From Dehalococcoidia bacterium (GTDB taxonomy: Bacteria; Chloroflexota; Dehalococcoidia; GIF9; JAUXIO01): a stretch of 53,489 nt of DNA. The position numbers and the translations under genes are program-made. This document shows positions 1 through 53,489 of this stretch, piece by piece. The DNA is taken from the NCBI GenBank assembly GCA_030620975.1, contig JAUXIO010000003.1:1-53489 (forward strand), written 5' to 3'. The notes under the pieces are model-generated. The model did no database searches. It was not told the DNA's origin and worked only from the letters and a program-made list of their open reading frames with translations. Numbering within the stretch: the stretch's first letter is position 1; each line of letters opens with the position of its first letter.

Positions 1-2
1 AC

Positions 3-1871
3 TCCAGATTTGTCATTTACGACGAAGAAGACCAGCTCAATGTGATAAAGCAAAGCATCCAAGAAGTAGGCCTCGACCCCAAACAGCACGCCCCAAAGTC
101 GGTGCAATCAGCCGTCAAAGCTGCTAAAAGCCGACTGCTTACTCCCAGAGATTACGCCGAACGAACTTACAGTTACTTTGATGAAGTAGTCCAGCGAGTT
201 TATGAACGCTATCAACAGCTACTTGGCCAAAGTCAGGCGGTGGACTTTGACGATTTGCTGATGAAAACGGCCCAGTTGTTCAGCGATCTCCCCGAAGTTC
301 TGGATAGATATCAGTCGCGCTACCTGCATATTCTGGTTGACGAATTTCAAGACACCAACCTCACCCAGTATAAGCTGATAAAGCAGCTGGGCGAAAAATA
401 TCACAATATCTGCGTGGTTGGCGACCCCGACCAGTCCATTTATTCCTGGAGATTTGCCGACTTGCGCAATATCCTGAGCTTTGAGAAGGATTACCCCGAG
501 GCCAAAGTGGTCTTCCTTGAGCAAAACTACCGCTCTACCAAAACTATCCTGGAGGCGGCTTCGGGCATCATCTCATCCAATATACAACGCAAGCCAAAAA
601 CCCTGTGGACAGAGAATGAGGTTGGAGTTCCCATAGCCATCATCGAGGCTTACAGCGAAGGTGAAGAGGCTCAATTCGTAATCAACGAAGTAGAAAAGCT
701 AATTAGCGAAAAGCTAGCCTCGGCCAGCGACTGTGCCGTGATGTATCGGGTTAACGCCCAATCACGGGCGCTGGAAGAGGCCTTTATGCGTTATGGGATC
801 CCCTATAAGCTTGTTGGCGGCGTCCGCTTTTATCAGAGGCGAGAAATTAAAGACATCATCGCCTATCTCAGGCTCATCCATAACCCTTACGATAATGTTA
901 GCTTAAATCGGATAATGAATGTTCCACCGCGAGGCATCGGTCAGCGCACAGCTGGCGAGCTATCAGCCCAGGCAAAAACTCAAGATGTGCCTTTATATGC
1001 CGCCCTACAAATGCTGAAGCAAAAAGAAGCGCCCACTTTCAGCAAACGCATTGAGCAAGCTTTAGGCAACTTTACCGCCCTCATTGATGAGCTCATTGCC
1101 AAAAGTCAAGGGTTAAACTTCAGCGGTTTGCTGGACGAGGTATTACAGACTACTGGATATAAGGAATACATCTCAGAGCGGGAAGACGGCGAAGAGCGCT
1201 GGGAAAATATCATGGAACTGCGCGCCGCAGCCAAGGAATATGATGAGCTTGACCCCCAAGAGGCTTTAACCGCATTTTTGGAGAAAGTCAGCCTGGTGTC
1301 AGATATAGACGAGCTGGATGAAAAAGCTGATGCAGTGACGCTGATCACTCTACATCAGGCAAAAGGCTTGGAATTCTCCGTAGTCTTTATCGCGGGCATG
1401 GAGGAAGGCATCTTACCCCACAGAAAATCGTTTGATAAGCTGGGTGAGATGGAAGAGGAGCGCCGCCTGTGCTACGTGGGAGTAACTCGAGCCCAAAGGC
1501 GCGTCTATCTACTTCGTGCCTACCGCCGCAACTTATTTGGCGGCTCGCTGAACCCACCCTCGCGCTTCCTCAAAGACATCCCATCCGAGCTGGTGGTCAA
1601 CAAAGGTCTGTGGGAGGAAGGCAAACTAGCTCCGAAGGTCAATTTACATATCCAGCCTTCACCCCACCCCCACGATACCTTAAGCCTAAAGGCAGGCGAC
1701 CACATTCGACACGCCAACTTTGGCCCGGGCATAGTAATAAATTGCCTCCCCACCAAAGATGACCAGGTGGTGACCGTGGCCTTCGACGAGATGGGAATTA
1801 AGAAACTGCTCTTAAGCCTGGCGCCCCTGGAGAAAATAGAAAAGGCTCCAAGTTCTCTAGGAAATTATTGA
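3..1871 (+). CDS. pcrA: UvrD/PcrA-type ATP-dependent DNA helicase, 5' truncated by window edge
   Basis: Open frame continues upstream of the listed start to the window edge (SRFVIYDEEDQLNVIK); motifs VDEFQDTN, VVGDPDQSIYSWR, QNYRST, TLHQAKGLEF, EEERRLCYVGVTRA. Confidence 0.95.
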   Translation, partial: SRFVIYDEEDQLNVIKQSIQEVGLDPKQHAPKSVQSAVKAAKSRLLTPRDYAERTYSYFDEVVQRVYERYQQLLGQSQAVDFDDLLMKTAQLFSDLPEVLDRYQSRYLHILVDEFQDTNLTQYKLIKQLGEKYHNICVVGDPDQSIYSWRFADLRNILSFEKDYPEAKVVFLEQNYRSTKTILEAASGIISSNIQRKPKTLWTENEVGVPIAIIEAYSEGEEAQFVINEVEKLISEKLASASDCAVMYRVNAQSRALEEAFMRYGIPYKLVGGVRFYQRREIKDIIAYLRLIHNPYDNVSLNRIMNVPPRGIGQRTAGELSAQAKTQDVPLYAALQMLKQKEAPTFSKRIEQALGNFTALIDELIAKSQGLNFSGLLDEVLQTTGYKEYISEREDGEERWENIMELRAAAKEYDELDPQEALTAFLEKVSLVSDIDELDEKADAVTLITLHQAKGLEFSVVFIAGMEEGILPHRKSFDKLGEMEEERRLCYVGVTRAQRRVYLLRAYRRNLFGGSLNPPSRFLKDIPSELVVNKGLWEEGKLAPKVNLHIQPSPHPHDTLSLKAGDHIRHANFGPGIVINCLPTKDDQVVTVAFDEMGIKKLLLSLAPLEKIEKAPSSLGNY

Positions 1872-1874
1872 TAT

Positions 1875-1894
1875 TTTACACTAAACCGTGTAAA
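1875..1894. promoter_or_regulatory. Perfect inverted repeat TTTACAC-N6-GTGTAAA immediately upstream of mutL
   Basis: Read directly: TTTACACTAAACCGTGTAAA, between pcrA stop and mutL start. Confidence 0.4.
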
Positions 1895-1904
1895 CTAAGC
1901 CGGT

Positions 1905-3560
1905 ATGCCCATTAAAGTTTTAGCTCCGGAGATAGCTGGCAAGATCGCCGCCGGCGAGGTGGTGGAGGGGCCGGCTTCGGTGGTGAAGGAGCTGGTAGAG
2001 AACTCGCTGGATGCCGGTGCCAGTCAAGTCAGGATTGAAGCTCAAGGTGGCGGCGTAAGCTCAATTAGGGTAACCGATAACGGGTGTAGTATCCCTTTAG
2101 CAGAAGTTGAGCTCGCCTTCCAACGCCACGCCACCAGTAAAATTGATGAGCTGGCCGACTTAGAGAATATCTCCAGCCTCGGTTTTCGCGGCGAGGCTTT
2201 GCCCAGCATCGCCGCCATGGCCAAGGTGGAAATGCTAACCAAGGCGGCATCAGATGCCGTGGGAAGCTACCTACACCTCAGAGATGGCGCCGTAGTGGAT
2301 AGGGGAAATAGAGCCAGAGTCCAAGGCACCACCATTACCATACACCGACTTTTCCGCCACTTCCCAGCTAGGTTCAAGTTCCTCAAATCGGCAACTACGG
2401 AAAATAGCCACATCGCCCACGTGGTAAGCCGATATGCCCTTGCCTTCCCCGAGGTAAGATTCAGTCTATCTTTAAACGGACGACTGGCATTGCATACCCA
2501 GGGTAATGGCAATTTGCAAGATGTGGTCGCCGAAATCTACGGCTGGGAAATAGCTCAAAATATGCTCAGGATAGCCGGCCTTGACAGCTTCCCCAAAGTT
2601 AGTGGCTTGATAAGCCCGCCATCTTCAAGTCGCTCCAGCCGCTCCTATATTAGCTTCTTTGTCAATCGACGCTGGGTACAAAGTCGCCTGCTAGCCCGAG
2701 CCGTGGAACAAGCTTACCAAGGCCGCCTCATGAGCGATAGGCATCCCATGGCAGTCATTAATATATCGCTGCCACATCAGGAAATTGATGTCAATGTGCA
2801 TCCAACCAAAACTGAAGTGAGATTCCGCGGGGAGCAAGCCATTTTCACTGCCGTGGAGAGAGCGGTAAAAGCGGCGTTGGCCAAAGCGCCCCTACCCAAA
2901 GTTAAAACCATGCTTTCTTACCCCTCGCCAGCTCAAAGTGAAGGGTTATGGACGATGAGAAACGGTGAGCCGACGGCAGCTGATTCCTTACCCATCCTGC
3001 GGGTGATGGGACAGCTGACCAACAGCTATATCATCGCCGAGGGTCCCGAGGGACTTTACCTCATTGATCAGCACGCCGCTCACGAGCGCGTCCTCTACGA
3101 AAAGCTGTTAACCCAGCAGTCGACACGGAAAGTAGAAATCCAAGGCCTACTGGAACCAGTGACCATAGAACTCGGTCCCAAACAAGAGGAGGTTTTAAAA
3201 GCTAGAAGCGAGGCCCTCACCGAGTTCGGCTTCAACATTGAGCCATTCGGTAGCAAGAGTTGCCTAATACGGGCTGCGCCCGCAGTAACGAGCGGAACAA
3301 ACTTGAGGGAAATGATAAGGGCGCTGCTGGATGACCTCGCCGCTGATGAGGCGCCGCTCAAGTGGCAAGAAAAAGTGGCTCAATCCCTAGCCTGCCACAG
3401 CGCCATCAAGGCGGGACAGGCATTAAGCAATGAGGAAATGAGAGAGCTGGTGAAACAACTTGAGCAGACGGCTCTGCCCGGCACCTGCCCCCATGGCAGA
3501 CCGACTATGATTCATCTAAGCTCCCACCAACTGGAAAGGGAATTTGGCAGGCTGGGGTAG
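1905..3560 (+). CDS. mutL: DNA mismatch repair protein MutL
   Basis: IAAGEVVEGPASVVKELVENSLDAGA, GFRGEAL, C-terminal DQHAAHERVLYE endonuclease motif. Confidence 0.97.
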   Translation: MPIKVLAPEIAGKIAAGEVVEGPASVVKELVENSLDAGASQVRIEAQGGGVSSIRVTDNGCSIPLAEVELAFQRHATSKIDELADLENISSLGFRGEALPSIAAMAKVEMLTKAASDAVGSYLHLRDGAVVDRGNRARVQGTTITIHRLFRHFPARFKFLKSATTENSHIAHVVSRYALAFPEVRFSLSLNGRLALHTQGNGNLQDVVAEIYGWEIAQNMLRIAGLDSFPKVSGLISPPSSSRSSRSYISFFVNRRWVQSRLLARAVEQAYQGRLMSDRHPMAVINISLPHQEIDVNVHPTKTEVRFRGEQAIFTAVERAVKAALAKAPLPKVKTMLSYPSPAQSEGLWTMRNGEPTAADSLPILRVMGQLTNSYIIAEGPEGLYLIDQHAAHERVLYEKLLTQQSTRKVEIQGLLEPVTIELGPKQEEVLKARSEALTEFGFNIEPFGSKSCLIRAAPAVTSGTNLREMIRALLDDLAADEAPLKWQEKVAQSLACHSAIKAGQALSNEEMRELVKQLEQTALPGTCPHGRPTMIHLSSHQLEREFGRLG

Positions 3561-3562
3561 CT

Positions 3563-6109
3563 CTAGGGCAAGCTTGAATCACCCTTATAAATTCCAGTCT
3601 GTTCTCGCAGACATTCATAGAGGGCTTTCCCCTGTTCTTCTAAAATACCGTTTACCTGCCTTAATGCCCTCATATAATCAGAGAATTCCCTCCCCTCTAT
3701 GGCAACATTATAATCTTGAGCTAACCCTCCTACGATGGAGATCATTTCTTCCCTCAACAGTTCATAGAGTTCTTTTCCTTTAATATGGGAAAGTGCTCTG
3801 GCCAAAGCCAAAGATACAGACAAAATGGCATTCATTCCCAGAGTTCCTTTTCTCTGCATTACCAGGACCTGAGCCTCCTCTTTTGCTTCGGGAGATAATT
3901 TTCCGTTTTGAACGGCAGCTTCCCTCTCTAGATCAAGAAGAGTCTTATCTATATCTTTCAACGATAAACTAGCCAGATCTTTCCCCTCAAACTTGGGCGC
4001 AATTATTTTCACAACGTTCTCTGCGGCATTTAAGCAGCCTTTCCCTTCGTATCTCTCGGATTTGATAAAAAGTTGGATTAATTTCTCATCCCCAGTTTCC
4101 CTTACTTGGGATTCACTTACTCCTTTCTTGAACTCATAAGTGGCTTCCTCCACCTTTTGGAACAAATCCGAATGTCTATCTGCAACCTCTTTATATTCTG
4201 CGTATTCAATTAGAGAATCTATCAGGTGTATGGCTTCCCCAGCTCCGGCAGAAGTTCCTAAAGGAGTAGCTCCCCTCTTTTCCAAAATCAACTGCGTTTC
4301 GGGCGAATATACTTGCACCTCTACACCCACGGTAGGTATGCCAGCATTGGTAGGTTCTTCACAAGAAGTAAAATTCCTTATGATGGCCTTTGCTCCTTCC
4401 TTAAGCGAAGTAAGGGCAATGCCTCTTTCCAATTTGTTCATTAAATCGAGAACTTTCTGATATTTAACTAACCTTTCCGTGTTTGCTCCTCCACCCGCTT
4501 TCAAGCCCAAGGCATTGACCGCCAAAGCGATTTGAGCTTCCATATCGTCATTGGGTGATTTGGAGCGGTGAGAGACCACCAATTCCAAATTCTTGCCTAG
4601 AGCCACCAGCACGGCCAGGATCGTCTCATATAAAGTTCCTATTTGATTGGCTTTAATTAAAGCGGTGTTGATTAGGTGTCGGGAGGCAGACATCTCAATC
4701 GTCTTATCATTGGTAGTTACCAAGTCGTCACCAATCACGAGAATTCTATCTCCCAATTCTTCTAAGAGCATCTGCCAGCCCTGGTAGTCGTCCTCAGCAA
4801 AGCCGTCCTCGATAGAGATTATGGGTATCTCATACTCTTGAATGGCTTTCCTATATATTTCCAAAACCTCGTCCCTGCTGAGGATAACCCTGGCCTTATC
4901 TCTCCAGAACAAATATGTACCCACGCTGTCGGGCATGTTGTACTCTTCTCGATAAGCATTCTGTAATTCACTCATCGCGGGATCCAAGGCAATAGCTATA
5001 TCTACTCCCGGTTTATAGCCACATTCCTCTATAGACTGCTTCATCATCGTCCATAATCTTAGTTCAGGTAAAGGATAATCTCCCTTTTCAATGTAAGGAG
5101 CAAGACCTCCTTCCAAGCCTATTCCCATTACGCGGCAACCCTCTCCCTTCTCAATAATCTCCTTTAGACGATTCTGGAGCTTAACCGTCATCTCCTGAGC
5201 CTCTTCGTAATTTGGAGCTCCCAAAATTACGAACATTCCCTCCTGCATGCTTATGTTCGATTCGGGATATTCCTTCTCAGTATGTCTTCCCCCCATGCCG
5301 CAGTTCCTGAATTGCCAAGGGGCTTCCACTCTCCCCAAAGAAGGATGGACTGCTTTCTGAATTCTTTCCTCAAGCATCCGCTGCTTTACGCCCTGGGAGG
5401 CCTGGTACCAATCAGATACCTTTTCTACCATTTCGGCTTTATATTTTGCCTTTTCCTCCCTCTCTCTAAATTTCCTATATTTCCCGGGGTCGGCGATGAA
5501 AAAGTCTAGTAGAGTGACTAGTCCTATTCCTAAACATAATCTCCCTATGTACAGACTTGGTATATAGTTAAAGTGCAAACCGAAGTAGAGGAGCATTATG
5601 GCCAAGGGCAAGGCAAACAAACAAGCATCCCTGCTAGCCTTTGGTCCATTGGCAGCTACTGCCAGATTGTAAGGAGCATCAGGATAGTAATTTAGGCCTT
5701 CCCTCTTTATTCCCAAGGCCTTACCATAAGGAATGAGGATAAACATCTTAGCGTAGTAAAAAATCCTCTTCACAAGGCTCTGATTAAATTTTTGGTTGAA
5801 TCCCTCTTGAGCGCTTCGATTCAAAGCATTGATCCTGCCTGCCTCTAGGAAGTGTCCCATTTCATGGATGGCAATCCCAGCATGGAAGCTTATATACATA
5901 AATAAGGCGGAGATAAAGGTCTCAGGACTTACGAAGATGAATTTTAAGACCTCCGTCTTAAAGACATGGGCTAAGGGCAAAGATAAAACTGAGGAGATGA
6001 AAGCAACATGGAAGGAGACCAAAATATGGTTGGCTAGTACCCAACCTTTTTCTAGGCGAGCGCCATCTTTATATCCTGCTTCCAATTTCTTGTAATTGGG
6101 GGGCTTCAT
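3563..6109 (-). CDS. Fusion protein: N-terminal membrane HExxH (M50-like) metalloprotease domain plus circularly permuted enolase (C-terminal barrel then N-terminal domain)
   Basis: HEMGH at aa 82-86 in a hydrophobic segment; aa ~265-560 carry enolase barrel motifs (GGRHTEK, MQEGMF, GLEGGLAP, ALDPAMSE, SIEDGFAEDD, IGDDLVTTN, LIKANQIG, VSHRSKS, GLKAGGGANTERLVKYQ); aa ~590-785 carry enolase N-domain motifs (PTVGVEVQV, PLGTSAGAGEAI, GKGCLNAAENV, GMNAILSVSLALARA, LYELL). Confidence 0.88.
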   Translation of the reverse strand: MKPPNYKKLEAGYKDGARLEKGWVLANHILVSFHVAFISSVLSLPLAHVFKTEVLKFIFVSPETFISALFMYISFHAGIAIHEMGHFLEAGRINALNRSAQEGFNQKFNQSLVKRIFYYAKMFILIPYGKALGIKREGLNYYPDAPYNLAVAANGPKASRDACLFALPLAIMLLYFGLHFNYIPSLYIGRLCLGIGLVTLLDFFIADPGKYRKFREREEKAKYKAEMVEKVSDWYQASQGVKQRMLEERIQKAVHPSLGRVEAPWQFRNCGMGGRHTEKEYPESNISMQEGMFVILGAPNYEEAQEMTVKLQNRLKEIIEKGEGCRVMGIGLEGGLAPYIEKGDYPLPELRLWTMMKQSIEECGYKPGVDIAIALDPAMSELQNAYREEYNMPDSVGTYLFWRDKARVILSRDEVLEIYRKAIQEYEIPIISIEDGFAEDDYQGWQMLLEELGDRILVIGDDLVTTNDKTIEMSASRHLINTALIKANQIGTLYETILAVLVALGKNLELVVSHRSKSPNDDMEAQIALAVNALGLKAGGGANTERLVKYQKVLDLMNKLERGIALTSLKEGAKAIIRNFTSCEEPTNAGIPTVGVEVQVYSPETQLILEKRGATPLGTSAGAGEAIHLIDSLIEYAEYKEVADRHSDLFQKVEEATYEFKKGVSESQVRETGDEKLIQLFIKSERYEGKGCLNAAENVVKIIAPKFEGKDLASLSLKDIDKTLLDLEREAAVQNGKLSPEAKEEAQVLVMQRKGTLGMNAILSVSLALARALSHIKGKELYELLREEMISIVGGLAQDYNVAIEGREFSDYMRALRQVNGILEEQGKALYECLREQTGIYKGDSSLP

Positions 6110-6185
6110 TACGACCAGCTAACTATAGGCATTCTAACACGACCCTAACTTCTGGGACAAGCTGCTGCAAGGTGAGTCAGTTACT

Positions 6186-6941
6186 TCAAAGCTTCAGCTT
6201 GTCAGCTATTTCCCTTACCCCCAGTTGAAGAGGGGAATCTGGAGGTAACTGGATTAGAGGAATCCCCTTCACTTCCAAGTCAGCAAGGTTTGGATCCTCG
6301 AGAATGGTGGCGATGAGATGAAGCCCAAGACCATCAGCAGCCTCCTTTATTTCCCGAGGAGGCCCGCCTTTAACTCGGTTAATCATTAAATAAACCCCCC
6401 CAACCTTAGTTCTCAACTCTTGAATAAGTTCTTTCATGGCTGCAGCAGCAGTAATACCCCGCACCGTGGGGTCAGAAATGGTGAGCAAGACATCTATGTC
6501 TCCCGCCGTCTGCCGACTGATATGCTCCATGCCAGCTTCGCAATCAATGACCACATAGTCATAATTCCGAGTGAGGCGACCTATAGAAAGACGAAGCATG
6601 TGATTGGCAGCACAGTAACAGCCCGGTCCCTCAGGGCGCCCCATTGTTAACAGGTCGACCTTATCCGATTCAACCAGGGTTGCTCTTATTCTTCCCTGCA
6701 GAATGTCTTGCATAGGCACCCCGGTAGGAAGGCTCTGCTTTTGAATATCTTTGACCATCTCCTCACGCACTCCACCCACGGTGCCTTCAAGTGGCAGACC
6801 CAAAGCCAGATTAAGATTGGCACTAGGGTCGGCATCAACGGCTAGAACTATGCCCTTCTGCGAAAGCAAGTCTATAAGCAAGGCGGCAATTATGGTCTTC
6901 CCAACACCACCTTTCCCAGCAATAGCAATCGCGGTCGTCAT
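6186..6941 (-). CDS. cooC: CooC/AcsF-type nickel-insertion P-loop ATPase (CODH/ACS maturation)
   Basis: GKGGVGKT deviant Walker A, DADPSANLNLALG, CYCAANHMLR, VVIDCEAGMEHISR. Confidence 0.9.
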   Translation of the reverse strand: MTTAIAIAGKGGVGKTIIAALLIDLLSQKGIVLAVDADPSANLNLALGLPLEGTVGGVREEMVKDIQKQSLPTGVPMQDILQGRIRATLVESDKVDLLTMGRPEGPGCYCAANHMLRLSIGRLTRNYDYVVIDCEAGMEHISRQTAGDIDVLLTISDPTVRGITAAAAMKELIQELRTKVGGVYLMINRVKGGPPREIKEAADGLGLHLIATILEDPNLADLEVKGIPLIQLPPDSPLQLGVREIADKLKL

Positions 6942-6949
6942 TTAGGCGC

Positions 6950-8863
6950 TTAGCCTCCAGCTTCCTTAGGGCTACTTGCCTCCGATGGAGGCAGTAAACT
7001 TATCGGCGATAGCTTTATGACGGCACTGTACTCAGAGGGACACATCTCAAGGCAGGTGCCACACTTAGTGCATTTGCTCTGGTCGATGACTTTTATCCCC
7101 TTTTCATTACTGGTGATGGCTTTAGGTGAGCAGGCCAAAATGCAATGCTCGCAGGCCCTGTCACACTTCTCGGGAAGAATATAATAAGCAGTAAGCTCCT
7201 TACACACCAAAGCGGGACAGCGCTTCTCGCGAATATGGGCCTCATACTCATCGCGAAAATAGCGAATGGTAGTTAGAACTGGATTGGGCGCAGTTTTACC
7301 CAAGTTACACAGCGAGCCCATCTTAATGTCCTCGGCCAACTCAAAGAGCAAATCGATGTCTTCAATTCTGCCCTTGCCGGCGGCAATGCCTTCCAAAATA
7401 TCCAGCATCTGCTTTGTGCCCAAACGACACAAAGTGCACTTACCACAAGACTCTTTCTGAATGAAGTCGAGGAAAAAGCGGGCGGTATCCACCATACAGT
7501 TGTCCTCATCCATAACAATCATGCCCCCCGAACCCATCATTACCCCCACCTCAATCAGCGAGTCAAAATCGACTGGGGTATCCAGCAAACTCTCAGGCAG
7601 ACAACCGCCCGATGGTCCACCAATTTGCACCGCTTTCAAAGCCTTACCCTCAGGTACGCCGCCACCGATATCAAAAATGAGCTCACGCAAAGTTGTACCC
7701 ATGGGCACTTCGGCCAAGCCGGTATTAACCAGCTTGCCAGCCAAAGCAAACACTGCCGTGCCTTTACTTCTCTCCGTGCCCATAGCAGAAAACCAATCTG
7801 CGCCGCAATTAATTATTAGCGGGATGTAAGCAAGGGTCTTCACATTATTTATCACGGTGGGCTTATCCCACAGTCCAGCCTCCGCGGGATAAGGCGGTCT
7901 CGGTCTGGGAACGCTCCGCTTGCCCTCAATAGCCTGCATTAACGCCGTCTCCTCACCAGAGACGAAGGCGCCAGCACCCAGTGCCAACCTTATATGGAAA
8001 TTGAAACCGCTGCCCAAGATATTATCCCCCAAAAAGCCCAGCTCTTCCGCTTGCTTTAAGGCAATTCCCAAACGCTCAATAGCTAAGGGATACTCGGCGC
8101 GGATATAAATATAGCCCTGAGAGGCACCCAGCGCATAACCGCCGATGAGCATACCCTCAAGAACCTCATGCGGGTCACTCTCCAAAATTACCCGGTCCAT
8201 AAAAGCACCAGGGTCTCCCTCATCGGCATTGCAAATCACATATTTGGGCTCAACCAAGGCATTGCGGCAGACCTGCCACTTCTCCCCGGTGGGAAAGCCA
8301 GCACCACCCCGACCACGCAACCCCGACCTTTTTACCTCCTCAATTACCTCTCCTTGGGGCATTCTCAAGGCTTTAACCAAACCCGCATAGCCGCCGCTGG
8401 CAATATAATGGTTTATATCCTCTGGGTTAACATAGCCGCAATGGCGCAAGAGCAGGCGTCTTTCGCGCTCAAACCTGAGTAACTCTGGAATATAAACGGC
8501 TTCGCCATCACCGCCTTCGACAGCCCCCAAAGCCAATTCCAGACAGGGGTCATCACCCAGAATATAACCTTCAACCAAGCGAGAAACAACTTCGGGGGTA
8601 ACCTTACCATAGCAAACGCGGAAGGAATCCGGCTTAATTATTACTACCAGGGGCTCGGCATAGCAAAGTCCCATGCAGCCAACTTGGGTGATATTAGCCT
8701 CGGCATTTTGCCGCCGAAGTTCCTCTCTGAAGGCTTCAACTACAGCTAACGCTCCGGCAGCTCTGCCACAGGTGGCGGTGCCGATAAGAATATTGGGCAC
8801 TTCGCCATGGTAAAGGGACTTCCATTGTGATACCGCTCGACTTTTAATTTGCTCAAAGGTCAC
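6950..8863 (-). CDS. NuoF/HydB-like NADH-binding flavoprotein subunit with N-terminal thioredoxin-like 2Fe-2S domain and C-terminal 4Fe-4S domain
   Basis: RGRGGAGFPTGEKW, CNADEGDPGAFMDR, SGEETALM, ESCGKCTLCRLGT, C-terminal CTKCGTCLEMCP. Confidence 0.92.
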   Translation of the reverse strand: MTFEQIKSRAVSQWKSLYHGEVPNILIGTATCGRAAGALAVVEAFREELRRQNAEANITQVGCMGLCYAEPLVVIIKPDSFRVCYGKVTPEVVSRLVEGYILGDDPCLELALGAVEGGDGEAVYIPELLRFERERRLLLRHCGYVNPEDINHYIASGGYAGLVKALRMPQGEVIEEVKRSGLRGRGGAGFPTGEKWQVCRNALVEPKYVICNADEGDPGAFMDRVILESDPHEVLEGMLIGGYALGASQGYIYIRAEYPLAIERLGIALKQAEELGFLGDNILGSGFNFHIRLALGAGAFVSGEETALMQAIEGKRSVPRPRPPYPAEAGLWDKPTVINNVKTLAYIPLIINCGADWFSAMGTERSKGTAVFALAGKLVNTGLAEVPMGTTLRELIFDIGGGVPEGKALKAVQIGGPSGGCLPESLLDTPVDFDSLIEVGVMMGSGGMIVMDEDNCMVDTARFFLDFIQKESCGKCTLCRLGTKQMLDILEGIAAGKGRIEDIDLLFELAEDIKMGSLCNLGKTAPNPVLTTIRYFRDEYEAHIREKRCPALVCKELTAYYILPEKCDRACEHCILACSPKAITSNEKGIKVIDQSKCTKCGTCLEMCPSEYSAVIKLSPISLLPPSEASSPKEAGG

Positions 8864-8868
8864 TAAAG

Positions 8869-9354
8869 TTAATCGCCCTTGTTTGCTTCTTGAATTTCAG
8901 ACTTTATGGTCGTCAGAACTTCCACCACCTTCCAGGGCGTCATTTTGGGGTAAACGGCATCACCAATTACCATTGCCGGAGCTATAGCACAGCAACCAAT
9001 GCAGGCTACCCTATCCAGGCTGAACTCGCCATCGGAAGTGAGCCCTCCCAAATCAACATCCAATTCCCTTTGCACCGCCTCCAGAACAAGCTCGCCACCG
9101 CTTAAATGACAAGCAGTCCCCATACATACTTTGATAGGGCGCCTTCCCAGAGGGGTAATCCGAAATTGGTTGTAGAAAGTAGCCACGCTGTAAACTAAAC
9201 TTTCTGGAATCTGCAAAAATTTAGCAACGCCGAGCATTGCCTCCTTAGGAAGATAGCCAAACTCAGCTTGAACTTCCTGAAGGATGGCAATCAAATCACC
9301 TCGACCGTCTCCCTGCGCCCTCAGAATCCTGGTTAATCCTTCTGCTACTTCCAC
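8869..9354 (-). CDS. NuoE/HydA-gamma-like 2Fe-2S thioredoxin-like subunit
   Basis: CMGTACHLSGG, VACIGCCAIAPAMVI; adjacent to nuoF-like gene. Confidence 0.92.
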   Translation of the reverse strand: MEVAEGLTRILRAQGDGRGDLIAILQEVQAEFGYLPKEAMLGVAKFLQIPESLVYSVATFYNQFRITPLGRRPIKVCMGTACHLSGGELVLEAVQRELDVDLGGLTSDGEFSLDRVACIGCCAIAPAMVIGDAVYPKMTPWKVVEVLTTIKSEIQEANKGD

Positions 9355-10709
9355 TTCTTTACAAGCTCCGGTAGAAAGGCTGGTATATCACTGGCTTCTC
9401 TGGGACCTACTATAACCTCCCAGCCTGACATGGCTTCCTCAAGTTCACCTCTGATTCTGGCTACTTTCCCCGGAATAACTAATCGCCTGTGGTTCACCTT
9501 GGCCTCAATGCCACATCTCTTAATAAATGGTTCAATGGTATCGGCGGAAAACTTGCCAGCCGCCCAAGCGGTGACCACACCAAGCCCTTCCGAATTCTTC
9601 ACGCAAAGCCATGACGGAACCTTACTTGCTTCCGTCTCCGAGGAGACGATGAAGTAAGTTAATGACCAGTTCGTAGTAAGTAGAACCGGAGACTGCTCAT
9701 TGGGTTCATTTATCTCATAGACCTTCTCCTCTACTGCCAGAGGCATCCGAGGGTCAGTATAAATATTGAGCCGCTGAACTAGCAGCGGCAGCAAAGAATA
9801 TTGGTCCGCATTGGAAATAACGATAATTCCCGCATACTTAATTATAAATACCGAGGCTGCAACAAATTCCTTCAGTTCCCCTTTAGTCATAAAACAGGGG
9901 AGGGCGATAGTGGGATAACCAAGGGGTCTAAATTTCTGCTTCAAGGCCGCTCTGCGCAGCAACGTCTGAGCCGCTATAGCCTCACGAAGGTTTCCGGAAC
10001 CGGGATCCAGAACTATCTCCTCAATGCCAGCTTCTTTCAATTTGAGGGTAAGCGGGACAAGCTGCTCTACAGTCTCTGCCCTAACCCCCACCGGCGTCGG
10101 TGATTGTTTAATTCGGGGAATAGCCCGGTCAATATTTTCTTCGGTTATGGGGTAGATTAATGGTTTTCTAGAGGCATATATGTCTCTCGCCTCAAAAAGG
10201 GCATCTAAATCGTCCGAGATTAAAACAACTCCGAGGTCAGTGGCTTCATAGGCCCTCCTCACCAAAGCCTCAAACTTAGACTTATCCCCGGATTCAAAGT
10301 ACAAAGCTAGAAGATCCGCCTTGAGGGTCAAGCCCACCCTATCAAACCGCAGCTCTCTTACTTTGTTTATCTTTCGCTCAATGCTCGCCTCAGTCTCCTC
10401 ATCAGACACGAGCAGGGCAATGCCAGGCTGATGAATGAAAGTCTTTTCGTGCCTATACAGCACCTCTTCATTGCCAATTTGCAGGGCATTTTCACCGTGC
10501 CCTATGGTCACCAAGTTAATCGGAGGTGCCAAGGCATCAGCCAGTTCAGCTTTAACCTGGGGGGAAATATAGGGACACTTATCAAGAGATATGCCTCCCG
10601 AAGCTAGCTTCATGGCGAAAGCAAAACAGGTGGGCAAGCCGCATTCCCTGCAGTTCTTCTTACCCCCCTCGGGTAACTTCTTTACAATATCAGTCCCTTT
10701 GATTGACAT
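9345..10709 (-). CDS. acsC: Corrinoid iron-sulfur protein large subunit (CdhE/AcsC)
   Basis: N-terminal NCRECGLPTCFAFAMKLASGGISLDKCPY Fe-S motif; operon context. Confidence 0.93.
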   Translation of the reverse strand: MSIKGTDIVKKLPEGGKKNCRECGLPTCFAFAMKLASGGISLDKCPYISPQVKAELADALAPPINLVTIGHGENALQIGNEEVLYRHEKTFIHQPGIALLVSDEETEASIERKINKVRELRFDRVGLTLKADLLALYFESGDKSKFEALVRRAYEATDLGVVLISDDLDALFEARDIYASRKPLIYPITEENIDRAIPRIKQSPTPVGVRAETVEQLVPLTLKLKEAGIEEIVLDPGSGNLREAIAAQTLLRRAALKQKFRPLGYPTIALPCFMTKGELKEFVAASVFIIKYAGIIVISNADQYSLLPLLVQRLNIYTDPRMPLAVEEKVYEINEPNEQSPVLLTTNWSLTYFIVSSETEASKVPSWLCVKNSEGLGVVTAWAAGKFSADTIEPFIKRCGIEAKVNHRRLVIPGKVARIRGELEEAMSGWEVIVGPREASDIPAFLPELVKKWK

Positions 10710-10733
10710 AACAATCCAAGTTTATGTCCTCAG

Positions 10734-11957
10734 CTATGGCAACTCCACTTCGCCTCTCAGCCAAGGGTGTCCCACCTTATCCACAAACTCAACGAGCTCA
10801 TCGGTATTGGTAGCATTTTCTTCCGTGGCTATTTTGTCATATAAATTTTCTGGAATAACATCCCTATATCTTTCTTTTATCTCCTTGGGCATCCACATCA
10901 CCCGGTATAGACCACCGTCCGCCCTCAGGAACTTGGGAGAGCGCATGTATTCTAATGCCATTCCCAAAGAGCCCTCTGCCTGCCTGCCGCCGCCGGTATT
11001 CCCCGCCATAGTAGAAAAAGAAGCTCCAATTGGCGTCTTACCAGCAAAGTCTCTGTGCACTACCCCAAATCCATCTACTTCGGGAATGTAAAAACAAATA
11101 GACTGGAAGCAACCACAAGAAGTATGAGGATGCTCAAAGGCGCTATGAAGATAAACTCGGTTATACTGACCTAATGACCTTTCAGCAATTACCTGATTTG
11201 CCCCGCTGTATTCCCCTTTTACCGGGTCCAAAAGCTCACCCTTGGGTACCTCAAAAATGGGGCCCTCAGGGTCAAGTTGATAAGCAGCTCTACCATCAAA
11301 CCAATTTATAGCCCCACATAATGAAAGGCGTTCTGGAGTTATAATGCAGGCATGAGTGGGCGCAAAACTCTGACACAGCACACAGCCATAAAACTGGTCT
11401 ACATCCTCCTCCCTCAAGCCCTTCAGCCTCTCATCCCTGGCATGGTAAACTTCCAAAGCATGGGGTAGAAGTTCCTGCACACGCTTTTCATCGGTAATGA
11501 AGGTTATGGCAACTCTCTCGATGACTGATAACTCCGAGGTATAAAGAAAAATGAGAATTTTGCCGAAGTCCCTTAAAGATTTTAGCCCCATTTTATAAGC
11601 ATCTTTACTTAATCTGACCCAGGCATCTTCTCTCTGATTCATATGGTAAAGTCCTTGGATATAATTGGTATACATATGTATTCTTCTCTCAATTACCGGC
11701 TCTGTTTCCTTCTCCAGCCTCTCACCGGCGACATCAATCAAAATGGCTAAAGGATAGCTACCTCCCTCCTCCAATTCAAATATGTCGGGGCCGATAACCT
11801 CTATTCTTCCATGCTCAACTTCAGCAGGGCTATTCAAGGTTACCAACTCAAACTTGCTTTTCGCTTTCGGTCCACCAAACTCAACGTACAAGTCCGCTTT
11901 CCTTATCACATCACCTTCATATTGAGGTCCAATATCCACCGGAAAAGCTTCTGTCAT
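10734..11957 (-). CDS. acsB: Acetyl-CoA synthase, CdhC-type (A-cluster domain without the N-terminal AcsB domain)
   Basis: YGCVLCQSFAPTHACIITPERLSLCGA and SCGCFQSI A-cluster motifs; IRKADLYVEFGG start region; begins about where the N-terminal domain of full-length bacterial AcsB ends. Confidence 0.93.
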   Translation of the reverse strand: MTEAFPVDIGPQYEGDVIRKADLYVEFGGPKAKSKFELVTLNSPAEVEHGRIEVIGPDIFELEEGGSYPLAILIDVAGERLEKETEPVIERRIHMYTNYIQGLYHMNQREDAWVRLSKDAYKMGLKSLRDFGKILIFLYTSELSVIERVAITFITDEKRVQELLPHALEVYHARDERLKGLREEDVDQFYGCVLCQSFAPTHACIITPERLSLCGAINWFDGRAAYQLDPEGPIFEVPKGELLDPVKGEYSGANQVIAERSLGQYNRVYLHSAFEHPHTSCGCFQSICFYIPEVDGFGVVHRDFAGKTPIGASFSTMAGNTGGGRQAEGSLGMALEYMRSPKFLRADGGLYRVMWMPKEIKERYRDVIPENLYDKIATEENATNTDELVEFVDKVGHPWLRGEVELP

Positions 11958-12021
11958 TTCTTGCTCCTTATCCCTAAATTAGTTACCAAACTTGATTAAA
12001 AGCCCAATAATCTCTATCAAT

Positions 12022-13359
12022 TTAGTGTACTACATCTTCCAATGACGCCTTGGATGGATAGGTGCCGATCAAAGTGGGCAGGCTTAAAGTCGGTTTTTCT
12101 TCCCAACCCACAGTAGGGAGGTAACTCATTACTTCCTTCTTAAAGAAGATGGGTATATCTGCAGTTCTCCTGACATATAAGTGGAGGTCATCGGGAAGAC
12201 CCTCAGCATATCGCTTATATAAAGAGATATAATGATTTAACTTTATCTGCCTTCCCTGCGGAGTATCATTCTTCCTGATACACAACTTGGCAATGCTAAC
12301 CATCGCCTCTTCCTTCGAATTGGCGACGCAAGCCAGATGCTGTGGCGATGGCTCCTTGGTATCTATAAGCTCTCCCTTCCTTCCATCCATTACCATCCAA
12401 TCGCTATCTCGCTTCTGGCTTAGATAGAGTCTCGCATATTGAGCTGGGCCTACCATCGTTGGAATCCCGTATCTGCTAAATCCAGCGGCTATGGGCAAAG
12501 CCTCTTGGGGCAGAGTTCCCCAAGCCACCCCACAAGCGCCAACTCGGCTAAAAACATAATCAGCTATCACTTCATAATTTGCCCGAACTGGTAATGAAGC
12601 AAATATCATGGCTATTTTTATCAAGGCTGCGGAGATGCGGCAACTCAGCATATAGTCACCAATATTAATTACTCCACCAAGGTTCAATGCCGATGAATAT
12701 TTATCGGTGACTACTACAATATATTTTCTCCGCACCAAGTCCTGTACCATCTCAAGCACGGGTTTAATGTCCTCGGCTAAATCAGAGCAACCGACAAAAG
12801 CAACAATGCCCGGTATGGCACCCATTACCAGAGGCGCCCCAACCGACCTTATGGTCACATCCTGCACCGGGCCATGCTCAGTGCTCGGCTCAAATGTAGT
12901 CTGGGCAATGTCAGCTGCTTCCATAACTACGTGGTCCAACATCCCGGCGTGAAGTGCCCCGGATTCACACTCTAAAGAGCTCGCTTCCAAATTGACAGAC
13001 TCAAGCCGACTGCATTGCCCCTCTGCGTAGTCAATCACTTTGCTTAAGTCATTCAAGCTCTCCGGCCTGAGTCCCACAACGGTTTTTATGTTTGGAGCTT
13101 CCACATCAAGTTCGTGGTCCTCACCATGCTTATCAACATAATTGCCAACAACCCCCCTGGCATAATCAATATGGGTGCGAAGACCCCTGACGCAGATGTT
13201 CATTACCACCCCGGCTGATACCGACGGCGCATAAGATGGCCTATAGATTTTGAAAAGCCTCATGTCCCAATTTCTCAAATCTGGGATTTCAGGCATCGGT
13301 GTTGGCCCCACCGGTTCCCAGGCGTCAGTAGCTCTTATAATTTCAGCTTTATTATCCAC
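12022..13359 (-). CDS. CdhA-like protein with internal loss of metal-cluster segments (CO dehydrogenase alpha homologue, predicted catalytically inactive)
   Basis: Ends resemble archaeal CdhA (WDMRLFKIYRPSYAP; SGALHAGMLDHVVMEAADIAQ; GPVQDVTIRSVGAPLVMGAIPGIVAFVGC; NDTPQGRQIKLNHYISLYKRY); no ferredoxin-like CxxCxxCxxxC motif and no N-terminal CxxCCxC-type motif. Confidence 0.8.
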   Translation of the reverse strand: MDNKAEIIRATDAWEPVGPTPMPEIPDLRNWDMRLFKIYRPSYAPSVSAGVVMNICVRGLRTHIDYARGVVGNYVDKHGEDHELDVEAPNIKTVVGLRPESLNDLSKVIDYAEGQCSRLESVNLEASSLECESGALHAGMLDHVVMEAADIAQTTFEPSTEHGPVQDVTIRSVGAPLVMGAIPGIVAFVGCSDLAEDIKPVLEMVQDLVRRKYIVVVTDKYSSALNLGGVINIGDYMLSCRISAALIKIAMIFASLPVRANYEVIADYVFSRVGACGVAWGTLPQEALPIAAGFSRYGIPTMVGPAQYARLYLSQKRDSDWMVMDGRKGELIDTKEPSPQHLACVANSKEEAMVSIAKLCIRKNDTPQGRQIKLNHYISLYKRYAEGLPDDLHLYVRRTADIPIFFKKEVMSYLPTVGWEEKPTLSLPTLIGTYPSKASLEDVVH

Positions 13360-14272
13360 TTACTATCTCCTTCACCAACTTATAGCTTTCAGGATGTCTT
13401 AGAACCAAAATGTTAGCTCCAGCTAAAAGCAAAGAGGTAGCGGTTATCGCTTCCCAAAGTATCCCCTGCTCCCTACCCGCCTTCGCTTCCTTCGTCTTCC
13501 AGCATTCCCCGCCCAAGTTAGCAATAATGGGCATCTGCATCATCCCGTCTTTGAAAATTACGGCGAGCTGCTTTGCCCTCTCTATGATAGTAAAACTATA
13601 TTCCATACCATATCCCAACCCTGAACTTACAGGATCAATGACAATCTTATTCGCGGGAAAGGACTTACAAAGTTTTATATTTAGCTCCTTCATCAAATTG
13701 ATATCTACGGGGCTTTGAGCAATTACAGAATGCCCGTGTTCCAAAGCCACCTTACCTATCTCCTCATAGTTTTCCTTTAGCAGCGGGCCTAGAAGGAGAT
13801 TCTCGCTATCACACACCTCAGCAACTTTACTTAGTACCCGAACATCCGCCTTCTCATCTCCAGTGCCATAAACTATTAGGGGCACATCTAAAGCATCATT
13901 CACTTTCTTAACCAGCGCCGCTGCCTGCTCTGCAGACACAGCTTCCCCCGCCGGGTCAGTGCTCTCCAGTTGAAGGCAAATAGCCTCGGCACCAAAATCA
14001 TTCACGCATTTTCTTGCCCAGTTTACGGGGTCAGAGACCACTTCGCCGAAGGGCTCAAGCAGCCAATCAGGCCAGTCTGCTGGTTCCACATCATAGACTT
14101 CCAAGGCGAACCGCGGTGGATTGGCCACCGACCCCTCAAAAAGGTGAAGGGGAAGAATATTCTCCCCACCGATTTTTAAGGCTTTGTTTCCCCTCCCCAA
14201 CACCACCTCTCTAACTCTCCCAGCATAGACTTCAATTGGAGGATGATATATCATTCTTAGACCTCCAGCCAA
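13352..14272 (-). CDS. acsD: Corrinoid iron-sulfur protein small subunit (CdhD/AcsD)
   Basis: FALEVYDVEPADWPDWLLEPFGEVVSDPVNWARKCV; overlaps neighbouring acs genes; true start may be Met7 (MIYHPPIEVY). Confidence 0.92.
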   Translation of the reverse strand: MAGGLRMIYHPPIEVYAGRVREVVLGRGNKALKIGGENILPLHLFEGSVANPPRFALEVYDVEPADWPDWLLEPFGEVVSDPVNWARKCVNDFGAEAICLQLESTDPAGEAVSAEQAAALVKKVNDALDVPLIVYGTGDEKADVRVLSKVAEVCDSENLLLGPLLKENYEEIGKVALEHGHSVIAQSPVDINLMKELNIKLCKSFPANKIVIDPVSSGLGYGMEYSFTIIERAKQLAVIFKDGMMQMPIIANLGGECWKTKEAKAGREQGILWEAITATSLLLAGANILVLRHPESYKLVKEIVSG

Positions 14273-15138
14273 GCGTGGGAGTAAATCTCCCCTCCCATGA
14301 GCACTCTGGCGGTCTTCACATAATCTCGTTCCTTTTGTGAAAGACCGGAAAGTTCTAGATTCTCCTCATCCATTACCCCATAAATGAGGTCGACGATATT
14401 GGGCAATTCTCCCCTATTCAACCTTATAAGCTCCTCATCCAAGGCATCAGCAATTACAGAATACTGACCAGACTTGGCCAGCATTACCATATAAGTGCGA
14501 TTGAGAATCCCTCTGAGCGGCTGTGGCGTCCCATTAGATACATTTGAAAGTCCTATTACTGATTTAACGCCGGGCAGCAACTCAGGCAATATTTTAACGA
14601 ATTCCAAAACCTCCATAACCTGCCTTTGGTCAACGCTGACTGGCAGAAGGATGGGATCAACCCAAATGTCCTCGTTGGGAATACCCAGTTCATTGGCATA
14701 AGTAACCGTATCTATAATGCTCTCTATCCTTGAATCCACATCGGGAGGGCAGCCAATGTCGGTAAGCACTGAAATAACGACATCTATAGAATATTTTTTG
14801 GCCAAAGGCAGCATTAACTCTTTACTATCAGTCCTTCCTGAAGCTGAATTAAGCAAAGGCCTCTTTTTACAAAGTTTGAGGCCTGCCTCCATAGCTATAT
14901 GATTCATGGTATCCAAAGACAGAGGTAGATCGCTAGCCTCCTGAACCGTATTAACTAGCCACTGCATCACCTCCGCCGGGTTCTTGCGCGCTGGACCGAG
15001 GTTTAAATCTATATAGTCAACATCAACCTGAGCTAAAGCTAACTCTTGTATATGTTGAGGCTCTCTCTTATACATGGCCTCGCTAACCGCTTTAGAAATA
15101 ATGTGTATATTTTCACCAATGATAATCACTAAAATCAA
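14257..15138 (-). CDS. acsE: Methyltetrahydrofolate:corrinoid/iron-sulfur protein methyltransferase (AcsE), pterin-binding family
   Basis: IIGENIHIISKAV, YIDLNLGPARKNP, LDTMNHIAMEAGLK, VIGLSNVSNGTP. Confidence 0.92.
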   Translation of the reverse strand: MILVIIIGENIHIISKAVSEAMYKREPQHIQELALAQVDVDYIDLNLGPARKNPAEVMQWLVNTVQEASDLPLSLDTMNHIAMEAGLKLCKKRPLLNSASGRTDSKELMLPLAKKYSIDVVISVLTDIGCPPDVDSRIESIIDTVTYANELGIPNEDIWVDPILLPVSVDQRQVMEVLEFVKILPELLPGVKSVIGLSNVSNGTPQPLRGILNRTYMVMLAKSGQYSVIADALDEELIRLNRGELPNIVDLIYGVMDEENLELSGLSQKERDYVKTARVLMGGEIYSHAWLEV

Positions 15139-15668
15139 ATCCTGGGTGAAATAGATGGGTCAGGAGAGCGGATTTCCATAATTAAGAATCTATATCCCTT
15201 AACGATAACCTCTCGGCAAGGAGTAAATCCGCATTTTTCAAAGCATTTCTGCGCCCTTATATTCCAATCTAGGGTCTTAAGGTAAATTCTCTTTAACTTT
15301 GTGGTGGCAAAATTATGATTCAGCAAAGTAATCACTGCATCAGCACCATAACCTTTATCCCAGTAAGCCCGCTCGCCAATCATAATACCCAGCTCTGCCT
15401 CTCCTTCACCTTCATCTATATCAAAATAACCACAGTTGCCAATGTGCTCTCCATCCAGAGTCTCAATAGCAAAACGGCATTGTCCTCGCAGGGGATGGTT
15501 TAATTCTTCAGCATATATCTTCAAATATTCCTCGAAGGAACAAACCAAGGCCGGGGCCGCATCTAAACTGCTTAACTCGGGGTCTACTCGCCAAGCATAA
15601 TCGTTAGCAGCATCAGCCAATTTCTTTTGGCGCAGCCTCACTTTCTGCACGTTTAACAATTGGCACAT
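15135..15668 (-). CDS. GNAT-family N-acetyltransferase
   Basis: IGNCGYFDIDEGEGEAELGIMIGERAYWDKGYGADAVITLLNHNF, LDWNIRAQKCFEKCGF. Confidence 0.85.
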   Translation of the reverse strand: MCQLLNVQKVRLRQKKLADAANDYAWRVDPELSSLDAAPALVCSFEEYLKIYAEELNHPLRGQCRFAIETLDGEHIGNCGYFDIDEGEGEAELGIMIGERAYWDKGYGADAVITLLNHNFATTKLKRIYLKTLDWNIRAQKCFEKCGFTPCREVIVKGYRFLIMEIRSPDPSISPRI

Positions 15669-15671
15669 CAG

Positions 15672-16604
15672 CTAAAGCTCAAATAAATAAGGGTCTTCCC
15701 AAAACTCCAGTTCACTTAATGCCGCCTCGGCAGCCTGGCGAACCGGGTCACGAAAATCTTCCAATAGAGAGTAAAGAGTTTGCTTAGCTTCTGCTCCGCC
15801 TATTTCCCCAAGCGCTTTTATGGCCGCCTGTTGAACTTCAATATCTTCATCATGAACAAGATTAATAAGATGAGGTACTGCCTCCCTGGCTCCCAGTTCA
15901 CCACAGGCTGCGGCTGCCTCAAAAAGCATTTCAGCGTCTTCGCTATCCAGTTCCTTTATAAGAATAGGCAACCATAACCGATCACAATTGCGCCCCATGG
16001 CATACAAAGCGCTAATTTTAAGTCTAATGTCACCGCTCTGATAAGCTTGCTCAAGGAGTTCTGTTACCCGAGGTGAGTTGAAGGAGGCAATTGCTTCTAA
16101 GGCACGACGTTTCACTTCAGCTAACTCGGCCTCGTCTTCAAGAACTGTCAATAAAGCTGAAAAAACTCTAGCGGCCTGATTAGAAGGCAATTTCCCCAGC
16201 TCAGCCAATAAGGCAAACTTGCCCAAGGCAATGGCCGCAGCAACTCGAACATTTCCAGCATCATCCTCCCTCAATAGTCGAAACAGAGGAGAAACCAAGG
16301 AGTAATTCTCCGCCAAAGCTAACCCATTAACGGCCTGAGCTCTAACAACTTCGCTGGCGTCTCGAAGACAAATGGTAAAGATACCATCAAAGTTAAGTTC
16401 AAGGTTATCTTCAGCGAGCTCAACGAGCCGAGAAGTAAGCTGACACCGACGCTTTAGCTCCGTTTTAATCCAAGCTTTTTCAAAAAGCTCCAGCTCCTCG
16501 TCTGCTAAGTTGGATAAACATACTAATTTAGAATTGACTAACGGTTCCCCCAAATCAGAGATTCCAGCGAGCCGTTCCGTAAAGGAAGCGAAATCCCGTT
16601 CCAT
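15672..16604 (-). CDS. HEAT-repeat protein
   Basis: Repeated ~30-aa units such as DAEMLFEAAAACGELGAREAVPHLINLVHDEDIEVQQAAIKALGEIGG. Confidence 0.85.
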   Translation of the reverse strand: MERDFASFTERLAGISDLGEPLVNSKLVCLSNLADEELELFEKAWIKTELKRRCQLTSRLVELAEDNLELNFDGIFTICLRDASEVVRAQAVNGLALAENYSLVSPLFRLLREDDAGNVRVAAAIALGKFALLAELGKLPSNQAARVFSALLTVLEDEAELAEVKRRALEAIASFNSPRVTELLEQAYQSGDIRLKISALYAMGRNCDRLWLPILIKELDSEDAEMLFEAAAACGELGAREAVPHLINLVHDEDIEVQQAAIKALGEIGGAEAKQTLYSLLEDFRDPVRQAAEAALSELEFWEDPYLFEL

Positions 16605-17390
16605 CTAGTTGATCTCCTCCTCCCCCCGCTCCCAAATGGGCTCGGTGAAATGCCCAATAAATTCGCTCATAGCCTCGGCGGCTAACTTCTTCATTTCCTC
16701 ATCTGCCTGTTTAGCCAAGCTGGTAAGTTCAGTAAGATCGATCTCGATTCCAAGCACCTCAGTTAGAACTCTAAGGATAGCCAGAGAGGCTTTGGGATTG
16801 GCTACCCGCATGGCATATGTCGGCACCTCGCCCAGTAAACAAATACCCTCGATGCCCCGCTCTTTAGCTACCCCTAAAAACAATCCATTTAACCCAACAA
16901 TATGAAACTTCCCGCGGAAAACAACTTTATACTTCCTTAGACTCTCAATCAACTTATGATCCGTGGCTACTGCCCAAACTTTTGGCTCCTCGGTGTGATG
17001 AATCCGACTTAAGGCAGCAGCACAAGTGTATATTCTCCCCACTTTGAGCTTCTCCCCAACATCCAAAATGCAATTGGCCAACTCGTAGACTTTCAAATCG
17101 GGTTGCTGCTCACAAATAAACAAAGCTATGTCTCGCCCGGAGCCGGCATTCTGCCAGTAATAGAACTTGCCCGCGGGAAAGTTTGGAGCTTCAATTACGT
17201 CATCTTCAACCATCACGCCAGTTGGTTCAAAAAAACTGGGAGAGTCAATCTCACCTATTTCTTCAGCACCTAGTTTGTCTTTGATATAATTAGCAACGAT
17301 TAAAGAAACATTTCCAATGCCGGGCCAGGCAGCAATCATAGAACAAGCCTTGGGGTGTGGCTTCTTGTAAATTCTAACTGCACCTTTCAC
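16605..17390 (-). CDS. PAC2 family protein (proteasome-assembly-chaperone-like)
   Basis: MIAAWPGIGNVSLIVANYIKDKLGAEEIGEIDSPSFF; GEVPTYAMRVANPKAS. Confidence 0.82.
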   Translation of the reverse strand: MKGAVRIYKKPHPKACSMIAAWPGIGNVSLIVANYIKDKLGAEEIGEIDSPSFFEPTGVMVEDDVIEAPNFPAGKFYYWQNAGSGRDIALFICEQQPDLKVYELANCILDVGEKLKVGRIYTCAAALSRIHHTEEPKVWAVATDHKLIESLRKYKVVFRGKFHIVGLNGLFLGVAKERGIEGICLLGEVPTYAMRVANPKASLAILRVLTEVLGIEIDLTELTSLAKQADEEMKKLAAEAMSEFIGHFTEPIWERGEEEIN

Positions 17391-17395
17391 GTTTG

Positions 17396-18703
17396 TTATC
17401 CCCCCTTTGTCCCCAATGACAAGTTAGAGCAATAAAGATAGGGAAGCCGTAAAACCCCACCAACCCACCGCGATTCTCGCCCCACAGCCACAATCCGCTC
17501 TAGGGCTTCATAAACGTTCCCCGACACCATAGTATCCTTTACCCGCCCCACTATCTCCCCGCCTTTTACCCTGTAGCCCAACAAAGCATTACCACTAAAG
17601 TCGCCAGCAAGCAAATTGCCTTGCTCGGCACCCATGAGTTCCTCAACAATTAAGCCTTCCTTCATATCCGCTACCATGTCTTGGAGGGATACATCTCCCT
17701 CGCCCACTATTAGAGAGCTTGTGCCGGGGCCGGGTAAACCGCCGCGAGCCCGAATGCCACTACCGGTACTCCGCATATTAGCTAAGGCCGCCGTTTGCAA
17801 GTCATATAAGAAATTCGATACCACCCCCTCACCAACCAGCAGCGTAGATTGGCTTGGCACTCCCTCATCATCACAAGGGCGACTGGCGACATGATAGGGC
17901 AAAATGGCATTATCCCATAACGAAAATTTTTTATCAAAAACCCTCTCCCCTAACTTGCCTCTCAGAGGTGATGCACCTTCAAGCACCATTTTGCCATTAA
18001 AGGCGGTGACCAAGGGGGCCACTAAAGCGCTAGCTACCCCACGCGGAGTAAAGATTACCGGTGATGACCCGGTTGATGCGGTAGCCTTACTCCCAGCTAG
18101 TTCTAGCTGCTTAATCACTCTATCGGCTACAACATTAAAATCAACTAAAGGATGACAGGAACTTTCACCATCGCCGACAAAAAGCATATCAGTATCATGA
18201 ACAACCAAGCCTTCCAAGTTTAGAGATGAGAGGCTTTTGCAATAACTCGCTTCCCCGCCTTTGGAGTTGAGGATATTAAAGAAGACAACTTCTTTGGTTA
18301 CGTCTGCTTCACAAAGAATGTCAGGAGTATGCTCTCTCACCCTGGCCACAAGGCGCCCACCAAGCTCTACCATCTTTTCCACAGCCAACTTGTCTGTCTC
18401 GGGATCAAATACCTCAACTTGAGGATAAGCCGCTGAAGCTGGAAAACTGAAATTGGCCGGGGCGCCAAACTGAGATGTATCTAATGCCATGTCAAGCAAA
18501 GTTTGGGCATTGACACAGCCAGTAGCTACCGAAAAGCCAATCCTGCCCTGCTTAATAATTCGCAAAGCGATGCTGACATGCTGTTTATTCTGAATTTGTT
18601 TCAGATGATTAGCTTCAAAATGAACAAGCGTTCTTTCTGAAGAGACCCGGAAAACTTCAGCTTCATCAGCTAACTCTCTAGCTTTAACTAAAAGTTGCTC
18701 CAC
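17396..18703 (-). CDS. pmbA: TldD/PmbA family metallopeptidase-like protein (PmbA-type)
   Basis: Pairs with adjacent tldD; VIFTPRGVASALVAPLVTAFNGKMVLEGASPL, C-terminal GNALLGYRVKGGEIVGRVKDTMVSGNVYEAL. Confidence 0.85.
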   Translation of the reverse strand: MEQLLVKARELADEAEVFRVSSERTLVHFEANHLKQIQNKQHVSIALRIIKQGRIGFSVATGCVNAQTLLDMALDTSQFGAPANFSFPASAAYPQVEVFDPETDKLAVEKMVELGGRLVARVREHTPDILCEADVTKEVVFFNILNSKGGEASYCKSLSSLNLEGLVVHDTDMLFVGDGESSCHPLVDFNVVADRVIKQLELAGSKATASTGSSPVIFTPRGVASALVAPLVTAFNGKMVLEGASPLRGKLGERVFDKKFSLWDNAILPYHVASRPCDDEGVPSQSTLLVGEGVVSNFLYDLQTAALANMRSTGSGIRARGGLPGPGTSSLIVGEGDVSLQDMVADMKEGLIVEELMGAEQGNLLAGDFSGNALLGYRVKGGEIVGRVKDTMVSGNVYEALERIVAVGRESRWVGGVLRLPYLYCSNLSLGTKGG

Positions 18704-20061
18704 TACCTGCCTCCCACGAGACAGCGGCGAATCCTAATATGTGGGCTGCCGTTAGACACGGGTAATGGCACCTGTTCCCCCTTACCACAACCACCTCCCT
18801 GATTCATGTGCAAGTCATCGCCAATGGCGTCTATATTGTCAAGAGTAACAAAAACGTTACCGCTAAGCACCGTTGGGCGTAATAACTCAGCCAATCTTCC
18901 CTTGCGAATCATGTAAGCCTCGCCCGCAGAAAAGGTAAACATTTCCAGGCAGGTCATGCCTCCATACCAATCCTTAACGTAAACCCCCTCTCTTATCCCA
19001 CTGAGCATTTCCTCAAAGGAGACCGAACCAGGTTCAATATAGGTATTAGTCATCCGCACTATAGGCGGGAAAAGATAGTTTAGAGCTCGGGCATTACCTG
19101 TAGGTTTTTCTCCCATTTTAGCCGCCGTCTCTCGAGAGTGAAGCCTTCCCTCCAGAATACCCTCCCGAATGAGATAAGTTTTGGTTGCAGGCACGCCTTC
19201 ATCATCATATTTATAGCTGCCCCGCAACCCGGGTACAGCAGCGCCATCAACGATATTGAGATGTTTACCACCAAATCTTTTGCCTAAAACCATGACTTCG
19301 AGTAGTTGCCGATTCTCATAAACGAAATCTGACTCAGATAGATGTCCAAAGGCCTCATGGGCAAAAACCCCAGCCAAAACCGGGTCCAAAATAACTGTAT
19401 ATTCCCCCGCTTTCACCTGCGCCGCAGAAAGGAGGTCAACTGCCCGCCGTGCCATCTCCCCCACCTGGTCATGCAAACCCTCTATGTCCGCAAAGTTGCC
19501 GCTGCTGCCCAGACTCAAACTGGCCTGCTGAACCTCACCGTTCCCCCGAGCTACAGCTAATAACCGCAGGCTGATGCCTGCTTTGCCCTGTTCTATGTAG
19601 GTGCCCTCGGAATTGACAAAAATGACCCTTCGATTACTGTCACGGTAATTAATGTTCGAAGTCTGGACCTTCGGAGTACTTAAAATAATATCGTTATACT
19701 CACCAAGAAGTTGCTTCTTTACAGTTAGTGATACAGTTGCCGCATCCTTCTCTGCCTCCACGTTTACCGTATCCACCACAGGTTCTACAGAGGCTAATTT
19801 GCTGACTTCCCCGCCCACGAGCCTTGCCTGTTTTACCGCCAGCTCCACCTTATCCCATAGTCCATTAAGCTCATTAAAGCTAACAAAGCCCCAACCACCG
19901 TTGACTAGGGCCCGAATATTGCCGCCTTTACTAAAGCTTCTCTCCATCTCATCCAGTCTCTTCCCCCGATAGATAATGCAAGTAGACTGGCCCTGCTCCA
20001 GGCGAACCTCAACATAATCAGCGTTATGCCCCTTTAAGGCCTCAATGAGCTGCTGACGCAT
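18703..20061 (-). CDS. tldD: TldD family zinc metalloprotease
   Basis: HEAFGHLSESDFVYENRQ (HExxxH), GMTCLEMFTFSAGEAYMIRKG. Confidence 0.92.
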   Translation of the reverse strand: MRQQLIEALKGHNADYVEVRLEQGQSTCIIYRGKRLDEMERSFSKGGNIRALVNGGWGFVSFNELNGLWDKVELAVKQARLVGGEVSKLASVEPVVDTVNVEAEKDAATVSLTVKKQLLGEYNDIILSTPKVQTSNINYRDSNRRVIFVNSEGTYIEQGKAGISLRLLAVARGNGEVQQASLSLGSSGNFADIEGLHDQVGEMARRAVDLLSAAQVKAGEYTVILDPVLAGVFAHEAFGHLSESDFVYENRQLLEVMVLGKRFGGKHLNIVDGAAVPGLRGSYKYDDEGVPATKTYLIREGILEGRLHSRETAAKMGEKPTGNARALNYLFPPIVRMTNTYIEPGSVSFEEMLSGIREGVYVKDWYGGMTCLEMFTFSAGEAYMIRKGRLAELLRPTVLSGNVFVTLDNIDAIGDDLHMNQGGGCGKGEQVPLPVSNGSPHIRIRRCLVGGR

Positions 20062-20185
20062 AAATCTCCCATCGTAAATTGAGTATAAGCCAAAATGACG
20101 GCAACAAGCTTGCCACTTTATAAGCTTCTAAGCGACTTTATTATAATACCACCCGAAGAAGCTCTCGTCTAACCTTGCCCTATGA

Positions 20186-21517
20186 TCAGCTCACCTCCAG
20201 ATATTTGGTAGCATAATCCAAAGCTTCTGCCACTACAAACAGAGAGCCAGTGACGCAAATGAGGTCAGCCTTCTCCGCCATCGCCACAGTCTGAGATAAC
20301 GCATCAAAAACATTTTCAACAACTTTCACCTCAACACCGCACTTGGTAAACTCTGCAGCTATCACCGAGGGAGAAGCTGCTCTGGGATGAGAAGAACGTG
20401 TAACGATAACCTGAGAGGAAAAAGGTGCCACCTCCTTTACCATGCCCGCTATGTCCTTATCACAAGATGCTCCGAAGATAAGAAGGCATCGAGTATAATC
20501 AAAATATTCCTTAATAGCTTGCTTCAGCCTCGCTACCGCATGAGCATTATGCGCCCCATCCACCACCACCATCGGTTGACGACTCAAAACCTGAAGTCGA
20601 CCGGGCCAGCTCACTCGGGCAAGACCTCGACTAATATCCCCTGTTGCCACCTTAACCCCCGAGGAAGCTAGAATTTCCAGAGTGGTGACCGCGGTCACCG
20701 CATTTTCCAACTGATGGTCACCAAGGAGGGGGATGGTAAGTTTATAATTGCCCAACTTTCCGCCGACTATAAAGGATTGCTGATAAAGGTCAGCACTCAC
20801 CTTATGCCAAGTAACTTCCTCAGCCACTTGAAGCAGCTTTGCCCCTTGTCTGTGACAAGCTTCGCTAATTACTTTGCTGACCTCTGGAAATTGCGGAGCG
20901 CTGACTACGATGCAACCAGGTTTAATGATACCCACCTTTTCAGCAGCTATCCCAGCTAAGGTATCACCTAGAACCTGCGTATGGTCCAAGCTGATAGAGG
21001 TAATGATGCAGACCTCGGGCCTAGCTACATTAGTGGCATCAAGCCTTCCCCCCAAACCCACTTCCAGCACCTGAAAATCCGCCCGCTTCTTTCTGAAATA
21101 AGCAAAGGCCAGAGCGGTCAATACTTCAAAAGTAGTCAGCCGCCCATAAGAAGCCTTGTAATTTATTGCCTCAATCTCAGGCTGAAGCTCACTTACCAGA
21201 TTGGCGAACTCTTCTTCAGAAATTAAGTCTCCGTTAACCTTAATGCGCTCCCTCAAGGTATGAAGATGTGGAGATGTGAACAAGCCAGTTTTGTAACCTG
21301 AGGTGCTTAATACCTCAGCGACCATGGCAGCGGTGCTTCCCTTCCCATTGGTGCCGGCAACGTGAATTGTTTTTGCCACCAAGTAAGGGTTCCCCAACCT
21401 CCGTAAAAGGGCTTCCACACGCCTTAAGTCGTAATTGGCTGAAGTATAATGACTTCCCGGTATCTTCTCATAATCGGTGAAGTTTAAAATATAATCTTCA
21501 GCCTGTCGGTAGTTCAC
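20186..21517 (-). CDS. folC: Folylpolyglutamate synthase/dihydrofolate synthase
   Basis: HVAGTNGKGSTAAMVAEVL, GLFTSPHLHTLRERI, LEVGLGGRLDATNV, VDGAHNAHAV. Confidence 0.96.
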   Translation of the reverse strand: MNYRQAEDYILNFTDYEKIPGSHYTSANYDLRRVEALLRRLGNPYLVAKTIHVAGTNGKGSTAAMVAEVLSTSGYKTGLFTSPHLHTLRERIKVNGDLISEEEFANLVSELQPEIEAINYKASYGRLTTFEVLTALAFAYFRKKRADFQVLEVGLGGRLDATNVARPEVCIITSISLDHTQVLGDTLAGIAAEKVGIIKPGCIVVSAPQFPEVSKVISEACHRQGAKLLQVAEEVTWHKVSADLYQQSFIVGGKLGNYKLTIPLLGDHQLENAVTAVTTLEILASSGVKVATGDISRGLARVSWPGRLQVLSRQPMVVVDGAHNAHAVARLKQAIKEYFDYTRCLLIFGASCDKDIAGMVKEVAPFSSQVIVTRSSHPRAASPSVIAAEFTKCGVEVKVVENVFDALSQTVAMAEKADLICVTGSLFVVAEALDYATKYLEVS

Positions 21518-21630
21518 TTCCTCATCCTCAAGCCTTCACATTATACTACTTATGCTGGCCGGCAAATTCAAGCAGCTTTAACTTTGGTGCTTCGTCTGAT
21601 ATCATCAGCTATTAGAGAAGGGAATAGAAA

Positions 21631-22449
21631 ATGGCAGTGAGATTCATTGATAAACTGCTTGGAACCACTCGACAGAATAATAGCTTGCTCTGCATTGGAC
21701 TAGATCCCGACCTAGACCTCCTGCCCAAAGTAAAGGCTCTGGACTTTAACAAGGCGATCATTGATGCTACCGTTGATTTGGTATGTGCTTATAAGCCCAA
21801 TCTTGCCTTCTACCAAGTGTTGAGCAGTAAAGGTATCAGTCTCCTAGAGAGCACCATCAAATATATACCAGAAGGCATACCAATAATCTGCGACGCAAAA
21901 TATGGTGACATAGGTAACACGGCTAAAGTCTATGCCGAAGCCATTTTCTCCACTCTTGGCTTCGATGCGGTGACGATTAATCCCTACCTTGGTTTAGACT
22001 CAATAGAGCCCTTCATCAATTACAGAGATAGAGGAGTGTTTGTTCTTTGTCGAACATCAAACCCCGGAGCCGCAGATTTTCAGAGCCTTTCTTGTGCTAC
22101 CAACTTAGCCTTATATGAAGTAGTAGCCCAAAAAGCCAAGGAATGGAACATTTACGGCAATATTGGTCTAGTAGTTGGGGCTACTTACCCTGAAGAGTTA
22201 AGGCAAATCCGCCAGCTTTGTCCCGAAATGCCCCTGCTAATTCCCGGAATTGGTGCCCAGGGTGGAGACTTAACTTTGGCGGTTAGCTACGGTGTAGATG
22301 CTCAAGGGGAAAAGGCAATCATCAACGTTTCAAGACAAGTCCTTTACGCCTCTCAAAAAGAGGATTTTGCCGAAGCGGCTCGACACCAAGCTAAGCAACT
22401 GCGAGACCAGATTAACTCCTGCCTAGCTTCTCGCTCAGAGGTAAAATAA
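21631..22449 (+). CDS. pyrF: Orotidine 5'-phosphate decarboxylase
   Basis: [46 protein letters not shown]. Confidence 0.95.
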
Positions 22450-22450
22450 T

Positions 22451-22636
22451 ATGGACATAAAGTTAGGCGATGTGGTTCGCTTGCGTAAGAAGCACCCTTG
22501 TGGTAGCTACGAGTGGCAAGTAGTGAGATTGGGTGCCGATATTAGCATAAAATGCCTCAGGTGTCAAAGGCAAGTCCTATTGGAAAGAAGCGTTTTTGAG
22601 CGCCGAGTTAAAGCTGTGACCCCCAGAATCAAGTAA
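22451..22636 (+). CDS. DUF951-family small protein
   Basis: 61 aa: [54 protein letters not shown]. Confidence 0.85.
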
Positions 22637-23841
22637 TGGTTCGCTATATTTTGCACGTCGATTTAGACGCCTTCTTTGTCTCCGTGGAACAAGCGCTTAA
22701 CCCGGAGCTTAAAGGTAAACCAATGGTGGTGGGTGGACATCCCAACCGCCGCGGCGTAGTGGCTTCGGCCTCCTACGAAGCTCGCACCTTTGGCGTCCAA
22801 GCCGGTATGCCTTTAACTGCTGCCCGTCGTCTCTGCCCACAAGCCATTTTCCTACAGGGTAATCCATCCCGATATCGTGATGCCTCGGTCAAATTCATGG
22901 ACATCTTAGCTGACTTCTCTCCCTCCCTAGAGCCCGTGGGAATAGACGAGGCGTACCTTGATGCTACTGGCTGTGAGCCGATTTGTGGCACCCCACAGCA
23001 GTTGGCACTGAAAATTAAGGAACGCATCAAAAATGAAATTAACCTTACTGCTTCAGTGGGTATCGCCAGTTGCAAGGTGGTGGCCAAAATTGCCTCCGAC
23101 CTGTGCAAGCCAGACGGCTTGCTCCAGGTAACCACAGGGCAAGAGGCCATTTTTTTAGCTCCTCTCCCCATAGCCAAGCTGCCCGGAGTAGGTAGAAAAA
23201 CGGAGCAAGCATTGAAAGAGATGGGTATAACTACCATTGGCAACTTGGCAACTCTCCCCTTAAAGGTAGCCAAGAGGTACTTTGGCGCCGCCGGAATAAC
23301 AATTCACAATTACGCCAATGGCATAGATAATCGTAAAGTACAGGCGCCAGGTGAGGCTAAATCCATCAGTCGAGAAATTACCTTCGCCCAGGATACCGTG
23401 GACGCTCACTTTCTTAAAGCCGTTCTCCATTACTTATGTGAGCGAGTTGGCAGTGAGCTACGCCATCAAGGCAGACAAACCAAGTGCTTAACCCTAAAAT
23501 TAAGATACGCCGATTTTGAAACAACTACTCGCCGGCTCAGCCTAAGAGAAGCTGCCGATGCCGACCAAATTATCTTTGCTATGGTACTCCAATTGCTCGA
23601 TAAAGCTCTGGCTCAAAAACAGAACTTGGTACGCCTCATTGGCATTGAAGTATCAAATCTAAGCACAGAAGGGAAGCAGCTCCACATGTTTGATCTGGCG
23701 AGGCAAAGGTTGGAATACTTAAATAAAGCCATTGACCGCATTCGTCGAAGGTATGGCTTTGCCTCCATACAGAGCGGTTGGACGCTGCCTCTCAAAGAAC
23801 TTTTGCTTCAGACTAAGCCAGAGCCCCGACCGCTCAAATAG
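22636..23841 (+). CDS. dinB: DNA polymerase IV (Y-family)
   Basis: ILHVDLDAFFVSVEQ, VASASYEARTFGVQAGMP, PVGIDEAYLDATG, LPGVGRKTEQAL. Confidence 0.95.
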   Translation: MVRYILHVDLDAFFVSVEQALNPELKGKPMVVGGHPNRRGVVASASYEARTFGVQAGMPLTAARRLCPQAIFLQGNPSRYRDASVKFMDILADFSPSLEPVGIDEAYLDATGCEPICGTPQQLALKIKERIKNEINLTASVGIASCKVVAKIASDLCKPDGLLQVTTGQEAIFLAPLPIAKLPGVGRKTEQALKEMGITTIGNLATLPLKVAKRYFGAAGITIHNYANGIDNRKVQAPGEAKSISREITFAQDTVDAHFLKAVLHYLCERVGSELRHQGRQTKCLTLKLRYADFETTTRRLSLREAADADQIIFAMVLQLLDKALAQKQNLVRLIGIEVSNLSTEGKQLHMFDLARQRLEYLNKAIDRIRRRYGFASIQSGWTLPLKELLLQTKPEPRPLK

Positions 23842-23854
23842 ACTTGTTTTTGTC

Positions 23855-23880
23855 TAAGCTGAAAGCTATAATTCAGCTTA
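23855..23880 (+). terminator. Hairpin TAAGCTGAA-N8-TTCAGCTTA between dinB and ilvE; terminator/attenuator-like
   Basis: 9-bp perfect arms with 8-nt loop, followed by ATTTTCG. Confidence 0.4.
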
Positions 23881-23917
23881 ATTTTCGCAAAATAAAGTTG
23901 GGGGAGGAGAACAACTG

Positions 23918-24871
23918 ATGCCCGCTTATGCTTTTTTCAAGAAGCAATTCATGCCTCTTTCTGAAGCCAAAATTAGCATTCTGACCCACGCTTTTCATTA
24001 CGGCACCGCCTGCTTCGATGGCATCCGCGGCAACTGGAACGGTGAGCAACAGCAGCTCTATCTCTTTAGGATTAACGACCATTATGAGCGCTTGCTCAAT
24101 GGCTGCCGCTTGTTAAAAATCAAGCTTCCTTACTCGGTCGCTGAGCTTTCCCAGATAACGATTCAACTAATAGAAAAGAGCGGTTACCGCGAAGATGTTT
24201 ACATTCGCCCCTTAGCCTATAAGAGTTCCGAGGCGATAGGAGTTCGCCTACACGACCTAGAGGACGATTTTCTCGCTATTGCCACTACTCTGCCCCCTTA
24301 CCTTGATACCGAAAAGGGCACCCGCTGTGGCACTTCCTCATGGCGGCGCATTGATGACACAATGATTCCAGCCCGGGGAAAGATTACCGGCACCTATGTA
24401 AACAGCGCTTTGGCTAAAACTGAGGCCTGGGAAAACGGCTTTGATGAGGCAATACTGCTGACCCACGATGGGCACGTTTCCGAAGGTAGCGGTGAGAATA
24501 TCTTCCTGGTTCTGGGAGGAAAGCTGGTCACGCCGCCAACATCTGACAATATCCTTATGGGCATTACTAGAGATACAGTTATGAAAATAGCCAAGAAGGA
24601 GCTGGGCATAGACACTGAGCAAAGGTCCATTGACCGCAGTGAACTCTATATTGCTGAAGAATGTTTCTTAACCGGTACCGCCGCCCACATTAGCCAGGTC
24701 ATTGAAATCGACCATCGCCCTGTAGGTAACGGGAAAACTGGCAAAATAACCGCGGAGTTACAAAAAATCTATTTTGAAATAATACAGGGTAAGAACCCGA
24801 AGCACATCCATTGGTGCACTCCAGTTTATGTTAAACAGGTAGCAACACAGCATAGTCAGAGCCAACAATGA
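23918..24871 (+). CDS. ilvE: Class IV aminotransferase, branched-chain amino acid aminotransferase type
   Basis: ILTHAFHYGTACFDGIRGNW, EAILLTHDGHVSEGSGENIFLV, GITRDTVM. Confidence 0.92.
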   Translation: MPAYAFFKKQFMPLSEAKISILTHAFHYGTACFDGIRGNWNGEQQQLYLFRINDHYERLLNGCRLLKIKLPYSVAELSQITIQLIEKSGYREDVYIRPLAYKSSEAIGVRLHDLEDDFLAIATTLPPYLDTEKGTRCGTSSWRRIDDTMIPARGKITGTYVNSALAKTEAWENGFDEAILLTHDGHVSEGSGENIFLVLGGKLVTPPTSDNILMGITRDTVMKIAKKELGIDTEQRSIDRSELYIAEECFLTGTAAHISQVIEIDHRPVGNGKTGKITAELQKIYFEIIQGKNPKHIHWCTPVYVKQVATQHSQSQQ

Positions 24872-25467
24872 GTGAGGTTATTAACTCAGCTACGGTTATC
24901 GCCATTGCCTATCTGCTCGGCTCCATACCTTCAGCTTATATCATTGGGTGGCTGGCTAAAGGAATAGACATTCGGAAGGTGGGCGATGGCAGAATAGGGG
25001 CTTCAGCCACTTTCCACAATATAGGCATCCTTTGGGGCATTCTAGTTGGCTTTACCGACTTTAGTAAAGGTGCGGTGGCCATTCTTATCGCCAAGAGTAT
25101 GACAGTCCCTGAGCCCATCGTCCTCTTGGCGGGATTAATAGCCATAATAGGACACGACTGGTCAATATTCCTGCACTTTAAAGGTGGCAAGGGGGCCGCT
25201 ACTACCGGGGGAGTGCTCTCCGCTTTAATGCTCCGAGAGTTACTTATAGCTCTTTCCTTAGTAGGCGTGCTATTCTATTTCACCCGACGAAGTACCCTTG
25301 CCACTGCCATCACTCTCAGCTCGCTTCCCCTTCTGCTTTTTGCATTGCCTTTCACCGAAGCATCAGGTTTATTGGTATTCTATGCTCCCATGCTTGGCAT
25401 CCCCATGTTTATCAAGCACCTCTCCATGCCTAAGCCAACTGAAACCGAGATAAGGGAATCATGGTAG
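24868..25467 (+). CDS. PlsY-like membrane glycerol-3-phosphate acyltransferase family protein
   Basis: AYLLGSIPSAYIIGWLAKGIDIRKVGDGRIGA, IGHDWSIFLHFKGGKGAATTGG; motif 1 diverges from canonical GSGNxGxxN. Confidence 0.8.
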   Translation: MSEVINSATVIAIAYLLGSIPSAYIIGWLAKGIDIRKVGDGRIGASATFHNIGILWGILVGFTDFSKGAVAILIAKSMTVPEPIVLLAGLIAIIGHDWSIFLHFKGGKGAATTGGVLSALMLRELLIALSLVGVLFYFTRRSTLATAITLSSLPLLLFALPFTEASGLLVFYAPMLGIPMFIKHLSMPKPTETEIRESW

Positions 25468-25524
25468 AACATCCATATAACCTTAAGAGCTAAAAGAGGT
25501 CTTAACTGGGACATCAGGCCATGA

Positions 25525-26091
25525 TCAAGAAATATTTCCCACATTCAACGCTTTAACCAAATAAAGAAGGCGACAGCTGGCTTCCAGGGCAGTGGTATAT
25601 TCAAAGGCTTCTTCCAGCAATTGCCCAGCGGCAAAACTTCCGTGGCCTCGCACCAAAACAACCTTATATCCTTTCAGTGCTTCAGCTATTTCCTCGGCAA
25701 GTTCTCCGGGCTTTATCCCCCCACCCCCAGCTAAAATTGGCACCTTGGACAATAGAAGACGACCTTCGACATCGCGGGGAACAATCTCCTCTTCCATGAA
25801 GGACAAGGCAACAGCATGGGGTGGGTGAGCGTGAACCACAGCTAACGCCGGGGTTTGCCTATAGATCGAGCGATGGACTCTTAACTCCGTTGAGGCTAAA
25901 GGCGTCGCCCGGTCATTCTTGTTAATCCCAGTTTCTACTAGATCCTGCTCCCGCAAACAGCCCAACATACTATTACGATGGGTAATAAACAGCCGCTCTC
26001 CAAGTTTAATGCTGAGATTGCCGCTATGAGAGGAGACAAGCCCCTGAGCAAACAGGTCTCGCCCCACAGTTTGGAATTGGGACAGAATCAT
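25525..26091 (-). CDS. Class II aldolase/adducin family protein
   Basis: SSHSGNLSIKLGERLFIT, VVHAHPPHAVALS, VLVRGHGSFAAG. Confidence 0.88.
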   Translation of the reverse strand: MILSQFQTVGRDLFAQGLVSSHSGNLSIKLGERLFITHRNSMLGCLREQDLVETGINKNDRATPLASTELRVHRSIYRQTPALAVVHAHPPHAVALSFMEEEIVPRDVEGRLLLSKVPILAGGGGIKPGELAEEIAEALKGYKVVLVRGHGSFAAGQLLEEAFEYTTALEASCRLLYLVKALNVGNIS

Positions 26092-26160
26092 CGCTTTCTC
26101 TGCAAATCTCCTCTATGCTTTGGCTAGCTTCTCACCAACGCCCAGAATGATTACGCCGTA

Positions 26161-26466
26161 TTAATCTTGAACCTCAGGCTTACCCGTTTCAATGCCCCCC
26201 GAAGGCAAGGCCACATTGAGTTTCTTCATTAAACGAGACTTAAGCCGAGCTGCTTTATTACTGTGAATTACTCCTTTCCCAGCCGCTTTGTCTATAGCAC
26301 CTATGGCCTTTGCCACAGCCAATTGTGCTGACTCCAACTCACCCGCGGCAATAAGCTGTTTACATTTGGTTCTATAAGTTTTAACAGCGCTACGGACTGA
26401 TTTATTACGGAGTTGCTTTCTTTGCGCCGAACGTGCTACCTTTTTGACTGATTTAGTAACTGGCAA
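26161..26466 (-). CDS. rpsT: 30S ribosomal protein S20
   Basis: SVKKVARSAQRKQLRNKSVRSAVKTYRTK ... GVIHSNKAARLKSRLMKKL. Confidence 0.93.
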   Translation of the reverse strand: MPVTKSVKKVARSAQRKQLRNKSVRSAVKTYRTKCKQLIAAGELESAQLAVAKAIGAIDKAAGKGVIHSNKAARLKSRLMKKLNVALPSGGIETGKPEVQD

Positions 26467-26483
26467 TTCTACCTCCTGCTTAC

Positions 26484-28673
26484 TTATGATTTAGAGCCAA
26501 AACAAGCTTTATCTTCACCCCGCCTTGACGCGCTTATAACACCTTGAACAGCATAGAGCTTGGATAATAGCTGAGTTAACTGAGCCACTCCCTTGATCTC
26601 CAAAGTAACAAATACAGACATAGTGTAGTCATCATGCTCTGTAGTACTGATACTATCTATGTTTATTTTTTCCCCAGCAATAACGGCGCTAATATCTCTG
26701 ATTAAGCCCACCCTGTCCCAGGCATCAACTTGGATATCAACTGGGTACACTTGTTTGAAATGTCCCCAGCTCACCTCAATTAACCGTTCCTTTTCCGCTT
26801 TACCAACGATATTGGGACAGTCCTTACGATGTACGGTGATGCCATGGCTTCGAGTAATATAACCAATAATCTCATCATCGGGCAACGGGTGACAGCAGCT
26901 AGCTAGTTGAGTAAGTAAATTACCCACCCCAAGCACCTCAACTCCCAAAACAGCAGTCTTTCTTGATGGTGTAATTTCTGCCGGTGCTTGAAGTTGCTCT
27001 GAATCGGCAGCTAGTTTTAGTACCACCTGACGTGGGGTGATGCCACCACAGCCAAGGCTGGCGAAAAAGTCATCCAGGCTCTCATAGTTAAATGGACGCA
27101 TTGCCTCCTCAGGATTAGCCAAACCAATGCCCAGCCGCTTAAGTTCCTTTTCAAGAAGCTGCTTGCCGCGCTCTATATTTACAGCTCGCTCTTGCTTTCT
27201 AAACCACTGCCGAATCTTCTCCCTAGCGTGAGAAGTCTTAATACAACCAAGGTCAGGATTGAGCCAATCAAGGCTGGGGGCTCTAGCTCCCTTACTAGCT
27301 TTAATCTCTACTATGTCACCATTTTTAAGCTCATAACTTAACGGCACCAACCGACCATTCACTTTGGCCCCAATGCAGCGATAGCCCAGCTCGGTATGAA
27401 TTCGGAAGGCGAAATCCAGCGGAGTAGCACCTTTAGGCAAACCCTTAATTTCACCTTTAGGTGTATAAACAAAGACTTGGTCAATAAAGATATCAGTTTT
27501 AACTGACTCGAGAAACTGCTCGCTACTTAATTGCGCCTGCCATTGAATAAGCTGGCGTAGCCAAGCAATCTTGTCCGCAAAATATTTGTCATCCGCTCGC
27601 CCCTCCTTATAACGCCAGTGAGCGGCCACCCCGTACTCAGCAACTCGGTGCATATCGTAAGTTCGAATTTGTACCTCCAGAGGTGCTACCCCGCGGCACA
27701 TTACAGTAGTATGCAAAGATCGATAGCCATTGTCCTTAGAGTTGGCAATAAAATCGTTAAACTCTTCAGGGAAAGGATGCCATAAGCCATGGATAGTGCC
27801 CAAGGCATTGTAGCAATCTGAAACTGTATTCACTAAAACGCGAAGAGCAAACAGGTCGTGAATATCATTAAAATCCTTACCTTGGACAGTATACTTCTCC
27901 ATCTTCCCATAGATGCTGTAAATGTGTTTTGGCCTACCTGAAACCTCTGCCCTTATACCAGCTTTATCTAGCTCTTGCTTTATGATATTAATAGCTTCGG
28001 TTATGAAACTCTCCCGCTGCGTCCGACGAGTAGCTACCAAGTGAGCGACCCGATGATACTGCCGCGGCTCCAAATAGCGGAAGGCCAAATCTTCTAACTG
28101 CCACTTCGCCTTCCACATGCCTAAACGGTGCGCCAGAGGAGCATATATTTCTAGAGTCTCCTTGGCGATGGCTCGCCGCTTTCTCGGCGATAAAGCGCCC
28201 AAAGTACGCATATTATGTAGTCTATCCGCCAGCTTAATAAAGACCACCCTTATATCCTCCGCCATAGCTATGAGCATTCTTCGAAGGTTCTCAGCCTGAG
28301 GTTCCCAACTAGCCAAGCGCTCTTTAGTGGCCTTTGCCTCGCCTTCACTCTGCCATGAGACCTTACCCAGCTTAGTAACTCCAGCAACCAACTTAGCTAC
28401 TTCAGACCCCAAACCAGCTTCAATCTCATCTAAGGATATGTCGCAATCTTCAGGGACATCGTGGAGCAAAGCAGCGGCTAAAGTGCTGGCGTCAAGCTGA
28501 AGGTCAACTAACATCATGGCTGTTTGTAATGGGTGCTCCAAATAAGGTTCGCCCGATTTCCGTACCTGTCCCTCGTGCGCCCTCAAAGCAAACTCATAAG
28601 CCGCCTCTACCAAGGCTAGCTTATCTGCGGGCAAATACTCTTTAGCTTTTTGCAAAAGTGAAGTAACATCCAC
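26484..28673 (-). CDS. RelA/SpoT bifunctional (p)ppGpp synthetase/hydrolase (start re-assigned to GTG at 28673)
   Basis: HD domain LLHDVPEDC, synthetase DIHDLFALRVLV, TGS and ACT domains; first 73 aa of the ORF-track protein lack RelA similarity and overlap hisS antisense. Confidence 0.93.
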   Translation of the reverse strand: MDVTSLLQKAKEYLPADKLALVEAAYEFALRAHEGQVRKSGEPYLEHPLQTAMMLVDLQLDASTLAAALLHDVPEDCDISLDEIEAGLGSEVAKLVAGVTKLGKVSWQSEGEAKATKERLASWEPQAENLRRMLIAMAEDIRVVFIKLADRLHNMRTLGALSPRKRRAIAKETLEIYAPLAHRLGMWKAKWQLEDLAFRYLEPRQYHRVAHLVATRRTQRESFITEAINIIKQELDKAGIRAEVSGRPKHIYSIYGKMEKYTVQGKDFNDIHDLFALRVLVNTVSDCYNALGTIHGLWHPFPEEFNDFIANSKDNGYRSLHTTVMCRGVAPLEVQIRTYDMHRVAEYGVAAHWRYKEGRADDKYFADKIAWLRQLIQWQAQLSSEQFLESVKTDIFIDQVFVYTPKGEIKGLPKGATPLDFAFRIHTELGYRCIGAKVNGRLVPLSYELKNGDIVEIKASKGARAPSLDWLNPDLGCIKTSHAREKIRQWFRKQERAVNIERGKQLLEKELKRLGIGLANPEEAMRPFNYESLDDFFASLGCGGITPRQVVLKLAADSEQLQAPAEITPSRKTAVLGVEVLGVGNLLTQLASCCHPLPDDEIIGYITRSHGITVHRKDCPNIVGKAEKERLIEVSWGHFKQVYPVDIQVDAWDRVGLIRDISAVIAGEKINIDSISTTEHDDYTMSVFVTLEIKGVAQLTQLLSKLYAVQGVISASRRGEDKACFGSKS

Positions 28674-28753
28674 CAGTGAACCTATGATAACCCAACTGGG
28701 AAGGCTGATGCAAACAACTTTACAAAATCTCCCCGCATACTGTATCCTAGCTG

Positions 28754-30019
28754 GTGGAGATGCCTCTATATAAATTGCCCCGGGGTACATTAGATATCTT
28801 ACCCGCAGAGCAAGTCTACTGGGAATATGTAAAGCACAAGGCAATTGCCTTGTGCCAACTTTACGGATACCAGCGTCTTGATACCCCGGCATTCGAAGAT
28901 TTTAACCTTTTTGCTCGCAGCATGGGGGAGGGAACAGACATTGTTGATAAGGAAATGTACACTCTTGAAGATAAGAGTGGTAAAAAGATGAGTTTAAGAC
29001 CCGAGGGAACGGCGCCAATTTGCCGGGCATATCTAGAGCACGGGTTATATAACTTGCCTCAGCCGGTAAGGCTCTACTATTTTGCTACCGTCTTTAGATA
29101 TGAGCGCCCTCAAGCTGGACGCTACCGACAACACTATCAATTTGGCTTTGAGGCAATTGGTGACGCCGACCCTGCCCTTGATGCTGAAATCATTAGTATG
29201 ACATGGCATTTCTGCCTTTCTTTAGGCCTTAAAGGGCTTTGCCTCCAGCTTAACAGCATCGGATGTAAGGTCTGCCGACCTCACTATCTGGAGAATTTAA
29301 AGCGCCATTACTCTGCTTGTCTGACTCAGCTCTGCCCCGACTGCAAAGCCAGATTAATCAGAAATCCCCTGCGCTTACTTGACTGCAAAAAGAAATCCTG
29401 CCAGGAAGCCATTGAGACGGCACCAAAAAGCATTAACTACCTCTGTCAGGAATGTAAGGCACATTTCGAAAGCATTCAGAGATATTTGGAGCTTCTGGGA
29501 ATTCCCTTCAAGGTAAGTCACAGGCTGGTCAGGGGCTTAGATTATTACACTAGAACCGTCTTTGAGATTCAATCCCCGGGGGAGGGAATACAAAATGCTC
29601 TGGGTGGTGGCGGACGCTACGATGAGCTCATTGAGGAGCTGGGAGGGAAATCTACCGCAGCGGTTGGTTTTGCCGCCGGTATGGAACGAATTATTCTTAA
29701 CCTGAAAAGGCAAAATGTGTCCATTCCAGCTCTACCCAGACCCAGTATTTTTATTGCTTATTTGGGAGATGAAGCCAAGGCTGAAGCGATAAAGCTTGCC
29801 TTCAAGCTTCGCCAGGCTGGAATTGCCGCAATAACAGCTATGGGCGGCAGAAGCTTAAAGGCACAATTAAGACAAGCTAACACCTTCGGCACCAGCTACA
29901 GCGTGATTATTGGTGAAGATGAAGTGAAAAGCCAGACCGTAGCATTGAGGAATATGACAACTAAAGAACAGAAGACCATCCCCTCAACAAAGCTTGAAGA
30001 ACTATTCAGAAGAGATTAA
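28754..30019 (+). CDS. hisS: Histidyl-tRNA synthetase
   Basis: YKLPRGTLDILP, SLRPEGTAPICRAY, RYERPQAGRYRQHYQFGFEAIG, LVRGLDYYTRTVFE. Confidence 0.96.
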   Translation: MEMPLYKLPRGTLDILPAEQVYWEYVKHKAIALCQLYGYQRLDTPAFEDFNLFARSMGEGTDIVDKEMYTLEDKSGKKMSLRPEGTAPICRAYLEHGLYNLPQPVRLYYFATVFRYERPQAGRYRQHYQFGFEAIGDADPALDAEIISMTWHFCLSLGLKGLCLQLNSIGCKVCRPHYLENLKRHYSACLTQLCPDCKARLIRNPLRLLDCKKKSCQEAIETAPKSINYLCQECKAHFESIQRYLELLGIPFKVSHRLVRGLDYYTRTVFEIQSPGEGIQNALGGGGRYDELIEELGGKSTAAVGFAAGMERIILNLKRQNVSIPALPRPSIFIAYLGDEAKAEAIKLAFKLRQAGIAAITAMGGRSLKAQLRQANTFGTSYSVIIGEDEVKSQTVALRNMTTKEQKTIPSTKLEELFRRD

Positions 30020-30158
30020 ATTCTTTCCTTTCCGCGCAGAATATGATATAATTATTTAATGTTAGCTTCTTCCTGTAAATTACTCCGTTTGCCTTTTACT
30101 TAATCTACCCCTTTTGAACTTCACTCTCAGCAGTACCCCAGTTAACTAATGAAAATAA

Positions 30159-32090
<1,932 letters not shown>

Positions 32091-32098
32091 GCTAGCCT

Positions 32099-32707
32099 CT
32101 AATTGCAGTATAACCCCTCCTCCATTATATATCTTTCCACATTGTCGGGCACCAAGTAGCGAATGGACAGCCCCTCAATAACGTGCCTTCGAATCTCTGA
32201 AGAACGTATGTCAATTAGTGGCGTATCAAGTAAAATGGTGCTTTTAGTTATGCCGGGGATAGTTGCTTCTAAAGATTCCAGATTGGGCTGGACGCAGCCC
32301 AATCTGGGAATAGCTACTAATTGGCACATTTCAATCAATCTATGCGGTTCTTTCCACGAAGGAAGCTCAGCAAGGCTATCGTAGCCGAGAATAAAGAAGA
32401 GCTTGGTTCCATTGCCTAGCTGCTGCCGTAGAATAGATACCGTGTCCACTGAGTAAGAGAAACCAGCACGCTCTATTTCAACATTAGAAAGCTTAAAATG
32501 TGGATTGTCAGTAATAGCTAAGCGCACCATCTCTACACGGTGATTTGCTGGAGTAATAGGCTTGTTTACCTTAAGCCAAGGTTGCCCCGCAGGTATAAAT
32601 AAGATCTCATTAAGTCTCAGCTTCAACCTAGCTTCTTGAGCTATGATAAGATGCCCTAGGTGAATGGGGTCGAAGGTGCCGCCGAGGATGCCTACATTCA
32701 TTTCCAC
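32099..32707 (-). CDS. nadD: Nicotinate-nucleotide adenylyltransferase
   Basis: GILGGTFDPIHLGHLIIAQEA, FILGYDSLAELPSWKEP, IDIRSSEIRRHV. Confidence 0.95.
   Translation of the reverse strand: MEMNVGILGGTFDPIHLGHLIIAQEARLKLRLNEILFIPAGQPWLKVNKPITPANHRVEMVRLAITDNPHFKLSNVEIERAGFSYSVDTVSILRQQLGNGTKLFFILGYDSLAELPSWKEPHRLIEMCQLVAIPRLGCVQPNLESLEATIPGITKSTILLDTPLIDIRSSEIRRHVIEGLSIRYLVPDNVERYIMEEGLYCN
32278..32307. repeat. Perfect 13-bp inverted repeat with 4-nt loop inside nadD
   Basis: CCAGATTGGGCTG-GACG-CAGCCCAATCTGG read directly. Confidence 0.75.
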
Positions 32708-32874
32708 TCGTTATTATGCATTACTTATATATTCTATTTAATTAATCTAATATGTATATTATAACTAAAAGTAATACTAATGTGGTGGATTTAATAAAGC
32801 AACTCAATTAAAGTAAACGTGGAAAGGGTGGTAATACCTCGTATGGTCGCTGATTGAGGAAGTGGAGAGATTGT
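32708..32874. other. Candidate replication origin (AT-rich nadD-dnaA intergenic region)
   Basis: AT-rich tract at 32710-32790, adjacent to dnaA; apparent G/C strand bias change between gyrB side and gyrA side; no perfect TTATCCACA box seen. Confidence 0.4.
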
Positions 32875-34281
32875 TCACAGTTTTTGGGATCTTTTCCCAG
32901 ATTTCATTTTATTGTGTGAGGGTTCTGCGGTATGAAGTTGTTGTTGAATCTTTGACACTTGCTCTTGAAGGTGGGCATCGGTATTGATTTGCTTAGCTAT
33001 CTTTTCGTAGCTGTGCAGTACAGTTGAATGGTCTCTACTGCCCAGTTGTTTGCCAATCTGGCTTAAAGTATATTGACTTTCCTCGCGCATAAGGTATATG
33101 GCGATCTGGCGAGCATGAGTGGTTCTTCTATCCCTTTTTCTCCCGCTTATTTCCCCTGTGGGAATGCCAAAGTAGTTAGCTACTGTCTGCATAATAAAAT
33201 CGGGGCTGGTTGTTTTTTTGTAGTCATCTGGAACAAGTACCTCTGCCAGAACTTTGGCAGCCATTTCATGGTCTAGGCTAGCCCCGGTTAATTTGGCATA
33301 AGCAACTAACTGCGTTAAACCACCCTCAAGTTCGCGGACGTTGCGCTTGAGTTCCCTGGCTAACAATCGTAATACCTCGTCGGGGATCTTTAGCTTGTGC
33401 TGCTTGGCTTTGGCCTGCAAGATGGCAAGGCGCGTCTCCAGGTCGGGAGGTTCAATATTGACAATGAGCCCCGACTGAAAACGTGAGCGCAGTCTATCAC
33501 CAAGTGACAATATGACCTGGGGGGGGCGGTCACTAGTCATCACAATTTGGCGGCTGGCATTGTATAAAGCATTAAAAGTGTGAAACACGCATTCCTGAGT
33601 CTGCTCTTTACCGTCAATGAAGTGAATGTCATCGAGCAATAACAACTGAGCGTCCCTAAACCTGTTTCGGAACTCCTCGGTTTTGCTTTCCCTGATGGCG
33701 AGTATGAACTCATTAGTAAATTGCTCAGCACTAATGCAGATGACTTGAAATCCATTGGCTATAGCGGCGTGTCCGATGGCGTGTAATAAATGCGTTTTCC
33801 CCACGCCGGTGCCGCCGTAAATGAAGAGGGGATTGTAGATATGTCCTGGTGTTTCAGCTACGCCTTTAGCTGCGGCATGAATTAGGCGGTTGCTACGCCC
33901 TACAACGAAGTTATCAAAGGTGTACCTTGGATTGAGCCTCGTTTTCTTAATTTTGGAACTTATGCCACCATCAGTTTGCCAATTGCAAACCAAGCCGCCT
34001 GACTCATTCTGTTCAGGGCCGTGCACAACAAATTGGATATCAACATCGCCACCAATAATGCCAGCTAGTGTTTTTGCCACCAGGGAGCGAAGGCGAGCGT
34101 TTAGCCACTCAGCAACAAAAATATTGGGGGCGCTGATTACGAAGGTGCCATTTTGGTAACTTATCCCTGTGGTTTCCTTAAGCCAAGTGTTATAATTTGG
34201 CTTACTAATTTTGATTTGGAGCTCTCCCAGTGCTGCTTCCCATATTTCATTAGCTGACCTCAATTCGGGCTTCCTCCACAA
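32875..34281 (-). CDS. dnaA: Chromosomal replication initiator protein DnaA
   Basis: NPRYTFDNFVVGRSNRLIHAAA, PLFIYGGTGVGKTHLLHAIG, LLLDDIHFIDGK, GSRDHSTVLHSYEKI. Confidence 0.97.
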   Translation of the reverse strand: MWRKPELRSANEIWEAALGELQIKISKPNYNTWLKETTGISYQNGTFVISAPNIFVAEWLNARLRSLVAKTLAGIIGGDVDIQFVVHGPEQNESGGLVCNWQTDGGISSKIKKTRLNPRYTFDNFVVGRSNRLIHAAAKGVAETPGHIYNPLFIYGGTGVGKTHLLHAIGHAAIANGFQVICISAEQFTNEFILAIRESKTEEFRNRFRDAQLLLLDDIHFIDGKEQTQECVFHTFNALYNASRQIVMTSDRPPQVILSLGDRLRSRFQSGLIVNIEPPDLETRLAILQAKAKQHKLKIPDEVLRLLARELKRNVRELEGGLTQLVAYAKLTGASLDHEMAAKVLAEVLVPDDYKKTTSPDFIMQTVANYFGIPTGEISGRKRDRRTTHARQIAIYLMREESQYTLSQIGKQLGSRDHSTVLHSYEKIAKQINTDAHLQEQVSKIQQQLHTAEPSHNKMKSGKRSQKL

Positions 34282-34450
34282 GATTAATTATCGCTAGCAC
34301 TAGGCGTAAAGAATAATTGAACAGGTGCATGTTACCTGAGGAAAAACTGGGGAAAACGAGAGGGTACAACTGATTAAGCTAACTCTAAGCCCGCGCTTTT
34401 TCAAGGGGGTTTTTGACATAACAAAAAAATTATTCAAAAATACCTCTGAC

Positions 34451-35395
34451 ATGGCGACACCGGTTATTTTTATGGGCACCCCAGAATTTGCTGTACCCAT
34501 CATGGAGTTTTTACTTCGGGCTCAGTATCAGATAGTTGCCGTATATACTCAGCCTGACAGGCGGGTTGGCAGAGGGCAACAAATTGCCTTCTGTGCGGGG
34601 AAAAGGCTAGCTCTAGCTCGCGGGTTGCCGGTAATCCAGCCAGAGAATATGAGACAGCCGAAAATACTGGAGCAATTGGCAGGTTTTGACCCTAAGTTGA
34701 TTGTAGTCGCCGCCTTTGGACATATTTTAACCCCTGAGATATTAACCCTGCCAAAGTTTGGTTGCCTTAATGTTCACCCCTCTTTGCTGCCTCGACATCG
34801 GGGCCCCTCACCCGTAGCTGCTGCTATTCTCCACGGCGATGAAGTAACCGGTGTCACTATCATGCTAATGGATACCGGCTTGGATACCGGTCCGATTCTA
34901 GCTCAACGGGAAGTGCCTATCTCCGTTGAGGATACTACCGGGTCGCTTACTGTTAAGCTGGCTCGGGTTGGTGCTGATTTATTAATGGAGACCTTGCCGC
35001 CGTGGCTTCAAGGTAAGATTAAGCCACAACACCAAGAGGAGAGCCAGGCCACCTACTCTAAAATTATAAATAAGCAAGATGGGGAAATAGACTGGCATCT
35101 CTCGGCATCGGAACTCTGGTGCCGAATACGAGCTTTTAACCCTTGGCCAGGGTGTTATACTTGGTGGCAGGGTAAGCGACTTAAGATCACAAAAGCCATG
35201 CCTTTAACTGGCTCAGGCGATGGCGAGGAGGGTAGAGTAATAACCTTGCCCTCACCGAGTCCGCTGACTGTTGGAGCTAATACTGGAGGTGGGGTTCTTG
35301 GCCTTCAGCGGCTTCAGTTGGAAGGTAAACGAGAAATGTCGGTAGATGAGTTTGTGCGAGGGCATACGGGCTTTATCGGCGGTTTGCTGACTTGA
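34451..35395 (+). CDS. fmt: Methionyl-tRNA formyltransferase
   Basis: IFMGTPEFAVPIM, NVHPSLLPRHRGPSPVAAAILHGDEVTGVTIMLMDTGLDTGPI. Confidence 0.96.
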   Translation: MATPVIFMGTPEFAVPIMEFLLRAQYQIVAVYTQPDRRVGRGQQIAFCAGKRLALARGLPVIQPENMRQPKILEQLAGFDPKLIVVAAFGHILTPEILTLPKFGCLNVHPSLLPRHRGPSPVAAAILHGDEVTGVTIMLMDTGLDTGPILAQREVPISVEDTTGSLTVKLARVGADLLMETLPPWLQGKIKPQHQEESQATYSKIINKQDGEIDWHLSASELWCRIRAFNPWPGCYTWWQGKRLKITKAMPLTGSGDGEEGRVITLPSPSPLTVGANTGGGVLGLQRLQLEGKREMSVDEFVRGHTGFIGGLLT

Positions 35396-35503
35396 ATTTG
35401 CATCTCGTTTTGCTTAAAATTGTGCAACATAGTATCTAGCTGGTCCCGCTCTAAAATAAAAAGATATTCGCAACACGAGGGGTAGGCTTAGGGGGAGTAG
35501 AGG

Positions 35504-36211
35504 ATGTTTATATTTGACCCAATGTGGTTCTTGTTCATGATACCGCCGTTCATATTCATGATGTATGCCCAGTCTAGAGTAAATTCTGCTTTCAAGAAGT
35601 ACTCTAAGGTGGCTAACATGCGGAGAATAACTGGAGCACAGGCGGCGGAAACCTTACTTCGCAGTAATGGTTTGAGCCACGTTAAAGTTGAGGGGATAAG
35701 AGGGCGTTTGGGTGACCATTATGATCCCAGACATAAGGTGCTGCGACTTTCCCCTGATGTTTATTCTAAGCCCTCGGTAGCTGCTCTGGGCATTGTTGCC
35801 CATGAAGTTGGACATGCGGTGCAAGACAAGGTTGGTTATTCCTTTATGAGGCTGCGAAGCTCCTTGGTACCGGCGGCTAACCTGGGTAGTCAGCTAGGTT
35901 TTATCTCTGTGATTCTGGGCGTTATCCTTGCTTGGTTGGGGATGGAGTTTGGCTTAACCGTTGCCTGGGCGGGCATTTTTCTCTTCGCGCTCGTGGTGCT
36001 GTTTTCTTTAGTTACCCTCCCCGTGGAATTTGATGCCAGTAATCGGGCGCGGCAGATGCTGCGTAATACCGGCTTGGTTTCTGTTCAAGAGTATAATGCT
36101 GCCAGCGCCGTTCTATCAGCTGCTGCCCTAACTTATGTAGCCTCTTTCCTCCAAGTAGTGGCGCAACTTTTCTACTTCATATTGCTCGTCTCCGGTATGG
36201 GACGGCGGTAA
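35504..36211 (+). CDS. YugP-like membrane zinc metallopeptidase
   Basis: IVAHEVGHAVQDKVGYSFMRLRSSLVP, DHYDPRHKVLRLSPDVY, multiple TM segments. Confidence 0.9.
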   Translation: MFIFDPMWFLFMIPPFIFMMYAQSRVNSAFKKYSKVANMRRITGAQAAETLLRSNGLSHVKVEGIRGRLGDHYDPRHKVLRLSPDVYSKPSVAALGIVAHEVGHAVQDKVGYSFMRLRSSLVPAANLGSQLGFISVILGVILAWLGMEFGLTVAWAGIFLFALVVLFSLVTLPVEFDASNRARQMLRNTGLVSVQEYNAASAVLSAAALTYVASFLQVVAQLFYFILLVSGMGRR

Positions 36212-36293
36212 CTTCATTAGTTTACTTTAATAGTAGTTGTTATTCCCCTGCGCGCTGTATAATTTGAATATATTGCTGTGAGGTTTTGATAAT

Positions 36294-37073
36294 TTGCCCT
36301 TCTTTAAAAATCCGGGTAGCTTTGGCACGCTGAAGAACATCATCGCTAGGTTGCGTAGCCCCCGAGGCTGTCCTTGGGACAGGCGGCAAACTCATGCCTC
36401 GCTTAGAGCCGGCTTGCTTGAGGAGTGCTACGAGGTTTTGCAAGCTTTGGACCAGGAGAACTCAGAAAAGCTTTGCGAGGAGCTTGGCGACCTGTTAATG
36501 CAGATCGTGCTTCACGCCCAAATAGCTAGTGAAGCTGGTAAATTCAATGTTGCAGATGTGCTCAGGGGCATCAATACTAAATTAATTCACCGCCATCCCC
36601 ATGTCTTTGGCGAGCTTAAATTAAGAAATGCCCAGGAGGTAGTGCTCAACTGGGAGTCCTTGAAGAGAGAGGAGCGGCGAGAAGGGGAATCTCTCTTGGC
36701 TGGCGTTCCTGGGGAGATGCCAGCTTTGGCTTACAGCCAGGCTGTTCAGCGGCGGGTAGCAACAGCTGGCTTTGATTGGGAAGAAGTTGATGGAGTTATA
36801 GACAAGCTGGTCGAGGAAGTAGCGGAGTTTAAGCAGGCGGATGACGAGGAAGAGAAGGCAAGGGAGTTTGGAGATTTACTTTTTACTCTGGCCAATATTG
36901 CCCGCAAACTGGGTATAGACTTGGAGGCGGCCCTTCGCTCTGCCAACCAGCGCTTTTATCGGCGCTTTGTGTATATGGAAGGGATATGCCGCCAGCAAGG
37001 CATTAATTTTGATAACCTCTCTTTTGCTCAACAGAATGCCTTGTGGGAAGAAGCTAAGCAAAAGGTAAAATAG
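36294..37073 (+). CDS. mazG: Nucleoside triphosphate pyrophosphohydrolase MazG
   Basis: LRSPRGCPWDRRQTHASLRAGLLEECYEVLQALD, EELGDLLMQIVLHAQIA. Confidence 0.94.
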   Translation: MPFFKNPGSFGTLKNIIARLRSPRGCPWDRRQTHASLRAGLLEECYEVLQALDQENSEKLCEELGDLLMQIVLHAQIASEAGKFNVADVLRGINTKLIHRHPHVFGELKLRNAQEVVLNWESLKREERREGESLLAGVPGEMPALAYSQAVQRRVATAGFDWEEVDGVIDKLVEEVAEFKQADDEEEKAREFGDLLFTLANIARKLGIDLEAALRSANQRFYRRFVYMEGICRQQGINFDNLSFAQQNALWEEAKQKVK

Positions 37074-37075
37074 CA

Positions 37076-38161
37076 ATGAGAGCTATTATCTTGGTGGGTG
37101 GTGAGGGAACCAGATTACGTCCCCTGACCTATAATGTGCCTAAGGCTGTAGTGCCGGTTCTGAATGAGCCCTTTTTGAAGCATGTGCTCTACTATCTTAA
37201 GGGGCATGGGGTTGATCAGGTTATCCTCGCCCTGGGGCATCAGGCTGAGCAAATCCAAAGTTGTTTTGGTGGCGGCAGTGAGCTCGGACTAAAACTAATC
37301 TATTTGATTGAGCATTCACCTTTGGGCACTGCTGGAGCGGTAAAAAATGCCGAAGCATTTCTGGATGAGCCCTTCTTTGTGTTTAATGGTGATATTTTCA
37401 CAGGCATTGATCTGACTGCCATGATGCATCAGCACCGGGAAAGAAGGGCCAGTGTGAGCATAGCGCTAGTCCCAGTAGAAAACCCGACTATTTATGGTGT
37501 CGTCGAAACCGATGCTGGCGGCAGGGTAAAGCGCTTTGTGGAGAAGCCGAGCTGGCGCCAGGTTACTACTAATATGATAAATGCTGGCATTTACATTGTT
37601 GAGCCCTCTGTGCTTAAACATATTCCTCCCCTTACCCGCTTTACTTTTGAGCATGGTCTTTTCCCGCAGCTTTTGGAGCTAGGTGAGCCTATTTTTAACT
37701 ATCCGTCTGATGCTTATTGGATTGACATAGGTGCGCCGCAAAAATATCTGAAGCTGAATTGTGACCTGCTTCTCGGCAAAGAACATTCAATCTTTTATCA
37801 GCCCGATGTGAATAATGGCGTTAACTTTAAAGGTGAAAGTTTTGTTCATTCCACGGCTCAAATTGAGGGGCCGCTGATGATTGGTGAGAACTGTGTTATT
37901 GAAAGAGATGTGCAGCTAAAGGGACCCGCTGTCCTGGGAATGGGATGCAGGCTCAAACAGGGTGCAGTTGTGGAAAGGGCTGTATTGTGGGAGGACATCG
38001 AGATGGGCGGGAGTGCTGTTCTCAAAAACTGTGTTATAGGCTCGCACAGCCGCATTGAAGAAGCGGTTAGCCTCGATGATTGCGTGGTTGGCGAGAATAC
38101 TATCATCAGTAAAGGCAGTAAATTAGCTTATGGTCTCAAGGCTTGGTCTTGCGGTTTTTAG
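37076..38161 (+). CDS. Sugar-phosphate nucleotidyltransferase (mannose-1-phosphate guanylyltransferase-like) with left-handed beta-helix
   Basis: AIILVGGEGTRLRPLTYNVPKAVVPVLNEPFL, FVFNGDIFTGID, hexapeptide-like C-terminus. Confidence 0.9.
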   Translation: MRAIILVGGEGTRLRPLTYNVPKAVVPVLNEPFLKHVLYYLKGHGVDQVILALGHQAEQIQSCFGGGSELGLKLIYLIEHSPLGTAGAVKNAEAFLDEPFFVFNGDIFTGIDLTAMMHQHRERRASVSIALVPVENPTIYGVVETDAGGRVKRFVEKPSWRQVTTNMINAGIYIVEPSVLKHIPPLTRFTFEHGLFPQLLELGEPIFNYPSDAYWIDIGAPQKYLKLNCDLLLGKEHSIFYQPDVNNGVNFKGESFVHSTAQIEGPLMIGENCVIERDVQLKGPAVLGMGCRLKQGAVVERAVLWEDIEMGGSAVLKNCVIGSHSRIEEAVSLDDCVVGENTIISKGSKLAYGLKAWSCGF

Positions 38162-38188
38162 TTTGTGTGGTTACTGGAAATGAGGACA

Positions 38189-38262
<74 letters not shown>

Positions 38263-38326
38263 ATAATTTGATATTATAGGCTGATTTAACCCAAGGGGCA
38301 ACAATTATAAGACTAAAGGATAGAAC

Positions 38327-39514
38327 TTGAAATATTGTGTTGTGATAATTGATGGTGCCTCTGGCTGGCCATTGAGCGAGCGCGGCGGTAAGACTTGCTT
38401 GGAGCTTGCCTACACTCCAAACCTTGATGTCATGGCGCAAGAAGGCGCTTTGGGACTCACCGTCACTGTACCAGCGGGGATGGAACCCAGCAGCGCCTGT
38501 GCCTGCATGTCGGTACTCGGTTATGACCCCAAACTTTACTACCGGGGGAGGAGTGCCATTGAGGCCAAGAGTATGGGTGTTACCATTGGTGCTGGTGAGG
38601 TGGTCTTTCGTTGTAATCTGGTTGCCATACGTGATGGAAAGATGTGGAGCTACAGCTCTGGTTACATTAGCAGCGGCGAAGCTCAAGTTCTTATTGCCGC
38701 CTTAGAGGGAAGCCTCGGCGGCGATAAAGTGCACTTTTATCCCGGCGTTAGCTATAGACACATATGCAAGATAAGGGGGCGGGAAGATACACTTTTGGCT
38801 ATTTGCACCCCTCCGCATAACATTCCAGACAAGCCCATCGCCGAGTTTCTCCCCAGTGGTCCGGGAAGTGAGCTGCTGCGGGACTTGATGGAGCGCTCAG
38901 AGGCTGTGCTTCGGGAACACCCGGTGAACATAAGTAGGAGGTCTCGTGGCGATATCCCGGCCACGATGATTTGGCTATTCTGGGGTAGCGGGAGGATACC
39001 TGACATGCCCGCCTTCAAGCGGGTTTACGGACTTGATGCCGCCATGACATCCGGGGTTGACCTTCTCAAAGGTTTGGCTCAAATGACGGGAATTAAGATG
39101 CTGGATATTCCAGGTGTGACCGATGGATTGGACAATGATTATGCCGCCCAGGTAGCCGGAGCCCTAAAAGCACTTGAGGAATGCGATTTAGTAGTTATTC
39201 ACGTTGAGTCACCAGACGAGGCTGGCCACGCCGGCTCCATTGATGATAAAGTAGAGGCCATTCAGAGAGTGGATAGAGAGATTGTGAGCCAAATCCGCTT
39301 TTGGGGCAAGGATGCCCTTCGGGCACTGATTATGCCCGACCACTCAACGCCGATCAAGATTCAGACCCATTCTCGGGACCCAGTTCCATTTATGCTCTGG
39401 GGACCCGGGTTTGCAGCCAGCAGGGCGAAAAGATTCACCGAGGCGGAAGCTAAAAGGACAGGAATTTTCATTGAAGAGGGGTATAATATTATGGGCAGAC
39501 TAATAAAAGTGTAG
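38327..39514 (+). CDS. apgM: Cofactor-independent phosphoglycerate mutase, archaeal ApgM type
   Basis: VVIIDGASGWPLSERGGKTCLELAYTPNLDVMAQEGALG, YYRGRSAIEAKSMG, HVESPDEAGHAG, MPDHSTPI. Confidence 0.9.
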   Translation: MKYCVVIIDGASGWPLSERGGKTCLELAYTPNLDVMAQEGALGLTVTVPAGMEPSSACACMSVLGYDPKLYYRGRSAIEAKSMGVTIGAGEVVFRCNLVAIRDGKMWSYSSGYISSGEAQVLIAALEGSLGGDKVHFYPGVSYRHICKIRGREDTLLAICTPPHNIPDKPIAEFLPSGPGSELLRDLMERSEAVLREHPVNISRRSRGDIPATMIWLFWGSGRIPDMPAFKRVYGLDAAMTSGVDLLKGLAQMTGIKMLDIPGVTDGLDNDYAAQVAGALKALEECDLVVIHVESPDEAGHAGSIDDKVEAIQRVDREIVSQIRFWGKDALRALIMPDHSTPIKIQTHSRDPVPFMLWGPGFAASRAKRFTEAEAKRTGIFIEEGYNIMGRLIKV

Positions 39515-39563
39515 CCAAGATAATATATTATTAACTAAAGTAGGCATAGGCAGAGGGAAGGGT

Positions 39564-40787
39564 ATGGCACTAATAGTTCAAAAATATGGTGGTAGTTCGG
39601 TGGCTGATGCCGAGAGAATCAAAAATGTAGCTCGGCAGGTAGCTGAAACTAAGGAGAAGGGAAATCAGGTAGTGGTGGTTGTCTCGGCAATGGGTGATAC
39701 CACCGACGAGTTAATAAAGCTAGCCTGCCAGATTAGTGAGCAGCCGGGAGAGCGGGAGCTTGATGTTTTGCTTTCCACTGGCGAGGTAATTTCCAGTACC
39801 CTTTTGGCCATGGCTCTGGGGAGCTTGGGTTATAAAGCTATTAGCCTCAGTGGCGTTCAGGCTGGCATCTTCACTGATGCCAGCTACAGTCGGGCTCGGA
39901 TTCTTCACGTTGCTCCAAAACGCATCGTTGATGAGCTTGATAAAGGCAATATCGTTATCGTGGCTGGATTTCAGGGAGTAACCGAGGGCATGGATATCAC
40001 CACTTTAGGTCGAGGTGGCTCTGACACCACGGCAGTTGCCTTAGCTGCTAGTTTGGGAGCTCAAGTATGCCAAATTTATACCGATGTTGACGGGGTTTAC
40101 ACTGCTGACCCTCATTTGGTTAGCGAGGCATGTAAAATGAGAGAAATTGGCTATGAAGAAATGCTGGAGCTAGCCACTTATGGGGCGAAGGTAATACATC
40201 CCCGGGCGGTGGAATTAGGCGAGTTATATAATATACCTATTCTGGTGGCTTCCAGCTTTACCGATACGCCGGGCACTATTATTCATGGAGGGATTTCTAT
40301 GGAAGTGAGAAGCAAGGTACGAGGCATAGCCCATGACCTCGACGTGGCTAAAATTACTGTAGTTGGCGTCCCTGATCAACCGGGCATCGCTGCAGCTATA
40401 TTCGAGCCGCTGGCCAGAGCAAATATAAGCGTAGATTCCATCGTTCAGAATGCCAGCGTTAACAACATTACCGACCTGACCTTTACCGTTGCCCGAAGCG
40501 ACTTAGCCAAAGCATTATCTCTTATTGAACCTATGGCGAAGTCTATTGGAGCCAGGGAATGCCTCGGTGATTCCACGCTGGCAAAGGTTAGCATTGTGGG
40601 CACGGGGATGCAAAATACGCCAGGCTATGCGGCTAGGATGTTCCGCGCCCTCTACGAGCAAAAAATTAATATTCAGCTGATCACCACTTCAGAAATAAGG
40701 ATAACGTGTATTATTGCTGAAAGCAGAGTTGAGGATGCGGTTAGGGCGCTACACAGAGCTTTTGAGCTTGAAAAAGCTCAAGTTTGA
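39564..40787 (+). CDS. lysC: Aspartate kinase
   Basis: VQKYGGSSVADAERI, TLGRGGSDTTAVALAASL, CQIYTDVDGVYTADP, ACT domains. Confidence 0.96.
   Translation: MALIVQKYGGSSVADAERIKNVARQVAETKEKGNQVVVVVSAMGDTTDELIKLACQISEQPGERELDVLLSTGEVISSTLLAMALGSLGYKAISLSGVQAGIFTDASYSRARILHVAPKRIVDELDKGNIVIVAGFQGVTEGMDITTLGRGGSDTTAVALAASLGAQVCQIYTDVDGVYTADPHLVSEACKMREIGYEEMLELATYGAKVIHPRAVELGELYNIPILVASSFTDTPGTIIHGGISMEVRSKVRGIAHDLDVAKITVVGVPDQPGIAAAIFEPLARANISVDSIVQNASVNNITDLTFTVARSDLAKALSLIEPMAKSIGARECLGDSTLAKVSIVGTGMQNTPGYAARMFRALYEQKINIQLITTSEIRITCIIAESRVEDAVRALHRAFELEKAQV
40762..40781 (+). terminator. Hairpin TTGAGCTT-GAAA-AAGCTCAA overlapping the 3' end of lysC
   Basis: 8-bp perfect arms, GAAA tetraloop; no strong U-tract. 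Confidence 0.35.
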
Positions 40788-40795
40788 TGAGGCGG

Positions 40796-41014
40796 TTAAA
40801 CGGCGATTATTTGCTTAATTTCTGGTATCTCTGCCTTTAATATGCGCTCGATACCGTTCTTTAAAGTGAGGGCAGCCATGGGACAACCAGCACAGGCGCC
40901 GCGAAGTCTTAGCTTAACTACACCTTCACTAACATCAATTAGCTCTACATCGCCGCCATCAGCCTGGAGGTTGGGGCGGATAGAATTTAAGACGGCCTCT
41001 ATCTTGTTCCGCAT
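40796..41014 (-). CDS. NifU C-terminal-domain-like Fe-S scaffold protein
   Basis: IRPNLQADGGDVELIDVSEGVVKLRLRGACAGCPMAALTLKNGIERIL. Confidence 0.93.
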   Translation of the reverse strand: MRNKIEAVLNSIRPNLQADGGDVELIDVSEGVVKLRLRGACAGCPMAALTLKNGIERILKAEIPEIKQIIAV

Positions 41015-41089
41015 AAGTATCTCTCTTCCGCTCTTAGCTTGTAATACTAATTAATACGCTAACACAGTTGGTTGGCCTCGTCAAATTGG

Positions 41090-41107
41090 TTTATACTTAA
41101 GTGTAAA
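41090..41107. promoter_or_regulatory. Near-perfect palindrome TTTATACTTAAGTGTAAA upstream of TPR-gyrA operon
   Basis: Arms match except one position; same outer arms as the 1875-1894 palindrome. Confidence 0.3.
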
Positions 41108-41199
41108 TGAGTTGTAGCGCTTGCTTGCATTGCCAAGATGCCTACTATAAAATTGGGGCTCATTGATTATCATTTTAAATTAATGTAACTTTTGGAAAA

Positions 41200-42021
41200 A
41201 TGTCTTATCAAGAAGGAGAAGCTCGGTTAAGGCGGCGGCTAAGCCGCGAGGCGATTATTCTGGCAAAGCAAGGTCGCTGGGAAGAAGCAGAAGCAGTTAA
41301 CAGGAGTATAATTGAAAGCTTCCCTGCCGACGTTGATGCCTATAATCGCCTCGGTAAGGCCCTGTTAGAGTTGGGTAAGTTTGCCCAAGCCAGGGAAGCT
41401 TACAGCCAAGCTTTAGAACTCTCCCCCAATAACGCCATTGCTCAAAAAAATCTGGCTCGATTATCCTCTTTAACAGAACCCGACGCAGCTCCCAAAGGCG
41501 AGCGGCATAAAGTCATTCCCGAACTTTTTGTTGGCGAGATGGGGAAAGCTGGGATAGTTAATCTTTTTGATTTAGCTCCAAAGGAAGTGTTAGCTAAGGT
41601 GAGCGCTGGCAATCAAGTACATTTGAAGGTTAGCGGACAGTATCTAATTGTAGAAAACGGCCGGGGAGAATATTTAGGGAAGGTTGAACCGAAGCACGGG
41701 CTTCGTCTTGTTAAACTGATGGAAGGTGGCAATGAGTATATTGCGGGTATAGTTAGCGCTGAAGAGGACAAAGTAAAGGTCGTAATTAAGGAAATGTTCC
41801 AGCACCCAAGTCAGACCGGGCAACTATCCTTCCCCGTTAAAACCACAAAGGGCTCTCGCCCCTATGTTAGAGATAATCTTCTTAGGCGGGGAGTTGTTGA
41901 AGAGGAAAGCTGGGAGGAGGTTGAGTATCCTGAAAGGGAAGAGGAAGCTGAACTTTTACCTGAAGGCTTTTCCATTGTCGAAGAGGCTATTTTGCCAGAG
42001 GAGGAATTAACCGAGAAGTAA
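41200..42021 (+). CDS. TPR-repeat protein
   Basis: [46 protein letters not shown]; translationally coupled to gyrA. Confidence 0.85.
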
Positions 42022-44480
42022 TGGAAATTGGGTTAGTTAAGCCGGTTGCCATTGAAGACGAAATGAGAAGCTCATACCTTGATTATGCTATGAGCGTTAT
42101 CGTTTCTCGGGCATTACCCGATGTGCGTGATGGGCTGAAACCGGTACAGCGGCGCATTCTCTATGCTATGGATGGTTTGGGGCTTCGTCATGCCAGCGCT
42201 CATAAAAAGAGTGCCCGCATTGTTGGTGAGGTACTTGGCAAGTACCACCCTCACGGAGATGCTTCAATATATAGTGCTATGGTGCGGATGGCACAAGATT
42301 TTTCCATGAGACATGTTCTTGTTGATGGGCAAGGTAATTTCGGCAGCCTGGATAATGACCCGCCAGCAGCTATGCGTTACACTGAGGTACGGCTAGCTGG
42401 GATTGCTGAGGAGATGCTGGTTGATATTGATAAGGATACCGTAGATTTCACTTCCAATTTTGATGATAGCCTTAAAGAGCCTTCAGTCCTGCCAGCCAGG
42501 CTGCCCAACTTGTTAGTTAATGGTTCAGTGGGCATTGCTGTTGGTATGGCTACCAATATCCCCCCCCATAATCTTGGGGAGGTTTGCAATGCTATAGTTC
42601 ATCTCATTGAAAATCCTGAAGCTACTGCAGAGGAGCTCACGCAGTTTGTTAAAGGTCCGGATTCTCCCACCGGCGGCATATGTTTGGGTGGGGAAGCCAT
42701 TAGGGATGCCTATATTACGGGGAGGGGTAAAATTGTAACCCGGGCTAAGATTAGCGAGGAGGGTGCAGAGGGAGGGCGGTACCAAATAATTGTTACTGAG
42801 CTTCCTTATCAAACCAATAAGGCGGCTCTAGTGGAGAAGATAGCTGAGTTAGCTAAGGAAAGGAACATAGAGGGGATAAGCGAGGTGCGTGATGAATCGG
42901 ATCGCCAGGGCGTACGCATCGTTATTGAATTGAGGAGGGGGGCTCAACCTAAGCGGATATGTAATAACCTTTATAAGTATACCCCGATGCAATCTGCTTT
43001 CTTTATCAACATGGTGGCGTTAGTCGATGGGCAGCCCAAACTAATTAACTTAAGGGAAGCTCTAAATTGCTATATCGATTTTCGTTGTGGAGTAATTAGC
43101 CGGCGCTCTCAATTTGAACTCCAGAAGGCGAAGAGTAGAGCTCATATTCTGGAAGGTTTTAGAATTGCCCTTGATCATCTAACTGAGGTGATTAATACCA
43201 TCCGACATTCGGAGACTGTTGAATCAGCCCGAGACAAATTAATGGGAGATTTTGGTCTATCTCAGGTGCAGGTGCAATCCATTCTAGATATGCAGCTTCG
43301 CCGTTTGGCTCGCCTGGAGCGGAAGAAAGTAGTTGATGAATATGCTGAAGTGGTGAGAACTATTGCCTATTTGGAAGATCTTTTAGCTAATCCGAGGAAG
43401 ATACTTTTCCTTGTCAAGGAAGATGTTCAGCAGCTAAAGTCTAAATATGGTAACCCACGGCGCACTTTGATTAGCGAAGCAGAAGCTGTGGAATTCCGTG
43501 AAGAGGACCTTATTACTCATGAGAACGTAGTAGTTACCCTGAGTAAACAGGGCTACATAAAGAGAATACCGACCAAGACTTATCGACTGCAACATCGCGG
43601 CGGCAAGGGCATTATAGGGATGGCGACGCGTGAAGCCGATGTGGTAGAACGCCTTTTAGTAGCTGATACTCATGATATCCTGCTTCTCTTCACTAATAGG
43701 GGCAAGGTTTTTAAGCTCAAATGCTATGATATTCCCCAAGATTTATCCCGAACGAGTAAAGGGGTGGCTTTAGCTAATTTATTGGCCATGGACTCAGGGG
43801 AGCGGGTAACCGCTTTGGTGGGGCTAGAAAGCTTAGTGAGTCCAGAAGTATTTTTATTGATGGTTACTTCTAGAGGAAGGGTAAAGAAGACCAGCCTTAG
43901 TAAATTTAGCTCAGTTCGGCGCTGCGGGCTTATTGCTGTGAAGCTCGGTAGCAAAGAGGAGCTGGTGACAGCTTGTAAGGTGATGGATACAGACGAAGTT
44001 ATGTTAGTAAGCCAAAGGGGACAAGCCGTTAAATTTCTCGTTAAGCCCCTGCGGGTTGCTTCTCGAACTAGTGGTGGCGTGCGGGGCATTCGGCTTAGTG
44101 CCGATGACCGAGTAGTGGAAATGGGGGTTATTTTCCCCAATGCTCAGCTTCTCACGGTTACCGAGATGGGCTTTGGCAAGCGCACTCGGGAACGCAACTA
44201 TCCCCTTCAGGCACGGGGTGGTAAGGGGGTGCGTGCTCATAAAATAGCTGAAAAAACAGGTAATGTTGTTGCTGCTAAATTGATTCCTCCCTCTCAGCAG
44301 CTTATGATTATTTCAAGCGAAGGCATTATTGTCCGCATTCCCATTGATGAAGAAATTCCTCTACACGGCAGAGCTACCCAAGGAGTTCACTTGAAAAAAC
44401 TTGACCCTGGTGATAGGGTGGCTGCCGTTGCCTTTCTCCTTCAAGAGGGCGTTGAAGAGCCTCAAAAGGCAGGAAAATAA
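42021..44480 (+). CDS. gyrA: DNA gyrase subunit A
   Basis: [57 protein letters not shown]. Confidence 0.97.
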
Positions 44481-44486
44481 ATAGCT

Positions 44487-46319
44487 TTAGTTATTAGTTG
44501 GGGGTTTGGTAGCAGTTGCCTTAAATTTTTGTTGGCAGCTTGGTTGCCAATGTTGAAGTCCACAGGCGTTACATGGTCCGTGTCGGCAGTCCGGGGTTTC
44601 TTTATCTTGCCAAATACGCTCGTATTCTTTTTTAAGGAAGCTGGAACTTATGCCGGTATTAATATGTTCCCAAGGCAATAGCTCATCTAGGGAGCGTTGT
44701 CGATGGGCATAAAAAGCGGGATCAACCCCATTCTCTTGAAAGGCAACAAGCCAGTCATGATAGTTGAAATGCTCATGCCAAGCGTCAAATTTACAACCTA
44801 ATTGCCAAGCATAGTAGATGACCTTACTCAGCCGTCGGTCACCTCTGGATAGGCAGGCTTCAAGTTGGCTGGCATTGGGGTCGCGCCAAGATAATCCAAT
44901 TCTAGCTCGGCGCAATCCTTGTTTAAGTAGTTCAAGCTTGGGAAGGAGTTGTTCTTTTTCCTCTTGACCTAGCCATTGGTAGGGAGTATGGGGCTTGGGA
45001 ATGAGAGTTGATACGCTGACTCTAAGCTGAGGTTGCCTGCCTCCAGGTTTGCCCCTTAAATGGCTTATTTTGTGTACTAAGTCAATGATGCCCTGTATAT
45101 CCTCGATAGTCTCAGTAGGTAGCCCAATCATGAAATATAGCTTAAGGTTCCAACCTTTATTAAAGGCAGCAGCAATTGTATTTAACATCACCTCTTCGGG
45201 GATGGCTTTGTTAATAATGCGGCGTAGTCTTTCTGTCCCAGCTTCGGGAGCAAAGGTGAGGTTGATTTTGCGCCGTAATGGTAGTGAGTCCATTAGCTTT
45301 GATGATATATCAAGGCGCAAACTGGGCAGAGACAGAGTTAAGTTGTCTCTGTGGTATTGCCGTGATAGTTCAGTAATTAGTTGATCGGCGTTGCTATAGT
45401 CTCCACTGCTCAGAGAAACAAGAGATATCTCTTTATAACCGCAGTACTTTATTATCTCGCCCACGGCGTTGATTATCTCTTCTTGAGGACGCTCACGTAC
45501 CGGTCGGTAAATTATCCCCGCTTGGCAAAAACGGCAACCTCGACTACAGCCGCGTTGAATTTCTATGGCGGCGCGGTCGTGGATAACCTGAATATAGGGA
45601 ACAACTGGCCTGGTGACCGGGGGCGGCAGTTTGGTTACCACTCGCCGCTCCACAGTTGGCTTAGCCTCGGGTGCTACAGGCATGAAACTAGTTACAGTGC
45701 CATCCTTTTTGTAGTTAACTTGATATAGGCTGGGGACATAGATGCCGCGGAGGCAAGCTGCCTTTCGTAATAGTTCTCGCTTGCTACCTCTGTAGGCTCG
45801 GAAGCTCTCTAACAGTTCAAGTATTACTTCTTCGCCTTCACCAATAACAAATAGATCTATAAATTCGGCCATTGGCTCGGGATTGAGTGCACAACTACCC
45901 CCGGCTATTATTAACGGATAGGAATTATCCCTTTGCGAGCTCAAAGGTGAAATCTGAGCTAGATCGAGCATATTGAGTACGTTGGTGTAGGTTAGTTCGT
46001 GACCTAAGGAAAAGCCGATAACATCGAAATCCTTTAGAGGGCGCCTAGACTCTAGGCTAAATAAGGGAGTGTTGTGGAGGCGCATGGCTGCTTCCATATC
46101 TACCCATGGAGCGTAGACCCTTTCAGCGAGGGCATCAGGTTGGCTGTTAATTATTTCATAAAGGATGGGCAGAGCTAGATTCGACATACCGATTTCGTAA
46201 GTATCGGGGTAGGCTAGCACGATTCGGATTGGGGTCGTTTCCCAATTCTTAGCAGTGCTATTCCACTCACCCCCGCTATAACGCCCGGGTTTGGAAACTT
46301 GATAAAGCATATTACTCAA
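44487..46319 (-). CDS. B12-binding-domain-type radical SAM protein (YgiQ/TIGR03960-like)
   Basis: IEIQRGCSRGCRFCQAGIIYRPVRERPQEEII, LSLSSGDYSN-like region, FAPEAGTERLRRIINK. Confidence 0.88.
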   Translation of the reverse strand: MSNMLYQVSKPGRYSGGEWNSTAKNWETTPIRIVLAYPDTYEIGMSNLALPILYEIINSQPDALAERVYAPWVDMEAAMRLHNTPLFSLESRRPLKDFDVIGFSLGHELTYTNVLNMLDLAQISPLSSQRDNSYPLIIAGGSCALNPEPMAEFIDLFVIGEGEEVILELLESFRAYRGSKRELLRKAACLRGIYVPSLYQVNYKKDGTVTSFMPVAPEAKPTVERRVVTKLPPPVTRPVVPYIQVIHDRAAIEIQRGCSRGCRFCQAGIIYRPVRERPQEEIINAVGEIIKYCGYKEISLVSLSSGDYSNADQLITELSRQYHRDNLTLSLPSLRLDISSKLMDSLPLRRKINLTFAPEAGTERLRRIINKAIPEEVMLNTIAAAFNKGWNLKLYFMIGLPTETIEDIQGIIDLVHKISHLRGKPGGRQPQLRVSVSTLIPKPHTPYQWLGQEEKEQLLPKLELLKQGLRRARIGLSWRDPNASQLEACLSRGDRRLSKVIYYAWQLGCKFDAWHEHFNYHDWLVAFQENGVDPAFYAHRQRSLDELLPWEHINTGISSSFLKKEYERIWQDKETPDCRHGPCNACGLQHWQPSCQQKFKATATKPPTNN

Positions 46320-46398
46320 GAAGTTATCTTGTGCCTAGATTGACTATTATAGTTTCTAGCTCGACCTTCTTCAACTGTAATCGATTGATGCTAGATTG

Positions 46399-46428
46399 TT
46401 GACATCATCCATATAATCGTGCTAAATT
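46399..46428 (+). promoter_or_regulatory. Candidate sigma70-type promoter of the str operon
   Basis: TTGACA (46399-46404), 18-bp spacer, TAAATT (46423-46428). Confidence 0.4.
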
Positions 46429-46565
46429 ATAAATTTGGCATTGATTGGCCACTAAAATAGGCTGAGAACTCCGAGGAAACCGGCTGGTTGAAGTCGGGAG
46501 GAACTCTATGGGAAGTAGATCGGCATACAACTGGCGGGTTTTTAATTATTGGGGAGGAATTAAGA

Positions 46566-47003
46566 ATGCCCACAATTAATCAGCTTGTTCGTAAAGGGCG
46601 GCGGAAGCTTACTAGGCGGGTGAAGGCGCCGGCATTGCATTTTAGCTATAATGCCTTGCAAAATAAGACTGAGTGGAATAGGGGCTCGTCACAAAAGCGC
46701 GGGGTTTGTATTCAGGTAAAAACTATGACTCCGAAGAAACCCAATTCCGCTCTACGTAAAGTTGCTCGGGTGCGGTTGACCAATGGCATCGAGGTAACTG
46801 CTTATATTCCCGGAGAAGGGCATAATTTGCAGGAGCATTCGGTAGTTTTAATTCGCGGAGGGAGAGTGAAAGATTTACCCGGAGTTCGTTATCATATTGT
46901 TCGCGGCGTTTTGGATGCTGAGGGAGTAGCTGAGCGCCAGCAGGGGCGCAGTAAATACGGGACAAAGCAAGCCAAGAAGTCCTCGCGTGTTGAGGGAGAT
47001 TGA
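46566..47003 (+). CDS. rpsL: 30S ribosomal protein S12
   Basis: [56 protein letters not shown] at 46566 fits the family N-terminus. Confidence 0.97.
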
Positions 47004-47474
47004 ATGCCAAGGCGCGGTAAAGTAATAAGAAGAGAAGTACGTCCTGACGCCAAGTATGGAAGTGTCACTGTAGCTCGGTTTGTTAGTAGGGTGATGATGC
47101 AAGGTAGGAAAGCTACGGCTGAGCAAATCGTGTATGGTGCCTTGCAGCTCGTTAGCCAACAGCTTAATCAAGGCCCTGTGGAAGTTATGGAGCAGGTAAT
47201 TAAAAATGTTACACCGTCGCTTGAGGTTAAACCACGCCGTGTTGGTGGCGCTACTTATCAGGTGCCAGTGGAGGTTCAGCCCAGGCGGGGGCTTTCTCTA
47301 GCTATACGCTGGCTTGTTCGATCGGCTCGAGCTAGACCCGGCAAATCTGCGGTGGATAAGCTGGCCGCTGAGATTATTGATGCTGCTCAAGGTCGAGGGG
47401 CAACTGTCAAAAAGTGTGAGGATACTCGCAGAATGGCTGAAGCTAATAAAGCTTTTGCTCATTATCGATGGTAA
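47004..47474 (+). CDS. rpsG: 30S ribosomal protein S7
   Basis: [47 protein letters not shown]. Confidence 0.97.
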
Positions 47475-47512
47475 TGAGTTCTCAGGCGACTCAGTTAAAG
47501 ATAGGTTTTGGA

Positions 47513-49600
47513 ATGAGAAATAGCTTTGTGTTGAGAGATTTTCCTTTAGAGCGAGTACGGAATATAGGGATTATCGCTCACATAGATGCGGGGAAGACTA
47601 CCGCCACTGAAAGAATCCTGTATTACGTTGGGCGTACCTACAAGGTTGGCGATGTCGATGAGGGAACGACAGTGATGGATTGGATGCAGCAGGAGCGAGA
47701 GCGTGGCATCACGATTACTGCGGCAGCTACTACTTGTTACTGGCGCGAACATCGCATCAATATTATTGATACACCGGGGCACGTGGATTTCACTGCCGAA
47801 GTTGAACGTTGTCTCCGGGTATTGGATGGGGGAGTAGTAGTCTTGGATGCCGTGGCTGGTGTTGAGTCTCAATCGGAGACGGTGTGGCGGCAAGCAGACA
47901 GATATGGGGTTCCCAGGATTTGTTTTGTTAATAAAATGGACAGGGCTGGAGCCGATTTTCAGCGCACTGTAACTATGATTGAGGAACGGTTGCAGGCGAA
48001 AACCTTAATGATACAGCTACCTTTGTTTACAGAAGATCTTTTCCAAGGAACTATTGACCTTGTGGAAAACAAGGCTTTATTTTTTTCTGGGGAGCCCAAT
48101 ACACCGCCAATGGAGGCAGCCATCCCGGAGAGCCAGAGTTCGTCGGTAGCTAAACATCGCCAGGCACTCATTGAAAAGCTAGCTGAGAACGATGATCAGC
48201 TTATGTTGGCTTACCTTGAAGGAGGGGACATTACTTCTTCTCAGCTCAAGGCAGCTATAAGAAAACTAACTCTAGCTAATCGGATGGTACCTATTCTTTG
48301 TGGTAGTGCCCTGAGAAATAGGGGAATCCAGCCTTTAATTGAGGCCATTGTTGGTTATTTACCATCCCCTTTAGACAGACCCCCGGTTCGCGCTATTGCC
48401 CCTGAAACTGGGGTGGAGGTCTTTCGTCAACCAAGCGATGAGGCACCTTTTTCCGCCTTAGCCTTCAAGGCAGTTTCCGACCCATTTATGGGTAAATTAG
48501 TTTATCTTCGGGTCTATTCAGGTAGGGTGAAGACGGGGGGGCAAGTCTTCAACGCCACTCGCGGAGTAAAGGAACGCGTGGGAAGGTTATTTCTTATGCA
48601 TGCTAATCGCCGTGAGGAGGTTAAACAAGCAGATACTGGAAGCATCGTGGCTACCTTGGGCTTCAAGAGAACCCTTACCGGGGACACTTTGTGCGATTTA
48701 AGTGACCCCGTGCTTCTTGAATCAATTCGCTTTCCTGAGCCGGTACTTTCAGTAGCTGTTGAACCCAGGGACGAAGCCGACCAGGATAAATTGATTGATG
48801 TGCTAGCTAAACTGATCGAGGAAGATCCGACCATCAGCATCCGCCATGATCAGGAGACGGGACAAACTATTATTTCAGGAATGGGCGAGTTGCATCTTGA
48901 GATTTTAAGGGAGCGTACACTCCGTGAGTTTGGGGTGAAGGTGAAGGCCGGTAAGCCTCAAGTAGCTTATAGAGAGACAATCGCCGTCCCCGTAGAGGTT
49001 GAGGGAAGGTTTATTCGTCAGTTTGGAGGTCGGGGGCAATACGGTCATGTGTGGCTTAGGCTTGAACCTGGCGAGCGTGGTAGTGGCTTTAAGTTTTTCG
49101 ATCGGGTTCAGGGTGGAGCTATACCGAAAGAGTATATTCCGGCTGTAGAAGTGGGAATCAAGGAAGCTTTGGAAAGTGGGGTAGTGGCCGGCTATCCAGT
49201 AGTGGATATCAAAGCAACCTTATATGGTGGCAGCTTTCATGAGGTTGACTCGTCAGAAGTGGCTTTTAAGATGGCGGGGTCAATAGCTTTAAAGAATGGG
49301 CTTAGCAAAGCCAAGCCCATTCTTCTTGAGCCCATCATGAAGTTGGAGGCAGTGACACCAGCACCATTTTTAGGTGATATTATTGGTGATTTAAATTCAC
49401 GAAGGGGACGCATTGGTGGCATTGAGACGCGTGCTGACACTTGTATTGTGAGCGCTTTCGTTCCCTTGTCCGAGAGCTTCGGCTATGCCACTAACCTAAG
49501 ATCGCTAAGTCAGGGCAGGGCAACGCATTCTATGGAATTTTATTGTTATGAAGAAGTAGGTCCCGATTTGGCCAAGCAAATTGCGGCTGGGAGTAAGTAG
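47513..49600 (+). CDS. fusA: Elongation factor G (start at internal Met; ORF opens at 47468)
   Basis: [71 protein letters not shown]. Confidence 0.97.
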
Positions 49601-49608
49601 AAGTAAAT

Positions 49609-49917
49609 ATGCCTGAGCAAAAGATTCGCATTAAAATTAAAGGGTTTGATCACAGGTTGGTTGACCAGTCAGCGAAGCAAATTGTGGAGACGGCGGAACG
49701 AACCGGGGCCTTGATCGCCGGTCCAGTGCCTTTGCCTACGCGAATTCAGAAATTTTGTGTCATCCGCTCTCCCTTCATTGATAAAGACTCTAGGGAGCAG
49801 TTTGAAATTCGCACCCACAAGCGACTCATTGATATTTTAAAACCAACTTCTAAAACTATAGATGCTTTGACTCAACTTAATTTACCTTCGGGCGTAGAAA
49901 TAAATATTAAGTTATAG
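49609..49917 (+). CDS. rpsJ: 30S ribosomal protein S10
   Basis: [39 protein letters not shown]. Confidence 0.97.
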
Positions 49918-49924
49918 CAGAAAT

Positions 49925-50545
49925 ATGGTTTCAGGCATAATTGGTAAAAAAATAGGCATGACTCAGTTTTTTAGAGCCACGGGCGAGGTGGTAGCGGTAA
50001 CTGCTGTTGAGGCCGGACCTTGCTATGTTGCCCAACTAAAGACTGAGGCGAGAGAGGGCTATAATGCCATTCAATTGGGTTTTGGGCAAGCTAAGAGACT
50101 CAATTCTCCCCAGAAAGCCCATCTTAAAGGCATGGATCAGCTTAAGTATCTCCGTGAGTTCAGAGTGGGGGACGTTACTTCTATTCAGGTGGGGCAAAAA
50201 GTTGATGTTAGCTTGTTTAGGCCGAATGACCTGGTAGATATTATTGGCTTCTCTAAGGGCAGAGGGTTCGCCGGCGTGGTGAAACGTCATCATTTTGCCG
50301 GCGGACCGAAAACTCATGGTCAGTCTGACCGCCATCGGGCTCCTGGTTCCATTGGTGCCGGTACTTTCCCAGGACGCGTACTTAAAGGAACGCGGATGGC
50401 GGGGCATATGGGAAATAAGAGGGTAACTGTGCGTAATCTGGAGGTTATTGAGGTTGATCCGGCTCGTAATTTACTTCTGGTTAAAGGGGCGGTGCCTGGA
50501 GCCAGAAAAGGATTATTGCTTATAAAAAAGGCTAAGTGGATATAA
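49925..50545 (+). CDS. rplC: 50S ribosomal protein L3
   Basis: GIIGKKIGMTQFF, GVVKRHHFAGGPKTHGQSDRHRAPGSIGAGTFPGRVLKGTRMAGHMG. Confidence 0.97.
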   Translation: MVSGIIGKKIGMTQFFRATGEVVAVTAVEAGPCYVAQLKTEAREGYNAIQLGFGQAKRLNSPQKAHLKGMDQLKYLREFRVGDVTSIQVGQKVDVSLFRPNDLVDIIGFSKGRGFAGVVKRHHFAGGPKTHGQSDRHRAPGSIGAGTFPGRVLKGTRMAGHMGNKRVTVRNLEVIEVDPARNLLLVKGAVPGARKGLLLIKKAKWI

Positions 50546-50550
50546 CGAAT

Positions 50551-51204
50551 ATGCAAATTCCCGTTTATAGCTTGAAGGGCGAAGTAATTGACAAGATTGA
50601 ACTGAGAGAGGATGTTTTTGGTATCCTCTTTAATGAAGGAGTAGTTCACCAAGCATTGGTGAGGCAGCTAGCCAATAGGCGACAGGGCACTGCCGATACT
50701 AAGACGAGGGCAGAAGTTTCTGGAAGCGGTAGAAAAGCTTTCGCTCAGAAGCATACTGGGAGGGCGCGTCGGGGGGGTAGCCGGTCGCCTCTTCTTAGAG
50801 GGGGTGGTGTAGTCTTTGGCCCTCATCCGCGGAGTTACAGACAGGCTATGCCCAAGAAGATGCGGCGATTGGCTTCAAGATGTGTTTTCTCGGCTAAGGC
50901 AAGGGAAGGGGAATTGAAAGTTGTAGACAAACTTGAACTTCAAGAAATGAAAACGAGAAGGATGGCTGAAATCTTATCAGCTTTAGAGGTTTATACTTCA
51001 GTGCTTATTGCTACTGCTGGAGTGGAGCCCATTGTGGTTAAATCAGCTCGCAATCTACCCGGAGTTAAGATACTGCCGGCGGCTTTGCTTAATATTGGGG
51101 ATTTACTTTCTTATAGAATATTAATAATGACTGTAGCCGCGGTGAGAGAGGTAGAGCGGATTTGGGGACAAAGGCAAGCTCAGGAAGTGGTAGTAGTTCC
51201 TTGA
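50551..51204 (+). CDS. rplD: 50S ribosomal protein L4
   Basis: MQIPVYSLKGEV, RQGTADTKTRAEVSGSGRKAFAQKHTGRARRGGSRSPLLRGGGVVFGPHPRSY. Confidence 0.95.
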   Translation: MQIPVYSLKGEVIDKIELREDVFGILFNEGVVHQALVRQLANRRQGTADTKTRAEVSGSGRKAFAQKHTGRARRGGSRSPLLRGGGVVFGPHPRSYRQAMPKKMRRLASRCVFSAKAREGELKVVDKLELQEMKTRRMAEILSALEVYTSVLIATAGVEPIVVKSARNLPGVKILPAALLNIGDLLSYRILIMTVAAVREVERIWGQRQAQEVVVVP

Positions 51205-51230
51205 GGGAGATTTAGCGGGGATGCTAGAAG

Positions 51231-51515
51231 ATGCATGTTTATGAGGTATTGCGGCGCCCGTTAGTTACTGAGAAAAGTGCTTTGCTTCGGGAGCAGGGCA
51301 AATATGCTTTTGAGGTAGCGGGGAAAGCCACCAAGCCCCAAATTAAGGAAGCAGTAGAGACTGCTTTTAAAGTGAAAGTGGCTGGAGTAAACGTAATGAC
51401 TGTTCCTGGGAAGATGAAAAGGCTGGGCAGGAGACAGGTGATGACTGCATCGTGGAAGAAAGCAATGGTTACCCTGGAGCCGGGGCACAAGATTGAATTT
51501 TTTGAAGGTGTTTAA
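51231..51515 (+). CDS. rplW: 50S ribosomal protein L23
   Basis: VLRRPLVTEKSALLREQGKYAFEVAGKATKPQIKEAVETAFKVKV. Confidence 0.96.
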   Translation: MHVYEVLRRPLVTEKSALLREQGKYAFEVAGKATKPQIKEAVETAFKVKVAGVNVMTVPGKMKRLGRRQVMTASWKKAMVTLEPGHKIEFFEGV

Positions 51516-51530
51516 TTAGCGAGGTTAAAT

Positions 51531-51626
51531 TTGGGTTCGGTTATTAAAAAGCGTCGGAAGAAGATGGCAAAACATAAGCAGCGGAAGCTTTTGAAGAAGA
51601 CCCGTTGGCAGAGGCGGCATCCATAA
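51531..51626 (+). CDS. Very small basic ribosome-associated protein, bS22/AURKAIP1-COX24-domain-like (31 aa, TTG start; not in the ORF track)
   Basis: Hand translation: (M)GSVIKKRRKKMAKHKQRKLLKKTRWQRRHP*; upstream GAGG; sits between rplW and rplB. Confidence 0.8.
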   Translation: MGSVIKKRRKKMAKHKQRKLLKKTRWQRRHP

Positions 51627-51659
51627 TAAGTTATTATAGAAAAGGGAAAAGGTAATTTC

Positions 51660-52484
51660 TTGGCAATAAAAGTTTACCGACCAACATCTCCGGGGAGGCG
51701 AGGTATGACTGGTGCTACTTTTGAGGAGATAACCAAGACCATACCTGAGAAGTCTCTGCTCATGCCGCTTAAGAAGCAAGCCGGGCGGAATAGCCGGGGG
51801 GTAATAACAGTTCGGCATCGCGGAGGTGGAGCTAAGCGCAGGCTTCGTATTATCGACTTTAAGCGGAATAAAATTGGTATTCCGGGGAAAGTGGCTGCTA
51901 TTGAGTACGACCCTAATCGTTCAGCTCATATCGCTCTTATTCATTATGTTGATGGTGAGAAGCGCTATATTCTTGCCCCTTCGGGGCTTGGTTTAGGTGA
52001 TATTATAAAAGCGGGCAATGACGCTGAAGTGAAGCCTGGCAATGCCTTACCGTTAAACTCAATCCCTGTAGGTGCTTTAATTCACAATATTGAGCTTAAA
52101 TTAGGCAGGGGTGGGCAATTAGCACGCAGTGCTGGTGAAGCAGCTCAACTTGTGGGTAAGGAAGAGAAGTATGTTTTGGTTCGTTTGCCATCAGGTGAAT
52201 TACGCCGCATTCATGGTGGTTGCTTAGCTACAATTGGGCAAGTAGGTAATATTGATCATGGAGGTATAAAGCTTGGTAAGGCTGGACGCAAAAGGCATCT
52301 TGGGTGGCGACCTTCGGTCCGAGGTTCTGCCATGTCTCCACGGGACCATCCCCATGGGGGTGGTGAAGGCAGGTCTCCGATTGGAATGAAAGCACCCAAG
52401 ACGCCGTGGGGCAAACCGGCTTTAGGCTATAAAACACGTCGCCGTAAAGATTCCGATAGATTGATCGTAAAGAGGAGAAAATAG
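51660..52484 (+). CDS. rplB: 50S ribosomal protein L2
   Basis: [65 protein letters not shown] start. Confidence 0.97.
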
Positions 52485-52506
52485 CAGAGTTAATTAGGGA
52501 GAAGTG

Positions 52507-52800
52507 ATGTCAAGATCGTCCAAAAAAGGTCCTTATTATGATGCCAAATTGTTTGCAAGAATAGAGGCGCTTAATCGTTCTGGAGACAAGACGGTAATAA
52601 AAACTTGGTCACGCGCCTCTACTATCCTTCCCCAGATGGTGGGCTATACTATAGCGGTCCATGACGGCAGGAGGCATGTACCCATCTTTATTACCGAAGA
52701 TATGGTAGGGCATAAGCTGGGAGAATTTGCCCCCACTCGGACTTTTAGGAGACATACTGCCAAGGCACAAACAGTTGTGCAGGCGGGAAGGAGGAAGTGA
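52507..52800 (+). CDS. rpsS: 30S ribosomal protein S19
   Basis: [68 protein letters not shown]. Confidence 0.97.
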
Positions 52801-52812
52801 TTTAGGACGATA

Positions 52813-53151
52813 ATGAGAGTTAGAGCTGTGGCTAAAGATGTGGGTATTTCACCTCGGAAGGTTCGTTTGGTGCTGGATGCAGTTCGAGGAAGGAAGGTGG
52901 ATGAGGCGTTAACTATTTTAAGATTTTTGCCGACGCCGGCAGCTCGGACTGTAGCCAAGGTGGTTAAATCAGCAGCTGCCAATGCTGAAAATAATTTTGA
53001 GATGTCCCCTTCCGGCCTCAAAATTATTGATATTTTTGCTGGTCAAGGGCACACCTTAAAAAGGTTTCGCCCTCAAGCACGAGGGCGAGTAAATCCGATC
53101 TTGAAGCGGTCTAGCCATATTACAGTTTTTGTCGCTGAGGAGGGAGAATAA
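52813..53151 (+). CDS. rplV: 50S ribosomal protein L22
   Basis: VRAVAKDVGISPRKVRLVLDAVRGRKVDEALTIL, RFRPQARGRVNPILKRSSHITV. Confidence 0.96.
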   Translation: MRVRAVAKDVGISPRKVRLVLDAVRGRKVDEALTILRFLPTPAARTVAKVVKSAAANAENNFEMSPSGLKIIDIFAGQGHTLKRFRPQARGRVNPILKRSSHITVFVAEEGE

Positions 53152-53489
53152 TTGGGTCAGAAGGTTCATCCTTATGGCTTTAGGATTGGTATTATTCGCG
53201 ATTGGCAAGCCAAGTGGTATGCTGAGAAACACTATGCTGAATTTTTGCAGCAGGACTTAAAGTTGCGTCGAACTGTTGAGAAAGAATGTTCTGAAGGCGG
53301 CATTGCCAGCGTAGAGATTGATCGCCGGGGTGCTGAAGTACTTCTAACCGTTTACTCGTCTCGTCCCGGTATTGTTATTGGTAGGGGCGGGCAGCGTGCT
53401 GAAGAGTTGAGATCGAAATTGGAGAAAACTGTTGGGAAGATGGTTAGATTAACTATTAGAGAAGTTGAGCAACCTGAACTTGAAGCTTG
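53152..53489 (+). CDS. rpsC: 30S ribosomal protein S3, 3' truncated by window edge
   Basis: Hand translation from TTG 53152: GQKVHPYGFRIGIIRDWQAKWYAEKHYAEFLQQDLKLRRTVEKEC...RPGIVIGRGGQRAEELRSKLEK. Confidence 0.94.
   Translation, partial: MGQKVHPYGFRIGIIRDWQAKWYAEKHYAEFLQQDLKLRRTVEKECSEGGIASVEIDRRGAEVLLTVYSSRPGIVIGRGGQRAEELRSKLEKTVGKMVRLTIREVEQPELEA

Follow-up and report, generated by a model that had tools for sequence, protein, structure and literature searches.

A CdhA-derived protein stripped of its metal-cluster segments is a candidate A1-like partner of ACS in a Dehalococcoidia bacterium

Introduction

In the CODH/ACS complex of Methanosarcina, ACS is built without an A1 domain and CODH takes its place: Rossmann fold 2 of CODH packs on A3, its N-terminal helical domain matches the helices of A1, and its C-terminal extension contacts ACS (PMC11474084). 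Four residues of the Methanosarcina enzyme (MetCODH), Arg500, Leu504, Val507 and Phe601, make up the A-cluster contact and the CO alcove (PMC11474084), and an origin of A1 by duplication of CODH Rossmann fold 2 has been suggested (Biester et al. 2024, PMC11474084). The CODH-less ACS of Dehalococcoides is reported to cleave acetyl-CoA with release of CO (PMC6113397 and PMC7117926, both after Zhuang et al. 2014). A CODH-like protein of the CooS-V type has been shown to be without CODH activity (PMC9311411).

Here we describe a locus in a 53,489-nucleotide stretch of Dehalococcoidia DNA (the window), in which the place of the catalytic CdhA gene is taken by a gene for a protein of only 445 aa. 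The source assembly is MAG-like (1.02 Mb, 71 contigs, 94.65% complete, with ~5% of the genome missing), and the named relatives retrieved by a genome scan are Dehalococcoidia/Chloroflexota MAGs.

Results

Segments lost and kept in the CdhA-derived protein

The open reading frame (12022..13359, minus strand) starts with GTG and runs without an internal stop. Its product matches the NCBIfam cdhA model TIGR00314 in four stretches (1.7e-117) with a score of 393 bits, well below the cut-off of 781 for a catalytic CdhA. Among PDB entries, the CdhA-type CODH 8riu_A matches best (3.5e-86), in three blocks split by missing segments, and the CdhA chains 9c0q and 3cf4 are likewise matched in separate blocks. 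The protein also carries the CdhA-specific N- and C-terminal segments and holds the CdhA position in the operon. Judged by its sequence, it is unmistakably derived from CdhA, the archaeal-type Ni-CODH alpha subunit, as an earlier note on this DNA had recognized.

Compared with the nearest intact relative (G002 CdhA, 775 aa, ~60% identity), the protein shows three in-frame deletions of 28, 255 and 19 aa; it also lacks 17 N-terminal residues and has three small gaps (6, 3 and 2 aa). The 28-aa loss follows aa 45 (join at 13224..13225, minus strand) and removes the stretch FCDLCCFCTYGKCDL...ACGIDMP of G002 with the B/D-cluster cysteines, a segment whose absence the earlier note had reported. At the second join, after aa 154 (12897..12898, minus strand), the 255 missing residues comprise Rossmann fold 1, with the His and Cys ligands of the C-cluster, and the E/F ferredoxin insert; a missing middle had been proposed before, yet it is shorter than the ~300 aa then estimated, and the join lies close to but not within aa 155-163. 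The third loss, after aa 218 (12705..12706, minus strand), takes away GCAAMAAATKKDAEGKTIY, which holds the SGC cysteine of the C-cluster. This position had been described as substituted together with GSC; GSC indeed reads GDY, whereas SGC is deleted.

While intact relatives have all six C-cluster ligands (one His, five Cys), a single one is left here, C191 (VGCSD), and an alignment showing retained ligands, which would have spoken against the earlier proposal, was thus not obtained. With the B/D segment and the E/F insert deleted as well, the residues left indicate that the protein cannot be a CODH. Eight cysteines remain, including C191, and the 445 aa show neither a new motif nor a new cluster of cysteines. 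What is kept, all on the minus strand, is the N-terminal tail (aa 1-45, WEPVGPTPMP...YAP; 13225..13359), the rest of the N-terminal helical domain as defined by alignment (aa 46-154; 12898..13224), Rossmann fold 2, the ACS-docking and CO-alcove fold (aa 155-330; 12370..12897; assigned from PMC11474084 and alignment), and the C-terminal extension (aa 331-445; 12025..12369).

Gene order and genome content

The operon, on the minus strand throughout, reads AcsE-CdhD-CdhA-CdhC-CdhE-NuoE-NuoF-CooC, with the stripped gene in the place of the catalytic CdhA. It comprises AcsE, the methyl-THF:CFeSP methyltransferase (14257..15138), the corrinoid FeS protein subunits CdhD (small, 13352..14272) and CdhE (large, 9345..10709), the partner subunit CdhC (ACS A2-A3, 407 aa, 10734..11957), operon-conserved NuoE-like (8869..9354) and NuoF-like (6950..8863) subunits, and a CooC/AcsF-like P-loop ATPase of the Ni-maturation type by inferred function (6186..6941). 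The gene had been called part of an overlapping operon; it does overlap CdhD by 8 nt (13352-13359), but a gap of 64 nt separates it from CdhC. CdhC keeps the A-cluster cysteines, with the motif CVLCQSFAPTHACIITPERLSLC that includes the alcove Phe (11316..11384, minus strand) and the Cys-Gly-Cys motif (11109..11117, minus strand). Nearly all relatives of the order share this gene arrangement, and their CdhA usually measures 765-850 aa and has every ligand.

A search of the 94.65% complete assembly for intact CODH genes, which the earlier note had proposed, returned the stripped CdhA as the only Prismane-family match and no CooS. Nor did any FTHFS score above the cut-off in the genome, in which one MTHFR-family protein was found. 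With neither FTHFS nor an intact CODH, the CO2-fixing Wood-Ljungdahl route looks impossible. ACS with its A-cluster, the corrinoid protein and the methyltransferase are intact, and the genome, at this completeness, thus has the gene content of a CODH-less ACS.

The NuoE/NuoF-like genes (window 6950-9354, minus strand) are retained at all syntenic loci, those with a catalytic CODH and those without, which makes a role for them at the C-cluster improbable; one locus (L073, G053) has an extra NuoE/NuoF pair between CdhA and CdhC. One record titled Dehalococcoides mccartyi (L002, DYGU01000004.1) carries an intact archaeal-type CdhA operon, yet Dehalococcoides-like genomes of the same order are without this operon, and the record is probably misnamed.

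Residues matching the published A-cluster contacts and comparison with A1

Positions were mapped through an alignment with 9c0q. R171 (12847..12849, minus strand) corresponds to MetCODH Arg500, which hydrogen-bonds an A-cluster-coordinating Gly (PMC11474084), and is R in 37/37 intact CdhA and in 11/11 CdhA of a ligand-less clade described below. A175 and V178 (12826..12837, minus strand) correspond to Leu504 and Val507 of the CO alcove in helix alphaA, and F253 (12601..12603, minus strand) to Phe601 in helix alphaB. R171, V178 and F253 thus have the same letters as the published residues, and Ala, where MetCODH has Leu504, is found in all relatives of the order. The R, A and F positions are invariant across intact and ligand-less CdhA, and the V178 position is V or T. 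Because both the domains and the contact positions are kept, the retained protein corresponds to the ACS-facing part of CODH.

The same four residues match the A1 contact residues of the Moorella enzyme (Arg142, Ile146, Val149, Phe229), with Ala standing for Leu/Ile at A175 in this comparison, which was mapped through MetCODH. Homology to A1 of AcsB was detected over aa 59-329, contiguous across the join (6yua, 5.5e-8), and HHalign against a Dehalococcoides-like AcsB gave 308 columns across the join with a probability of 95. The protein is nevertheless encoded by a separate gene, not fused to A2-A3, and its nearest kin is CdhA, not AcsB. A single-chain AlphaFold2 model, built from 10 sequences, reached a pLDDT of 50, and since intact CdhA, modelled as a control from the same shallow set of sequences, came out equally poor (48), the model says nothing either way; Foldseek with this weak model placed CdhA at the top, followed by AcsB, and gave no significant match to CooS.

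Sequence constraint on the shortened gene

Retention was scored at 221 columns invariant in 35 intact CdhA, with segments drawn after seeing the alignment. The N-terminal tail and C-terminal segments keep 51 of 53 such columns, compared with 112/168 elsewhere (Fisher p 4e-6). By segment, aa 1-46 keep 19/19 and aa 361-445 keep 32/34, with 17/17 in aa 361-400, and aa 218-240 and aa 47-60 keep 3/10 and 2/6, respectively. Rossmann fold 2 is 50-53% identical to that of intact f2 CdhA. Because synonymous sites of the gene are saturated (pS 0.76-0.79), only codon-position and site-pattern evidence was used: differences from G002 are concentrated at third positions (0.29/0.21/0.58). The end branch of the stripped CdhA measures 1.0, compared with 0.26-0.42 for CdhC, CdhE, CdhD and AcsE. 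An acceleration after the loss of catalysis with the interfaces held would fit both the uneven retention and the long branch, whereas neutral decay would fit the long branch only. No other 445-aa form was found among 85 genomes of the order or 396 sampled genomes of the class, which makes the gene a singleton.

A second CdhA clade without C-cluster ligands

Scoring the ligands across the order showed intact CdhA in most genomes and, unexpectedly, in 11 relatives a CdhA in which each of the six C-cluster ligands is substituted (His to N/D/S/C; CC to GP or GA; and single Cys to N/S, G/S, D/E and G/D). These loci (L061 in G005, L058 in G016, L064 in G001, L084 in G024, and L088-L094) form a monophyletic clade with support of 100/100 and G048 as sister, and in 8/11 the ferredoxin insert is also deleted (633-705 aa). 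Within the clade, the dN/dS of CdhA (0.07-0.14) is close to that of CdhC, CdhD and CdhE of the same pairs. Identity over the region that is deleted in the 445-aa protein falls from 84% among intact f2 genomes to 59% in the clade, where it remains 92% for Rossmann fold 2a and 82% for the C-terminal part; as read from these identities, constraint is relaxed mainly where the 445-aa protein has its deletion. The CdhA of G048 (L075) has His replaced by Asn, CC by CS and a rearranged operon, possibly an early stage of ligand loss. G005 groups with family f4 and the other members with f2, which suggests an operon transfer.

A placement of the 445-aa protein within this clade was considered and rejected: the CdhA tree alone was borderline (AU p 0.056), and the four sister subunits (1454 columns) place the source genome far from the clade and reject the union (AU p about 1e-49). 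Provided that the genes of the operon are inherited together, there have been at least two losses of CODH in which the protein was kept. Apparently twice, a metalloenzyme has turned into a putative pseudoenzyme scaffold.

Eight genomes (seven of the clade and G048) encode second Prismane proteins, which are CooS-V-like with Cys to Glu at a C-cluster ligand (L100-L108, co-occurring with the ligand-less clade). Their CooS-V-like sequence and this substitution led us to discard these genes as a replacement of the lost CODH.

Discussion

We consider it probable, at roughly 0.7, that the stripped CdhA is a pseudo-CODH kept as a structural partner of CdhC, namely as a separate, A1-like subunit for ACS docking and CO capping in an ACS that has no CODH. 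Only one metal-ligand position has survived the deletions and the parts facing ACS have been spared, which favours such a docking role. That the protein is under selection for a structural or docking role without catalysis had been suggested in the earlier note, and this view gains support from several sides: the ligands are lost with operon and frame intact, the terminal segments are kept, as are the positions of the CO alcove and the A-cluster contact, and a second lineage without a C-cluster keeps CdhA under purifying selection. Points that weigh against our proposal are the fast evolution of the stripped CdhA, the low identity (50-53%) of its Rossmann fold 2, the single occurrence of the 445-aa form and the ~5% of the genome that is missing. 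According to this proposal, a catalytic CdhA ancestor would have lost the CODH reaction and its product would have been kept with the adjoining CdhC. The kept parts are those that replace A1 in the methanogen complex: the helical domain, Rossmann fold 2, with the CO alcove in its helices alphaA and alphaB, and the C-terminal extension. The stripped CdhA would dock to CdhC in a predicted complex, close the A-cluster over bound CO, gating CO without making or oxidising it, and open for methyl transfer with CdhD/CdhE; CdhC and stripped CdhA would together form a two-gene (A1 plus A2-A3) ACS without CODH. By analogy, the likeliest reaction would be acetyl-CoA + THF -> CH3-THF + CO + CoA as a one-carbon supply, the direction being presumed, and CO-dependent synthesis is the alternative direction. 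Somewhat less firmly, though still on balance, we favour the broader view that a CODH has here been reduced to a detached equivalent of A1 that evolved independently, and that a second lineage is partway on the same path.

Among described proteins, CdhA of the archaeal-type CODH/ACS (ACDS; M. thermophila 9c0q-t, M. barkeri 3cf4, Ca. Ethanoperedens 8riu) shares with the stripped protein its origin, operon place, N-terminal tail, helical domain, Rossmann fold 2, C-terminal extension and ACS-contact positions, but measures ~775 aa and has the B/D and E/F clusters and the complete C-cluster site. Like A1 of AcsB (Moorella, C. autoethanogenum 6yua, G003), the stripped protein, as far as can be told from its sequence, is metal-free and consists of a helical bundle followed by one Rossmann fold, with the alcove Arg/Val/Phe and a contiguous alignment of ~300 residues; unlike A1, it is encoded apart from A2-A3, keeps the CdhA-specific terminal segments, and scores 293 bits with CdhA and 33-36 bits with AcsB. 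D. mccartyi belongs to the same order and also has ACS, CFeSP and methyltransferase without CODH. Its type of AcsB has A1 fused, whereas here an archaeal-type CdhC stands with a separate stripped CdhA. Genomes of the order that look like Dehalococcoides have a fused AcsB (733-744 aa) and neither CdhA nor CooS, and two of them (G003, G031) show the reverse of the source genome, where an MTHFR-like gene is present and FTHFS is missing. CooS-V (clade D CODH-like, C. hydrogenoformans, 7b7q) is likewise a CODH scaffold without CODH activity, but a full-length one with a [4Fe-3S-nO] hybrid cluster, whereas the cluster domains are lost here.

The gene could be a degrading pseudogene, the remnant of a recently lost CODH that is open by chance. 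An end branch longer than those of the sister subunits and the restriction of the 445-aa form to one genome would agree with this, but three separate in-frame deletions fall on cluster segments with 445 codons left open, differences are concentrated at third codon positions, invariant columns are retained unevenly, and a parallel ligand-less clade persists at a dN/dS of about 0.1, which together make decay unlikely. We regard as slightly less probable still an accessory paralogue that receives CO from a catalytic CODH encoded elsewhere, on a missing contig or as a CooS. The incompleteness of the assembly leaves room for such a gene, and most relatives of the ~700-aa ligand-less clade have a CooS-like gene elsewhere; however, the assembly holds no Prismane or CooS match besides the stripped gene, which itself occupies the operon place of the catalytic one.

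A new function in CO sensing, in electron transfer with NuoEF or at a new metal site formed by the remaining cysteines would be in keeping with the continued presence of NuoE and NuoF in the operon and with the eight cysteines, C191 among them. Since neither a motif nor a grouping of cysteines that is new turned up in the sequence, and since conservation lies on the ACS-contact segments, we think this very improbable. A chimeric or collapsed CdhA produced by assembly or binning might be suspected in a MAG-like assembly of 71 contigs, but the gene lies inside a 53-kb contig within a syntenic operon and has three separate in-frame joins. The retained parts are, moreover, only ~60% identical to any CdhA found, so that no known gene could have been misjoined, and an artefact has next to no likelihood.

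If the stripped CdhA is indeed a docking subunit of CdhC, an A1-like domain would here have arisen from a complete CODH through deletions, re-enacting in a living lineage the duplication-and-stripping origin that has been proposed for A1 (PMC11474084), and CODH-less ACS would have a new two-gene architecture. The 11-species clade would represent an intermediate that has none of the ligands left but an intact ACS face, and in some members no ferredoxin insert, and the question of A1 origin would become testable with natural sequences. For annotation, cdhA genes of Dehalococcoidia cannot be read as a capacity for CO2-fixing Wood-Ljungdahl metabolism, and surveys that demand C-cluster ligands (e.g. 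PMC13240472) drop ligand-less CdhA. The stripped CdhA would also offer a clean case of a metalloenzyme turned pseudoenzyme scaffold; in a partial literature search, no previous description of CdhA without ligands was found for Dehalococcoidia.

Beside the operon, the window encodes an 848-aa protein (3563-6109, minus strand) with a weak M50-like membrane segment at its front, followed by an enolase C-terminal barrel (aa 272-561) and then an enolase N-terminal domain (aa 590-730). This domain order points to a fusion with an apparently circularly permuted enolase. No other protein of the genome matches enolase, and relatives of the order have ordinary enolases of ~440 aa.
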